Part shown: in pieces, positions 1 through 64,000 of the stretch | Position numbering within the stretch: position 1 is the first letter of the stretch | Layout: each line of letters begins with the position of its first letter | NCBI GenBank assembly: GCA_024220505.1 | Contig: JAKZZE010000012.1 | Location: 1,054,001-1,118,000 of the forward strand | Direction of reading: 5' to 3' | DNA from: Rhizopus arrhizus | Taxonomy: Eukaryota > Mucoromycota > Mucoromycetes > Mucorales > Rhizopodaceae | Length of the DNA stretch: 64,000 bases | Notes under the pieces: model-generated | Databases searched by the model: none | Seen by the model: only the letters and a program-made list of their open reading frames with translations | Told to the model about the DNA's origin: nothing | Position numbers and translations under genes: made by a program

Positions 1-1586
1 ATCAAGGCGCGATCCTCACCAATACGAAACACATGAGCATCACCCGAGTTCTGCTGAGGAGACTGCATGATCTTTGATTGAAAATTCAACCAATAGACAT
101 AATAGATTGCATTGGCTCTCAAAGCAAAAGGTATCGTACATTTCATCTCTTTCTCTCTTGTGTATTCAAATGGACCATTTCCGATCCGCAACTCGGGTGG
201 TAGTGTATCTAGTAGCTGTACAAGAACCTGTTCGAGAGCGTAGATAGAAGCAGACGATATATGATTCACCACGCCACCAAAGTAACCAAGGATCATTCCA
301 CCTTTTTCATTAATGTAAGACGGACTGGAAAAGATGCGAACAATAAATCGAAAGCAGCAGATCGATTGGTATGTTGTCTGATCCGTCATCTCACAACCCA
401 AAGGTTCAGGTAAATGGTAAATGGGGATTGCCGTGTTGGTAAAATCGCCAGTGATTTTAGAATTCTTTAGAAAACTGAATTCGTAATAGCGAGACAAATA
501 AAACGCACGAATGCGTACCTGTTCCTGAATCACAGCATCATCGTTGTCTGGTGGGATGGGTTTCATTCGACTGATGATTTGCCAGCAGAGACTAGAGTAA
601 GTCTGTGCCTCCCTGCCGTTCAAGCTGAGAATAGAGCTGAGACTCATAAACAGCAAGGCGCAACATACTTCAGGTGTGGGTTCTTGCTCAAATAGGACTT
701 CTTTCAATTTCTTTTTGGCAATCAATTGACAATACTCAGTGAGTTGTCTTTGAGTGAATGAAAAGCCAGTGAGATTGACGTGATTACAAGTAGTGTATCC
801 AGTAAAGCCTGCAAGTGCACATGTCAAGAGTGAATCAAGATCATTGCTCAATTTGGGATAATAAACTGGGATTGGAAGAACAGGGTTAAGGGTGCCAAGA
901 CAGCTAAAGAAATTTTGAAGCATGAGATGTTTGAACAGTCGAGCTTGCTGGTCCAAGGTACCATTGAACGTGAGTCCAACAGGAAGGCCTGTTCTTGCTT
1001 GCTGTCTATTAATAAATATGTCGGTGATTAATAATTCGATTTTCATTATCGGATAAGTGACAGACAACATCTGTCTGCCTCCGGTATCTGAACAGCTCCT
1101 GATTGTGTTTTGCGTGTCAAAAGAAGCTAGTCCTTCCTTTAAAAATTTTTCCAAGTCTGATAAAGTCTTGACTGAGGTCTCTACATGAATACCTCGACTG
1201 CTGCTTGATATAGTTAGACTCCAAGAGTTATGCTGGCAGTTGAGTTGGTTACATATTCGGCATGTCGCTTCCCTTTTTATCTGCGAGAGTTGTAGCTGCA
1301 ATCGTTCTGCTTGTTGTTTCAAGATACACACAGCATTTAATAATCTGTGTTGCTCTGTCATTGAAATGTTCTTTTTGGATTTGGCTGGCCTTTCTATGTC
1401 TTTGTACATGCAATTCACATTCATTCTATGACATCTTTCACAGCTGGATTTGTCTTTTGGGACACACTTTCGTCTTTGATTTCTGCACGCTTCACCTAAT
1501 TTTAAAAACTATAAGAAGCAAAATACAGTAGCTTTTTCTTCTTTGTTACATGGATTAGGTCTTTTTTGTTTGCCTGATTCTTCCAT
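1..1586 (-). CDS. Zn2Cys6 fungal-specific transcription factor (5' part, runs off left edge)
   Basis: This is a nuclear DNA-binding regulator whose target genes cannot be told from the sequence. Exon 1 (1586-1550) begins at ATG 1586. A 54-nt intron (1549-1496) splits the first zinc-binding Cys codon (T|GT). Exon 2 (1495-1) is open to the window edge. The spliced N-terminus carries a complete Zn2Cys6 cluster: CEACRNQRRKC, then CERCHRMNVNC, in the C-x2-C-x6-C / C-x2-C-x6-C pattern. A Gln/Leu-rich probable dimerisation helix follows (LKQQAERLQLQLSQ), then about 390 residues resembling the fungal-specific TF middle homology region (for example a PPELRIGNGPFEYTRERE stretch). The start is supported because it places the zinc cluster about 13 residues from the N-terminus, as is usual. 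The C-terminus is outside the window. The family call is secure; orthology is not assigned. Confidence 0.88.
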
Positions 1587-2412
1587 TCCAATGCCAAAAA
1601 AGTTATTCAATAAAAAAGTTTAAAAAAAAAGCGGGATAGTTTTCCCCTAGAGGCCATTTACTTAATTTGGCATACAGAAAAATTTATCTTGTTAAACTTC
1701 CTTTCAGTATTTTCCTTTATAGAACCAATATTAAACATAATACAAACTTTTCCTTTTTTTTTTATGGATGAAAATTTTAATGTTTATTAAAACTCATCAA
1801 GTATGTGCATACAAGTGATACAAGTATATTAAATAGTGACTCCAAAATGCCTCCCGCTAGTGTTTCTTACACGTGTTACCTTTTCTTTCTCTCCAAACAT
1901 TTTTATCCTTGATCTCATAAGGGGTTTTTAGCTTCCACTCATTCCCTTTTGATCTGACCTGGACGAAAACGATGAGAACTAAGTCATCGCGCACTCATTT
2001 GGGTTTTAATTTGATTTGTAAATAAAGTAAATGTTTAAAAGTATTTAAACAAAGAATCGCAAGAAGTCAGTTTAGAATGTTTGTTCTAGATTTAATTGAT
2101 TACAATCTCGCTCAAAATGGGTGTTTGTTCAAAAAAGTAGTATACTATGATCTACTCTTAATCTATTCACTGCTTCCAAGAAGAAGAAGAAAAAAGCTTT
2201 TGTAATGATTAATGATGTTTAATATATTTTGTACTAGTACAAGCAATCATTGATTAATGGGATAAGCAATCAAGGACAAAATTTAATGCAATTAATTAGT
2301 CGCTTCGTCTTTCTGTAGCTGTTTTATCGCATGTATTTGGCTTTGTGTAGACATCCATAGCTTATATAGAATGTCAAGTTTTGTGCTTCAAAGGATTTAG
2401 ACTGCGTTCATA
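1587..2412. other. Intergenic, no gene seen
   Basis: AT-rich stretch between the Zn2Cys6 gene promoter and the left end of the Tc1/mariner element. It holds homopolymer A/T runs and short ORFs without coding character. The promoter of the Zn2Cys6 gene should lie in its left part. I see no RNA gene here. Confidence 0.6.
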
Positions 2413-2559
2413 TACACTCTTTCCAGAAAGTAAATTCATCTTTGGTGGAAAACAAATGTACTTAGTGGCGAGAACAGAATTCATATTGTACGAAAAATAA
2501 ATTCGCCCTAGTGGAAAATGTATCATCAGTTCACAAAAACCACTGCCTACCATCTGAAA

Positions 2560-3780
2560 GAGATGGTTCTGCCAATCATTATCTCATTCTGTCAAGTGCA
2601 TATTTGGAAAACATCAAAGGAAATCTGGCACCGAGAAAGCGTCCTTGTAGATTGACACTTTAGCCCGGGAACTGATTCATATTAGGACCTACTTTGAGCT
2701 TTATTTTTACATCAACGCACCAATTACCCTAATTTGCATTTACATATTTAGCTATATCAACCGATGTATGGATTGGAGCATTATCCATCATGAGGTAATG
2801 ACCTGTTATATGCGGATACTGGTTCACTTTATCCATCTTGGCTTTTAGAAAACTAACATAATGTCCCGTAACTACCCCTTTGCTCATACACCCAACGTCT
2901 TCTTCTCGCTTTCTCCTTTTATTAGGTGGAGGCTGAGGAAGCCTGAGGCTGCATTTAATCAGAACTTGGGCAGAAGCCTCGCCTAAAATGGTTGTTGTTC
3001 TTCCCCGTGTTTTGGTAGCTATGACTACTGCAGGGGAGCCTTTCTTTGATCATGCCATACTACGTTTCAAATTAATACGAAACGCAGATTCATCAAGAAA
3101 GACGCAGTTAGTGGTAAAATCCATGTCTATTTTTTTCCCATTTGAAATATTTGCAGATAACAAAATTAAGAAATAAAAGAAAATAGTACTTGAACATCTA
3201 GTGAGTTAGTCTCTATATAACCTCTTTATTAGATTTCAAGACGAGAGAAAATCCATGTAATCAAACTACGCCTTTATATAGGAAACATAATTATTCAAGA
3301 ACTGAAGTGAATTCAAGATCAACTTTAGTATTGAGGTTGAACAATATAAATATTGAGTATGGTTAATCTTGGAAATGAGCCTTAGAGAATACGTAATAAG
3401 TAATACTATGTATTCGGTACTTGTTATTTCTTATATAAGATTTGAGTAATCTCATACGAATAATAAGTATTTAATGAGATAAATATGACACCATTTATGA
3501 ATCCAATCTAGGCGCTCTTGAATCTTTTCCTCGCTGTTCCGGTCTACGGGTTGAAACCGGCATTCTTTGAGAGACAAATTGTAATGCTTTTCTACAAAAT
3601 CAAACAAAGTATTTTTGGATACTTTTAATTCTGTGAATACTTGTCTTAAGTACTTTATCACGTCGTCCAAAATGACTGAAGGGTTTGCATCAATGCACTC
3701 AAGAATCACTTTTCTGTACTCCTTATTAAGAATGCGTGGACGACCAGTCTTTTATATCCAAAGATGCTAAGACTTGTACA
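2560..3780 (-). pseudogene. Tc1/mariner-like DDE transposase, interrupted
   Basis: Read from 3780 downward. The N-terminal part has an AT-hook-like GRPR and helix-turn-helix region (ILNKEYRKVILECIDANPSV; about 3780-3485). The catalytic part lies at about 3165-2680. It has a first acidic motif FLDESAF and a second motif HYLMMDNAPIH, both typical of IS630/Tc1/mariner DDE enzymes. Between the two parts lies about 300 bp of unrelated AT-rich DNA (about 3180-3480). The catalytic part has in-frame stops, including a TGA where the family expects Trp (MA-stop-SKKGS) and a TAA after KYVNAN. Function is lost. The nature of the internal insert is unknown. Confidence 0.8.
3180..3480. repeat. Insert of unknown origin inside the transposase
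   Basis: About 300 bp of AT-rich DNA separates the helix-turn-helix part and the DDE part of the transposase, which otherwise read on in the same orientation. No coding content is visible. It could be a solo LTR or other non-autonomous insertion, but I could not define clear target duplications. Confidence 0.4.
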
Positions 3781-3963
3781 GGACATCCTATTTGTCAGTG
3801 AAGACGAATTTACATTTCGTACAACATGAGTTTGCTCTTGCCATCAGATGAATTCATTTTCCACCAGGGCGAATTTATTTTTCGTACAATATGAATTCTG
3901 TTCTCGCCACCAAGTACATTTGTTTTCCACCAAAGGTGAATTCACTTTCTGGAAAGAGTGTAC

Positions 3964-4080
3964 AATGAGAAAGTGTTACGTAATAGGCGTTCAAATTCGT
4001 ATTGCTGTGTCTTCTACTCAACGTTCAAAATTATTAAATATAGAGTCTTTTATAAGTCCAAAAGATCAAAAGATTGTATT

Positions 4081-4114
<34 letters not shown>

Positions 4115-4726
4115 TGAGAGCAATTAAGAAAACTGTTCATGTAAAGCAAGGTGACCAAGATACTTTGCGAAAAAAAAAAATGATTTTGACAAAAATGATA
4201 GTTCATTTAATTATTCTTTTACATAAAGTATATTTCAACCATTTTTATTGCACGGAGAATATTTTAATTTGCCCATAATGATATCATTATTTATTTTCTT
4301 GCTTTAAGCATATTCTTTATTCCCACACTTGAATAATAAAAATAAAAAGGTAGGATTTTGAAGATAATAGAGATAATAGTCCATGTAGGATGAATTTTAT
4401 TGTAAAAGAGAAAAGAAAAATGCTTTTGCCCAATAAGGCAATGTTTAATGTGTAACTCGAGTGTTGTTGTTTTCTGTAACCAATAAAGATAATTTCCTTT
4501 ATTAGTCTTTGCTTTAATGATTAGCAAGGATCATATAGAAAACGGAAGCAGAAAAAAAAAACATGGGTTTGTGTGTATGCGTAACTAATCACTCATATAC
4601 GCACACTCTCACATCATCTTGACATAGTTTTATGCGTGTTTCTTACACGTATAAAAATGAGGAAAAAAAAAAAAAAACAAATGCCCATATACGCATTTTA
4701 CATTTAACTTCAACCATTTTTTAAAC
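3964..4726. other. Intergenic, no gene seen
   Basis: The stretch holds two poly(A) runs (4082-4111 and 4663-4677) and AT-rich sequence. The region just before 4727 is the presumed promoter and leader of the DUF1264 gene. Confidence 0.6.
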
Positions 4727-5407
4727 ATGTGCAGTGAACAAGGAAAAACATCGACTCTTAAGGCTGGTATGGAACTTGCCTCTGGTCCCTTCATGAGCTT
4801 CAAACCAATGAGTGGAATCTGTGAAAGTTTCTGTGGCATTCATCCTTACTCAAACGACATGAACCGTCAAATCATCTCTTACCACTATTGTCATCTTATT
4901 GATGAGGACAGACGTCAATGCCTTGTGTACGACAGTGATTCTGTAGATGCAAAGTTGATCGCGGTTGAATATATTATCTCTGAGACGCTCTTCAAGTCTT
5001 TACCAGAAAAGGAAAAGAAATTTTGGCACTCTCACAAGTATGAAGTTCAAAGTGGTATGCTTTGTATGACTGGTAAATCTATGGTGCCAGATGCTGTGAC
5101 ATCCTCTGCTGAAAAGCCCGCACTTGAAATCCTTGTAAATACCTATGGTAAGACCTGGCAACTTTGGCCTGTGGATGATAATGGCAATTGTTCTTCCAAA
5201 GTCCCTCTTGGTCCTCCTCAGTTATTGATGTCCTTTACAGCTGATGGTCAAGTCAGACCTGAGATTATTGATCGTAGAGATAAGCAGATGGGTATCTCAA
5301 CTCAAAAGAAGCGTGAAGAGAGAAAGGATATCAAGGGTAATCCTGTTGCAGAAGGTGCTGATCAGTGGGAAAAAGGTAACGCTTTCCAGATCCCAGCTGA
5401 TATTTAA
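4727..5407 (+). CDS. DUF1264 / oil body-associated protein (OBAP)-like
   Basis: A single-exon 226-residue protein of the DUF1264 family, the family of plant oil body-associated proteins. The molecular activity of the family is not established. Diagnostic stretches are visible in order: an N-terminal ICESFCGIHPYSNDMNRQ, the YHYCHLIDEDRRQCLVYDS block (about residues 53-71), LIAVEYIISETLF, FWHSHKYEVQSGML (about 99-112), TYGKTWQLWPVD and PLGPPQLLMSFTADGQ (about 165-180). Length and motif order match the family. The ATG at 4727 fits, since the first conserved region starts a few residues later. It lies between a transposon and the Medusa-like gene with no functional link visible. The role is inferred from family only. 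Confidence 0.9.
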   Translation: MCSEQGKTSTLKAGMELASGPFMSFKPMSGICESFCGIHPYSNDMNRQIISYHYCHLIDEDRRQCLVYDSDSVDAKLIAVEYIISETLFKSLPEKEKKFWHSHKYEVQSGMLCMTGKSMVPDAVTSSAEKPALEILVNTYGKTWQLWPVDDNGNCSSKVPLGPPQLLMSFTADGQVRPEIIDRRDKQMGISTQKKREERKDIKGNPVAEGADQWEKGNAFQIPADI

Positions 5408-6315
5408 AAAAAAAAGTGTGTGTATCGTAATAATCATCAAATGTTAATAAATCGCTTTATTATTGTTATTTTGCATAATATTTGGGATTTCACACTTTTG
5501 AATAGATAAGAAAATATGAATAAATGCTATTTTGTATTCAAAATGATAGCTTTAGGGTAAGCATAAACTATACGGTATCAATTGATTTGCTTATGAGCTC
5601 TAGCAGACAAAGTTGATAACTAAGCCTGACATGAAAAAAATAAAAGGGAAGCAAACAGATTTATCCATAGCATTTCTTTGAATTATGTTTAATAAGAGTT
5701 GCTATAATGCTTGTATCATTTATTACAAACCAAAAGGCGATTTGTCTAACGAATAAATCATTGACTTTAATTGAATCAGTTGAAATTTATATTACAGTTA
5801 TCTTACCTTCTTATCTGATCAAATCATATATGAAAAAGGAAGTGCCACTCAAAACTTTAGTAAATTACTCTTTTTATATTAAAAAAAAACCACTTATTGA
5901 ACCCTTTGTTACAATTGAAACGGTTGAAACAATCAATTGGCTGAATAGTTTTCCAGCACTCTTATTATACATTTGTCCTATGTAAATAACCACAATTTAG
6001 ATCAATTTCAAATTATTTATGCCATCATCATTTATGCAAGGCTATTAAGTACACTTACTATTTCATGCCCCAGTATTTGTAAATAAGAAAAACTAAGAAA
6101 GGAATACAATATGATTTATGTGAAACTACATTACAAGTTAATGCGGTAAACCATGCTTAATAATTGATTAAAACAGACATGGTTTACTGCATATAATTTT
6201 TATTAACGATTATTAACAATAAAAAGTAAATATAATAAATGTATATTAAAAAAGAAGTAAAGGTAATTATATAAAGTGTATCTAGTTTTTTTTTTTTAAA
6301 AAAAAAAGTTGGATT
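5408..6315. other. Intergenic between two convergent genes, no gene seen
   Basis: A 908-bp AT-rich interval. One imperfect hairpin is listed separately at 6141-6192. A 92-residue open frame at 5707-5985 has low-complexity AT-driven composition and no recognisable motif, so it is not called. Confidence 0.6.
6141..6192. promoter_or_regulatory. Hairpin-forming inverted repeat downstream of the Medusa-like gene
   Basis: Arms 6141-6155 and 6178-6192 pair over 15 positions with one mismatch (a G-T position) around a 22-nt AT-rich loop. It lies about 125-175 nt beyond the stop codon of the minus-strand gene ending at 6316, so it could be in that transcript's 3' untranslated region. Any function is inference. 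Confidence 0.4.
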
Positions 6316-7932
6316 CTAGTCATTCTGATCATTAAGATTATCATTCTCTGTAATAATACTTTGAGTCGTACTATAACTCGCAGTGAATTTACTAACAATC
6401 TTTTGAAGTGCTTCATCCAACTTATTCCATTTGAACACCTTGAGATCTTTTTCAATATTCCTAGGTTTTGGTTTCGGGAACCCCATGACGAGTCTGAAAA
6501 AGTCCACGGTATCCTCTTTATGCTTACTGATCGTCTCGGGTTCAAACCCTTCCAGATTTCTTCGCACCCGGTTCTTTTCTTCAACAGTAAACATGACGCC
6601 AATCAAAAATTGAAGCAAGGAAATGCAGTCAACTGATGTCACATAATAGTCTGCCTTCTCTTCCCAATAGATACAAGAGACCACAAAGTCGGGTGGATCT
6701 CCAGACCGTTTGGGACGATACACGTTAAATTTGGCAAAGATGGACTCAGTACCTTCTTGTCTTCGCCAGAATTGAACCAGACGACGTTGATTTTTTCTTT
6801 CTTCTTCTGTCCAATCTTGAATCATCTCTGAGAGATGACCTTCGATCGTAAGCGTCGCGTTACTCAGAACGTTTGCGAAGGGGTCTGGTGGGAGTTGTCC
6901 AGATGCGACAGGGGTTTGGCTTGGTAAGGCGGGTACGATCGGAACAGTACTTTGTGGCTGGATAGGATGAAGTGAAGGTGGATTGGAAGGCAAAGGTTGA
7001 ATCGGATGAAGTTGAGACATGGATTGAGGTGAATAGATACCCGATTGATGATGCTGAGGCGTAGGAGGAGATGAGACATGTGCAAAATGATGCGGAGGTG
7101 AAACCATCATGGGTGGATTGGACATCATTCCTTGAGGAGGACGCATCTGAATAGGACTGCTGCTAGGCATCATAGACATCATGAAATTAGAAGATGAGTT
7201 TTCAGGAAACTGTAATCCTCCAGAAGTATCAGGTGGTCTATAGTTGGGATAGTTGAGTATTTGAGCAGCAGCAGCTGCTGCATCCATATCATTCACTCTT
7301 GATGAAGAGGAAGGTAAGCCCATGTATGGCATATTATAGTAATTAGGTGAGTAAGGCATATAAGATTGAGCGGATGGACTAAGTTGTTGATCTATAAGAA
7401 ATGTTAATAATTTAATAAATAAATTAAACAATTACCTCCAATTCTACTTCTTTTAGCATTCACATCATATTCATGCATTGTTCTTCTTCTGTTGCTATAA
7501 GAAAAGTAACCAGCAAACCAACTATCCAAGACTTGAATATGATCTTCAGTACCTTCACGTATCATAACAAGATAGATTGGAACTTTTTCGCTATCAGGTG
7601 TTGATGTTAAAGTGTGCATTGGTACATGAGAATGAAATGAGATGATCTGATGAGTCGTATTTATAGAGAAATGAGTAGGAACAATACAAGAACCAAATGT
7701 AATTCTGATCAATGTACTGTTTAAGTTATTTAATGTCGTATTAATCACGAATGGATCACCAACTTGTCCTCTACTTGGGCTATATTCAATAATAGCAGGC
7801 GCTTCGAATAGGTTGGTAGGTTCACTGTGAGGTAACCATTGTTGATATTGATTATTATTATAATCTATGTTGAAGCTTTAATGATTTTGATAAAATTCAT
7901 GCATTTTTTTTTATATATTTACTCTGTGACAT
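6316..7932 (-). CDS. Medusa (MedA/Acr1)-like transcriptional regulator
   Basis: Related to Aspergillus MedA and Neurospora acr-1, regulators of conidiation and development acting in the nucleus. Exons: 7932-7923, 7864-7436 and 7391-6316. Introns are 58 and 44 nt and the protein is 504 aa. The ten-base first exon (ATGTCACAGA) is inferred because its donor GTAAAT and the acceptor at 7865 restore one frame. The conserved N-terminal block APAIIEYSPSRGQVGDPF, then a domain ending FAGYFSYSNRRRTMHEYDVN, is characteristic of the family. The middle (about residues 150-330) is Pro/Ser/Gln/Met-rich and low complexity. The C-terminal block (EEERKNQRRLVQFWRRQEG to FRLVMGFPKPKPRNIEKDLK) is the second conserved domain. 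It is transcribed away from the KH gene, sharing 7933-8905. Confidence 0.85.
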
Positions 7933-8905
7933 GAAAGAATAAAAAAGCAAAAAGGATCTTCCTTTTATGTTGATCTGTCAAAAGATAGAGAAATAAAGTG
8001 ATTAGTTTCATTGCAATAAAAAAGATAAAGAAAAAGAAGGATGAATAGTAAAGAATACTTTATATTGTTTGATCCCATATTATTTATTTATTATTATGAT
8101 TGTATTATGCAGATCAATTTAATATAAGCTTTTTATTCTTTACTATTTTTCTCTCTTTTAATAAAATTCATTTCCGACTTTCATAACGTCTAACGCATGG
8201 TCGTACAGGATGAAGTTTGTGTGGGAATTGATAACTCACCTTTATTTTTGTTTTCACGAAAGAGAGAAAAAAAAAAAAAGAGGAAAGAGACGCAGCAGGA
8301 AAAATGCAAAAGAGTTCACTTTGTTTCTATTCATTAAAAAATGTAAAACTCATTCAATAAGATATTCGAAACTCTTTAGCATTTTTGAAACATATTCAAT
8401 TCTCAAGTGATATCATCGCCTCTTTAGAAAAAATGCACATCATTATTTATGTGGCTTATGATTAACGTACCCCCCCTCTCCTCATTCACCCGCTCTGTTT
8501 TACTCTGCTTTTTTTTTTTTTTTTCCTTTCAACACATCTCTACACCAAAACCTCTTTTATATTTCCTTTTCCCTTTCTTTTTTTTTTAATATAAAAAAAA
8601 GATATAAACGCAATCATAAGAAAAATAACCCTCATTTGTGGTATCCCAAGTAAATGAACTCTTTTTGTAACCTTTTATACATGTCCTTATTCATTCCTGC
8701 CCAGATTTATACTTATACACGCCTATACTTTCCCATCTTATCACACACATAACCTTCATACCTTTTTCTTTTTCTTTATAATAAATAGTTTTACACTCGC
8801 ACATTAAAAGGTAAAATAGCGTTATTATTATTTTTTTTAAAAAAAAGCCTTTTGAGGGGCTTTTTTTTAATTTGCAAACTTACACGTGTTATCTTATTTG
8901 TTTAG
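7933..8905. promoter_or_regulatory. Shared divergent promoter region (Medusa-like / KH protein)
   Basis: This 973-bp interval separates two divergently transcribed genes. It is rich in poly-pyrimidine and poly-purine tracts (for example 8468-8500 and 8505-8590). A possible 5'-untranslated intron of the KH gene runs from a GTAAAA donor at 8811 to TTTAG at 8905, directly before the ATG. Promoter elements are not individually assigned. Confidence 0.5.
8839..8868 (+). promoter_or_regulatory. Perfect 11-bp hairpin in the KH gene leader or leader intron
   Basis: Arms 8839-8849 (A-run then GCC) and 8858-8868 (GGC then T-run) are perfectly complementary around an 8-nt loop. It sits 38 nt before the ATG of the KH gene, inside the possible leader intron 8811-8905. 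The form resembles an intrinsic terminator, which is not a known signal for fungal RNA polymerase II, so a role in RNA folding is only a guess. Confidence 0.4.
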
Positions 8906-10302
8906 ATGTCAGATACTGAAAACATTGACAGAAGTAAGCGCCCTCGTCGTGAAGAAGATTGGGATTCTGAAAACGAAGGCGACAATCAAGATGACCGTCA
9001 TCCTAAACGACAAGCTATTCCTGATCCCGAAACAAAAGCACCTCACTTTTTCCCAGCGGATGAACAACAAAAACCACGCAATAAAGGATATACGAGAACA
9101 GTAACAGTGGCTTCAGAAGAAGGCATGATTGCAGGCAATATCTCCCTTCGTTCCTTGGTAGGTATGAAGGATGCTGGTTTGATTATTGGAAAAGGCGGTA
9201 AGAACGTGAGTGAGATTCGTGATTCATCAATGGCTCGTGTGAATATTTCAGATATTGTACCTGGTGCTGCTGAGCGTATCTTGACCGTTGTAGGACCTGT
9301 GTCAGCTGTAGCCAAAGTATGCTTTTTTTCTTGTCTAGTTTTACCGCATAAAAAGAACTAAACAACAATGTGTATTGTAGGCTTATGCTTTAGTAGCAGA
9401 AAAGATTATTGAAGAAAACACATTAGCTGAAGATAGCAAAGGACCAATTCAGCAAGATGTAACAATTAAAATTCTTATACTTGCCAATCGAATGGGTTCT
9501 ATTATTGGTAAAAGTGGTTCCGTCATTCGATCCATTCAAGAAACGAGTGGTGCTAAGGTCAGCGCTCAAGAAGAACCACTGCCCTTATCAACTGAACGCG
9601 TTGTAACTATTCACGGTACACCCGATGCTATTGAACAAGCAGTGAAAAAGATTGGTGATATCTTGGTCGATCAGCCCAACCATCACGGAAATTATATGCT
9701 CTATAAACCTATCGCTGGTGCTGCACCACACACCAGTAGTTCCAATCATGGTAATGGACATCGTAATTATCGCAGATCCAACGACAACAACAATGCAGCT
9801 AGCCATGCTATGCCGACAGCAGCAGCAGCAGCTATGATGGGATACAGTGGTATGTTGCCTATGGGTAACATGTCGATGAATGGATTTTATTATCCACCAA
9901 CTAATTATCCTGGAGGATCTGGTGGAAGACAAGGTGATTATCCACTGCCAATGATGCCTGGACTCTCAAATCTGAGTATGATGGGTGGCTTATCTAATAT
10001 GATGCCAGCTACACAATCACAACAAATTTATATTCCTAATGAGATGGTAAATTAGTTTAGTATATATATATGTGTTTTTATTTAATTATATATGATAGGT
10101 TGGATGTATTATTGGTAAAGGAGGAATGAAAATTAATGAAATTAGACAAACCAGTGGTAGCCACATCAAGATTGCTGATCCTAGCACTGATAGTCATGAA
10201 AGATTAATCACAATTACAGGCACACCTGAAAGTAATCAAATGGCTCTATATTTGTTATACTCTCGCTTGGAAGCAGAACAGAAAAGAGTTGGATCTAGAT
10301 GA
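8906..10302 (+). CDS. Three-KH-domain RNA-binding protein (PCBP / Pbp2-Rnc1 type)
   Basis: A poly(C)-binding-type protein expected to bind mRNA, similar in architecture to fission yeast Rnc1 and budding yeast Pbp2/Hek2. Exons: 8906-9316, 9381-10046 and 10099-10302, with introns of 64 and 52 nt, giving 426 aa. All splice joins are at codon boundaries. KH1 has the loop GLIIGKGGKNVSEIR (about residue 91), KH2 has MGSIIGKSGSVIRSIQ (about 175) and KH3 has VGCIIGKGGMKINEIR (about 360). All three GxxG loops are intact. An acidic/basic N-terminal tail precedes KH1, and an Asn/Met/Gly-rich linker (about 250-355) separates KH2 from KH3. Alternatives within the family cannot be resolved here. Confidence 0.93.
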
Positions 10303-10382
10303 GTTTGAAATTAATTCAGTAACAAAGTTATAAATAAAACTTAAATATAAATTTCAGCCTCTTTTTCTTTGGCTGTTTTTAA

Positions 10383-11315
10383 ATGAACTTGCTGCTGTTG
10401 GGTATATTTTATTTTCATACTCTTGTATTTTCTTATCCAAGTGCACCAGGAACAGTAAGTTTAGGGCTTTTATGTTGTGTATATATAAAACTGACAATTC
10501 GAAAGTGTAATCTAAGCGAAAAGAGAATGTTGAGTGTAGGCCATGGACCTTCTAAATCAACATGTCTTGATTGTTATGGTGTCAGCATTAAACCTGATTC
10601 CTCACTTGTTAATATACAACTCACTGGGAAATTTGCTTACCAAGGCATCGTTATGCTTGTAAAAGAGAAATATACCAATAAGACAGTAGGCGAGTTCAAA
10701 ACATTTGACGAAGATTTATTTACCTCAGTAGCATGTGATGACGATGAAGAAGAACAAGACTGGGTTGAACCAGATACAACGGCTGTCATTGGCCATGTGG
10801 ATGCTAAATTAAAAAATTGGCCTGTTAATGTCGGTTGGAATATAGATCTTATTGACAAACAGACAATCGATTTAAAATTCCAAGCCATGGTTGTTGTAAG
10901 TCAAAAGCACAGATAAACAGCCAATCAGGGAATTTTATATAACAAATCATTTTCTTAGATTGATTATGAAAATTTTCATTTATTACCAGAGACAGAATTC
11001 AAACTGAAAAGAAAAGTGATTACCACGACAGAAAAGAAGGAGACAGCAAAGCCTACAGGCATAATCCAACCAAGTACCTCATCAATAAGAAAAGAGATAG
11101 AAACACAGACTATATTAGAAGTAGAACATAAGAAAGAAGATGTGATGGTTGAGCAAGAACATAATGAATTATTTATCTGGACTTTCCTTACTCTCTCAAT
11201 CATATATTGTTCTTTCTCAATTTGTTTACGACAATTCATCAATAGACAAAGAAAAAGAAAAGCTATAGACAGTGAACTTCAATTAGTACCAACAGTTAGT
11301 ACAAAAGACAACTAG
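10383..11315 (+). CDS. Secretory-pathway type I membrane protein, possibly Reeler-like ectodomain
   Basis: Exons: 10383-10454, 10506-10895 and 10959-11315, 272 aa. The N-terminus is a signal peptide (MNLLLLGIFYFHTLVFS). The lumenal or extracellular part includes paired cysteines (STCLDCYG), a KFAYQGIVMLVKE strand region and a NWPVNVGWNIDLIDKQTIDL stretch. This pattern recalls Reeler/DOMON-type beta-sandwich domains, but I am not certain. A single membrane segment (LFIWTFLTLSIIYCSFSICL, about residues 225-244) is followed by a short basic cytoplasmic tail (RQRKRK). The gene starts 80 bp after the KH gene on the same strand. Orientation and topology are clear; the function is unknown. Confidence 0.72.
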
Positions 11316-11983
11316 AAACAATGTAATCAATAATGCAGTGCTTCCAACAAACAATGTCGCAGCCAATCAAAATCGATACCGCTGGCCAATTAAAAAAGAT
11401 GTTACTGGCCAATCAAAATCAATTTCATATATTCAGAAATAGAAGTCGTATTTTTAGAAGTTACGTCGCTTGCTTAGAAACCATGTCATAGTCCTTGGCA
11501 CTCGAAATAAATAGAATTTTTTTTTTTTTTTTTGTGCTAGACTGTTTTTATGGCAACCAGCTCTTGTTTGAATGATAACTTCCTTGTACTTCTGAAAAAA
11601 GAATGTCCATTTGTGATTCGACGCATTCAGCTTTTCAAAAAGGCCGGCAACATGTGTTTAAAACTCACAATAAAGTTGTAAACCCAAGACAAGCCCGCGA
11701 CCAAAGGGAAAGGAAGAGCGCATTCGCCTACAACTTCTAAAATACCTCCAGTCAGTCAGTCATATTTTTCCAGTCAATATTTTTTCAGTCGATGTTTTTC
11801 CAGCAAGTGGGGTTTTTTATTAAACTAAACAAGCATTTCTCCTACCATGACTTCAACTGTAGTTTCTGATGATAAAATGCAATGTAGTTTTACCTCCTGT
11901 AAAAAATTTGGAAAGCAGCTTAGTGTTAATTGATGCTTTGTTATGCAATAATGCGATATGTTCCATATGAGAGTTGTAAATTT

Positions 11984-13140
11984 TTAATTTGATATCTGAT
12001 TGAATAAATGGTGAATATTCTCAGCAATTTGTTTGTTTCCAGTTGCAATTTCCGGTGATAATAATGAAGCCAATTTCTTCAGTTGCCTATTCGTATCTTT
12101 GTTTCCAAGTATTTTGATTGATGAATTATCTTCAATGTATAATTTTTCAATATAAGCAGATGTTTGGTCTATTTTCCCTTGTTGTTTAGTGCATTGGGTT
12201 CTTAGGGACACAACTGTGTTTTGGTCTAAACTTGCTTCAGCACCCTTCTTCCATACTTGACTTGCAATGTGTCTAAATGATTTAGAAGCAGCTACACCAC
12301 TAGAATCCCTATCCTGGTTCCTCGAGCGATCCGCTAATGTCCATATAGTTAAAGGTCTGGAGCGAATATCATTTGTATACTTGGATGAGAATCGGTAACA
12401 CAAATAAATCAATGGTCGATCAAATTTGGATCGTACCTGTCGCAATTGGGAATATTCGTCGAATGGATATAATTGGCGTTGATGTAGCAATTCAATTTCG
12501 TTAAATGGAGCTCTTCTTTGTATCAAACTTTTTATATCTTGAAGTTTGTGTTTATTCACAAAAATTTGTGTGTCTCTGCTCGGTATAAATCCATTGGAGC
12601 TTGACGCGTCGATGATTGGGCATTCATTATTTTCAAGGCGTATTGATGAAGTAAACAAAATGTTCATAATTTTGGTTCCCAAAACTAGTTTTTTTTTGCA
12701 TTGTCATGGTCCATTAAAACTACTTCAATGTTTTCGTATCTAGTGTTAATGTTAGGTAAAGAGGATTGCGGAATGTTTTCTTTCTTTACTGATGATGTTT
12801 TCTCATAATGATCATCGAGGGATGGCAGTCTTGAATATATTTCGCCACCAAGGGTAAGCAAAGATTTGTTTTTCTCTACGAAAATCATCCCTTCCAGCAA
12901 TCTAGCGCAAGTTTGGACCATTCTGGGGCACAACGTCCAGCTGCAATTCAGCCAAAATGCCATCTGGTGATCAATTTCAATATAATTTGACTTCAACAGG
13001 AGGCTTCTACATTGGCTATCCAGAATAATGCTGCGGATGGAAGGGAAGGGAACTTCAGGTAGATAATCATCTGTGAGTTTCTTTCTTTTTTGAGGTACAA
13101 TCGAAAATGATAATAAGAGATTTTTCTCTTGTGACGCCAT
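11984..13140 (-). pseudogene. Unknown cargo ORF of the inverted-repeat element, one frameshift
   Basis: Starting at ATG 13140 (MASQEKNLLLSFSIVPQKRK) the frame is open to about 12690. There an A9 run shifts it by one base, and it then continues open to the TAA at 11984, about 385 residues in total. The second half contains basic segments and an MNILFTSSIRLENNECP stretch. I recognise no domain. Its position inside the inverted repeats makes it element cargo or a captured host gene. Because the only break is in a homopolymer, it might be a sequencing error or a real recent inactivation. Confidence 0.5.
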
Positions 13141-13166
13141 CACGTTCTGAATGACTTCTGGTGCAG

Positions 13167-13655
13167 CTAACAGTATGAACCAAACGGAACAGAGTGTAGG
13201 CAATTGAACATGCTAGTCAAGGTCGAGTCTGTCCATTTGAGGGTGGCAAACTGCGACATAGCACGAGTGACCAGCTGTTTATTAATAAAAGAAAAGCTGT
13301 CAATAGTAAATCTCCAGCGGGCACGCCAGATAACGGAAAACACACAGCAGTTGAGAGTCCAGAGATCAGTGTTGTCAACAAAAGGAAACTGCTGAAAAGA
13401 CCAGAGGATTGAGCATACATTGTCTTGAGTGAAAGTGAGGTGTGCACTAAAGAAATTGAAAGCATCTATTCATACTCTCTATTTCATAGGACAGCGCACG
13501 AAGAGGTGTTGTAAGTCTTCAGTATTAGCAGAGCAAAATTTACATTGTGAAGAGGTCAAACCGTTATCAAAACTTGAAAGAAGTGATTGGCTATAGAGCT
13601 TACGGTGGAATAGACGATACCATAAAGACTGGCTTTCAGGCGAAACAGGCATTTT
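13167..13655 (-). pseudogene. LINE reverse-transcriptase C-terminal fragment (zinc-binding tail)
   Basis: On the minus strand the translation gives SLWYRLFHRKLYSQSLL, then a zf-RVT type segment CKFCSANTEDLQHLFVRCPM, then a tail with VIWRARWRFTIDSFSFINKQ, ending in a TAG at 13167. This is the typical 3' end of a fungal LINE ORF2. A stop interrupts it after RCPMK. A related plus-strand fragment is at about 40250-40960. No polymerase core is present here, so it is a 5'-truncated relic. Confidence 0.7.
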
Positions 13656-13656
13656 T

Positions 13657-13703
<47 letters not shown>

Positions 13704-13841
13704 ATACTCTATTTATTTCGAGTGCCAAGGACTATGACATGGTTTCTAAGCAAGCGACGTAACTTCTAAAAATACGACTTCTATTTCTGAATATATGAAA
13801 TTGATTTTGATTGGCTACGATATTGTTTGTTGGAAGCACTG

Positions 13842-14173
13842 TATTCACATGCCAAATAATAATAAAAAGTTACGCTGAACGTTTGTTTTCATAAAGGACC
13901 CGAGTTGATTTGCCTTTATTATTATTATTATCACCAACAAGTCTATTTTTAATGGAATGTACTCTTTTGGATTACTTATAAACCATGGCATCTACGCCAA
14001 CAATTCATGTATGAATGTACTTTTATATTGTTTTTTTTAAGCGGTCCATATCTCTGTGTGTATAACATGGACTTGCAAGTCCGAATATGCAAACAAAAAT
14101 ATTTGAATCAACGCTCTGTTTATTCTATTTTATTTCTTACTTTTCATTTTATTTTTCTTTTCTACATAATTCC
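13842..14173 (+). promoter_or_regulatory. ldhA promoter and leader, with a short upstream ORF
   Basis: Only 332 bp separate the inverted-repeat element from the ldhA start codon. The proximal 70 bp are T-rich, as in a pyrimidine-rich leader. A short upstream ORF lies at 13985-14014 in a good initiation context (AACCATGG), nine codons long. An alternative reading would splice that ATG to the ldhA frame (GTATGA donor at 14009), but the family N-terminus [13 protein letters not shown] at 14174 argues against it. Confidence 0.5.
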
Positions 14174-15082
14174 ATGGTACTACATTCGAAGGTTGCCATC
14201 ATTGGAGCTGGGGCAGTAGGGGCCTCCACTGCTTATGCACTTATGTTTAAAAACATTTGTACAGAAATCATTATTGTTGATATTAATCCCGACATCGTTC
14301 AAGCTCAAGTCCTTGACCTTGCAGACGCAGCCAGTGTAAGCAACACGCCCATCCGAGCAGGCAGTGCAGAGGAGGCAGGGCAGTCAGATATTATTGTCAT
14401 CACGGCCGGTGCGAAACAAAAGGAAGGTGAGCCTCGGACAAAGCTCATTGAGCGAAATTACAGAGTGTTGAAAAATATCATTGGTGGCATGCAACCTATT
14501 CGATCAGACGCAATCATCTTGGTGGTAGTAAATCCAGTCGATATCTTGACACACATTGCTCAGACACTTTCTGGACTGGCACCAAATCAGGTGATTGGCT
14601 CCGGTACCTACCTTGACACGACCCGTCTTCGTGTCCATCTTGGCGATATCTTTGATGTCAATCCTCAATCGATCCATGCTTTTGTCTTGGGTGAGCACGG
14701 GGATTCACAGATGATCGCTTGGGAAGCTGCTTCGATTGGTGGGCAGCCATTGGCAAGTTTTCCAGAATTCGCAGAGCTGGATAAAAAAGCAATTTCAAAA
14801 GCGATATCAGGTAAAGCGATGGAGATCATTCGATTGAAAGGAGCCACGTTTTATGGAATTGGTGCCTGTGCAGCGGATTTAGTGCATACTATCATGTTGA
14901 ATAGAAAATCAGTACATCCAGTTTCTGTTTATGTTGAAAAATATGGAGTCACTTTTTCTATGCCAGCTAAACTTGGATGGAGAGGTGTTGAAAAGATATA
15001 TGAGGTACCACTGACGGAAGAAGAGGAAGCGCTGCTTTTAAAATCTGTAGAGGCACTGAAAGCAGTTGAATATTTATCATAA
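14174..15082 (+). CDS. ldhA: NAD-dependent L-lactate dehydrogenase (LdhA type)
   Basis: Reduces pyruvate to L-lactate with NADH in the cytosol (EC 1.1.1.27). Single exon, 302 aa. Visible features are the Rossmann loop GAGAVG (residues 11-16), the coenzyme-binding Asp in IIIVDINP, and the specificity loop [11 protein letters not shown] (78-88). Its Gln marks LDH, where malate dehydrogenases have Arg. NPVDILTH (120-127) and the catalytic-His motif GEHGDSQ (His about 175) are also present. The N-terminus [13 protein letters not shown] is as in Rhizopus LdhA, which fixes the start at 14174. An open frame extends further upstream but is T-rich leader. The C-terminus stops at KAVEYLS, shorter than I recall for the Rhizopus enzyme. 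No other glycolytic gene is nearby. Confidence 0.95.
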
Positions 15083-15879
15083 TTTATACCCACAAAAATA
15101 AAAATGGTGTCATTCATCTATAAAAATCCCAAAAAAAGTCCATACTACTTCCTTTTCCAAAAGAAATTGTTGATAATTTACAAATAATAAATCATGCTTT
15201 GCCCTGCTAGTGTATACATAAAGAAAAAGGTAATAGCAAGTTGTTATACTTGGTGTAGCTAATTTTATGAATGATACTTTTAATTACAATATTATTTATA
15301 CCTTTTTATTCTGATCTCTGAACTTGTATATAACATAGATATTCCAACAAAGCAAAAATTCCATGAATAAACGCACGAAAAGGTTATTTATAATATATTT
15401 AATTTACAATTCGATTGTAAATTGTACACAATTTTATGAACCTATTTTATGCAATTCAGAACTATAAACAGAGCAGTTTTCTGTTTTACTTTCTTCAAAA
15501 CAAAACTAAGCTTATTGGCTTTATATAAAGTATAGAAAAACTAGATAAAAGGGTGTGATTAGATAGAAACAATCTACTGTAATTTTGACCAATATTTCAA
15601 GCTGGAGCTGTTCTAGCTTATAGATAAAATAAAGATACAAAAGAATCTAATCACAAGCTATAGGTATGACATACAATTGAAAGTTAAAATGACTGTGTAT
15701 GAGGGGCATTGTTGTTGCTGTAAGCTGGGAATGCCTGTACCACAGATATACCCGTGTACAATAATAAGAAGAGATACAGAAATTCAGTTGTTAGCTGTAA
15801 AACCTTTATACTTTACTCGTAACAATCTTCCTTGATAGCTCATTCGACAATATGACGCCCAAATATAAAAGAGTGTTTA
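15083..15879. other. Intergenic between convergent genes, no gene seen
   Basis: AT-rich 3' flanks of ldhA and of the minus-strand gene ending at 15880. No ORF with coding character was found. Polyadenylation signals are expected here but are not assigned. Confidence 0.6.
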
Positions 15880-16887
15880 TTATCCATGACTTAAAGGTAG
15901 AACAATAAGTTCCAATAAATCATTAATCCATCTTTCCCTGACCTGTACCCATTCTTCACTCATCACTAATGTATGCCTTTCTAAATTAAGTAATGCACCG
16001 GCCAGATGTCTCTCTGATCTTGCTGTGCTCACTAATGTGAGCCACGTCTCTCTTTCTTCAAGCCAAGCCTCAGAGACAGCGGTCCATAGTAAAGCCATTT
16101 CTAACTGGACAAGTTGGTAGGCTACTTGCTCAATACTGTTTGGTTCCCTTGATAGCCATGTTTGTCGTTTAGATAACCATTTGGGTGATTTATGTCGATT
16201 GTTTATGTAGGATTCGTAAAGCCTTATTTTGTTGTTTAATGCTTTTATACTGCTGAGTATAGATGTTTCATATGAAGGAGGTGCTTCATGTGATGTGGAT
16301 GGTATCGAAAATGCAGGAGGTGGACTTTCTGATCTTATTACTACTACTTCATCCTCTGTTGTTGGATTATCGTTATGTTCTTCGACATATTCTTCTTCCT
16401 CTTCTTCGTCATCATCATCGTCTTCAATATCTGCATCTGCATTTTGTACGTCTGTTATGATTGTTTGACTGTGTTCCTCTTCTTCGCCTTCAGTTGTGGT
16501 TGTAGTTGTGGTTGCTGTTATATTACTGGTATTATCTTGATTATTTAATAATAATAGTTTGTCTACTTTTTCAGAAAGTTGGTCCATTTTGATTTGCATT
16601 TCAATAGTTGTTTGAATGAGAGTATTTTGATATTCTTCTGGTACATGCGCTTCCCACACATTGTCTATAGTTGAATTGGAAATCAGGATTCTTTTTGGTA
16701 TCAGCTCCTGCAAGTTTGAGTCAAGTTGAAATGGTACAAGTTTTGAATTTGATAAGAGTGCAGTTGCTTTTGGTAATAAACTTTGAACATCGCTTAATAA
16801 AATAACTTTGTCTTGTTCAATATTTCGAATAGGTATTTGATACATTGTATCTTTATATTCAATAGATTTATATAATGTCTCTTCCAT
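15880..16887 (-). CDS. Acidic protein of unknown function
   Basis: A single-exon 335-residue protein. Residues 1-120 look globular with a C-terminal coiled-coil-like helix (IEMQIKMDQLSEKVDKLLLL). Residues about 125-200 are low complexity: a Thr run, then Asp/Glu-rich (EDDDDDEEEEEEYVEE). The C-terminal 120 residues are helical and Trp-rich, with LERHTLVMSEEWVQVRERW. That pattern of spaced Trp and LE-x-I/M recalls short helical motifs of chromatin-remodelling subunits, a weak resemblance only. It lies 69 bp upstream of the Tpt1 stop codon's side on the same strand. I do not recognise the family. Confidence 0.65.
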   Translation of the reverse strand: MEETLYKSIEYKDTMYQIPIRNIEQDKVILLSDVQSLLPKATALLSNSKLVPFQLDSNLQELIPKRILISNSTIDNVWEAHVPEEYQNTLIQTTIEMQIKMDQLSEKVDKLLLLNNQDNTSNITATTTTTTTEGEEEEHSQTIITDVQNADADIEDDDDDEEEEEEYVEEHNDNPTTEDEVVVIRSESPPPAFSIPSTSHEAPPSYETSILSSIKALNNKIRLYESYINNRHKSPKWLSKRQTWLSREPNSIEQVAYQLVQLEMALLWTAVSEAWLEERETWLTLVSTARSERHLAGALLNLERHTLVMSEEWVQVRERWINDLLELIVLPLSHG

Positions 16888-16956
16888 TGGGATTAATTAA
16901 TTAAAAAGAAAAAAAAATTGAGAGAACCCTGCTTAATACAGTTTTCTTGTGTTACA

Positions 16957-17687
16957 TCATTTATTTGTTAACAAAACATTATTATGCTTGTCTATCACTT
17001 TCATAAAATATTTTGGTGGAATTGTACCATTGATACCATCTGATAATATAACATCATTTCTTGACTTGTAAAATTCAATTCCATCTATAAATACTATCAG
17101 TTTCTTACTGTAGTATTATTGATATTATGACCAATACCTTGCATTGCTTTTTCAGCATCAATGTAAATAAACACTTCACTTGACTTTCTAACCCCACTTT
17201 TCACTTTGGGATCATTTGGTAGTCCAATAGCGAAATGAATATGAATTCTATTCATTTTAGATAGGCCTTCATTCTTGATTGTTTCCCATGCTTTTAATGT
17301 TGTACCATGAATCACATCTGTCGTTACTTTATCTAATTTTTCAAGTAATTCGTCTGTTTGAACAACATTTAAAGAATGGCCTTGTGTAGCACGTATATAA
17401 AATTGGTCGTCTTCCTCCTTTTGAATTAATTCAAACCTTTTTTTGTCATTATTGTCTACTACAAGTTGAATATCTGGGTACGTCACCCCTTTGAATCTTG
17501 GTAATTTTAACTGTATACTATTATTAATCAATGACACATAAAAAGTGTAAATTATTACCAAATCGTCTAATAATACAAAACCATCACTTGAAATATCTAA
17601 ATTCTCTTTTAAGGCACCATGACGAAGAACATAAGATAACTTTTTCGAAAGACTCGTAATCTTGTTTTCTAGAGATGAATTGGACAT
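16957..17687 (-). CDS. TPT1: tRNA 2'-phosphotransferase (Tpt1/KptA)
   Basis: Removes the splice-junction 2'-phosphate from ligated tRNA, transferring it to NAD+. Exons: 17687-17559, 17510-17138 and 17084-16957, giving 209 aa. The first intron is 48 nt, a multiple of three without a stop, so the unspliced frame reads through. Removing it restores the family sequence DDLLKLPRFKGVTYPDI. The second intron (53 nt) restores the C-terminus FYKSRNDVILSDGINGTIPPKYF. Family motifs are LSYVLRHGA near the N-terminus, KKRFELI, YIRATQGHS, VIHGTT and the NRIHIHFAIG block, covering the known Arg-His-Arg-Arg active-site regions. Transcribed in the same direction as its two neighbours; no operon implied. Confidence 0.93.
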
Positions 17688-18118
17688 GAACTATTGAAAT
17701 GAGCAAAAGAAAAATTTTTGATGACAGTTGACAATATAACGTTTTTATTGTTTAAACTCCGGCAACTACAGTGGAAAATGGAAAATAGCTTTAAAGGTAA
17801 CTAAATATATTACGTTGATATCTATACAATATAAGAATACCTTTTTAGAATAAAAGCATAATTCAAGAATATTATATTTTGGATTACATAGAGATCATAA
17901 TGAAAAAAGAGGGAGAAGTTACTAGAAAGGTATGAACAAACATTTTAATCATAAACACGTAGAGAAGTAGTAAATCATGAAAATCATGCAGATTGTTGAG
18001 TTAGAAATATTTTATTGTTCCGAATAAAACGCGTTTAAATTACAGGATAATGACCTCAACCAGAAAGATCATCCCTGGATCACAACCGTCAATTTGATCA
18101 AATGTCATTTTTGATTAT
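17688..18118. other. Intergenic, no gene seen
   Basis: AT-rich promoter region of the Tpt1 gene and 3' flank of the HMG-box gene. No ORF or RNA gene recognised. Confidence 0.55.
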
Positions 18119-19290
18119 TTATTGTTTTATATTACATTCATTATTTAAAATATCGGTTTCTTTCTTATTTGTCATGTAAATCTTCAATTCTTTGGCATAT
18201 CTTGCTTTATCCAATTCTGCCTTTTGTTTCCAAGGCAACCTTTCTTCTACTGACATTGCATGCCATTTAGCTGAGATTGATTTACTGATAGGCCCCACAG
18301 TAGATCCAGGAAAATTTTGGGATACTTTTGGGTAGACATCAATAAGGTAATGCAAGTAAGCAGACATGGGATGTTTAGGAGCAAATGGATGATTTTGTCT
18401 CTTCTTTTTACGTCCTCTTGGGTCCTTTTGTCCTTCAGATAGATTTGACTTCCTTAATCTCTTTTTTGTAGTTGAAATATTTTCAGCTTTAACATTCGCT
18501 GTTATTGCTAAGGCTTGTTTACTATATTCATTATCCTGTTCTTCTTCATTTTGCCTTTCTTTCTGTTCATCATCGTCAACATGCTTTTTTAAATAATTTT
18601 CTTTTTTAAGGGCACAATATTGTTTTTGATTCTAAACAAGAATAATTTCTTTTTAATATGAAGACTAGAAATAGATACAACCACACTTACACTGGCCGAT
18701 GCTTTCCAAGACTTTCCTATGTGCTGATTAATTTCATTTTCTGTTACATTTAGATTGTCTTGTAATTGTGTACGCCCTGTAAGACTACTGAACAAAAGAA
18801 ACTCATTGAGTAATACTTTATTGGATAATTCTTCTTTGTTAGTTGAATGGTCTTGATTTGCTGATAATCGCTGCTTCAATGCAAACAAAGTCGAAAAGTT
18901 CGAAAATGGTTTGTTTGGCTCTTCCGCTTCTTCTTTTTGGGCTTCTAGAATAGCTTCAGGAGAAACAATATGCTTGGGTGCTTGGTCTTGATTATTCTAT
19001 TTATTGTTACTATGTACTTAATCCCCTTTTTTTTTTCTTTTTACTTGTGAAACATGATTCCACTGTTTGCTATAGAATGCTTGGTGTGTTATGCTGTTAT
19101 TGATTGGTGGTAGATAATATGATGGCTTGAACAAGGTATTATTGTTATTTATTAACTAAACAAATATTAATTTATTGTGCCTTATTCTCTTTTTTTTTTT
19201 CACTACTTTATATTCAGTTGGAAATGAATACATGTTGCTAATTTGAATCGTAAACGGATCTTCACTGTTAAATACGTTTTCTTTACTCAT
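18119..19290 (-). CDS. HMG-box protein
   Basis: A probable chromatin or DNA-binding protein. Exons: 19290-19207, 19155-19045, 18996-18691 and 18631-18119, three introns of about 50-60 nt, 337 aa. Splice sites were chosen because each join restores one frame through short A-rich introns. Residues 1-60 include an aromatic-rich segment (YKLINNNNTLFKPSYYLPP). The middle is a helical region ending KSWKASAS. A basic tract (RGRKKKRQNHPFAPKHPMSAYLHYL) leads into the HMG box (about residues 250-320), with HPMSAYLHYLIDVYP, ISKSISAKWHAMS and PWKQKAELDKARYAKE. The box is complete. The Lys/Asn-rich C-terminal tail is short. Sequence-specific or not cannot be said. Confidence 0.82.
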
Positions 19291-19517
19291 CTTAATCACA
19301 ACAAAAAACGATAATGTGAAATGAGAGAGAAAGAAAAACCAGGTGGCCACTTTTTTTTTTCTCGCCTTACGCATTGCTAAATCAAGATGATTGTGTATTA
19401 CTATTGATTGGCTAATGATCATCTCTTTCTCTACTTGTGAAAATTAAAAGTCAGACTCATCGTAAAGATGCATTCTTGAGTATCAACAAACTTTCTCTGT
19501 TTATTTAAACAGTCCTT

Positions 19518-22500
19518 GAATATTACGCTTAAGCAAAGTATTTTATTTGTAAATCTTCAAGTGACTGAAATGGACTCATGATGTCTTAAAGTATCGTATA
19601 GCCCGGGTCAGATCAAATTATGTTAACAAAATTAAAAACCCTTTAGGGACAAAGGGAAAAAAGAAAAGGGAAAAGGGAGGGAGTAAGTAGGGAAAAATCA
19701 AAGAACTGATTATAATTGTGAAAGTCAATCAAGCAATCGTTGCTCTGGATTAAATGGTGGTGAAGGTACCTTATCATAACATAGAAATCTTCCGATATTA
19801 TGATGAAACAATACTTTCATACGAAGGCTTAAATAAGCACGTGGTAATTCAAAATATCATGATTGTCCAAGCCAAATCAACTGAAACGTAATTGAAGCTA
19901 ACAAATCACTTATGAGAGCAAGGATAAAAAAAAAAAGAAAAAAAGAAGAGAAAGACATGTCATAGGCATCAATATGAGCTCTACGACAATCTTTGCCTGA
20001 GGTGGGCTGACGACGTAGGTAGATTTTTTGTGTGAAGTAGGTAGTTTGGTTCATAAAGGATGTCACAAACGGTTGAGTTGGCACGTTGAACATTTATCCA
20101 CAAAAGCTATACATAGTCCTGTGTGGTATGTGTATGATTCCTCGGATATTACGATTAAAACTTTTTTATTATTATTTATATTAAAAAAAAAAAGACGCAA
20201 GTGAGCGCATGGTGTTTTCAATACACCTTTGTCATCCAAATCAGATCAAAAAGGAATGAAAAGGGATGGAAAAAAACATTCTTTGGGATCAAGGACGAAA
20301 AAAAGTAAAAGTAAATGAGTAAGAAGGGGAAGACGTGTAATAGATATTAATGTGTGTTCTATAGTAGACAATCTAAGAGTCGTTTTCCGGGAAAAAGCGT
20401 ATTGGATATTACGATTAAAGAATAATTTTTTATTTGTAAAAATTTTAAAACCCAAAATGAGCACATAATATTTGACATATTGTATTGCCCGGGCCAGTTC
20501 AAAGAAGTGTTAGAGAAACTAAAAACCTTTTTGATAGCCAAAAAGGTAATAAGGATAAAGAAGGGAAGATGATAGGAAGGTGCAATCAATACATTTAAGA
20601 GCTAGAGAATAACCAAGATAATAATTTTTGACCAAGAGGGGGAACATCAGAAGAGATTTGATCGTGATGCAAATAATCTAGTTCATGTAAAATTTGACAG
20701 ATAATTGGCTAACGAATAGACCATGCAATATGCTTTGAGCGGTTTTTGTCGGTTGGTTTCTTTCTGGAAGTGGGCAGCTTGTTTAAGAGAAATGACAGAG
20801 GGTCAGAGATAGATTGTGGCATTTGCAGACGTCGATGCATATGAAGGCATTCAATGGCATGAGTCCTTGTTAGTAGATCAAATGGGTGGTAGATACACGG
20901 TTTGGGGAGGCCACCAGGAAGCCAACCGAGACGCTAACGGAGTAAGCGACTACGTTCGACGGGGGTCATTGGGAGCCATAGTATAGGATCAACCTTTAGG
21001 TCAACACGACAGGCAGATAAAAGGACAGAGTTAGTGTTATCACGACGTTGCTCTAAGGAGTTTTGGAGATACTCTTGATGAATAGCTCGGAAACGGCGTT
21101 TGTTGATCTGTTCTACAACTTGTACGGCACAAATTCGCCACAGAGGAGAGGCCGTAAACTTATACCACTGTGAGCCACTTGCAGAAATTCGAATGTATGG
21201 TAATAGTTGGAACAGAAGAGTATCATCGGGAACATCCAAGGAACGGAGGAGAAATTTCGTCTGTAAAATGTGAATACGTTCTTTCATCGTAGGTTGATTT
21301 ATTAGATGTAACATCACTTTGACTGAGGAACGAGGGCTACCATCAAAGATTCTACGTAAACACTGGTTTTGACAAGATTCGAGTTGTTGAAATTCCCTGT
21401 ATTTTACGGCACTAATGGCTAGGCCATATTCAAGTTGAGGGCGAACTATTTGACAATAAAAACGAGCCGACAAGAGACGATCAAATCCGGCAGAGTTAAC
21501 ACCAATTGCGGTCATTTGGTTCATAGTCTTGAGGGCTTTATTTATATTTCCTTGGATTAGGTCGGAAGTATTGATATAACCACCAGGGCGTATGGGGATG
21601 CCTAGGTAAGGAAAAGAATCTTGTCGCGGGATCGCAGTGTTATATAGGGAATACGACTGAGTATCTTCAGCAGGAGCCATAATTGCACATTTAAGAGGAT
21701 TCCAACGGTAACCCAATTGATAGCTGTGTTCTTCGCATTGTTGTAAGAGCGTTTGAAGTCTAGATGGTGAAGCTATAAGAACCACATCATCAGCATATAA
21801 AAGGCAGTTGATAGATGAGGCAAGCATAACTGGATTAGCGTCAGGAGCAGGATCAAGAGGGCGGTTCCGAAGAAGGCCAGGTAATTGATTGATGTACATG
21901 GAATACAGGAAAGGAGAAAGAATAGATCCTTGCAGCACCCCAGTTCTCGGTGAGAATCGTGATGATTTCGTATTACCAAGCAGAACCTCGATTTGGACGT
22001 CGTTGAATAAATTTTTGAGTAGGCCAAATAGTGCAGGATGAATACATGGAGAAAGAGTTTGCCAGACATGATCTCGGTTGACTGTATCATATGCAGATTT
22101 GATATCTAGGAAAGCTAGTGTGGGGTTGATATCATAGTGTTTGCGTAGGACTGTGCAGATTTCAGCAAGGCATAGAGCTTGATCGAGTGTGCTACGGGCT
22201 TCACGGAAACCGCCTTGAGCTATATCCAATGTTGGGCTTTGGTCAAGAAGATCAATGTACAAGCACTTTTCCAAGATTTTTCTAAAAATAGAGGTTAAGC
22301 TAATTGGTCGAAAGTTTCCTGGATCGGTCACCGGGCCTTTTTTATGGATAGGAATAACTTGAGCTACTCTTCAAGACAGAGGGGTGTAACTCCAACGCCA
22401 ACACAATTGAAATAAATAGGCAAGGATTGGGGTAAGTATTTCGGTGATAGGGGCAAGCATTTCGATGGTTAAATGATCTACGCCGGGAGCCTTTTTTCGA

Positions 22501-22850
22501 GGAAGGGATTTAATATCTTCATTGACATCGTCGATGGTAATAGAACAGGATGCAACATCAAACAATTCAGGTACTACCGGTGCAGCATCAGTGGATGTCG
22601 TAGTGTCAGTCGAATTGGGAAGGAGGTCGCCAGCAAAAATACGTTCCAGATGTTGGGCCATTGTATCTGCCGCATGTTGTGGCCCCGTATTGGATATTAC
22701 GATTAAAGAATATTTTATTTATCTGAGAATTAAAATAACCCAAAATGAGCACATAATAATGGAAATTATTGTATTGCCCGGGTCAGATCATGAGAAGGTT
22801 AAAGAGCTAAAAAACCTTTTTGATAGGCAAAAAGGTATTGGATATTACAG
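19518..22850 (-). mobile_element. Head-to-tail array of LINE insertions
   Basis: Four related 3' ends recur at 19518, 20144, 20398 and 22687. On the minus strand each terminates as a tail ending TTTAATC (or TTAAGC) followed by GTAATATCC. Three of them also share an upstream CCCGGG-containing block about 80-90 bp earlier. The copy at 20415-22686 carries the reverse transcriptase. The others are short 5'-truncated fragments. GTATTGGATATTAC occurs at 20399, 22687 and 22834, flanking both the RT copy and the small copy 22701-22833, as expected of target duplications. Confidence 0.75.
20595..22684 (-). pseudogene. LINE reverse transcriptase ORF2, 5'-truncated with three nonsense codons
   Basis: A non-LTR retrotransposon polymerase. 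Read from 22684 (GPQHAADTMAQHLERIFAGD) it has the finger motif KSLPRKKAPGVDHL, NFRPISLTS, a first catalytic block LAFLDIKSAYDTV, QGSILSPFLYSMYIN, the polymerase centre LLYADDVVLI, and a C-terminal thumb/tail ending near 20595. The endonuclease half is missing because of 5' truncation. The frame is interrupted by TGA near 22370, TAG at 20934 and one further TAG near 20715. Each replaces a probable Trp (TGG). Otherwise it is intact over about 690 codons, so the insertion is fairly young. Confidence 0.85.
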
Positions 22851-25083
22851 TGGTTTCCAAATAAACGAGGAAATTTATACCGACCAATTGAAAATATGTG
22901 TTAACTATTTTGAAAGCGTTAAATACTTTTTTCCAAGAAAAAAAAAGGCAGCGTTCAAAGAATGAAATTAGGGGTCGTATCCATCACTAAAGGTCTGCTA
23001 GAGTAACTTTTAAAGAAGCTTCAAAGTTCGATGGGTCAAAGCGCTGCTGCCATCAAAGATTGCCTTTTAACGCTTCAAAGAAAACCTCTTGTTCATCTTG
23101 TCTGCCAAAAGAAGCCAAGTCCCTCTACTTCTAAATGACCCTTTTCTGTTGGAAATAGCGATGCTAAAAAGAATATTGTCAGTAATGCTCTTTTATATTG
23201 GAATGAATATGACACTCTAACCTCTAAGGAACCAACTAAAGCAAATGTTTATGCAGGAGCAGCAGTGTCAAATTGATGTGTTTCCTTTTTTATTTGTTAG
23301 GATAAAAAAGAAGGAAAAAATTTCCAGTTCTGTCTATTGCCATTCTAATTGTATATTAGCATACAACTTATACATTAATGTAGATAAATTGTCAAATGTG
23401 TCATAAACAGTAATACTTACATAAGAGAAGAGAATTTTGTAATTGGGATCCTTAAATAGCTTAGGTTCTAACGTCAATGGTTCTTCTTATCCTCTTACAT
23501 TTCTTTTTTTTTTTTTTTTACTTTTTGCATCAAGTTAAAAGACATAAAAAGCTTGAAAGGAGGTTGTGATGGCAGAACTAGCAGAAGAGCGAATGGATGA
23601 TATTCAGATCAATGCTCTTGGCTGGGACTGTTTTATAAATATTTGTACGATTTCCTCAATGATTTCGTAAAAAAGACTGCAAAAGATGCTCGGATCCAAT
23701 TCGCAAGACTAGAATGTGTTTTGGCTCAGCGCTAACCTGAAGGAAAAGAGACTGTTGAATTTGCTTGTTTAACACATGAAGTTACACCGCGTTTTATACC
23801 ACCTGAATATGAAAAGGAGTATCACATATTTTTATAAATCTTCATCCAGATCCATTTGGGGGGCATTTTAATTGTACATTTAATACAAAAAATTAATTGT
23901 ACGACATCATATCTCATTTTTGCTGCAAATTGACTAATAAGCTCAATAAAAATTTGATAATGAACTATTCCTTTGTATTTAATGATATATAACGAAGGAT
24001 ACACCAAGTAATCAAAACCAACTAAGAAAGTCAAGACTAATAGCCATGAGCATAGACAGCTTGCCAAAGCAAAAAGAAAAAAGTTTATTTTTGTGAGAAG
24101 AGAGGAAAATGAGTAAATTTATATCTATTGATTACAAGTAGAGTTTTTCTTAAGAGAGAGGAAGCTTCCTCTAGTTTCACATTGTTCCTAAAACATCTAT
24201 AGCCTCTTTTTTGAAATCTTTCTAGATTGTAAAACCTAGACCAACTGCAAAAGGAAATTTGCCACTTTTCTACTTTACTTTATTTAGTTCTTTAGTTTTT
24301 CAAATTACCAGGAATATGATTATATAAGAAACTGACAATCGACAACTATCATTCGCCTTACATTCATCTATTAGACACATCATCACTCAAACACACACTT
24401 CTCTACAGGATTTCTCTCATTTTAATAGCACATAATGTATCTCAAATCATATTATTGTTGAACCTGAGTGTTTTTAGCTTACTTATACCTTATATTAATT
24501 AATCTAATCCTGGCGAGCAAATGACTCTCGTCAAATATTCAATTGCATTTTAAAGAAAAAAATTACTTTTTAAACAAAAAAAAATTACGATACGCAAAAT
24601 CATTGATTGTACTAGCAGGGTTTTGAAATAATAATATTATTAATATTTGTGTTGCATAATTTTTTCACAAACTCGAAAAAAAAAAGTATGGGCATCGTAT
24701 TGCCAGTCACTTTGAAGCTCTAGAATCTAACAGAATTTGTGGGTAAATCGATTAAGATACTTCTTTTTCAACTTTTGCTATTAAAAACAGGGGAATAAAA
24801 GGCATTTAAGTGCTTTTCTGTTACAAAAGAGATCAAATCGGAATTTTTAAGATTTTTTGATCTCCCGTTATAATCGGTATTAAGGAAACAAAGGGGTTGT
24901 ATACATTAAAGAATTCAAAAATAAAAGGAAAGATGGTTTATATATGGATAAACTTACTATATTGAGGAAGTTGGTTAGGAGATTAGGATGTACTCATTTT
25001 TTTTTAGACTGTTAAGATTTTATTTAAATGCTTTTTTTTTATTGTTGTTTAGCTTTCCCCCTTTTTTTCATTAATTCAACACA
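22851..25083. other. Intergenic with faint decayed coding sequence
   Basis: Two short plus-strand stretches look like remains of genes. One, at about 22990-23275, has LLYWNEYDTLTSKEPTKANV. The other, at about 23569-23837, has MAELAEERMDDIQINALGWD then, after a frameshift, a KDARIQFARLECVLAQR segment. Neither has a recognisable domain and both contain stops. A TATA-like TTATATAAG lies near 24318 without an obvious gene. The rest is AT-rich, and the aminopeptidase promoter lies at the right end. Confidence 0.4.
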
Positions 25084-25684
25084 ATGAAGCTCTTTTCCTT
25101 AACTGTTTTATCTGTTTCTGCTCTTTCTGCCCTTGTGAGTGCAAGTCCCTTAGTTAGTAAGCGTGAACCCGCTGCCTCTTCTGATTCAGAACGTCGACTT
25201 ATCCAACTCAGGTACAAAAAAAAAAGGCGTCAATGTATTCCGAAGCCATAGCTCATCCATCATATAGTGAGGACACCCCTGCCAAATGGATGACTGAATC
25301 CGAAAAGTTAGATTTGATCCGTGCACGTACCAAGTTTATGGATATTACTGATCATTCTACTTCTCGTGTTGTCTCTTTGGCTAATTGGACACCTTGTACG
25401 TAGTCTTGCATTATATTATTTTAACAAAAAAATATTTAAAAAATACATAATCATCATTAGACATTCCTACAAAGGCAGAGTATCAAAATGAGGTTAAACC
25501 ATTTATTAATCAGCTCAATACGAAAAACATGGAAACCATTTTAACAACATTTAGTAATTTCAGAAACAGATATTACAAGTCATCCTATGGAGCTCAATCT
25601 TGCCGTTGGTTAATTCAGCAAATCAAGGATGTTGCATCAGGTAATAGCAATGTATCTGTCAATCAGTTCGATCACCCTGTAAGT

Positions 25685-25725
<41 letters not shown>

Positions 25726-26600
25726 CGCAGGTCAACGTTCATCTGACATAATTCAATTTTAGTGGGGCCAGTTTTCTATTATTGCAAGAATAGAAGGCTC
25801 TGATGCTAGTCTTAAAAATGAGCTAGTTATTATTGGAGCCCATCAAGATTCCATCAATATGTATTCTCCTACATCGGGTCGCGCTCCCGGTGCTGATGTA
25901 AATCTATTCACCTTTTGAAATTTAAATCAAATTAATCGCAATTTTCTTTTATAAGGACGATGGCAGTGGCACAGTTACAATTTTAGAAGCATTTCGTAGT
26001 CTTGTTCAGAACGGTTTCAAGCCTGAAAGATCAGTAGAATTTCACTGGTATAGTGGAGAAGAAGGTGGTTTATTAGGCAGTCAAGCAGTCTCGAGCAAAT
26101 ACCAACAACAAGGAAAGAAAGTTGTCGGTATGCTACAAAACGATATGACAGGATACATCGGTAACAATAAAGAAGTCATTGGTATTGTCACAGATCATGT
26201 TGATGACAAGGTAAAAACAATTTCGTAAAACGCATGTATATACCTCTAGCTAACATTAATGGGTACATGTAGTTGACCAACTTCCTTAAGACTTTGGTTG
26301 ATACTTATGCTAGTATCCCTTATGTATCAACTGAATGTGGTTATGCTTGTAGTGGTAAGAAAAGAAAAGAAGAAAAAGTAGCAAAATACATTTAATTTAA
26401 GCTATTCTTTCGTAGATCATGCCTCATGGTTAAAATATGGATTTCCTTCTGCTTTTGCCATTGAAAGCACTTTTGAAGATTCTAACCAAAATATTCACAG
26501 CGAAAATGATGTAATTGATGGTCTTTCCTTTAATCACATGAAAGAGTTTTCCAAGCTTGCCCTTGGTTTTGCTGTTGAACTTTCCCATAAGCGTAATTGA
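25084..26600 (+). CDS. Secreted M28-family (leucine) aminopeptidase
   Basis: An extracellular zinc exopeptidase. Seven exons: 25084-25211, 25268-25395, 25461-25678, 25763-25897, 25956-26210, 26273-26354 and 26416-26600, giving 376 aa. A signal peptide ([20 protein letters not shown]) is followed by a propeptide-like region ([17 protein letters not shown]). The catalytic domain shows all M28 metal-ligand motifs: GAHQDS (His), GADDDGSG (bridging Asp), GEEGGLLGS (catalytic Glu and ligand Glu), NDMTG (Asp) and IHSENDV (His). The Cys pair ECGYACSDH is also typical of the LAP1-type enzymes. Splice joins were chosen to restore these motifs. Intron 3 contains a T-run of about 35 nt. The enzyme appears intact. 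Confidence 0.93.
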
Positions 26601-26916
26601 ATTATTTTGAAATGGCGGTAAAAAAAAAAAAGCTAGGCTGCCTTATTCACCTTCTTTTTTAACTGAATAAATTATTTAATAATTATAATAAAAATAAAAA
26701 AGGACCTTATTGTTTATTAAAATATTCATATTCAATACTTGTAAAAAAAAAAAAAAAGAAACTGCTATTGCCTTGATTCTCGATTTCTTTGAGTTTGGTG
26801 GCTTTGAAGCAGTAAGTGAAAAAGAGAGAGAAACGAGGCACAGGATAACTTGTAAGCTCAGAATGACTTTTTTTTTAAATTGTTTCTCTTTCTTTTATTT
26901 TAATTTTAAACTTATC

Positions 26917-27823
26917 ATGCCAAACCTCAATTCAATTTCTTTGATTAACAATGTTGAAGCAGCTTCAAAAGAGCTAGAAACTACTTTAGTGAAGTACATG
27001 GAAAAGAAATTAAATGTAACTTGAATAGCACGCAAAGAACAAAGAAAAAGATGAATTTAATCACATTACTTGTTAGGGTACTTTGGAAGATCAATATGAT
27101 TTTGATGAATACGAGCATGTTCAACAAATACTTGATAGACTTAAAGATATTCAGTCAACCTCATACACATCTACACGGGATAGTAAACAATCAACATCTG
27201 ATGCAAAGGATTACATGGACAAAAAACAAGTTGAAATGCAAGATGTGATGTATGAAAAGAGACATATTCTTGAAGAGATTGTGAAATGTCGCGAATTTAG
27301 GTAATATTTTTTGTAAAGATGACGTGCATTTCTGGTTATTAAAGTAATGATTGTAGATCCGTATACCAGGACATTGAACTTATACCACTAGAAGAATTTC
27401 AATCAAAAGCAGGACCAGAATATCTTGTAGACTTTGACAACCAACACCAACTCATGATTAACAGATTGAAATATGAGCTTGTTATACGAGCAGAGTAAAG
27501 TATAAGAAGTAGAATAATATTAACTTTTTTGCTCAACTGTACTGCCTTAGGTTGAAGGAGCAGCAAGAGGCGCTTCAACAAAAAAAAGCTCAATTGATTA
27601 AAGAGAATATAAAAACACAAAGAAAAGTGGACCAGTTTGATAAATTATTAGACGATTTTGTCGAGGTAATCATTTTAGACAATAAAATAGCTTCATTACT
27701 CATCCCTTCATACAGTCTACGAGACCTGTTATAGACGCTTTGGCAGCAGAAGAAAAAGCAACTGCAATTGTAGTAGAGGCAGAACAAAATGGAATAGTAG
27801 AGAAAATGGATACATCAGTATAA
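26917..27823 (+). CDS. THO complex subunit 5 (THOC5)-like protein
   Basis: THOC5 is part of the THO/TREX complex that couples transcription to mRNA export. Exons: 26917-27015, 27077-27300, 27357-27494, 27551-27665 and 27716-27823, giving 227 aa. The protein is almost entirely coiled coil. The family-specific part is YEKRHILEEIVKCREFRSVY, then IELIPLEEF, then the helix HQLMINRLKYEL followed by a heptad-rich LKEQQEALQQKKAQL. It is shorter than animal THOC5 and corresponds to the conserved N-terminal half only, as in many fungi. It starts about 315 bp after the aminopeptidase stop on the same strand. The call rests mainly on the first motif. Confidence 0.8.
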
Positions 27824-30177
27824 ATCTAATAAAGTAATAAGTGTAAATATACAAAGTATTCCTAGTACCAAAATAATTCAGACAAGTAGAAAATAATAAA
27901 AAGTATCAGGAGAGTATACTTTGTTCTATTTTATTTGATGAAATGAAAATGTTTGTGATTTAAATTCCCTTTACAGTAATCAATTGCTGACTTGGAAGGT
28001 ATTTAAGTATATAGCTATTGTAATCGCATTTAACATGAATAAAGAAATCAATACAATAATAATAAAACACAACTGATAAAATCCACAATATAACAATATA
28101 ATCCCACATATAATACATCATTTATATGAAGATCTAAAGACAAGCTGGAATTATGCTTGATAAACACAAAGATATATTCCATAATAAGGCATGTTATTTT
28201 TACTTACAAGTATAATTTAATAAAAATACTGTTTCCAAGTAAACACTGTTGTAAAACAGTAACTGATTGTAGTTGACATTAATAAATGTAAATCTTAATA
28301 CACAATCATAATTAAAATAAGATAAAATATAAGTTTATTTAAATAAGATCATACAATCAATTCCATTTAAATATATTCTAAAAGAATATGTTTTGTATTA
28401 ATAAAAGCTCTTGATAAGAAGAAGTATAAACTAAAATAACAAAATCCAATCCAATATCAGGAATATTGCTAATCTCTCACATAATTGAAATAACACATAA
28501 AATAATGTTATTCAAATCAGTGAGGAATTTCTAGAATAAAAGATAATCCATGACAGACATACAAAAGGACAAATGAAAAATTTTCATAGTAATAATTATA
28601 ATGCCACTTGCTAAAGTACCTGAATGTTAGAAGAACGCTTACAATAGAAGATATCAAGCCACTCACTCAATAAGATATAAATACCTACCTTCAATTAGAA
28701 TAATTTTCACTTTAAACTGAAATAAGGATCAGCTTCAAAAAGTAATCACACTGTTTCTCGATCTTTATTTCTACCTTTTTCTTAATTACCTTAACCATTA
28801 TACAACAAACATAGATGAAATTCAATAATCTAAAAAGGTATGTTTCAGGCATATTTTGGCAGACAGGAACAACAATGGACCGAATACTTCAGAGTCAGTT
28901 GACGGCCCTTTTCCAATCACACCGATAGCTACTGTCTCAATCTTTTGCTAAAAAGCACTGTGTAAATCATAAGACCGATGCATGAATACTTTAAATGTGT
29001 TTGGGCTTCTAAAATAGCTTGCCTTAATATACTAATGACTATAATTAGGAGCCTACAATGATCAAAAAAAAAAAAGATTTTATTACATTCGCTTTTATGC
29101 CAGATATGTTAAAGTAGCTCTTTTTTCAAATTCTCCATTTGAGTTTATTTACATGAACAAATTTGTTGTCCATATCTCCTGTATCTGAGCTTCTATTCAT
29201 GTATTTTTTTTTTTTTTTGCAAAAGCAGCCATTTTTCACGGTAATAATACCGTCTCAACTGAAAGCGTGTATCTAATTACTAAAGGATATAACGCTCTTT
29301 TTAAATAACTATTGTTTCCTTGATATCTCTCACGTATGCGTAAAACCAAACATTCAAAGAACAAAAAGGATATAGTGAAAATTTCAATGAAACAGATTCT
29401 TTTGAGTCTTTCTCGATAATACAAGTATGTAAGGTGATATCCTTGAAGGAAATAGGCATGAATCCCTGAAGACTGATAGAAAACGATCTGTCAAATGTCC
29501 AAACTTGTATTTTACCTAGAAGTAGGACTATAGCTGATATGACTAATCATATCATAATTTTCAATTGTCGTTTTTATGCATACAAATGTTACGTATCCTT
29601 TAGTATATTTAGGTATCTTCCAAGGCTTCACAGCTTTTCTAGTGAAATGATAAAGCATATACTGGGTAGCTAAATTTGATACTTTTAGTATTTCTTTTGA
29701 AATTCAAAAAATGAAGAACAATTCAGTGTATAACGCTAGTAAATAAAGTCAGGAAAACTATTTGAAAAAGTAATATATATTGCTAGGTTGAATATAGCAA
29801 AGATCGTATTCAAATCCTGCTCAAATCAATTGTGACTAAAAAGTCTTTTTTGGCTAGTTTTCCCCCAAAGTGGTAATAATTTCCAGAGAAAATATAATGT
29901 AATTCAGAAAGAACATGTATTTATTTAAAAATAATAATATTCGAAACGATATTATAAACCACAATAAAAAATATTGTATTAAGCATTTTTTTTTAAATTT
30001 TTTTTATTAATTTGCATCAGTTAACATGATGTGTATAACATAAAAAATCCAGTAATCCGGAGGAGGAGGTAAAGATTTACAGTTCTCTGTAGAATTCGGT
30101 GTAAATCGTCATTGTCTGTAAATTTCTGTATTCCTGTACATGAATTAAAAAAAAAAAAAGAAGATAATAAAATCCGT
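27824..30177. other. 2.35-kb AT-rich gene-free interval
   Basis: No ORF with coding character on either strand. There are only short AT-driven frames (for example 29236-29424 on the minus strand) without motifs. Very low GC between 27850 and 28500. No tRNA-like B box, inverted repeat or tandem repeat was noticed by eye. Confidence 0.5.
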
Positions 30178-30860
30178 TTAAAAGTTTACAATAGCGAGAA
30201 AAAGAGCACTGAAAACGAACGCTTTTGAGATATGCAGGGTATTACTAGCTGAGTTACTCTTAAGAGCAGTAGGTGCTGAGCTTGAGTGAACAGGTGTACT
30301 TGAACCAGATGCACTGGGGATGATGATAGAAGAGGTAGGTGGTGCAGCTCCAATAGTTATGGGGATTGTAAGATTTGTTTCGGATACATGGTCAGTAAAG
30401 GTGACTTGATAAGAGCCAGTTTTTGTATTGATAGGGATATGATACTATTTAAAAATGGTTTGTTATACTTGTCCGTTCTTCTTTTTGTAATGTAACTTAC
30501 ATTAAATTGATGCTCATAAGAAATAACACCACCAATATTCTTTTGGAAACTGTAACCTTGAGAAATATCAGCAGAGGGATTTATTACGATAGACTTGGTG
30601 CCATTATTAAGCGAAATAGAAAGTTGAAGATCTGTTCAAGAAAGATAGCTTATCAACACATATTTATTGCAATAGTAGGAAGATAATACTTTACTATTTG
30701 AGTTAGTGTCGCCTGAAACAGTATAAACGCATGGTAGAACACGGCTTGCAACATAAGGAGCATTCGGTGTTGGAGAACTTACATTAAATAAACCAGTGGA
30801 AGATTGAACTTGAGCAAAAGAAGCAGTTATAAAGCACGACAATAACATAAACAATTTCAT
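30178..30860 (-). CDS. GPI-anchored Ser/Thr-rich cell-wall protein, Kre9/Knh1-like N-terminal domain
   Basis: A small surface protein. Exons: 30860-30695, 30631-30501 and 30444-30178, with introns of 63 and 56 nt, 187 aa. The signal peptide is MKLFMLLSCFITASFAQV. A beta-rich domain follows (about residues 25-125: FNVSSPTPNAPYVASRVLP, LQLSISLNNGTKSIVINPSA, GSYQVTFTDHVSETNLTIPI), matching the Kre9/Knh1-like N-terminal domain of fungal GPI proteins. The C-terminal third is Ser/Thr/Pro-rich and ends in a hydrophobic segment (AFVFSALFLAIVNF) preceded by small residues, a GPI-anchor signal. Role in wall glucan assembly or adhesion is family inference. Confidence 0.82.
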
Positions 30861-31871
30861 TACAAGAGCTTATATTTTTCTTTTTTTTTTTAAAAAAAAA
30901 AATAATAAAAGAAAAAAAAAAAGAAAAAAAAGAGAGAAAATAGGAAGGAATATTAGAAAACACAATTGTAAAAGGAGAAAAAAACTACAACCTTTCCGAA
31001 AATGCCTACTTACTCCTTCTCCCCTGATTTTCTTATTCTGTAAACAAGACGTATATTTAAACGCTTTTTTATGCAGCTTATATCTAGCATTTAGTAATAA
31101 CAGGAAAGATTTTGATTTAACCACATTTTCTAATATGGGTCATTAACCAATCTTACGACTCAACAACATGATCAGTCTTGAACGCTTGTTGATTCTATTC
31201 TCTAATTATAATAAAAAAGGGATAAAAGTCAGATTTATTTCTCAATTTACTTTTGTAACGAATTTTGATAGAAGCTAACCCTTTTTTTTGTAAAGTAGTG
31301 ATCTTTATTTTGGGGATTTCCATTTGTAAAGGGTATATTTAAACTTAACAGGAAAAGGCGCCCCCCTTTTTTTACCGTATTTTTATATTCCTTGATTACC
31401 AGAAAAGATGCTACATTAAATGGCAAAATATAAATATCATGTACAAAGGATTTTCTGAATAAAAATTTCAGTAACCACCAGCCAATGCTACAAAATAAAT
31501 AAAAGGAAGAAGAGCCATCAATGATGTAGTTCATGTAAATTGACAACAGATAACTGGTATTGGGGTATTTTAGAATCAACATCCAATGCCTTGATAATTG
31601 TGACGATAGAGTCCACGCAATATAAAAGCCTAAGCATAATCCATCTATATTTGTAAAATAAATCAACTTATATCCCAATTACCCACATAGTTTTCATTTT
31701 TATAATAGCAGAAAATGATGCTTTATATTTAGTTTTATTTCAAAAATGTATCTTTTATATGATATAAACAATAGAAGAGAGGGGGATAGGGGATATACAA
31801 TATAATGAACAAAGGGGATAAAATGTGTACAGAATAAAACAATGAATGCCAAAAGAGTTACGAAACTGATC
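30861..31871. other. Intergenic, no gene supported
   Basis: The 30880-30940 part is mostly A-rich and 31330-31380 holds C- and T-runs. A 143-residue minus-strand open frame (31247-31678) lacks motifs and has a skewed aromatic composition, so it is not called. It could be part of the 3' untranslated region of the CarRP-like gene. Confidence 0.5.
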
Positions 31872-33870
31872 TTAGAAGGTTTTAGACGTAGTTCTTGATG
31901 CTTTTGAAAGACGAGAAAATGCACCAAGATAGAACGAGATGAGTTGATGATAGGCAGAAGAAATTGCACGGGCAACAGGTCCTCGGAAACCATAGATACA
32001 ACGAAGAGCAATCCACTTCTGCTGACTCTTTGGTACCTTTGCACGTTCTGGAAATCTGGAAGAATTTCGGAGAGCAGGGCCGATGGCCATATAGATTTCA
32101 AAAGCTGCGCGGATACTGTCTTGAACTTCATCGGGTAATCCATCGATACCTTTCTGGGCTTTATCTGATATTTGATCGGCCAAATTAAGGATACGAATAG
32201 CAAAAGACTTTAAATGACCTTCCCCAACCTGCATGGGGTTTCTGGCTACTTTTAAGAGATGGTAAACGACTTGAGGAGGATGAGGCATGTATTGAAGTGG
32301 GACATAGCATCGACCCACGCGGCTGTCAGTAATGATGTCACGAGCGATGTTAATCAGCTGAAGACATTGACCAGTTGCTCTTGCTCTAGACAGCACATCT
32401 TCTTTGCGAGCCACTTTATCCCGGCCGCCCCAGTTTCCACGACCCGTTTTGTACATGATAACACAAGTGCATAATTCACCAAAGGTACCAGAAATCAAAG
32501 CAGCATAGCGTAATAAGTCATCTTGTTCCTTAATAGGGCTTCCATGAAGGTCAAGTTCCCATGCTTCAGTGAGTTCAGACATCGCACGAGGACAAAGGTA
32601 GTGAGAGATACGAGCAAAATTTCGAAAGATAGCAAGCACATCCTCATTAGGCAGCAAAGAGGCATAGTGATTCCAATCAATATGAGAAGGTAAGGAAAGA
32701 TCGACTTTGCCGCTTTCTGTTACAAGATCAGTTTTCTCTAGAGACTCATCGCCAAAGAATACATCATGGAGGAATTTACGAATGGTCACCAAGTTTTTCT
32801 CACACTGTTCTGGACTTGGTGCATCATCTACCAAATCGTCAGCGGTACGGAAAAAGGCATACAGAAGACATAAATCTTGACGAAGATTAGCAGGAAACAA
32901 GGCAGCCATCGTCACCCATGAACGAGAAGCAGGCCCAAGAGCACGGATGGCAGTATTTAAATCTTCTATGGGACCTGCATGGAGCTCAGATTCAGAGGGC
33001 ATGTTCAAAATGAGCTTCAACATGGCTAACCAGTAAGAAGCAGTGGAGGCATTTTGAAATTTAGCTTGCTTGTCTTTGTCCAATGTTATCAGATGAGGAT
33101 AGGTATTCAAGATGGCATCAAGGTGATCTAAAGCATTGCAGGCAATGACTAATAGAAAAGTAAACGCTAACCAGTCTTTGTAGCTAAAAGTGTATAAAAG
33201 GGAGTGGCTTGAAGGAGAGCAAGTCAAATGAGCGGTAATAGACGAAAAAAGTACGGCGGGAAAGACAAGTTTCCATCTCCTGGCAAGATAAAAACCAGAC
33301 AGGTACCATAAAGCACCAGTGGCGGCCAAAGTGAAGGGTAGGATATAATTACAAGTTGATTGACTAAAGGGAGAAAACCATGTGGGAAAAAGGGGTTGAT
33401 TAGCTTATATTAATTTGTTAGTTGTGTAGAAAGTACCTTAAAATAGCAAGTAAAACGAGACACATGGAGATGGCATGACGCATGAAGCCAGAAATGTAGC
33501 TAGTAGCGCGAGGCTTGACAAACGTGATTGGAAATTGCCACCTTGTGAGTAAACCGGAGAGTGAGACGGTGAATAGTGTGATTGAGAGAAGAAAAAATGA
33601 ATCCTTCAGTGCTGCTGTGTCGCTGCCGTCATTTAGTTGAGAGGTAAGATCGGCTGATGACATAAACTTGAACAAACTTAATTCTTTGATGAGCGTTCCA
33701 TTCATGCTATGTAAATTGGTTGTTTGAGATCGTTGATAGTTGGTGAAGGGCATAATGAAAGATAAAGACCCAAGTAGAATGTATTTTACTTTATCAAGAC
33801 TAGTTATAAAAGGTCGATATACAGAAAAGATAAATAGGCAGGCGATAAACGAACTGATGAGTGTTGTCAT
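31872..33870 (-). CDS. CarRP/CarRA-like fusion: degenerate lycopene-cyclase half plus phytoene/squalene-synthase half
   Basis: Architecture of the bifunctional fungal carotenoid gene (CarRP, CarRA, AL-2). Exons: 33870-33437 and 33363-31872, intron about 73 nt (acceptor TTTAG at 33364; an alternative acceptor cannot be excluded), 641 aa. The N-terminal 220 residues are multi-pass membrane segments aligning with the cyclase domain. The acid motifs expected there (PLEE-type) read ALKD (87-90) and, in the second repeat, YKDW (206-209). The C-terminal half is a prenyl synthase with both Asp-rich motifs, DDLVDD (320-325) and ARDIITD (485-491), plus FRTADDL and FGELC near the active site. The synthase half looks intact; cyclase activity is doubtful. 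No carB-like desaturase lies beside it. Confidence 0.8.
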
Positions 33871-36800
33871 TTTTTATTGTAGTTATGATTTGAAATAAAA
33901 AAATGAAAAAGATTGCTTGCTATTTAAATAGTTTTCAACTTTTTCTAATTTTACCTTCCCCAAGAAAAAGTAAAATAAAGTATAAAGTGGACGTCTCCTT
34001 AATCTTCATTCACTCATCTTTCCCCCTATTTGACCCCTCACTATTGAAGGAAGATACAAAAAAGGTAAGTTCGGTTTGCCTCATTCAAACATTGGTGGGA
34101 GAATGATTGGTTTTTTTTGTTTTTTTTACTGACGTGGTGACAGTGTGAACATGATGTTCGATTCTCAATTAAAGTTTTACTCAAAAGCAAGAACTACATC
34201 TTTTTCCAATGCAACTTATCTGCAATAACATAAATAAAGTTTGCATTATATTCCCTATTCTTTTTCTTTAAAGCTGTGATCCACTTTATGTTGAAGCTGT
34301 CCACATGACTCGTCAATTGTATCACTCTGACGGAAGTTATTCTTGTGCACCCGGCCTTAGTAAGCCTCCTACTTTTTTTTTTTTGATAGATGCATGCAGC
34401 AGCAATTACTCCCCCCCCCCAATCTCCAGTAGTGATATTTTGGGTATATAGAAATACCTAAATAGTAAAAATATCGCCCATAGTTAATCGATCAAACAAG
34501 TTTTTTTTATTCTATATTCTTAATTGAATAGTCTTATGATGTGTATCATTCATCTCTGTAATCTTCATTGTACTCTTTTGTACCTGTAAACAATAAACTT
34601 GTCCTTATTTATTTGTACCAAAACGTCATTTGGTGATTCAAAAAAAGAAAAAGAAAAGTAAAGAAAGCAGAATTATTTTTGTCCTGTTAGCTATTCTCCC
34701 CATCCCTCTCTTTTTTCTTATTCCCCTAATCTATCTTTTTTATCTCAGTTTTGCCACCGTTTTGTCATAGATAATCTGATATATTGCTTATTTTATATAT
34801 CTTTTGTATATATTATTCAACAAGGTTAATATTATTTGAATAAATAGTCAATTCCTTACTGCATATGAGTTTTTACTATGTTAACAAAGTACTGTTGTTA
34901 TTGGGTTTCGTTCCTGAATATTCCCTCTTATCTGTGCTTAAAATTTGTCACTTGCTGTATTTTAAATGTGCAGTAAAAGATTATGACTGGCAGCTTTATA
35001 AAGATAGAATAAATCTATAAACAAATTTAATCTTAATCATATCTCTTTGGAATTGCTTGTGGTAAACAGAATGTTAAACAAAAAAAATAATATTCTCGTT
35101 GTATTCAACTGCAAGAAACCCTATAAAGAGGGATAAATCATAAATAAGAAAAAACCTTGGCTTTACCCCTCATTTCATTTCCGCACTTATCCTGCCTGTG
35201 GGTTTAGAGAAAGAGGGTGAAGGAGGATGATCCTTATGAGCTTTAAAAAAGAGTTCGATTTCAACTTTCATAACTTATAACAAGATTTATTTTGAAAGCA
35301 GTGATCAGATGAAGAAAAAGGCAAAGTGGTATTGATTACAATTCTAATTTTCACAGAGAGAGAATGAGAGCAATTGTAGTTTGCTATTCTTTTGATATAA
35401 AAGATGATTTCATCCACAAAAGTTTTTGTTTTTCAAGGGCAGTAAGCTATACAGTCGCTATTTCCCATTTTGCAAATCATCAAGCAACATGTGTACGCGT
35501 GTTATGAAAATCAAATTTGATCGCATTTACTCGATTTTACACAAACTTGCTAAAGACTATTTAATCCCATTTCTCATATCAATATACGTCCCCTCTTTTG
35601 TTTATTATTTTGCCGTCCTCTTTTTTTTTTTTTTTTTTTCTTATTTGTCAATCAGATTTGACATATGAACCTCAACTTTATCTTTTTTTTAATTGAGAAC
35701 AAAATATAGTTTATTCAAGTTTAATTTCATCGTAATCAAGATGAACAATATCTTTTGCTTTCCGTTCAATCGAATCCAATTCAGACATTAAGCCTTTCTC
35801 ATGATTTATATGGCGTAAACAGAGAAGAAAGCTAAAGTTAGATCATGTTGCATAAATTGATGTCATTTTAGCCAATCGCTTAGCTATTCTTTTTTGTTAT
35901 ATTGAATAGATAATTTATCCCCTTTTCAAATCCGATATTAAACTTAAAGCTGAAAATCATGTTTAATCTTTTCATTTAGTTTTGGGACAGACAAATTCAA
36001 TTGAATTTAGATAACAATTTACGCGTTATAAATAATCTACTTGAAAGTTATGTAGCCTATCTTAACATGATCACAAGTTACAGCAAATTACTGTATACAA
36101 AAGACTGCAGCAGATAGAAGGGGTTATAACAGCTTAACTTAATAAATACCGTGTGAGATAATGCATGAGTTTAAGGCTACGGCATCAAAACACAATCGAT
36201 TGTTGTCTAGAACACAGAAAGGTCATGACATAATTCCCCATCGCATAGTTAGAAATTTGTATTTCTAATTCAAGCGGTTTTTAGTTTAAAAATAGGAAAA
36301 AAAAAAAAAAAAAATGGATACATCAAATGACACTCAGAAGTTTGGTCTCTAAAATACTTGCATTTCCCAAGCCCAAGCAATTGCAGTATTTGCATACAAA
36401 ATAAAATAAAGTAAATCAACACACAAAAATACACATGTCTTTACTATCAAGTGCATGTACGAAGCATTTTTAGTAAAAATAAGATAAATCCAATAAACAT
36501 TGTTCTTTCTATTGATCATAAATACAAAAAGAATAAAAAATAAAACGCATGCCATCTTATGCATCAAATCCTACTTGTTTAGGCATTTAAATCCAAGATC
36601 TTATAGAAGTTGGTAAAGGCATGATTGTTTATTTACAATAGCGCATCTTTCTAGCTTACAAGGTATGCAACCTTAAGCACTCAAGAATTTGAAGCCAAGT
36701 TTTTCTTATAAGCTGTAGTACAAAGGAGCATCAAAACAAGTGTCGTTTTATGCAAAGAAATACTATTGCCAATGCAGTGCATGAATTGTATCAGCTGTAA

Positions 36801-37186
36801 AATGACCTTTTACTGTCCGTCATTTTATTACCATCTTTAATATTGCCATAACAGTAAGGAACTCATTTAAACTTTATAGACATTTTTTTCTTCTTCTTCT
36901 AATGAAAATTGGTCACACTTCATTTGATTCACTGCCTAAAACATTGTATAATTTATGAGTATGAAATATATGCTTGAATTCATAAATTGTCCTAGAAAAA
37001 AAAAATAGAGCGAAAAGGTGATTGGTTATGTTGGAACTGTATCTCTTCAGGAATGATAGCTGATTGCTCATTTGATTTAGTGATAAGGTTCAAAGAACTA
37101 AAGTTGTATTGTTTGTACTGGAAAAACATCAGATAGAATATTCATAAAATGAAATGGTTTGATGAATTACCGCAGCCAATCTTCAA

Positions 37187-37222
<36 letters not shown>

Positions 37223-37516
37223 AAAATGTGAGCTCACAATCTAACCTAAAGAATCAAAATAACATGAATAATAATTCCAATGGTTGAGGTCAATCTTTGC
37301 AGTAATATACTTATTCAAGCCATCATGCTTGTTTGTTATAGTATTTCTTTTGGCAAATCCAAATTACAAGCCAGTCAATCAATAGAAAATAATGATAGTA
37401 TGATTGTGTTGGTGCTGACATGTTTACAAGATGACTTGATCAATAATTTACGCAAAAAAATTTGAGTGCTGTTGTACTATTAATTAAAGATCAAGATTTA
37501 TTATTTAAAAACAATT
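33871..37516. other. 3.6-kb gene-free interval, includes promoter of the CarRP-like gene
   Basis: AT-rich with many homopolymer runs, including C10 near 34411 and T34 near 37190. Several open frames of 60-80 codons have no motif. The right part of the presumed promoter of the CarRP-like gene lies just above 33870. No desaturase gene, tRNA or repeat family was recognised. Confidence 0.5.
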
Positions 37517-38483
<967 letters not shown>

Positions 38484-39414
38484 TATATAACGGAAAAGAA
38501 AAAAAGTAATCAAATCAGAACAAATATCTCAAATTTAGCAATTAGAGAGCCAATCAAATTGCTTTATACAAAAGTAGGGGGGTTTGTATAGTCCTTTTCT
38601 TGCTTAAAGTCAAGCAAAGTAAACATGTAAGAGATAACTAATGTAAAATATAGATGATATACCGTTTTAGCAAAGAAAATCACTACTTCCTATAAGCGAT
38701 AAAAGTAACTTTCAAACAAATTTTGAACATTCAATTGTTCATCATACAATTTTTTTTTTTTTTTTTTCATCTATAAATCACTTTATAATGTCTTGTTACA
38801 GATGGAACTGACAGTATGCGCAATGTTTCCATACAAAGCTGTCGTAATCTAAGCTTTACTCATCGTATTTCTTTATCATATTTTGTATTGTTATCCTACT
38901 TTCAAAAGGGTATTTTGAGGCTCTCAACCAAATCCTTTACGGATATTGTTTTAAATTTACAGATCATTTTATATAAGAATAAAAGACATCTTTATTTTAG
39001 GCAAACATACATGTTCATCTAGTTTACTTGAAACGCAGGTCCATTGATGAAAAACACGATGATTCAAATTGATCAGCTCAATACATTGTCTTTTATTTAA
39101 AAGCACTGAACATAAAAACAAAAAGAAAAATGATTGTGGTCACGTAGTATCAATTAAGATTTGCTAGGTTTTCGATATTGTTATTTGTATCTGTAATTTG
39201 TAAATTAAAAACAATCTTTCGTCTCTTTTCTACATATTATCCTGTTAGATATAACCTATTTTAGTATACCATAACTTATATTTAAAACTATTTGAATCGT
39301 TTTATTCCATTATAGTCATCACATAATCAACAACAATCATTATTTTTTATTGCATTAATCGTTTTAAAAATATTTAAATCGTCAAATAGAATATAATTAA
39401 AAGAAAAAAAAAAA
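38484..39414. other. Intergenic, no gene seen
   Basis: AT-rich, with a T run at 38751-38767. Contains the ArfGAP promoter at its left end. No ORF with coding character. Confidence 0.5.
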
Positions 39415-39837
39415 ATGCTTACAGGTCGTTCAGCAAAGAAGGTGCAGTAAGTCTAAATGAGTGTTCCAGCCCATTTGATGATTTTATAGTTCAAGAAGTC
39501 AATTTAGAAAAGTTGAGGATATTGTAGAGGATATGAGAGACATGCCTGCTTTCCAATAAATGGATTTTTATTTTCTTTTAAACTTTTATACAGTCGTCTT
39601 GCAGGAATGTTGATCCTTGGTGATCCTAATAAGCATATTCTCAAACTTCTGAAAATCAGGCTAACAGAAGATGAGATCTTGTTTATACAGGATTTCTAAA
39701 ATGATTCACCGTTCATAACTGTGATTAATCAATTAGGAGAAATTAAACTTGTCAATGTTGTCAAGTAAATGGACCATTTCACTGTTATTCGATCATTTTA
39801 GATAAATTTATTATTCTTTCTTAGCAAAGAGGAATAA
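39415..39837 (+). pseudogene. Possible decayed small spliced gene, unidentified
   Basis: Starting at ATG 39415 (MLTGRSAKKV), a GTAAGT donor and TTTATAG acceptor lead to a frame reading FRKVEDIVEDMRDMPAF. A second acceptor (ATACAG near 39592) leads to RLAGMLILGDPNKHILKLL and LTEDEILFIQDF. After a TAA the same frame reads NDSPFITVINQLGEIKL. A last GTAAAT/TTCTTAG intron then gives NKEE-stop at 39837. The second intron lacks a GT donor (ATAAAT where GTAAAT would fit) and there is one internal stop. This looks like a recently broken gene of about 90-95 residues. The family is not recognised. Confidence 0.35.
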
Positions 39838-40249
39838 GCAAAAGATAATGTTCAATACAACTCAAAATAATTATCAAGTAAAATTGTGTTGGAAGCTTTT
39901 ATTTGTCAGTGAGACACAATTTTGCCGTTATAAAGAAAAAGTTAAATTTACTATTTTATTGTAGTCTTATTTTAGGTATTATATAAAATATACAAGTGAA
40001 TCAAGTCTAGTTCTCTTCTTCACTCTTTTGCAACCCATGCCTGTTGCTCACATTAACAAATCTATGCAGAACTTATACAAAACTGTTGGATTCTTTTGGG
40101 TATAATAATTCACAACTTGTGAAAAGCACCCTTGCCATTCTTTTTTCTTGTCTCTATCTGTTATAGTTATTTTAACTACTACTGGTTATTGAGTCATTCA
40201 ATCGTAAATATAAAAAACTCAAAGTGTTTCAATCTTCTATTTGAGATCA

Positions 40250-40960
40250 TCATTTTGGTTGCATACGCCCTTTATCGCCGTCTGATCAACCTTCTTCCCT
40301 CATCCAAGCTCAAAGCTATGCTGAAATATGCACAGCTGTGTCATCAAGCTCAACCGGCTTATCTGGCCTTATATATTGAATGAAAATCAATCTTATAGTG
40401 AAATGGATGATTCAGCATCTATGGATGCCTGTTGCTCACTGCCACAATCCATGAATTACAAGTCTAAATTATTTTGGTTATCTCTAATGCGACAGGTTCT
40501 ACCGCCATCGATATTGCCACAAATGCCAACATCCAAATGGTCGCTTTTTTGGAATCCGCCTGTTTTGCCTAAAAGCCGACCTTTATGGTATCCTCTATTC
40601 CACCGTAAACTCTATGATCAGGTACTTCTCTCAAGGCTCAACAATAGCTCGACCCTCTTCACATTGCAAATTCTGCTTCACTAACATTAAAAGTTTACAG
40701 TACCTTTTCTTGCGCTTCCTTGCAAGATGGAATGTATGGATAGATGTTTTCAACTGTTGTAGCCCACGCCTTACTTTTTCCAAGACGATGTATGTTCAAT
40801 CCCCTGGTCTTTTCAACAGTTTACCTTTTATCGACAGTACTGACTTGTAGGTCCTCAACTGTAGTATTTTCTTGATTAGTTGGCGTGCACGCTAGTGATG
40901 TCCTATTGAGAGACTTTCTTTTATTGGTAAATAACTGATTATTCATATTAGGCTACAGTT
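40250..40960 (+). pseudogene. LINE ORF2 C-terminal relic
   Basis: Plus-strand remains of the same LINE type as at 13167-13655: LKYAQLCHQAQPAYLALYIE, then after a frameshift FWNPPVLPKSRPLWYPLFHR with KLYDQVLL, then another frame with CKFCFTNIKSLQYLFLRFLARWNVWIDVF, ending in a WRAR motif near 40890. At least two frameshifts and a stop. No polymerase core. Confidence 0.65.
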
Positions 40961-41614
40961 TATCATCTTTAAAGGTGACAGAGTTATCCTTGACTAGCAT
41001 ATTCAATCAACTACAGTCTGTTCTTTTTAGTTCACACCGCTCTCAGGTGCACAATTTCTTTTATATTTATAAATGTAAACTAGACTATTTGTTTACAAAA
41101 AAAGTACATCTGATAAGATCTTGCTCTAAAATACAAAGTTCAGGTTAAATTGTACTACGTTTACTGAAATAAGAGGAAACAGGTTTTAAAAGACGGTATT
41201 GGGGTTATGTATATTAAAAGGATAGGGTTTATTAATAGGAAATTAGCAATGATAGAAACAGTGAATAAAAAGAAACAGGAGAGAGAGAAAGGAGATTGAT
41301 ATGGTGGCCCATGTTGAAATAGATTGATGGCTGAGGGGGCCCATGAGCTAATTATATAATAATATCTCACTTTTTAGGCTAAGTGTGAGGCTTATGTTGT
41401 TTTTGAAATTTTATTTTGTAGGATGAATGGTAAGAATACTACCGTAAAAATTAAGCTTTAATAAACAAAGACCTTGTTAATATGATATAGTGAAGCATCT
41501 TTCTTTCTTTACTCTTGCTTCCTCTTGCTTCCGTGACATTCTAAATATGGAAAGTATACAAATAATATCAACTTAACAAGATTTTCAGACTAAACTGTCC
41601 GCTTTAGGTAAAAT
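40961..41614. other. Intergenic, no gene seen
   Basis: AT-rich sequence between the LINE relic and the MITE. No gene or RNA recognised. Confidence 0.5.
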
Positions 41615-41913
41615 TACACTCCATCCGGAAACTTTTTGCACACATCCTGTATAATACTTTGCGCTTGGCGCAAATTATAATTTACAGACTGGTGGAAATA
41701 AATTTTGCCAGCTTCACGTTTTTCTTTTTGCCAAAATGACGAAGAGCAAAGTGCACAAATAGCGTGTGGCCATTGTGGAAATGAGGTTAGGCTAGTTTAG
41801 TAAAAAAAATGGGTGAGTGGCAAAATTTATTTCCAGCAGTCTGTAAATTATAATTTGCGCCAAGCGCAAAGTGTTATACAGGATGTGTGCAAAAAGTTTC
41901 CGGATAGAGTGTA
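41615..41913. mobile_element. MITE with ~95-bp terminal inverted repeats
   Basis: A 299-bp element whose two ends are nearly perfect inverted copies over about 95 bp. The left end starts TACACTCCATCCGGAAACTT and the right end ends with its complement. TA at both edges is consistent with the Tc1/mariner target duplication. There is no coding capacity: the two arms leave only about 110 bp of spacer. It lies 87 bp before the start codon of the SLC41 gene, so it is part of that gene's promoter. Confidence 0.9.
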
Positions 41914-42000
41914 CACACATTAAAAATAATAATTGAAGCCCTATTTTGACGAGGCACATCTTTTTTCTTTTTTTCTTTTTTCTTTTTATAATAAATAAAT

Positions 42001-43788
42001 ATGTTGAAAAATGAAACAAGACGTCAACGTAATGATTATATTGAACTGTCCGTAAAGAATGAAGACGATGAGCCTCCTGATCTTGAAGAACAAGATGACA
42101 AGAGTCAACAAAAAAAGGCTTTATTATCAAAAGAAGAGCTAGATAATGGAGAAGAAAACATAGGCAGCTCCGGTGTTTATTTTGAAGAAACAGACAAGAA
42201 AGAGCCCGGAAGCCATGAAAGGACACTTGCCATACAAGTAACATTAAAATACATGTACATACAATATAAGCACAAAAAGCTTATATGGTTTAATAGGCAT
42301 TTCCATCATTAATCATCTCGATGATTGGACTTATCTTTGCTGGTGATTTAATGGATGAATTTCAGGTACAAAAAAATACCGATTCTGTTACTTCTTACTT
42401 ATAAATATAAAGCATTGGAATATATTCTTAAATACCCCAGAATTATTTATTCTATTACCAGTTTTATTAAACCTTAAAGGGAATCTAGAAATGAATTTAG
42501 CAGCTCGTTTCTCTACTTCAGTACACAATAATAACGTTAATGCTTGTATTCATGTTCTGACAGTATTTCAATAGTCAAATCTGGGTGAATTGGATCATGG
42601 AGCAACACGTCGGTCTCTGATTATAGGCAATCTTTCTTTATTACAAGTCCAATCACTTGTGGCTGGTGCAATTGCTGGTGTAGCCTCATTCGCTCTAGGA
42701 TTGATAACAAAACCCGGAAGTAATAATCCTAGTTATTTTGAAATGATGTTTATGACCGCTAGTGCTATGGTATCTGCTTCCTTTTCCTCTGCCATCTTGG
42801 GTGTATTTATGTGCGCCTTGATTGTCCTTTGTAGAAAATTAGATATCGATCCAGATAATATTGCATGTCCTATGGCATCATCTACTGGAGATATTGTTAC
42901 ACTCATCTTATTAGCAGCATGTGCATCCACTCTTCAAAGCCAAATGAGTAAATATAATAATAATTTGTACATATTTTTTTTTTTTACTTATAATTGTACA
43001 GATACGGCTATCAGTACAATTATTGTTGCAGTCATGTTAGCCATGATCCCTTTATTTAGTCTTATTGTTTGGAAAAATAAGCATGTAAAGGAATTACTCT
43101 TTGCTGGTTGGACACCTATCATCTTGGCCATGGTCATCTCTAGGTTTGCTATTATTACTGTAGTATTGTTACTATTGTATTAACGTTGAGTATAGTTTAG
43201 CGGGAATATTACTAGAAGAATATGTTGAAGAATATAAAGGAATTGCATTATTAACACCAGTATTGATTGGATTAGCTGGTAATCTTGGATCCATTTATGC
43301 TTCCAGAATCAGCACTTGTCTTCATGCAGAAACAAAAGAAAATTACAAGACAGTAGAATACACATTACTGCTCATGAATTTACCTGTTCAAGCAGTCTAT
43401 ATGTTTATCATTTGGGCCTTCAACTTAGGACAGTTACAGTACAATTTTTGGTTCTTTGTTTCTTATTTTATTGTATCCATACTTTCGGTATGTTTAATCA
43501 AGATACACTTTGTCTTATACTTATATTACAATAGGCATGGATTTCATTGAAAATAGGCAAGTTTATGACAATTGTATTCTGGAAAATGGGATATGACCCT
43601 GATAATTATGTTATACCTTATTTGTAAGTGCCCATAGCATAAGTCAATAAGTAGATGTGAAATTAATACTTTATGTTAGAACGGCATCCATTGATGTGGT
43701 TGGAACCATTTTACTTGTAACTACCTGTGCAGGATTAACAACAACAGGCGCAACAGACATGGCAATGTCTACTTCGAGCAATTCTTAA
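42001..43788 (+). CDS. SLC41/MgtE-type divalent cation (Mg2+) transporter
   Basis: A membrane Mg2+ channel/exchanger of the eukaryotic SLC41 group. Eight exons: 42001-42237, 42297-42365, 42413-42520, 42575-42947, 43002-43143, 43196-43487, 43535-43623 and 43680-43788, giving 472 aa. A soluble acidic N-terminus of about 75 residues is followed by two MgtE domains. The first has HWNIFLNTPELFILLPVLLN and the signature KGNLEMNLAARFSTS. The second has LTPVLIGLAGNLGSIYASRI, its pseudo-symmetric counterpart. About ten hydrophobic segments are visible. Exon 3 starts at 42413 because that restores HWNIF. The last segment ends shortly after TTCAGLTTTGATDMAM. Looks intact. Confidence 0.9.
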
Positions 43789-43901
43789 CTTTTTTTTATT
43801 ATAACATTTTTATACCATTGTCATCTATATACAAATTACATTATATATTCACACATATAAAAACCTATACTTTTTTTTCTGTTTGTTTATTATTATTTAC
43901 A

Positions 43902-44417
43902 TTATTTAAAGCGTAGAATACCAAGTGGAACATTATCATCATCTTCCTCATTTAAAGATTTTGTTTCTATGTGATCTTTTTTAAAAGTATATACAATATA
44001 AGTCGATGCATAAGGCTCCCTTTTAATTGTCTTGATCCTTTTCCTAGATTTCTTTGGTAAATAAACAGATCCCGGTAGATCGGGATCAAACGGTACCCGT
44101 TTTATGTTATGCTCTTGGTAGATGTGTGCTTCCAAATCTTGCCAAAATTTTCGAATATGTAATACATCACCCAATGCCTTTTTCTTGGTATTTGGTTGAA
44201 GTTTGTAACAGGTAATTCGATACAACCAAGACAGTGTTGTTGTAGTATTCGGTTCTATTCTCCGCTTATGAATTGTGGCCTTGTCATGGTTGATAGATAA
44301 CCAAAATTTTGCCCAAGTAGCAAATTGTGAAATAAACTTAGTGGCAATTGGATAACTTGGCTTTTTATTATTAGAAAATTGTATTATATCCTGTTGTTGA
44401 CTCGCCATGGTTATCAT
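43902..44417 (-). CDS. Small basic protein of unknown function
   Basis: A single-exon 171-residue open frame. Either ATG 44417 (MITMASQQQ) or the in-frame ATG 44408 could start it. The middle has a patterned segment (WLYRITCYKLQPNTKKKALG, then LHIRKFWQDLEAHIYQEH). The C-terminus is basic then acidic (KKSRKRIKTIKRE, LNEEDDDNVPLG). It converges on the SLC41 gene with 113 bp between stop codons. I do not recognise a family. Codon-like composition and lack of low complexity make it a plausible gene. Confidence 0.6.
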   Translation of the reverse strand: MITMASQQQDIIQFSNNKKPSYPIATKFISQFATWAKFWLSINHDKATIHKRRIEPNTTTTLSWLYRITCYKLQPNTKKKALGDVLHIRKFWQDLEAHIYQEHNIKRVPFDPDLPGSVYLPKKSRKRIKTIKREPYASTYIVYTFKKDHIETKSLNEEDDDNVPLGILRFK

Positions 44418-46051
44418 GAAAGCAAGAAAGAAGAAGAAAAAGAAGGTTAAGGGTTTTGGTTTGCTATGCCTTTTTTTGATGGCTGAATATTAAAAAGTTA
44501 TTTCTGGAAACCTCCTCTATTCTTCCCAATTCATCACGTTTTTTTTTATATCACAGCGGTTCGCTTTTTAAAGTTCCCAAATTTATAATATTATGTGAAT
44601 GTGCGTGTGCTATGCTATCATAAAAGTGTACAATCCCCTTCTTGGCTGCTCCTTTTTGTCTAAAATTCTTAACCCAAATAAAAAAGGGGGTTGTACAAGC
44701 AATCAACCAATTAACATTGAATTAAAAAATAACTAAATATGGATCACAGTTCCTTTATTCCTCAGAGAGACGCGTTATATCTTTCTTTCCTATTTTGCTT
44801 ACATCTATCAAAAACCATGAAAAAAAAAAATAATTAAATACAAGAATTATACATATGATATATATGCTTCATCTTTTGTCGCCTTGTATAGAAAATAATT
44901 GAAATTTCCCAGGCATAAAATACATGGCTATATTTTCATATTACAAAAAGTACCATATTATTAAGTCAAAGAGGCAATTTAACTTTGTTTTTATACAAGG
45001 TAACAGAATGCAAAGTAAAAAATGGCTAAATCAAGGCATGCAGAGTTTTCATCATCATAACTATCAGCGGTTATCTTTTTTCTTGCGTTATTATATACGT
45101 TTTTTTAATTTACTTCTACAGTCAGTTCTAATGTTCCATAACAAGATGAATGAATGGAAATCTAAAAATAATAAGGAAAAGATAAGATCGATATCCTCTC
45201 ACGGAAAGCTAAACCATAAATTTGTTACATAAAATACGGATTGAAAGAAAAATAATAACATAGGTAAATGTGAGTATGACAAAACTGTCGACAGGAAGCC
45301 AAGATACTAGTGTTATGATTCTTCTCAAAAACCAAAGAAGAAGGCTTAAAAAATGGCATAAGAGAAATTAATTGCGAAAGAGGAAAGATAAATCATACTG
45401 ATGATGGTCAATGATTTTGTTGTTTATTTTTATAGAAACAAAAGCGGTTCTATCATTTTCACACTTAAAATATGCGTGTACTACAACATGAATAGCGAAA
45501 GTAGGAATTATAAAATAAGCAACACAATATGTATTGATGAGGTCACTCAGTTATGTGTTTGTATAAAGTTGAGTACTTCCTTTCTTTTTCTTTGCGATAA
45601 GTAACATTAGCATTGTAAGTATAATATGCCGATCGCACAAGCGAACTGCACTAGCATAACAGGTCAGGTCTTTTTATCGCCAATACGGTCGAGCCTATTA
45701 TCTTTGGCCAACATTTTAAAAACATGTTTTGTATTATATTCGATCATTGATCCCATCACATAGTTTGGGGATAAGCCGATCAACTTTACGTAAGTATTCC
45801 ATAATTGCGAGCATTTCAATTGAAAGTATGATGAATTTGAGGCTGAAATGTATCCGGTACATGTCTTAGTATTTTTCAAAAGTTAGCCTTTTCTCATTCA
45901 GCAATGAAATAAAAGGAATTTTTCAGTAAAGCTTCTCATAGGAGAAAAGATCATTAAAATTTAAGAGGACTCAAAAAAGTAACTGAATGTATAGCTATCT
46001 TTTGATGCTTTCATTCTTCATTTGTTTTCATCCTAAGTTTATTTTTATGGA
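44418..46051. other. Intergenic, no gene supported
   Basis: AT-rich. Short frames at 44924-45232 (+), 45401-45604 (+) and 45664-45879 (-) have no recognisable domains. The last (QLWNTYVKLIGLSPNYV) may be a trace of an old coding sequence. The right edge is the flank of the Fanzor element. Confidence 0.45.
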
Positions 46052-46053
46052 TA

Positions 46054-46286
46054 CAGTGGGGCTGGTAAATTTTGTCGGTTTGAAGAAAATAAAATTCGTT
46101 TAGCAAAAAACAAATGTCGTTTCCAGAAAAATAAATGTCATTAACCTAAATGAAAATTTCGTTTAGTGCATTTATTGTTGTCGCTTTGTACTTGTTTTAA
46201 TGCAATACCTGTATTAAATGATCAAAGCGATAACCTTGGTGGTGAATTTTTTGTGATTTTCCTACTTTTGTTCTACTTAAAAATGA
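46054..46286 (-). ncRNA. Candidate omega-RNA (guide scaffold) region of the Fanzor element
   Basis: In TnpB and Fanzor systems the guide RNA scaffold is encoded at the 3' end of the nuclease gene and runs into the transposon end, with the guide read from the flank. Here 233 bp of non-coding DNA separate the Fanzor stop (46287) from the left end. It contains A-rich and palindromic stretches but no defined structure I can prove by eye. Position is the only evidence. Confidence 0.35.
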
Positions 46287-49182
46287 TCAGTCTAAAGGAT
46301 ATTTTCTGGTGAAAAGGCCAGGGCGTTTGCTAGTCTTTCTCAAACTATTTAGGATCTTGAGAAAATTCAATACAACTGCTTGATCGCGATTCCAAAGTCT
46401 TCTTTTTATTCTTGTGGTTTGTTGTTTAAGACATATGAGGCTCTTACATCTAGTACTGCATTAGTTACCAAGAATTAATTTAGTTTTTTTTTTCTTCTTC
46501 TTCTTCTTTGGGTTACCTCAACAAACCATTGTATAGTACATCTGGCTTCTTTTTCTGTTTGTTTGACAAGGTTTTGAATTTTTCTAATTCATTTTCACAG
46601 GTTGGGCAATAGGAAGATGTTTTGTATGCACTGATTAAGTAGAAAACAAATCCGTTCTTCTTTAATATCCTGATTAACCCCTTGTTTGTCGTTTCTTGAT
46701 ACTTGATATTAGGGGCGGACCAATCTCCAAAAACTAAGACAGCATCTTGACCAAACTTTGTTTTTAAGCTATGCACCAATTTTTGATCATTCTGGTCAAA
46801 GAAGGGTTTACTTGAAAACTTCAATTTTCAAAAAGGTAAAAGTTGTAGCTTTTCTAATGCTGTACTGATAGTCTTTTTGTAATTGCTTTACTGTGGTCGT
46901 TTATACATTTCTTTTGCCTACCCTAGAGCTTTGCTTTTCTCACTATCATCTAGTCTTTCTGAAATATGCTTTTGTTGTAGCATTATTTGTAGGTAGATAG
47001 CATACAGTTGAGACTTTACATAGCTATCAGTGGAGTAATTCTCAGATTGAGGGGAAAAACCACGGATTCTTGCTATGAATAGATTTGCATAGTACAAATT
47101 GCATTTTTGGTCGACCAGAAAGTCAAATTCGGATTCAGGGAAATATGTTTATTTAGACTTTGTTGTCACATTTCCATAATATTCGTACAAAGTGTTTTTT
47201 ACTGATGCTCTTGTTTTAATGTACTGTACGAACTTTTTCAAGTTTACAGAGTTAGATTCAGATCTAGAAAGGATTGCTTCGGCTTTCTGGATCACAAAAG
47301 GTTGAGTAAACTTTCTTAAATATCTAAATTGCCTCGAACATTTTGAGCGGTTGTTCTTGGTAAATATAAGTGTTTGTTTTTCTTCAGCAGTGCTGGTTTC
47401 TTTCATGTAGTACATCAAATCCCGTCTTCCAGGGTCTATCAAACATACTTGCCTTCAGTGCTCTTTAAGTCGGCTTGATCTAATACTTCAATATACTCTG
47501 TTTGATTACCGTCCACTTTCTTTTCAGTGCTGGTTTTAGGCGGCTTTCTGCTTGTATCAGTGTTTTGCTTTATTATGGAGACACCGACTCTATCTATTTC
47601 GAGAGTTCCTTGGAATCGCAAAGGCTTTTGAAATCCTTGATGTTTGAATGCCTCTTTATTTAGGTCTACGATGGTATCCCATATCTCAAATTTGCTTCCT
47701 GTTTTTGGATTCTTTTTGCTCTTGAGAACATAGTAATGGATTATTTTACTATCCAACGTCATGTAGCAAGGAATAAAGGTGGTACGTAGCGGGAAACAAG
47801 CAAAATATTTCGTCTGTTCAGCTTCAGTCAATTCAGCAAGTCTAAAGAAGGCTTTGAAATGATTTTTTGGGCTAGCCATAATGCCATAGTAAATCGAGTT
47901 CTCTTCAAAAGTGTAGTCCTCTGGGTAACTTGAGAGAAAACCATTTAATTGCGTTCTTAATTGATCATCTAAAAGAACAACTTCAGACGCCTCTTTTTTT
48001 GCGATGGCAAGCTTCACCTGATTGCAAAGTCGATAAATCTTCTTTCGGATAGCTTCTTTTATCGCTTTGCTACTAGATTTGTTTGCTTGCATTTCTCCTC
48101 CGAGACTCTCTGCCTTTTCCTTCTTTTTAAATAACTTGTTTATCAAACCACGCAGCCTGCTTCTAAAATGAGCTTTGATGTTATTATAGTAGGTCGTTTG
48201 GATCTTCGTACACTCGTACAAGGCTATTTGCTGAGCATATGGTAAGTTTGGGGGAGTATAACCAGCGTCTTCAAAGTAAGCTTCTTTATATTTTGATATC
48301 AATCGCCTATAGTTTTTGGTCGTATCCTTCAGTCTTGTGCTATTTCCACCCTTTGAGAGAACAAGACTCAGAAAAACTTCAACAAAAAATCTTTTGTCAC
48401 ATAGTTGTTCAACTCAAAATTTTCATTTATTGCCAGTTCTTGTAAATATATGTACTTTGTGAAGGCAAAGGTATGTGTAACTAGTAAGTTGGTAGTGTGA
48501 ACCAAATCATACAATGGCTGTAAATATGCTGGTTTCCAAATATTCTTTACAGTCGTTTTAATTGTCATCACACGCTTGCTTATCTTCTTAGGGCCTTCTT
48601 TAATGTCACTTGCCTTGTCAATAGGCACAGGACAAAAGCTTGACTTGACAGAAGCTGCAGCTGACTTGAAAGCAGTTGGAACAGGTTTACTAGGCTTGGG
48701 GGAATTTAGACTTGTTTTAGAAGCAGTTATGCTTGACTCCACAGCAGCAGAAGTTGATTTGGTGATACAAAAAGCAGACTTGGTTGATTCATCCAAAAAG
48801 AGTCTTTTGACGACAGGTGCATCAAAATCGTCACTGCTATATTCATGATCATAGTCATCAAGAGTGATCTTATTGAACATGGTAGGTTCATCTGTTGAAA
48901 AGATACCAGTACTACTTGTAGTAGTAACTTCAGAATCTGTAGCTTTTCCTTTGCCTTTGAGCCTCTTTTGTGATTTACTCTGTGGAGTATTTTCCATACC
49001 TATGATGGTGTTTCATACGTTAGACTGGCTGTTTACCTATATCAAGTTTGACAATGCAACTTACTTTTTCTTTTTCTAGCTATTACAACTGGTTGAAAGT
49101 CGTCATCTGAGTTGACTTCTACATATAATTCAAACGAGTCTATAATGGTATCAATTTTGTGGTCAGTGACATTTCGATCCAT
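46287..49182 (-). pseudogene. Fanzor (eukaryotic TnpB-like RNA-guided nuclease), inactivated
   Basis: Exon 1 is 49182-49065. A 65-nt intron (GTAAGT...ATAG) leads to exon 2 at 48999, in frame (ARKRKSMENTPQ). The N-terminal 230 residues are Ser/Lys-rich, as in many Fanzors. The core spans 48480-46287: RuvC-I reads LIDPGRRDLM (about 47440), then VLVFGDWSAPN (about 46735), the zinc finger TSSYCPTCENEL (about 46610), the end of the finger NGLLR, and RuvC-III LWNRDQAVVLNF (about 46390-46355). Breaks: single-base losses in T-runs near 48380 and 47440, at least five in-frame stops below 47150, and an AAG/A-run insert near 46500 splitting the second zinc-finger half. The motif usually reading D-E-x-x-T-S has Ala in the Glu position (SAYKTSSYC). 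Clearly a dead copy. Confidence 0.9.
49000..49064 (-). other. Intron in the Fanzor 5' region
   Basis: A donor GTAAGT at 49064 and acceptor ATAG ending at 49000 bracket 65 nt. Splicing joins a 39-codon exon starting at ATG 49182 to the longer frame, through a split Ser codon. Retention of a usable host-type intron shows the gene has adapted to eukaryotic expression. Confidence 0.65.
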
Positions 49183-49789
49183 TCTTAGATATGGAGCCTA
49201 CCGTTTTCGCTCTTAGATGGCTTCTTTTGGTTTGAAGAGAATAAAGTATCCTTTTGCTTTCCTTTCACTTTCTAATGTGTTTTCACGAGTGAAATATACG
49301 AACAAAAAGAAAAAGTGTCTCCAGAAATTGCTTTAAATGTTGAAAAGAAACATTCCCATCCCATTTATATAGATTAATTCAAACACAGCTACAATGGAAT
49401 AAAAGCAATGTGCCTACATTGAGCTTACACCATGTAGTAGCTTGCAATAGAAGATACTTGTTTTCTAGATTCACATAGAATAGTAGTTACACATAGTAGG
49501 TAGGACTCGAGAAGTTATTAGCGTCTGAATGTGTCAAGTTCTTTATGTTTTTTCACCAAACTTCAATGATAAATATGTTAAGAACATAATTGATGAGCAT
49601 AAAATGTTGGACCATCATCTTGTAATGTCACTGCATAATAATGATATATTCACTGATCAAAATCCCCATTAAAGTTCCTTTGCTGAGCCCAATAAAACTG
49701 TTTTAATCATACCAATTCTCGCAAGATTTATATTCTAAAAGGTATGATGTTATGAAGATAGCACAGTATAATTTTAAAAACATGTTCAC

Positions 49790-50901
49790 ATGGATGTTTT
49801 ATTACAACAGTGGATGATTTGACTAGAGAAACCATAAAGAACTTGATTACAAGCATCAGCACTTTGACTCGATAAGTTTTCATTCGACGATGTTTGAGCT
49901 TTCCTTTAACTATAGCCTAAAACTGCTCAATAGGGTTGAGCTCTGGCGAACAAGGAGGTAAGTGCATTACTCTATAACCTCCACTCTCAATTTTTCTTAT
50001 CATTGGATGAGACTTATGAATAGTACAGTAATCCATTACAAGATAATCATCCATAAGACCTTCGTCCATGTCCATGATATCAAGAAGTTCACATATAAAT
50101 CTTACAAAGTGGGCAGTAGTTGTACCTTTTGCTACTGGCTTGTTATTCTCGATGGCAGTACTCTTCTCCACATCAATGTACTTTATAGTAGGCTCTTTAA
50201 TAATAATGTCGCCTGCCCTTTGCTCTTTGCCTCCTGCAAACTTTCTTTTTTTTTATTATTTGGCAGCCTACAAGTTATTGTCATAGTTTCTTGTCATAGG
50301 GTCGAAGGTTGGGTTCTTTATTGAAATGAGCATGTTGTTTCTCAAGTAGTGGTTCATTTGAGTCAAGTCTTCAAACTGCGATTTCCGAGAAAGAATAATA
50401 TCATCAGCACAAAGTTGTGAGTCTTTTTCTATTATTTGTTGAATGTGCTACTCATGATCAGGAGTCAGTGAGTTGGGTCGGCCGGGATTTCTTTGCAACT
50501 TTTTGTAATCTACCTTCCCAGTTTCTTAATAGTGTTTTCACCAGCGCATAGCAGTACGAGGATTAATTCCAAGATCCTTTGCATGCAAAGTCACTTTTCC
50601 TCTTTCCGTAGGACCCTCGATCATTCAGTCAATAAATATCTCTCTGGTTTGGTCGTTGTAGTCTTTGTAGACGCTGCTTTCTTGACCACTTCTATAGCCT
50701 TTTTTGTTGAATATTTTGCAGTAGTTTCTTTCTCTGCTGGTTTGAGATTCAAATAGGACTTTTGGCTCGTTATGGTTTCAAGTACTACGTTTGAATCACT
50801 GATTTCGGTTAACACGCCTTCCATCGGATCGAAGACTCTCTCTCCATCCTTATTGTAGATATTATTGTGTTTGTCTTCATAAAAAATGTATTTTTTGCCA
50901 T
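49790..50901 (-). pseudogene. Tc1/mariner (IS630)-like DDE transposase of the Fanzor element, decayed
   Basis: Read from about 50901 downward with several frameshifts. A helix-turn-helix-like part (VTLHAKDLGINPRTAMRWW, with GRPNSLT after it) lies at about 50610-50470. The catalytic part at 50171-49917 shows DYLVMDYCTIHKSH (second acidic residue) and HLPPCSPELNPIEQF (third acidic residue), the classic IS630/Tc1/mariner signature. A TAG directly after IEQF replaces the usual Trp, and the frame then continues AIVKGKLK. The first acidic motif falls in a degraded stretch. The enzyme cannot be made intact. Confidence 0.8.
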
Positions 50902-51107
50902 TTTATTCAATTGTTAGAACGAAAGGAAAGAAATAAAGCTTTTACATCATAGCCGACAATAATCCCTCAGTAACGCCAATTTGACTTGGCCCAAAAAGAC
51001 AAAGTAAAATTTTAAGGCCGACAATTATTTGCTAGCAAACTGCCAAATATTCGTCAGATATCGCCATTTATTTTTCGGAATGGACAAAATCTACCAGCTC
51101 CACTGTA

Positions 51108-51425
51108 TAAGAGCCATTCTTTACAACTTGGTTCTCGACTTGGTTATAATGGCTTTGATTTCATAATCTGATATGTTAATTTTTATGGTATACGATTATA
51201 AAGCAACTTAACAAGATATCATCCTTAATGTATAAGATTGTACAACTATTTTTTCGGCATCCAAATTTTGACTATCAAGTTTGTATTGTTCCTCTGCACT
51301 TTGCATCAGCTTAAATCGAAAGTTGGCCAGAGCAATTTTATTGGATAAACGGGGTTTAGTTTGGAAAAGTAGAAATGCTACAAGGCACACATACAGTGAC
51401 TTTAATTTCTTTCCGTACTGGCCCC
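51108..51425. promoter_or_regulatory. Pet117 upstream region
   Basis: A 318-bp interval between the Fanzor element and the Pet117 start. A minus-strand open frame (51456-51208) crosses it and overlaps the gene start. It reads KLMQSAEEQYKLDSQNLDAE near its end and could be a small overlapping gene, but I could not support it. Confidence 0.4.
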
Positions 51426-51736
51426 ATGTCAACAAAAGCAAAATTGACACTTGCAAGCTCTGTAGCTTTTTGTATTGCTTCAGTTACTGGTGTACATTAT
51501 ATACAAAACTCTGAAAAAGAAGTAAGCTCAAATACAACCAAAATGAGAAACTCATTCTTTTATAGAATTTAAGAGCAGGTGTTTTACAAGACGAAGAAAG
51601 AAGAAAAAAGAAACAAGAACAGCAAGCACTCAATATGAAAGAATTACAAGAACAAAATGAATTACATGAAGCCTTATTAAAGACGCAGTCAGTAACCATG
51701 TTGCCTTCAAATGATCCAGTTTCCAAACAGGAATGA
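51426..51736 (+). CDS. PET117: Pet117-like cytochrome c oxidase assembly factor
   Basis: A small mitochondrial inner-membrane-associated protein needed for complex IV assembly. Exons: 51426-51521 and 51566-51736, a 44-nt intron, 88 aa. The N-terminal hydrophobic segment (LTLASSVAFCIASVTGVHYI) is followed by the family block ENLRAGVLQDEERRKKKQEQ and a coiled tail (MKELQEQNELHEALLKTQS). The ATG at 51426 is chosen because MSTKAKLTLASS is the family start. Upstream in-frame ATGs would add unrelated residues. It converges on the eS31 gene with 43 bp between stops. Confidence 0.88.
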
Positions 51737-51779
51737 TTTACAGATTAATAAAAAAAAACTTTTTATTCAGTAAAAAAAA

Positions 51780-52247
51780 TTAGGCACTTTCACCCTTTTG
51801 GAAGACATAGGTCAAGTGGCATTTACCACAGTATTGACGATCCTTATGCTTGGCCATAAAGACACCAGCACCACAAGTGGCATTAGGGCATTCGCGACGA
51901 AGACGAGTAATCTTGCCAGATTCATCAACCTTGTAGTACTTCAAGATAGCCATCTTAACCTTCTTGCGCTTATGCTTGATCTTCTTGGGTGTAGTGTAGG
52001 TCTTCTTCTTTCTCTTCTTACCACCACCCAACAACTCGGCATTTAAGTTCAAGGTGTTGTTGTTGGCAATACCGTAAAGAGCAAGCTCGCCTTCAATAAG
52101 AGGCTTACCAGCATAGGACAAGCATTGAGAGTTGACAGGGAGACCTTCACGTTCTTCAATCAAGGACTTGACGGCAGCAACGGAGGTGTTGGAAGAGACA
52201 TTTAAGGTAAGGGTGTTACCTTCAAGAGACTTTACGAAAACTTGCAT
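51780..52247 (-). CDS. Ubiquitin-like / ribosomal protein eS31 (S27a) fusion
   Basis: A precursor cleaved into a ubiquitin-like tag and small-subunit protein eS31. Single exon, 155 aa from ATG 52247; an upstream in-frame ATG (52274) would add nine residues and is not favoured. The eS31 part is normal: basic linker [40 protein letters not shown], and the zinc ribbon C-x4-C-x14-C-x2-C (ECPNATCG ... YCGKC). The ubiquitin part (1-76) is very divergent: [17 protein letters not shown] at the start and ending ELLGGG. It keeps Lys6, Lys27 and Lys48 but has Asn at 11 and 63, Leu at 29 and Arg at 33, lacks Arg72 and Arg74, and has Ser at 44. Confidence 0.92.
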
Positions 52248-52565
52248 TGGTTCAGATAACTCGATTATTTTCAACGACTAGTTTGTATTAATTCTGTATT
52301 TTAGTGCAGAAAAAAATCTATTGGCACTTCCATTAGCAAAGTGGTTATGAAACCAAGGTTCTCTCAACTCACCTTCCTCACTATCTGTTGAAGTTGTATG
52401 AAGAAAAAGAAAAAAAAACAAAAAAAATTTTAAAAATTTTTACTGTGATTTGCACAAACCAATTTTCATTGGTTTACACTGATGACGCAAAAATTCACGT
52501 GACCAAGCTGAATCAAAAATGAGAGTCTTCTCAATCCTGTCGTTTTCTTTTTTTTATTATTTGTA
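52248..52565. promoter_or_regulatory. Divergent promoter between eS31 and Rsc7/Swp82 genes
   Basis: A 318-bp interval between two start codons on opposite strands. It holds an A-rich/T-rich tract (52391-52445) and an ACCAATTTTCATTGGTTT inverted repeat near 52458-52475. Individual sites are not assigned. Confidence 0.5.
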
Positions 52566-53670
52566 ATGTTGCAAAAAGAAGGACAAAAGCGAAAACGATC
52601 AAGAAGTGGCAGTCGAGGTGTGGATACAAAAGATGATTTGAATTATGTAGATGAAGAAAGTGAATTATCTTCAGGCGATTTAAGCTCAAGTGATTTGGAC
52701 CTTACACATGATTTCACTACATATACACCTAGAAAAAGGGGTAGACCCAAAGTTCATGAAAAAGCAGCACAAAATGACATATCACCACCGCTTGCAGTTA
52801 ATAATGGTAGTGGATATGTGAGTGAGATAGATGAATCAGGCGAAACAAAGATAGATAAATTCGGTAGACTTTTAGGAGGTAATGGAAAGAAACACACACG
52901 AAAAATTAAAAAAGTATGCTCATTTGAATAAAGGTCGTGAATATAGAGTGCCTGTATTTAATTTGCCAACACGAGGAGAGACTTTATATATGTTTTCTAA
53001 GGATCCAGCAGCATTACTTGGATATCGAGATAGTTTTGTGTTTCTAAAGAGAAATGTAAACTTAGTTAAAGTTCATATCAACAATGTCGAAAAAGGATAT
53101 CTGGTTGATTCAAGGCAGCTACGATCCTCATTCCGTACGCGTGAAATATCTGTGGTGACAGCAAGATCAGTTTTTAAACAATTTGGTCATCGCATCATAC
53201 GAAAAGGACGTAAAGGAAGAGATGATTACTTTTATACAGAAGAAGTGGATGAGCCAGAAGAGGATATATTGTCTGATGATGGAATGAAGAGACCAAACGA
53301 GAATAATATAAATAATAGATTAATATCTGCAAACACAACAATAACACAAACAAACATAAGCAGTTTTGGTACGAATATGACTACATTTAATAATACTGTA
53401 CAACCAATAGCAATGTTGGGCAAAAATAGGTTACAGTACAAAACAGCAAATCAATATATGAATGAATTAAATTGGGTACACTGTGCAGCATTAACTGCAC
53501 GACAGTTTAATAGTTCATTATTTTCTTACCGTCGATCAAATCCGACTAATTATGATTTACTTACCAATGTTTATCAAATACCTAAAAATAAGCAAGTATT
53601 TAATGAAGAGAAACCCATCATCAAGAAAAAACTAGATAACAATACCCAAAGAAACCCTTTTCCTTATTAG
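52566..53670 (+). CDS. Rsc7/Swp82-type chromatin-remodelling subunit
   Basis: A subunit of SWI/SNF or RSC remodelling complexes. Exons: 52566-52878 and 52934-53670, a 55-nt intron, 349 aa. The N-terminus is charged with an AT-hook-like PRKRGRPKV (about residue 58). The family core spans the intron: DKFGRLLGGREYRVPVFNLP, then YMFSKDPAALLGYRDSFVFL, VVTARSVFKQFGHRIIRKGR and DDYF. The exon join (GG|GT) is fixed by that core. The C-terminus has an Asn/Thr-rich linker followed by QYMNELNWVHCAALTARQFN and YDLLTNVYQIP, the second conserved block. Complete and intact. Confidence 0.92.
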
Positions 53671-53743
53671 AACTACCTTTTTGCTCGCATTATAATATAA
53701 AAAATCATTACATTTTTTATGAATTTCTTTTTAATTGTTCAAA

Positions 53744-53969
53744 TACACTCTTTCCGGAAATTATTGGCACACAAATTGAAATTATTTTGGGACATTGGGA
53801 CAAAAATCGAAAATGGTTACATACAAAAATCAAAATTGACTTGGGACAAGAAACTTTGACTTCCAGAATCAGAGATGCTTGCAATAATGTGCTTATCAGT
53901 GACTTACGTGGCTTTTGTGAGTATTCTGTAGCTAAGTTCTCTGAATGTTTACAAAGAAAACCAATTTAA
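53744..53969 (+). mobile_element. Fragment of a Tc1/mariner-like element (end plus transposase C-terminus)
   Basis: Begins TACACTCTTTCCGGAAATTA, very like the ends of the elements at 2413 and 41615. It then reads in the plus frame to TAA at 53969 with IRDACNNVLISDLRGFCEYS and KFSECLQRKPI, which has the look of a Tc1/mariner transposase C-terminus. The body and second end are missing, so it is an internal-deletion or truncated relic. Identity of the protein tail is inference. Confidence 0.55.
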
Positions 53970-54099
53970 TAAATTTGAGAACGTCCCAACCATATTTAAA
54001 TCTTTTTCTTCCTGCAAAGTCTCGGCAATTCCAGCAAAGGATTAGAATGACAAAAGAAGCGATCGACCAAATGGGCGTTTTTTTTTTTGGTGATCATCA

Positions 54100-54560
54100 T
54101 GTGTTTTCGAATTGGTAGTTTGGATGCGGTTTGCTTGCATTTTCTTGTCGCATTTCATAGATTGGGATGCTACAGTAATGCCGCATCAGTTGGATATAGT
54201 TTCCGATTATTTTTGCCTTTCAGGTACAACAACAGTCTCAGTATATTTTATTCTATTAAAATTTTTAGTTGAGTTTAATTCTTCTGCCTCTGACGACAAA
54301 CCAACTACAGAAAGCCCTTTTCCATCTGGAATTTCCTCCGCCGATCTGTTGCCCTTTGCCTGTCTCTCCAGCTATAGTGGTTGGATATACATTACTGGCT
54401 GTATGGCGTGCTACCTGGCAGTTGATTTTCAACAATCAACCTTTTGCTCCGTCTATTGTCATTCAAAGCGCCCGTAGGCTCATCCGACAGACTTACCGAG
54501 AAGAACTCTTCCTTCAAGGTCGCGCTCACCGTGCCTTACCTCTTTTCTCATTGAATTAGT
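54100..54560 (+). pseudogene. LINE ORF2 C-terminal relic
   Basis: A plus-strand stretch in two frames. One has FIDWDATVMPHQLDIVSDYF and the other LLAVWRATWQLIFNNQPFAP with ARRLIRQTYREELFLQ, ending in a TAG at 54557. The WRA-W motif corresponds to the tail of the LINE relic at 13167. No polymerase core; broken by frameshift. Confidence 0.5.
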
Positions 54561-56563
54561 CTAGATTACTATTGACAGCTCTTCTTATCCATTCATATCT
54601 CCACCAATCCAACAAAAAAAAAATACATATATATGTGTTTATATATTATTGCATATACTTTTAACATTGAAAAACCCAAAAACAATTATCGTGACTTGAT
54701 TATATCGTCACATCAATAAACTTGAGCTTTGCCTCCTTAAAAAAAAAAGTTGAGTTTAATTTCTTTCTTATTAGCATAAAGCTATATTCGTCAAACATTC
54801 TCCCTTGATATATTTAAATATGTTCATAGTATACGGTTTTCTAAAAGTATACAATTAAGCAACAAGTGTTACAAATGGGGAAAACCTTGTTACCTTGTTA
54901 TTCTTGAAAGAGCGTTCAAGTGTTGTAGGGCCGAACATGGCAATTGAACGTAAAATATGAACCTATTTAGAACTGCTGTATTACTTCGAAATTTGAGAAA
55001 ATTTGTATAAAAATATTGATGTTACAATTAATAAAATGTGTGTTCCTTTATCCCCAATCCTCAACTATCCCCGTGCGAAACAGTAGAATCGTATGTTATA
55101 GTCAAGGATTTTAGAGCTTTAGTAAATTTTTGATTATCCCAGTGCAAGTCATTGAAAAATCCTGTGCTATTTTATTGTCATCTGCTTTTTTTTTCGTAAG
55201 AGTCTGAACCCTCCTTATTATTGGTTAATTATATTCCTCGACTTTTACGTAACACTATTTCAATTTTATTTTTTTAGCTACGTAACCTTCTTGGTTTATC
55301 ACAGAGTATATGAAAATTACAGCTCTGCTAATCTTCAATTTGCTCTACTGACATCCGTAAGAGTGCGTGTTCTGCTAATGACTGCAGCAACTAGCTGTCT
55401 TGCTCCTCTGGTACTTCACAAGCTTTTATGGCTCTGGACTTTAGACACTTTGATTTATGGTTCTTGTAGAAAGTTCAATCTTGTCTTCAACACTGCAGAG
55501 AGACTTCTCAAACTGCGTTTGCTTTAAATAATGAAATTTTCCCAAGTCGTATTTACTAATTGTCTTATAATAGCCACAATAGCCCACAAGGCATACCGCA
55601 TAAAAGTTACTGTGAATCATACAGCTTTGATGAGATACTCAAGGAACTAGTAAATGATTACAATTTGCGCATACAGTACGCAAGTTCAAGACGGTATATG
55701 TCCTCGCAGGCCTGGCTCAAATGTGTAATCTTTACTTCTTTACCTTTTTTTGCTTTTGCTTTTTCTTTTTCTTCTCTTTGTTAATTGGCAAATAATTTAC
55801 TTATTGGTTAAATAAAATTTCCTTTCATTTTGTTATCCTGTTTACTTGCTTTGCAATAGTTTGTTTATTGGGGAAATAAAGCATTTACTTTTCTTGCAAA
55901 ATCAAAATACTAATCTGGCATATATTTTGTTTACGAGTGCGATCAGTTGCAGTGAGAGGTCCAGCCTTTATTAGACATGATCGAGATGTTTGCTCTGACT
56001 TTACTACTATGTATTCAAAAACTATCATTCGGAGATTTGTTATACCTTTTTGTATAATCACTGCATCATACAAACGACATGTAATGAACAGACTAGCATG
56101 ATAATGTTGCTCTCGCTGACAACTTCTTGACCTTGTCAATAACCTGTTTGAGCGTGTAAAACTTTAAAATTATTCTGATTCTATCAGCTTGAAATATTGC
56201 TAAACAATGGTCTGCTCCTAAAATCCTTCGTATTCTTTTATTAACTACTAAATATACTATCCAAAGCATCAATCTCCGTGTCAGATAATATTCTTATTAT
56301 ATTATAACGTTTGGATACTTGTCATCCTCTTTCTGATAAATTGCTTTGATCATTTATGTTTAGTTTTCTGGTTTCATAATTGATTTTTCTGACAACTTTC
56401 CTTCATCGCGTCATTACTTGCTATCTACTAAAAAAAATAAAATAAACAAGAATTCGCATTTTTTTCTGGTTTATACTACTTTGGTGATAATCTACAAAGT
56501 TTTTAAGAACACTCTAAAAAAGGGCAGAATGAAACAAAAAAAGAGCGGCGTGAAACATTTTAT

Positions 56564-56603
<40 letters not shown>

Positions 56604-56607
56604 TTTT
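54561..56607. other. Gene-free interval with uncertain relics
   Basis: Open frames at 55291-55527 and 55560-55784 (+) and 55885-56139 (-) have coherent but unrecognised translations (for example LVNDYNLRIQYASSRRYMSS). They may be decayed transposon pieces. A pure A-run ends at 56601. No gene can be supported. Confidence 0.4.
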
Positions 56608-57480
56608 TTCCTGAACATGTTCAGGTTAAAGATTTTGTTTTATATAATTAGGAAGATATTTGCAGGCGACTAAAAAGTAATTATTGCATCTTCAAGTAAA
56701 AAGAAAAAGAATAAGGTACAAAAAAAGGAGCCTGAGAAATAGAAAAACTCTAAAAAAAAAGATAAAGAAAAAAGATCAGATTGGCTGCCTACTTCCACAA
56801 CTTAGCTGACCTACTGTCACAACCCAACGATAAGGACTGTTAATGGCTTTACTTTCGTGGGGGATCAGCAGGAGACAGACAAAGAAGGGTTTCAGTCAGG
56901 GTGACGAGAAGAACGAGAATATCATAAGGCACCAGGAGAAGGGTCAATAGCATAGAAGCTATCAGGACGGCAGAGATGTTGGATATGCCAGAGGATAAGA
57001 AGCAGTAACAACTACCAAGAAGGACAGCGAGCTGATCGACCAAGAGGCAACGAGAAAAGAGCAAAGTCAATGGGGTAAGGCCCTTCAGGACAGCGAGGCA
57101 GATCAGACCAAAGGAAGGACGGGATTAAATCACACTCGAGAAAGTGACGACGAGAGCGATGATCACGATCACAAGGACAATCTTCTGGCCTACCTGGCAG
57201 CCAATCAAGACACCAACGAACCAAGAGAGAGCGTTCTGCACGAGTGGCAGGAACGTATAAGATGGGATCAACCATCAGAGCAGGGCGACATGCGCGTAAT
57301 AGAACCTGGGTAGTGGAGATGACAAGAGAGATGACTTGGCGCTCACGGTACTGGCGAAAGAAGGTCTTGAGCCGAGTATCGGAGGACGGAAGAGGAGAAG
57401 GCAGAGCCGAGAAGAGCAGATTTTTTTTGAAGATGAATTTTGATTCGAGAGACTGGTAGTGTTGTTCCTGAACATGTTCA
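56608..57480 (-). mobile_element. 5'-truncated LINE insertion with perfect 16-bp target duplications
   Basis: TTCCTGAACATGTTCA occurs at 56608-56623 and again at 57465-57480, bracketing 841 bp. The insert carries a minus-strand LINE ORF2 tail (57460 to about 56840), with VDPILYVPATRAERSLLVRW and a ribbon-like CPCDRDHRSRRHFLEC. It resembles the tail of the LINE at 20595-22684 (VDPILWLPMTPVERSRLLR). In-frame stops interrupt it (for example after ARCPSW). The minus-strand 3' end abuts the left duplication without a clear poly(A) tail. Confidence 0.7.
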
Positions 57481-59184
57481 AAAGATTCCAAAAAGAGTTG
57501 TCATACTCATCTTGGCTTTTAACTACTAAGCACTTATCACCAGCTTACGATTATATTGACTTTGCACATTCGCTTTCTAGTACCAAAGAAAATATCAACT
57601 GTAGCTACAGCAATATAATGAGAAAAGCATTACATGATGCCGAAGGAGAAGGAAAAACGAAGATTGCAGATATCATTAACACATTCAATGTAATTAAATC
57701 TATTCCGCAATCTATTAAAATACGTTAATAACTTTTATTCTTGCTTTGTTTAGTCGCGAAGTAACCCAACGTCGGTTTTCGGTGAGCAATACACGAATTA
57801 CTGGTTGGAGTGTGACAAGAAAGATACTGATGAACGAATGTTCAGAAGACAAAGAATATCAGCCGAAGCAACCAACGAAGCAGCCTGCTCTTCTTTTGAA
57901 GCAATAATTTCTAAACTAAGTTTTTAGCGGAAAACATCACTTGAGACTAACAAGTAAAAATTACTATCCAGATCGCCCAAACAGCTGCAGGTGTAGAAAA
58001 TAGCTCAACAGCGGCCGACACCGAAGTAGGTACTCAAAGAAACGATAAAGTAGATGACGATTTGAAAGAACTAGAAAATGTTGTTTTTTAAGAGTGAGTC
58101 TATCAAATCTTAGAATAGTGATTGTTTGGCACTGATAAAATAGATTTCTTACTGCTATATATGCATATAGATTTGAAGAAAGGATTATTTATTTAGACCA
58201 AGAAGAATATAAGCAATCAAAAAATGACAATGCAGTAGCTCTTTTCTTGTCTAACATTACAAATATTCCGTCGAAACAACTTTCAAATGATTGCCAACTT
58301 CTCCTTGAAAAAATTCGTAATTGTGCAGCAAGCTCAAGAATAATTAGATTAACTATAAGATCTCATGCTCTCATTATGGAAGAGCCTTTGGATCTTGTGT
58401 CTCATGATGATTTGAATTTTACAGGGTTAATCTGTACACATTTGTAAGTTGCTCAACTGATATTAACCAAATTAGTTCTAAGATCTAAATTCTACGAAAA
58501 TAGCCTCAATCTAATAGATATCCCAAGAAACCCATTGCAATAGCAACAGCTAGAGCGGAACACAGCATTTCTCACTACTATTCCAATTTTACATAACTTG
58601 TTTATTTCATATAATGATAGAATTGATATGCAATAGTAAGCTTGTGATTTATTTTCGCAAAAAAGCCAGTTTAACATATAACTCATACACTACATATAGT
58701 TGAAAGACAAGCAAGGTCAACAGGGAATGTAAAGTGGGACGGTACTGCTTTTCTAGTAAAAAATGAGAAGATTACACCGCTTTTTGTTGAGTTATCAGGA
58801 GGTATTGATTTTAACAGCGGTGCTGACAAAGAAAAAGATGATGAAGAAAAATTGGTCAAGCATTTTATCAAAACGTTAAAAGTGAAGAAAGCTGAAGGTA
58901 TTGAAATACCAAGTCAGTTTTATATAAGATATCACGGTAAAATAATCACTTCTTTTGAAAATTTTCTCTATTAATATTGTAGCTAAGTAGCAAAATACAT
59001 TTTTTATTTAGATTTGAATATCTATTTTGAGTCCTTGACTTACTACAAAGACTATTGTATCAAATGCGCTTATATTGTATTAACTTGTCCTTCGACGCCT
59101 ACGGAGCTTAAGCAGTTTGCTGAGAAAATTCCCCAGATATTTCAATACCGTCAAGGTATCCTCGATCAACTTACAACCAACTAA
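57472..59184 (+). pseudogene. Unidentified multi-exon or decayed gene
   Basis: A chain of coherent plus-strand segments: SSWLLTTKHLSPAYDYIDF with ADIINTFNVIKSIPQSIK (to 57728), VFGEQYTNYWLECDKKDTDE (about 57770-57925), a charged segment ELENVVF (to 58089), LSNITNIPSKQLSNDCQLLL to the GT near 58445, then KWDGTAFLVKNEKITPLFVE, LSGGIDFNSGADKEKDDEEK, and a last exon YYKDYCIKCAYIVLTC to TAA 59184. At least one GT-AG intron (58936-59010) is convincing. Other joins need stops to be crossed (for example near 57930). I know no named family. The WDG...ELSGG region could be an enzyme fold, which is a guess. The 5' end abuts the LINE insertion. Confidence 0.45.
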
Positions 59185-62100
59185 ATGAAATGTCAAAACT
59201 TTCATCAAAAAATTTTATATAGTATGTGTACGATAAGTAAATTACTAGCCCTGCAAAAATAAAAACGTTTTCATATCACGCTTTTCAATGACTTTTTTTT
59301 TTGTTACTGGATAATCAAGTAAACTTAGTCAATTATGACAATATCATACTATGATGTTTTTTTATTATTATTATTATTGAGGAAATATTGGTATATATTT
59401 TCATAAGGTTCTCTATAAAGCCAGGTTCAAGGTCTACTATCAGGCAAGACCATCACTTATTTGATTAGGCACAAAATAAATGAGTAATTTCCTTATTTTT
59501 TTTTTTTTGAGCGCTTGAGGCAATTTTTTTTGAAACTACGATCCTCTTTTTTTTTTTTTTTTTGGAAGGATCCCTAAACTCATAATACCCTTGAAATAAA
59601 GCGAAAGAAGTAACCTCCCCTCAAAAAAAAGATCAGCATAAGAAGAAAATGAAACAGAGAGACTATATTCTTATAAAAAATGAAAACACATTTCTCTAAA
59701 AGAATATTTTTGTGTTCTTAAAATGTAACATTAATATGTCACGATTATGCAGCAATATTTTATTCCCCTTTATTTAAACTCATTTACTTGATCTTTTAAT
59801 TTTTATTATATTGTTAAATATTAAAAAAAAAGGAATTCAATTAAAAGCAAATATAAAGAAGTGTGTTTATACTAACACGTGAAATAACAAGATGAAATTT
59901 GACCATGGGCAACTAATAATAGAAAGCTTCAAAAGGTAAAATGCTAATGATAAGCTTAATTTTACCCACACACAAGTTAAGATTGGAATTACATGTGACT
60001 CTCTCACCGCTCAATGTTGAGAATGAAGAATTTATAATCATAGCTTTTGAGAAAAAGTATAAATATTGTAGTTTTCAACGAATTTTTATGTCAACTACTT
60101 CTTTTCAATTTCATGCACAAGACTTTTTATTTGCGTGATAAATATTCAAAAATAACTCCAATAAGCTTATTACCAAGCAAACGTATTGAAACTTGACAAA
60201 ATAATACCAAACATTGCTGATAATAGATATTAAGACGGTAACTAATGTTTTGTTATATCTTTTGCACAAGAATTAAAAACTCGCTATGCTTTGCTGTTCA
60301 GAGATATATCCCTGTTTACAAGAATTCGCAGACAAAAATGCCCTATCCGATTGGTCAGACTTTGCGATAGGTCTTAAAAGTACCATAATCGCTGCATACG
60401 ATCATATACATCTGGTAATTACCTTAAAGAATTTATGCAAGTAATATTTTATTAGCTATGTAGTAATCCTTAATTTCAAAACTAATCATACCAAAGACAA
60501 CTGGCACATTATTGAAAAAAATCTTGCCAATCCAAAAGCCAGTGTCCAGCATATTACGCACAGTTAAATTTGGCGAAATTATATTTACCACCAATTATCC
60601 GATTGACTCCAGTTTCTCTGCTGTCACTACTAAGGCACGATTAACAACAACAGCAACAGTACAAGCTGACATGAAAGGATAAAGAAAATGTTGCTACAAT
60701 GTACTCGTTGTTCCCAAGAAGCAGTATGTGAAAGCTAAGTATTAAAATGTCACTGAAAAGAAGATAGAAAAACTTGTTCATTTTTGCGCCTACAAGCACC
60801 TTGTCCACTCGCTTATTTTCAATCTTGGAGATGTTGTCTGAACGGATGACTTTTCATCTGAAGGATTGGCTGAAATTAAAGTTCACAGTCCAATGCCTCT
60901 ACTAATTTTCCCAAAAAGAAACAATGAAACAGAATAATAGTTTTAAACTTAAATACTTTTGTCAAAGATTTCAAGGCTATTTATATTAATTTGGACAGGA
61001 TTTAAAATGACAAAAGACAGTGACGATCGATATGGTTTGACATACACATGGAAAAAAGTATTACAACCTAACATTAGCAGTAAATTATGCAGGTTAAAGT
61101 GTAACTTGGCTGTTCAAGATAGTTATGATTATCAGGTTTTATTCTCCTTCAAACTTATTTGTAAAACTTCAGTCCAGAATAATAAGATACAATCTTAGTG
61201 ACAGGTCAAAACATGATAGCATGATTTTAAACAAAAAGGTAGGTATCTCATTTGATATGGCCAATTCGAGTAGGCTATTGTGTATCATAATATGATACGT
61301 TGATTCTAAATCATATGAATACATTACTTCAGTAAAGTCTTCTCGAATTCAAGGGAAGAAGATACAGCTAAAAAAAAAAAAAAAAAAAAAAAAAGGTTGT
61401 ATAGATCAGATAATGAATTAGATAATGGATCATACGACACCGCAAATAAAAAAAAACAAACAGGATGAACATCAATATTATTAGAGAACAAGCAATATGT
61501 TTGTTCTTTTATGAGGAATTTAATAAATCAGACAAACCAGGTTTGTGAAAAGAACCAATGAATTAAAGGACATGGAAATTTGCTATGAAAAAGGCCAGTA
61601 GCAGCTTATTTTGATTTCTCTCACATCAATGAACGCTTATCCTTTCGATATCATAAAACTGGTATTTTATCTGTAGGAATGCATTTAGTAACTGCGAATG
61701 TTGCCATAACAAAATGATAACACGAATAGTTACCATTCAGTATGTAACTGTTATTGACTTTTATATGATATTACGGCCTCTTTACTAGTTTAGTCTTTTA
61801 AATCCTAATAGTTTTGACAGCGCAAATAGTTTATTACAAACCTTTTCGCTTTCTCTCTCACTTTTTTTCTTTATTATCCCTCAGATTTTCATTTTTTGTA
61901 GGAGGAGAGAAATAGTGAGAGGTATACCTCTTTCATATCCAATATTCAATGCTTTACAAAAGGCTAAAGTGAAATTAAAAACACAGTCCATTTAGCACTG
62001 AATCTTGTGCAGCTCTCATCAATATCGTGAATATTTTAAGCACCCTTTTCACTTAGGCAGGACTCTCATCTAAATTACAACAATTAAATTTATTCATTTG

Positions 62101-62261
62101 TCTATTTGTTTATTTATTTGATCGCAACACATTCTTATTATTAATCCGAGTGACTTTATTTGTTTGTTATAAATGGCGGTTTAGAAAGTATATATTTGTT
62201 CTCTTTAGTATTTGATATTCTTATCAATCAACAGGTACAATATACACATACAGGTATTTTT
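59185..62261. other. 3.1-kb interval, no gene supported
   Basis: AT-rich with T-runs near 59490-59565 and an A-run at 61370-61395. Faint plus-strand coding-like pieces at about 60300-60420 (LSDWSDFAIGLKSTIIAAYD) and 60500-60560 (NWHIIEKNLANPKASVQHIT) have stops and frameshifts between them. They may be remains of an old gene. Confidence 0.45.
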
Positions 62262-63044
62262 TTACTGTAATCCTAAGGTTTTCAATGCATTTTCTCGTAC
62301 TATTTGGTTGTAAAGTTCTCTGTCTGTTCTCCATATTTTCTGTTAAATGAAAAAAAAAAAATTAATCAGTTTATCAAAGGTGTATGCACAAAACTTACAC
62401 AAGCATCCACGTTAGCTCCACTCTCATCATTGGGTTCTATAAACAGTGATTTAATTCCTCTCCTAGACTATTAAGATTCTTTTTAACTTACCAGCTAACA
62501 TACTAACTACACTCAATAAAATCTTTTCAACACTTTGAACAGGACTCCATCTTTCTGAGCTACTTTCATACATATTTGGATCATCTCCTGGTGGATGTAA
62601 TATAGAGATGCAAACAGTGCCGTTAGGATATACATTTGGATGAAAGAATTCACAAGTAAATTTCATTGTAGGTGGGCTCAATGGATAATCTCTTGGAAAA
62701 GTGAGTGTTGCTGGAAATAATCCTCCCTCAAATGGTGTGCCTTCAGGTCCACTACGTAAAAAGTTAAAAACTACAACTATACTGTCCTTGTGATATTTAC
62801 GCAATTAATGCTTCCCATTCAAAAAAGTTGTTTTCATCAATAGGACCTGAATAGAGCTATGATTAAGTTGCAAAGTAGATTGCATTGTTAGATTTTTACC
62901 TGCAGTAATGCCTTCAGGTGCATTAACAGTCAGCTCTATTCAAAAAAATGAGCATTAAAAATAAAATAAATAATTTGTTTTACCTCTATATTCAGTCATG
63001 AGTCGCTTTAAAGCAGTTGCTCCTACTGTTCTATTTCCATTCAT
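62262..63044 (-). CDS. UBC7: Ubiquitin-conjugating enzyme E2, Ubc7/UBE2G type
   Basis: An E2 for ER-associated degradation, working with Hrd1/Doa10-type ligases on K48-linked chains. Six exons: 63044-62984, 62935-62900, 62846-62801, 62751-62492, 62436-62399 and 62339-62262, giving 172 aa. Features in order: [54 protein letters not shown], the HPN box with catalytic Cys ([20 protein letters not shown]), and the Ubc7/Cdc34-type acidic loop [13 protein letters not shown] just after it. [19 protein letters not shown] follows and the last exon ends ALKTLGLQ. The acidic loop separates it from Ubc4/5-like E2s. All joins restore one frame; looks intact. Confidence 0.94.
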
Positions 63045-63347
63045 TTGATTTTTTAAAATAAAGTAAAAAAAAAAAAAAAATAGTTTGGTTTGAACCAGTT
63101 ACAGATATATTAAAATTCGAATTTCTGATTGGATAATGATATTCCAAAATAAGGTTACTTTACCAATAAAGGAGCATATAACATATAAAGTTGACATATT
63201 TCATTTCTTTTATCATATTCGATTATTCAACAGCATTTTACGTAATGACTTCAAAAAACTAATGATTTAAAGTGCATGTTTCTTTAGTCGGACAAGAGAG
63301 TCTTGTTTTTTTTATTAAAGTGTTTTATTTTTTGTACAAAATCCTTA
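63045..63347. other. Intergenic, promoter of the Ubc7 gene
   Basis: A 303-bp AT-rich interval between the Rse1 stop and the Ubc7 start, both genes on the minus strand. Contains an A-run at 63065-63080. No separate feature seen. Confidence 0.55.
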
Positions 63348-64000
63348 TTAGAAACCAGAACGAATACGCATATCTTCAATCTTCTTTTGAACATCCGCTA
63401 CTGAACGATCAAGCTCTTCGGCAATCATACGCTTCTTTTCTGCAGCTAGTGTATTGAATTGTTCACACAAATCGCCATCAATAACAGCTTTGACAGGAAT
63501 ATAATAACTTCTATAAAGTAAATGATCTCGTCCAGCAAGTGGAGGTGCTTCCGCACGCATGTGCATTTCAAGCATTTGAAAGAATTCTACATCTTCTTTT
63601 GATAAAAATGGAACATAAATAGAGATAGCACCAAGGAATGATGTCGTCAATACAACTTCTCTGCCTCCTGATAAAAGTGTAGTCTTATGAAGTGATGTAA
63701 TGATATCTCCAGTAAAGTATTCACATAAACTATCAATCTACCATACATAATTGAATAGAATGACCTCAGCCTTATGATATTCAAACATACCTTATTTGGA
63801 GCTCCTTGAAGGTAGCCTTTTTCATGATAGATTCGATTACCAGTTGTATCTTCATCTACTTCACGAGATATCGATCCAGGTAAACGAGAGACAAAAAAAT
63901 TACCAAATTTATCTCCACCGGCTACAGTCTCGTAATCTACCATTGTAGAGCCTGTCATCCATCGAGGAATTGTATCATCGGCAAACACAACAAGTCTGTT
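63348..64000 (-). CDS. RSE1: Splicing factor 3B subunit 3 (Rse1/SF3B3), C-terminal part, runs off right edge
   Basis: A WD40-like beta-propeller scaffold of the U2 snRNP SF3b complex. Two exons are visible: 64000-63791 (open to the edge) and 63737-63348, with a 53-nt intron. Before the intron: FADDTIPRWMTGSTMVDYET, GGDKFGNFFVSRLPG and EVDEDTTGNRIYHEKG. After it: FTGDIITSLHKTTLLSGG, then AEAPPLAGRDHLLYRSYYIP, VIDGDLCEQFNTL and the terminal ELDRSVADVQKKIEDMRIRS. These match the family's last 200 residues. The intron is fixed because reading through it meets a TAG. The N-terminal four fifths are outside the window. Confidence 0.95.

What the first reader, a model, noticed from the sequence alone, without database searches (positions are those of the whole stretch)
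46052..51107. Fanzor-bearing mariner-like transposon in a mucoralean genome
The sequence shows inverted ends with TA duplications bracketing a broken DDE transposase and, in the same orientation, a gene with RuvC-I (LIDPGRRDLM), a GDWS block, a CPTC zinc finger and RuvC-III (LWNRDQAVVLNF). This motif set defines Fanzor, the eukaryotic relative of TnpB and an RNA-guided DNA nuclease. Fanzor1 with mariner-type transposases is known. This copy gives exact ends, gene order and a host-type intron near the 5' end. Intact relatives elsewhere in the genome would be candidates for an undescribed active system.
Basis: partly seen in the sequence, partly recalled or inferred. Interest (0 to 1): 0.9.

Follow-up and report, generated by a model that had tools for sequence, protein, structure and literature searches.

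The report
Broken Fanzor–mariner transposon in Rhizopus
This is a decayed copy of a fungal jumping gene that carries an RNA-guided DNA cutter of a known type, and its sister copies show at their insertion sites what may be the imprint of that cutter at work.

Summary
All six Fanzor pieces searched match Parasitella parasitica Fanzor1 (PpFz1, PDB 9cf0; best E 1.6e-124). Protein matches place the genome in the Rhizopus arrhizus/delemar complex. It holds a sister family: 177 end matches against 3 in the reversed control. Five sister copies keep the main Fanzor exon open over 821-838 aa. The kind is known and the window copy is dead. New here: insertion flanks are asymmetric. On the transposase side T-(A/G) precedes the TA in 31 of 31 classified ends, against 18 of 56 on the Fanzor side and 16% of TA sites in the window. 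This agrees with the published PpFz1 TAM, ATN. One sister copy joins 9 nt of its own guide flank to the element interior, as expected if an empty site was cut by Fanzor and copied incompletely; a second case is ambiguous, and 12 of 14 damaged 5' ends show nothing. In passing: a LINE that inserts at CACTG|TA, often exactly at this family's ends.

The parts
46052..46053 (.). TA target site duplication, Fanzor side
   Evidence: read; 55 of 56 Fanzor-side ends have T and 53 of 56 have A here
46054..46076 (-). Fanzor-side terminal inverted repeat (CAGTGGGGCTGGTAAATTTTGTC read inward)
   Evidence: identical in 31 of 56 Fanzor-side ends
46054..46113 (-). candidate 3' part of the omega-RNA scaffold (last ~60 nt of the element as RNA)
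   Evidence: inference from position and from lower diversity of the last 60 nt (0.04-0.09) than of the next 60 (0.13-0.19) over 56 copies; no covariation support
46032..46051 (-). presumed guide region (flank just beyond the Fanzor-side TA)
   Evidence: inference by analogy with published Fanzor RNAs; not tested
49065..49182 (-). Fanzor exon 1 (MDRNVTD...)
   Evidence: reading; splice signals only
49000..49064 (-). intron 1 (GTAAGT...TAG)
   Evidence: reading
46918..48999 (-). Fanzor main exon, broken into frames 48368-49012, 47439-48413, 47149-47454, 46918-47148 (WED/REC, RuvC-I LIDPGRRDLM)
   Evidence: matches to PpFz1
46517..46827 (-). Fanzor main exon, 3' part (GDWS, CPTC)
   Evidence: PpFz1 match E 9.8e-36
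46450..46516 (-). intron 2
   Evidence: reading; the PpFz1 sequence runs on across it
46287..46449 (-). Fanzor last exon (second half of zinc finger, RuvC-III LWNRDQ)
   Evidence: PpFz1 match E 1e-15
49728..50902 (-). broken DDE transposase (pieces 50621-50902, 50268-50447, 49917-50252, 49728-49916)
   Evidence: DDE_3 E 4.3e-11 for 49917-50252; sister copy L012 open over 265 aa with DDE_3 and IS630-type matches
51083..51105 (-). transposase-side terminal inverted repeat
51106..51107 (.). TA target site duplication, transposase side
51106..51110 (-). TTATA next to the transposase-side end: presumed TAM (A from the flank plus TSD TA; T at -4)
   Evidence: T at -4 in 31 of 31 and A/G at -3 in 31 of 31 transposase-side ends

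Best explanation
46052-51107 is a dead copy of a ~5.2-kb Tc1/mariner-type (IS630-like, DDE) transposon of Rhizopus that carries, behind its transposase and in the same orientation, a Fanzor1 gene of the PpFz1 type. In intact sisters the transposase would move the element by its TIRs into TA sites. The Fanzor-side end would be transcribed as the omega-RNA, whose 3' guide is the chromosomal flank just outside that end. Fanzor loaded with it recognises the unoccupied site, where the TAM is made of flank A plus the TSD (ATA, usually TTATA), cuts it, and repair from the occupied copy restores or spreads the element. Shown: ends, genes, homology, family, flank asymmetry, one guide-prefix junction. 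Inferred: transcription of the guide, RNA-guided cutting, homing.
For: PpFz1 matches of all six pieces. Family with the same two ends: four further places aligned over positions 1-5223 or 9-5223 at 93-94% identity, with different flanks. Main Fanzor exon open over 821-838 aa in five copies; dN/dS 0.31-0.44 over all 15 pairs of six copies. Asymmetry: T at -4 31/31, A at -3 28/31 (G 3), T at -5 24/31 at the transposase side; 23/56, 27/56, 19/56 at the Fanzor side (Fisher p 4e-9, 7e-5, 1e-4). Published PpFz1 TAM is ATN (PMC11423790, passage and Results part 1). L009: flank TATA, then GGAGCCTAA, then element from about nt 13; GGAGCCTAA occurs only twice in that 8.3-kb locus, at this junction and at the start of its own guide flank. 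Internal-deletion copies L037, L046, L050, L054 all keep at least the last 95 nt of the Fanzor-side end.
Against: No complete empty site was found for 13 joined flank pairs among the 40 scored of 208 candidates (the one match across a junction was L009's own locus). Only 1 clear and 1 ambiguous guide-prefix junction in 14 damaged or truncated 5' ends examined. The strictest position, T at -4, is not part of the published PpFz1 TAM. No covariation in the presumed omega-RNA; only a 3-bp terminal hairpin. The transposase-side end also becomes less conserved inward (0.10-0.16 then 0.10-0.25), so the conserved Fanzor end need not mean RNA. No expression data; no intact transposase plus all Fanzor exons was verified in one copy.
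Confidence: 0.7

Rival explanations
1. Same transposon and gene, but the flank asymmetry has nothing to do with Fanzor: the transposase-side end either includes an extra TA or the transposase pair, with its two different TIRs, prefers T(T)ATA on one side. The L009 junction would then be a chance repair product.
For: T at -4 is stricter than A at -3, which a TAM of ATN does not predict. A mild excess of TA at -4/-3 also exists at the Fanzor side, 12 of 56 against 9% in the window. No empty site could be found to decide.
Against: An element-borne TA does not explain the T bias at -5 (24 of 31 against 19 of 56). L009 reads TATA directly before its guide prefix, as an empty site with TATA would. 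A mariner target is symmetric, so orientation would have to be set by the transposase.
Confidence: 0.35
2. All copies are relics: the family is extinct and the open Fanzor exons are merely young corpses.
For: The window copy and most copies listed have stops; only one open 265-aa transposase stretch was seen (L012) in the 19 loci scanned; synonymous distances between the open copies are 0.04-0.10, so there is no very recent burst in this family.
Against: dN/dS 0.31-0.44 shows selection on the protein up to recent copying.
Confidence: 0.35
3. Fanzor and mariner are unrelated neighbours that happen to lie between the same repeats.
For: None found.
Against: Whole-length copies with both genes and the same two ends at several places.
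Confidence: 0.02

Closest known systems
Parasitella parasitica Fanzor1 (PpFz1; PDB 9cf0-9cf3; PMC11423790)
   Same: Closest solved relative of all six pieces; intact sister 66% identical by alignment, with the FRI stretch and its PQP loop; its TAM ATN fits the A-TA at the transposase side.
   Different: Another genus; in our family T at -4 is also invariant; the window copy is broken and reads PQS in the FRI loop.
Fanzor1 in Mariner elements (PGv-1, PUl-1, PUl-4, HMa-1; PMC3627910)
   Same: Mariner-type transposase, TIRs, TA duplications and a Fanzor1 in one element.
   Different: Those are from viruses, an oomycete and Hydra; the passages seen describe ROr-4 of Rhizopus as MuDr-type and do not describe a Rhizopus mariner-Fanzor. 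The sequences of ROr-1 to ROr-3 lie in supplementary files that could not be opened here, so one of them may be this family.
Fanzor1 of Spizellomyces punctatus (SpuFz1; PMC10432273, passages)
   Same: Homologous by sequence.
   Different: Much more distant (E 2.3e-14 against 1.6e-124), TAM different, no FRI insertion according to PMC11423790.
CRe-1,2,3 Fanzor1 elements of Chlamydomonas (PMC3627910, section 8 read)
   Same: 3' ends overabundant, 5' truncations; most truncated copies have duplications of about 7-19 bp just downstream of a T-rich tetranucleotide, which could be read as TAM plus guide prefix, like L009.
   Different: Helitron context; the authors explain it by one-ended rolling-circle transposition; the link to RNA-guided cutting is my inference.

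Membership tests
Fanzor1 | Motif D-X(125,275)-[TS][TS]-X-X-C4 zinc finger-X(5,50)-RD (PMC3627910) | tested here: met
   Intact sister L010: D527, then SS801-802 and C804/C807; the window has DPGRRD, TSSYCPTC, CKSLIC and NRD in its pieces
Fanzor1 | Homology to characterised Fanzor1 proteins | tested here: met
   PpFz1 in all six pieces, SpuFz1 in two
Fanzor1 | Curated profile hit (TNB / OrfB zinc ribbon) above cut-off | tested here: not met
   PF07282 12.6 and 15.2 bits against 26.3; NCBIfam none. Not a defining feature: PpFz1-like P0017 also has no Pfam hit at E <= 0.01
Fanzor1 | omega-RNA from the 3' end of the element with guide in the flank | tested here: inconclusive
   Conserved ~60-nt end, no covariation, no RNA data
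Fanzor1 | RNA-guided DNA cleavage | not testable with these tools
   needs biochemistry
Tc1/mariner (IS630-Tc1-mariner) | TA duplication and short TIRs | tested here: met
Tc1/mariner (IS630-Tc1-mariner) | DDE_3-type transposase | tested here: met
   DDE_3 43.3 bits in the window, 43.5 in L012, cut-off 28.6; NCBIfam IS630 72.8 bits is below its cut-off of 100
FRI-bearing PpFz1 subgroup | Insertion in RuvC with P-x-P loop | tested here: met
   L010 GFFPQPEN aligned with PpFz1 (P0022) GFYPQPEH; that this PQP is P614/P616 of the paper is inferred, not numbered; window copy has GFSPQSEN
RNA-guided homing element | Cut of the empty site followed by copying of the element | tested here: inconclusive
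   one clear (L009) and one ambiguous (L150) guide-prefix junction of 14

The most novel reading that the evidence does not exclude
The insertion record of this family shows Fanzor at work in nature: only insertions whose transposase side supplies the TAM (T-R-TA) became established, because Fanzor re-cuts empty sites with a guide taken from the other flank and drives the element by RNA-guided homing; L009 (and perhaps L150) is the scar of such a cut followed by copying that stopped short of the transposase end. The 5'-truncated, TSD-flanked CRe elements of Chlamydomonas may be the same process.
Probability: 0.35. Interest if true: 0.75.

Novelty: new member of a known kind. Interest (0 to 1): 0.48.

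Why it matters
What Fanzor does for its transposon in a eukaryotic host is, as far as the passages I read go, open. A fungal genome with five open main exons, many copies, exact ends and flanks that fit a TAM lets the retention/homing idea be tested by comparing strains and by simple biochemistry with a close relative of a protein whose structure is solved.

Tried and rejected
Empty sites: 13 joined flank pairs searched; no complete empty site among the 40 scored candidates. Guide prefix at damaged or truncated 5' ends: 14 examined. Clear: L009. Ambiguous: L150 (TTATA, then ACAGT of the guide ACAGTCTT, then element interior; ACAGTG could also be a TIR remnant). Nothing at the boundary: L019 (a 12-nt A-rich word 52 nt upstream), L020, L021, L024, L026, L053, L112, L148, L149, L151, L152, L154 (read). 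L018 has no Fanzor end and was not testable. In L009 the script reported a longer A/T-rich word elsewhere; the 9-nt junction was read by eye and then counted.

omega-RNA: RNAalifold on the Fanzor ends gave only a terminal CAG/CTG hairpin; no model was built. Extra TA as part of the element: considered, not excluded. Fanzor family B as a second TAM test: its true 5' end could not be fixed. Viral contigs: no relative confirmed. The LINE target in three loci chosen away from the known ends was uninformative, since the LINE ran past the stretch. Window site 22846: not a repeated TIR (1 match, itself). Of 111 ends, 24 could not be classified and were left out of the flank counts; L084 and L085 share a flank, so one Fanzor-side locus is counted twice.
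Full report
What is there. Both genes lie on the minus strand, transposase first, Fanzor second, so the Fanzor 3' end faces the end at 46054. The Fanzor frame is split into pieces 48368-49012, 47439-48413, 47149-47454, 46918-47148, 46513-46827 and, behind a readable intron, 46287-46460. Each of these six gives PpFz1 (PDB 9cf0) as best solved relative, with E from 1e-15 to 1.6e-124. The transposase piece 49917-50252 matches DDE_3 above its gathering score. Curated Fanzor/TnpB-type models do not pass their cut-offs.

Host and family. The intact sister Fanzor L010 is most similar to proteins of Rhizopus delemar and R. arrhizus (83-95% identity in most of the best-scoring hits; 77 proteins listed, only the 7988 candidates with most shared words scored); that the genome is of this complex is my inference from those matches. 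In its 50.26 Mb the main Fanzor piece gives 123 matching stretches. The end pattern gives 88+89 places against 2+1 reversed, of which 100 were listed. The Fanzor-side 240 bp scored 40 copies out of 83 candidates. With the whole element L011, 37 of 140 candidates were scored; C41:665150, C37:1553180 and C7:1247310 align over 1-5223 and C2:768813 over 9-5223, at 93-94%. So the two genes are co-mobilised between these ends. The main exon is open over 838 aa in L010, L011 and L012 and over 821 aa in L009 and L015; L013 has 748 aa. dN/dS over the 15 pairs of these six is 0.31-0.44, dS 0.044-0.102. An open 265-aa transposase stretch was seen in L012 only, among the 19 loci scanned. No copy was shown to have every exon of both genes intact.

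Flank asymmetry. I classified 111 distinct ends: 31 transposase-side, 56 Fanzor-side, 24 unclassified and left out. Counting outward from the element with the TSD TA at -2,-1, transposase-side ends have T at -4 in 31 of 31, A at -3 in 28 (G in the other 3) and T at -5 in 24. Fanzor-side ends have T at -4 in 23 of 56, A at -3 in 27 and T at -5 in 19. T-(A/G) at -4,-3 is found in 31 of 31 and in 18 of 56; among TA dinucleotides of the window, both strands, it is 16%. Fisher p for -4, -3 and -5: 4e-9, 7e-5, 1e-4. The tests take ends as independent; L084/L085 share a flank, and I compared long flanks with one another only for the 37 loci. If the guide is the flank outside the Fanzor end, the unoccupied site reads transposase flank, TA, guide, and the TAM is the transposase flank plus TA. 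PpFz1 has TAM ATN in vitro (PMC11423790: outline with abstract, passages, and part 1 of 3 of the Results), which fits A-TA; the T at -4 goes beyond it. The concept that reRNA guides lie beyond the TSD of Fanzor1 transposons is published (PMC10711439, passages).

A junction that looks like a homing scar. In L009 the first dozen bases of the transposase end are missing. The locus reads ...CTTACTATA, GGAGCCTAA, then element TAAATTTTGTC..., and the flank outside its Fanzor end begins TA, GGAGCCTAAACAC. GGAGCCTAA occurs only at these two places in the 8,301-bp locus. This is what results if the empty site TATA-guide is cut inside the guide region, the element is copied in from its Fanzor end, and copying ends before the transposase end is reached. 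In L150 (C3:827479) TTATA is followed by ACAGT, the first five bases of its guide, but ACAGTG can also be a TIR remnant. The other 12 of 14 damaged or truncated 5' ends examined show no guide prefix at the boundary. No complete empty site was found for 13 joined flank pairs.

Guide RNA. The last 60 nt at the Fanzor side have diversity 0.04-0.09 per 15-nt window against 0.13-0.19 in the next 60 (56 ends); the transposase side goes from 0.10-0.16 to 0.10-0.25 (31 ends), so it shows a weaker decline of the same kind. 31 of 56 Fanzor ends have the identical 23-nt TIR, 6 of 31 transposase ends. The length suits PpFz1's short RNA (75 nt). Alignment folding supports only a 3-bp terminal hairpin, without covariation.

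Known versus new. Fanzor1 in Mariner elements, Fanzor1 families in Rhizopus (ROr-1 to -4) and Mucor (PMC3627910, passages and sections 8 and 12) and the PpFz1 structures are in print. I did not find the flank asymmetry or a homing scar for a Fanzor in the listings of my searches, which cover open-licence PMC papers only; a preprint on bacterial insertion sequences as RNA-guided gene drive (PMC11870625) was seen only as a listing with the start of its abstract. So the element is a new member of a known kind; the insertion record is the part worth following.

A correction to the literature. PMC11423790 says that the FRI insertion was found only in Parasitella and Rhizopus (passage). In the alignment the FRI stretch with G-Y/F-Y/F-P-x-P is also in the proteins from Gilbertella persicaria (P0058), Helicostylum pulchrum (P0048), Mucor mucedo (P0059) and M. 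saturninus (P0066); M. flavus P0055 lacks that stretch. Whether cyclophilin binds there is untested.

Noticed in passing
window 20159-22845 (minus strand); L015, L022, L023, L031, L039, L044, L045, L048, L054, L055: A LINE (RVT_1, E 7e-30) inserts exactly at CACTG|TA: a 10-15-nt duplication starting with TA, a 5'-truncated LINE ending ...TTTAATCG (or ...TTAAACG), then the duplication again. Of 16 LINE 3' ends, 11 follow CACTG (L023 read), 2 are tandem, 1 follows CTATTG, 2 had no upstream copy in range. Genome-wide 13 of 81 LINE-3'-end matches (19 in the reversed control) lie outward within 2 kb of 107 listed mariner ends, 2 inward, 0.17 expected. In the window three LINE ends share one CACTG|TAATATCC site that is single copy, so the target is a short motif that mariner ends happen to carry. 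Three searches found no description (listings only).
   Followed up: partly
G000 C2:1446854-1450202, C9:108988-112336, C12:1736553-1739900 and others (L116-L143): A second Fanzor1 family, ~36% identical to the window piece, with nine copies listed at E about 1e-60 and open frames of 391-639 aa, lies between TAGTGTTTTAATC repeats. Six of seven 5' flanks fetched are the same 3' piece of another LINE, with a poly-A tail in three, while the Fanzor-side flanks differ. How this composite moves is unresolved.
   Followed up: partly
P0048, P0058, P0059, P0066 (alignment A1): The FRI insertion with a P-x-P loop, reported only from Parasitella and Rhizopus, also occurs in Fanzor1 proteins of Helicostylum, Gilbertella and Mucor.
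   Followed up: partly
C11:817598-819712 and C41:1620160-1622274: Two copies share the same internal deletion (element positions about 636-3737 missing), suggesting a non-autonomous derivative that was itself copied; their flanks were not fully compared.
   Followed up: no
PMC3627910, section 8: The Chlamydomonas CRe-1,2,3 Fanzor elements are 5'-truncated with about 7-19-bp duplications just downstream of TTTT-like tetranucleotides, unlike related Helitrons without Fanzor; this could be TAM plus guide prefix.
   Followed up: no
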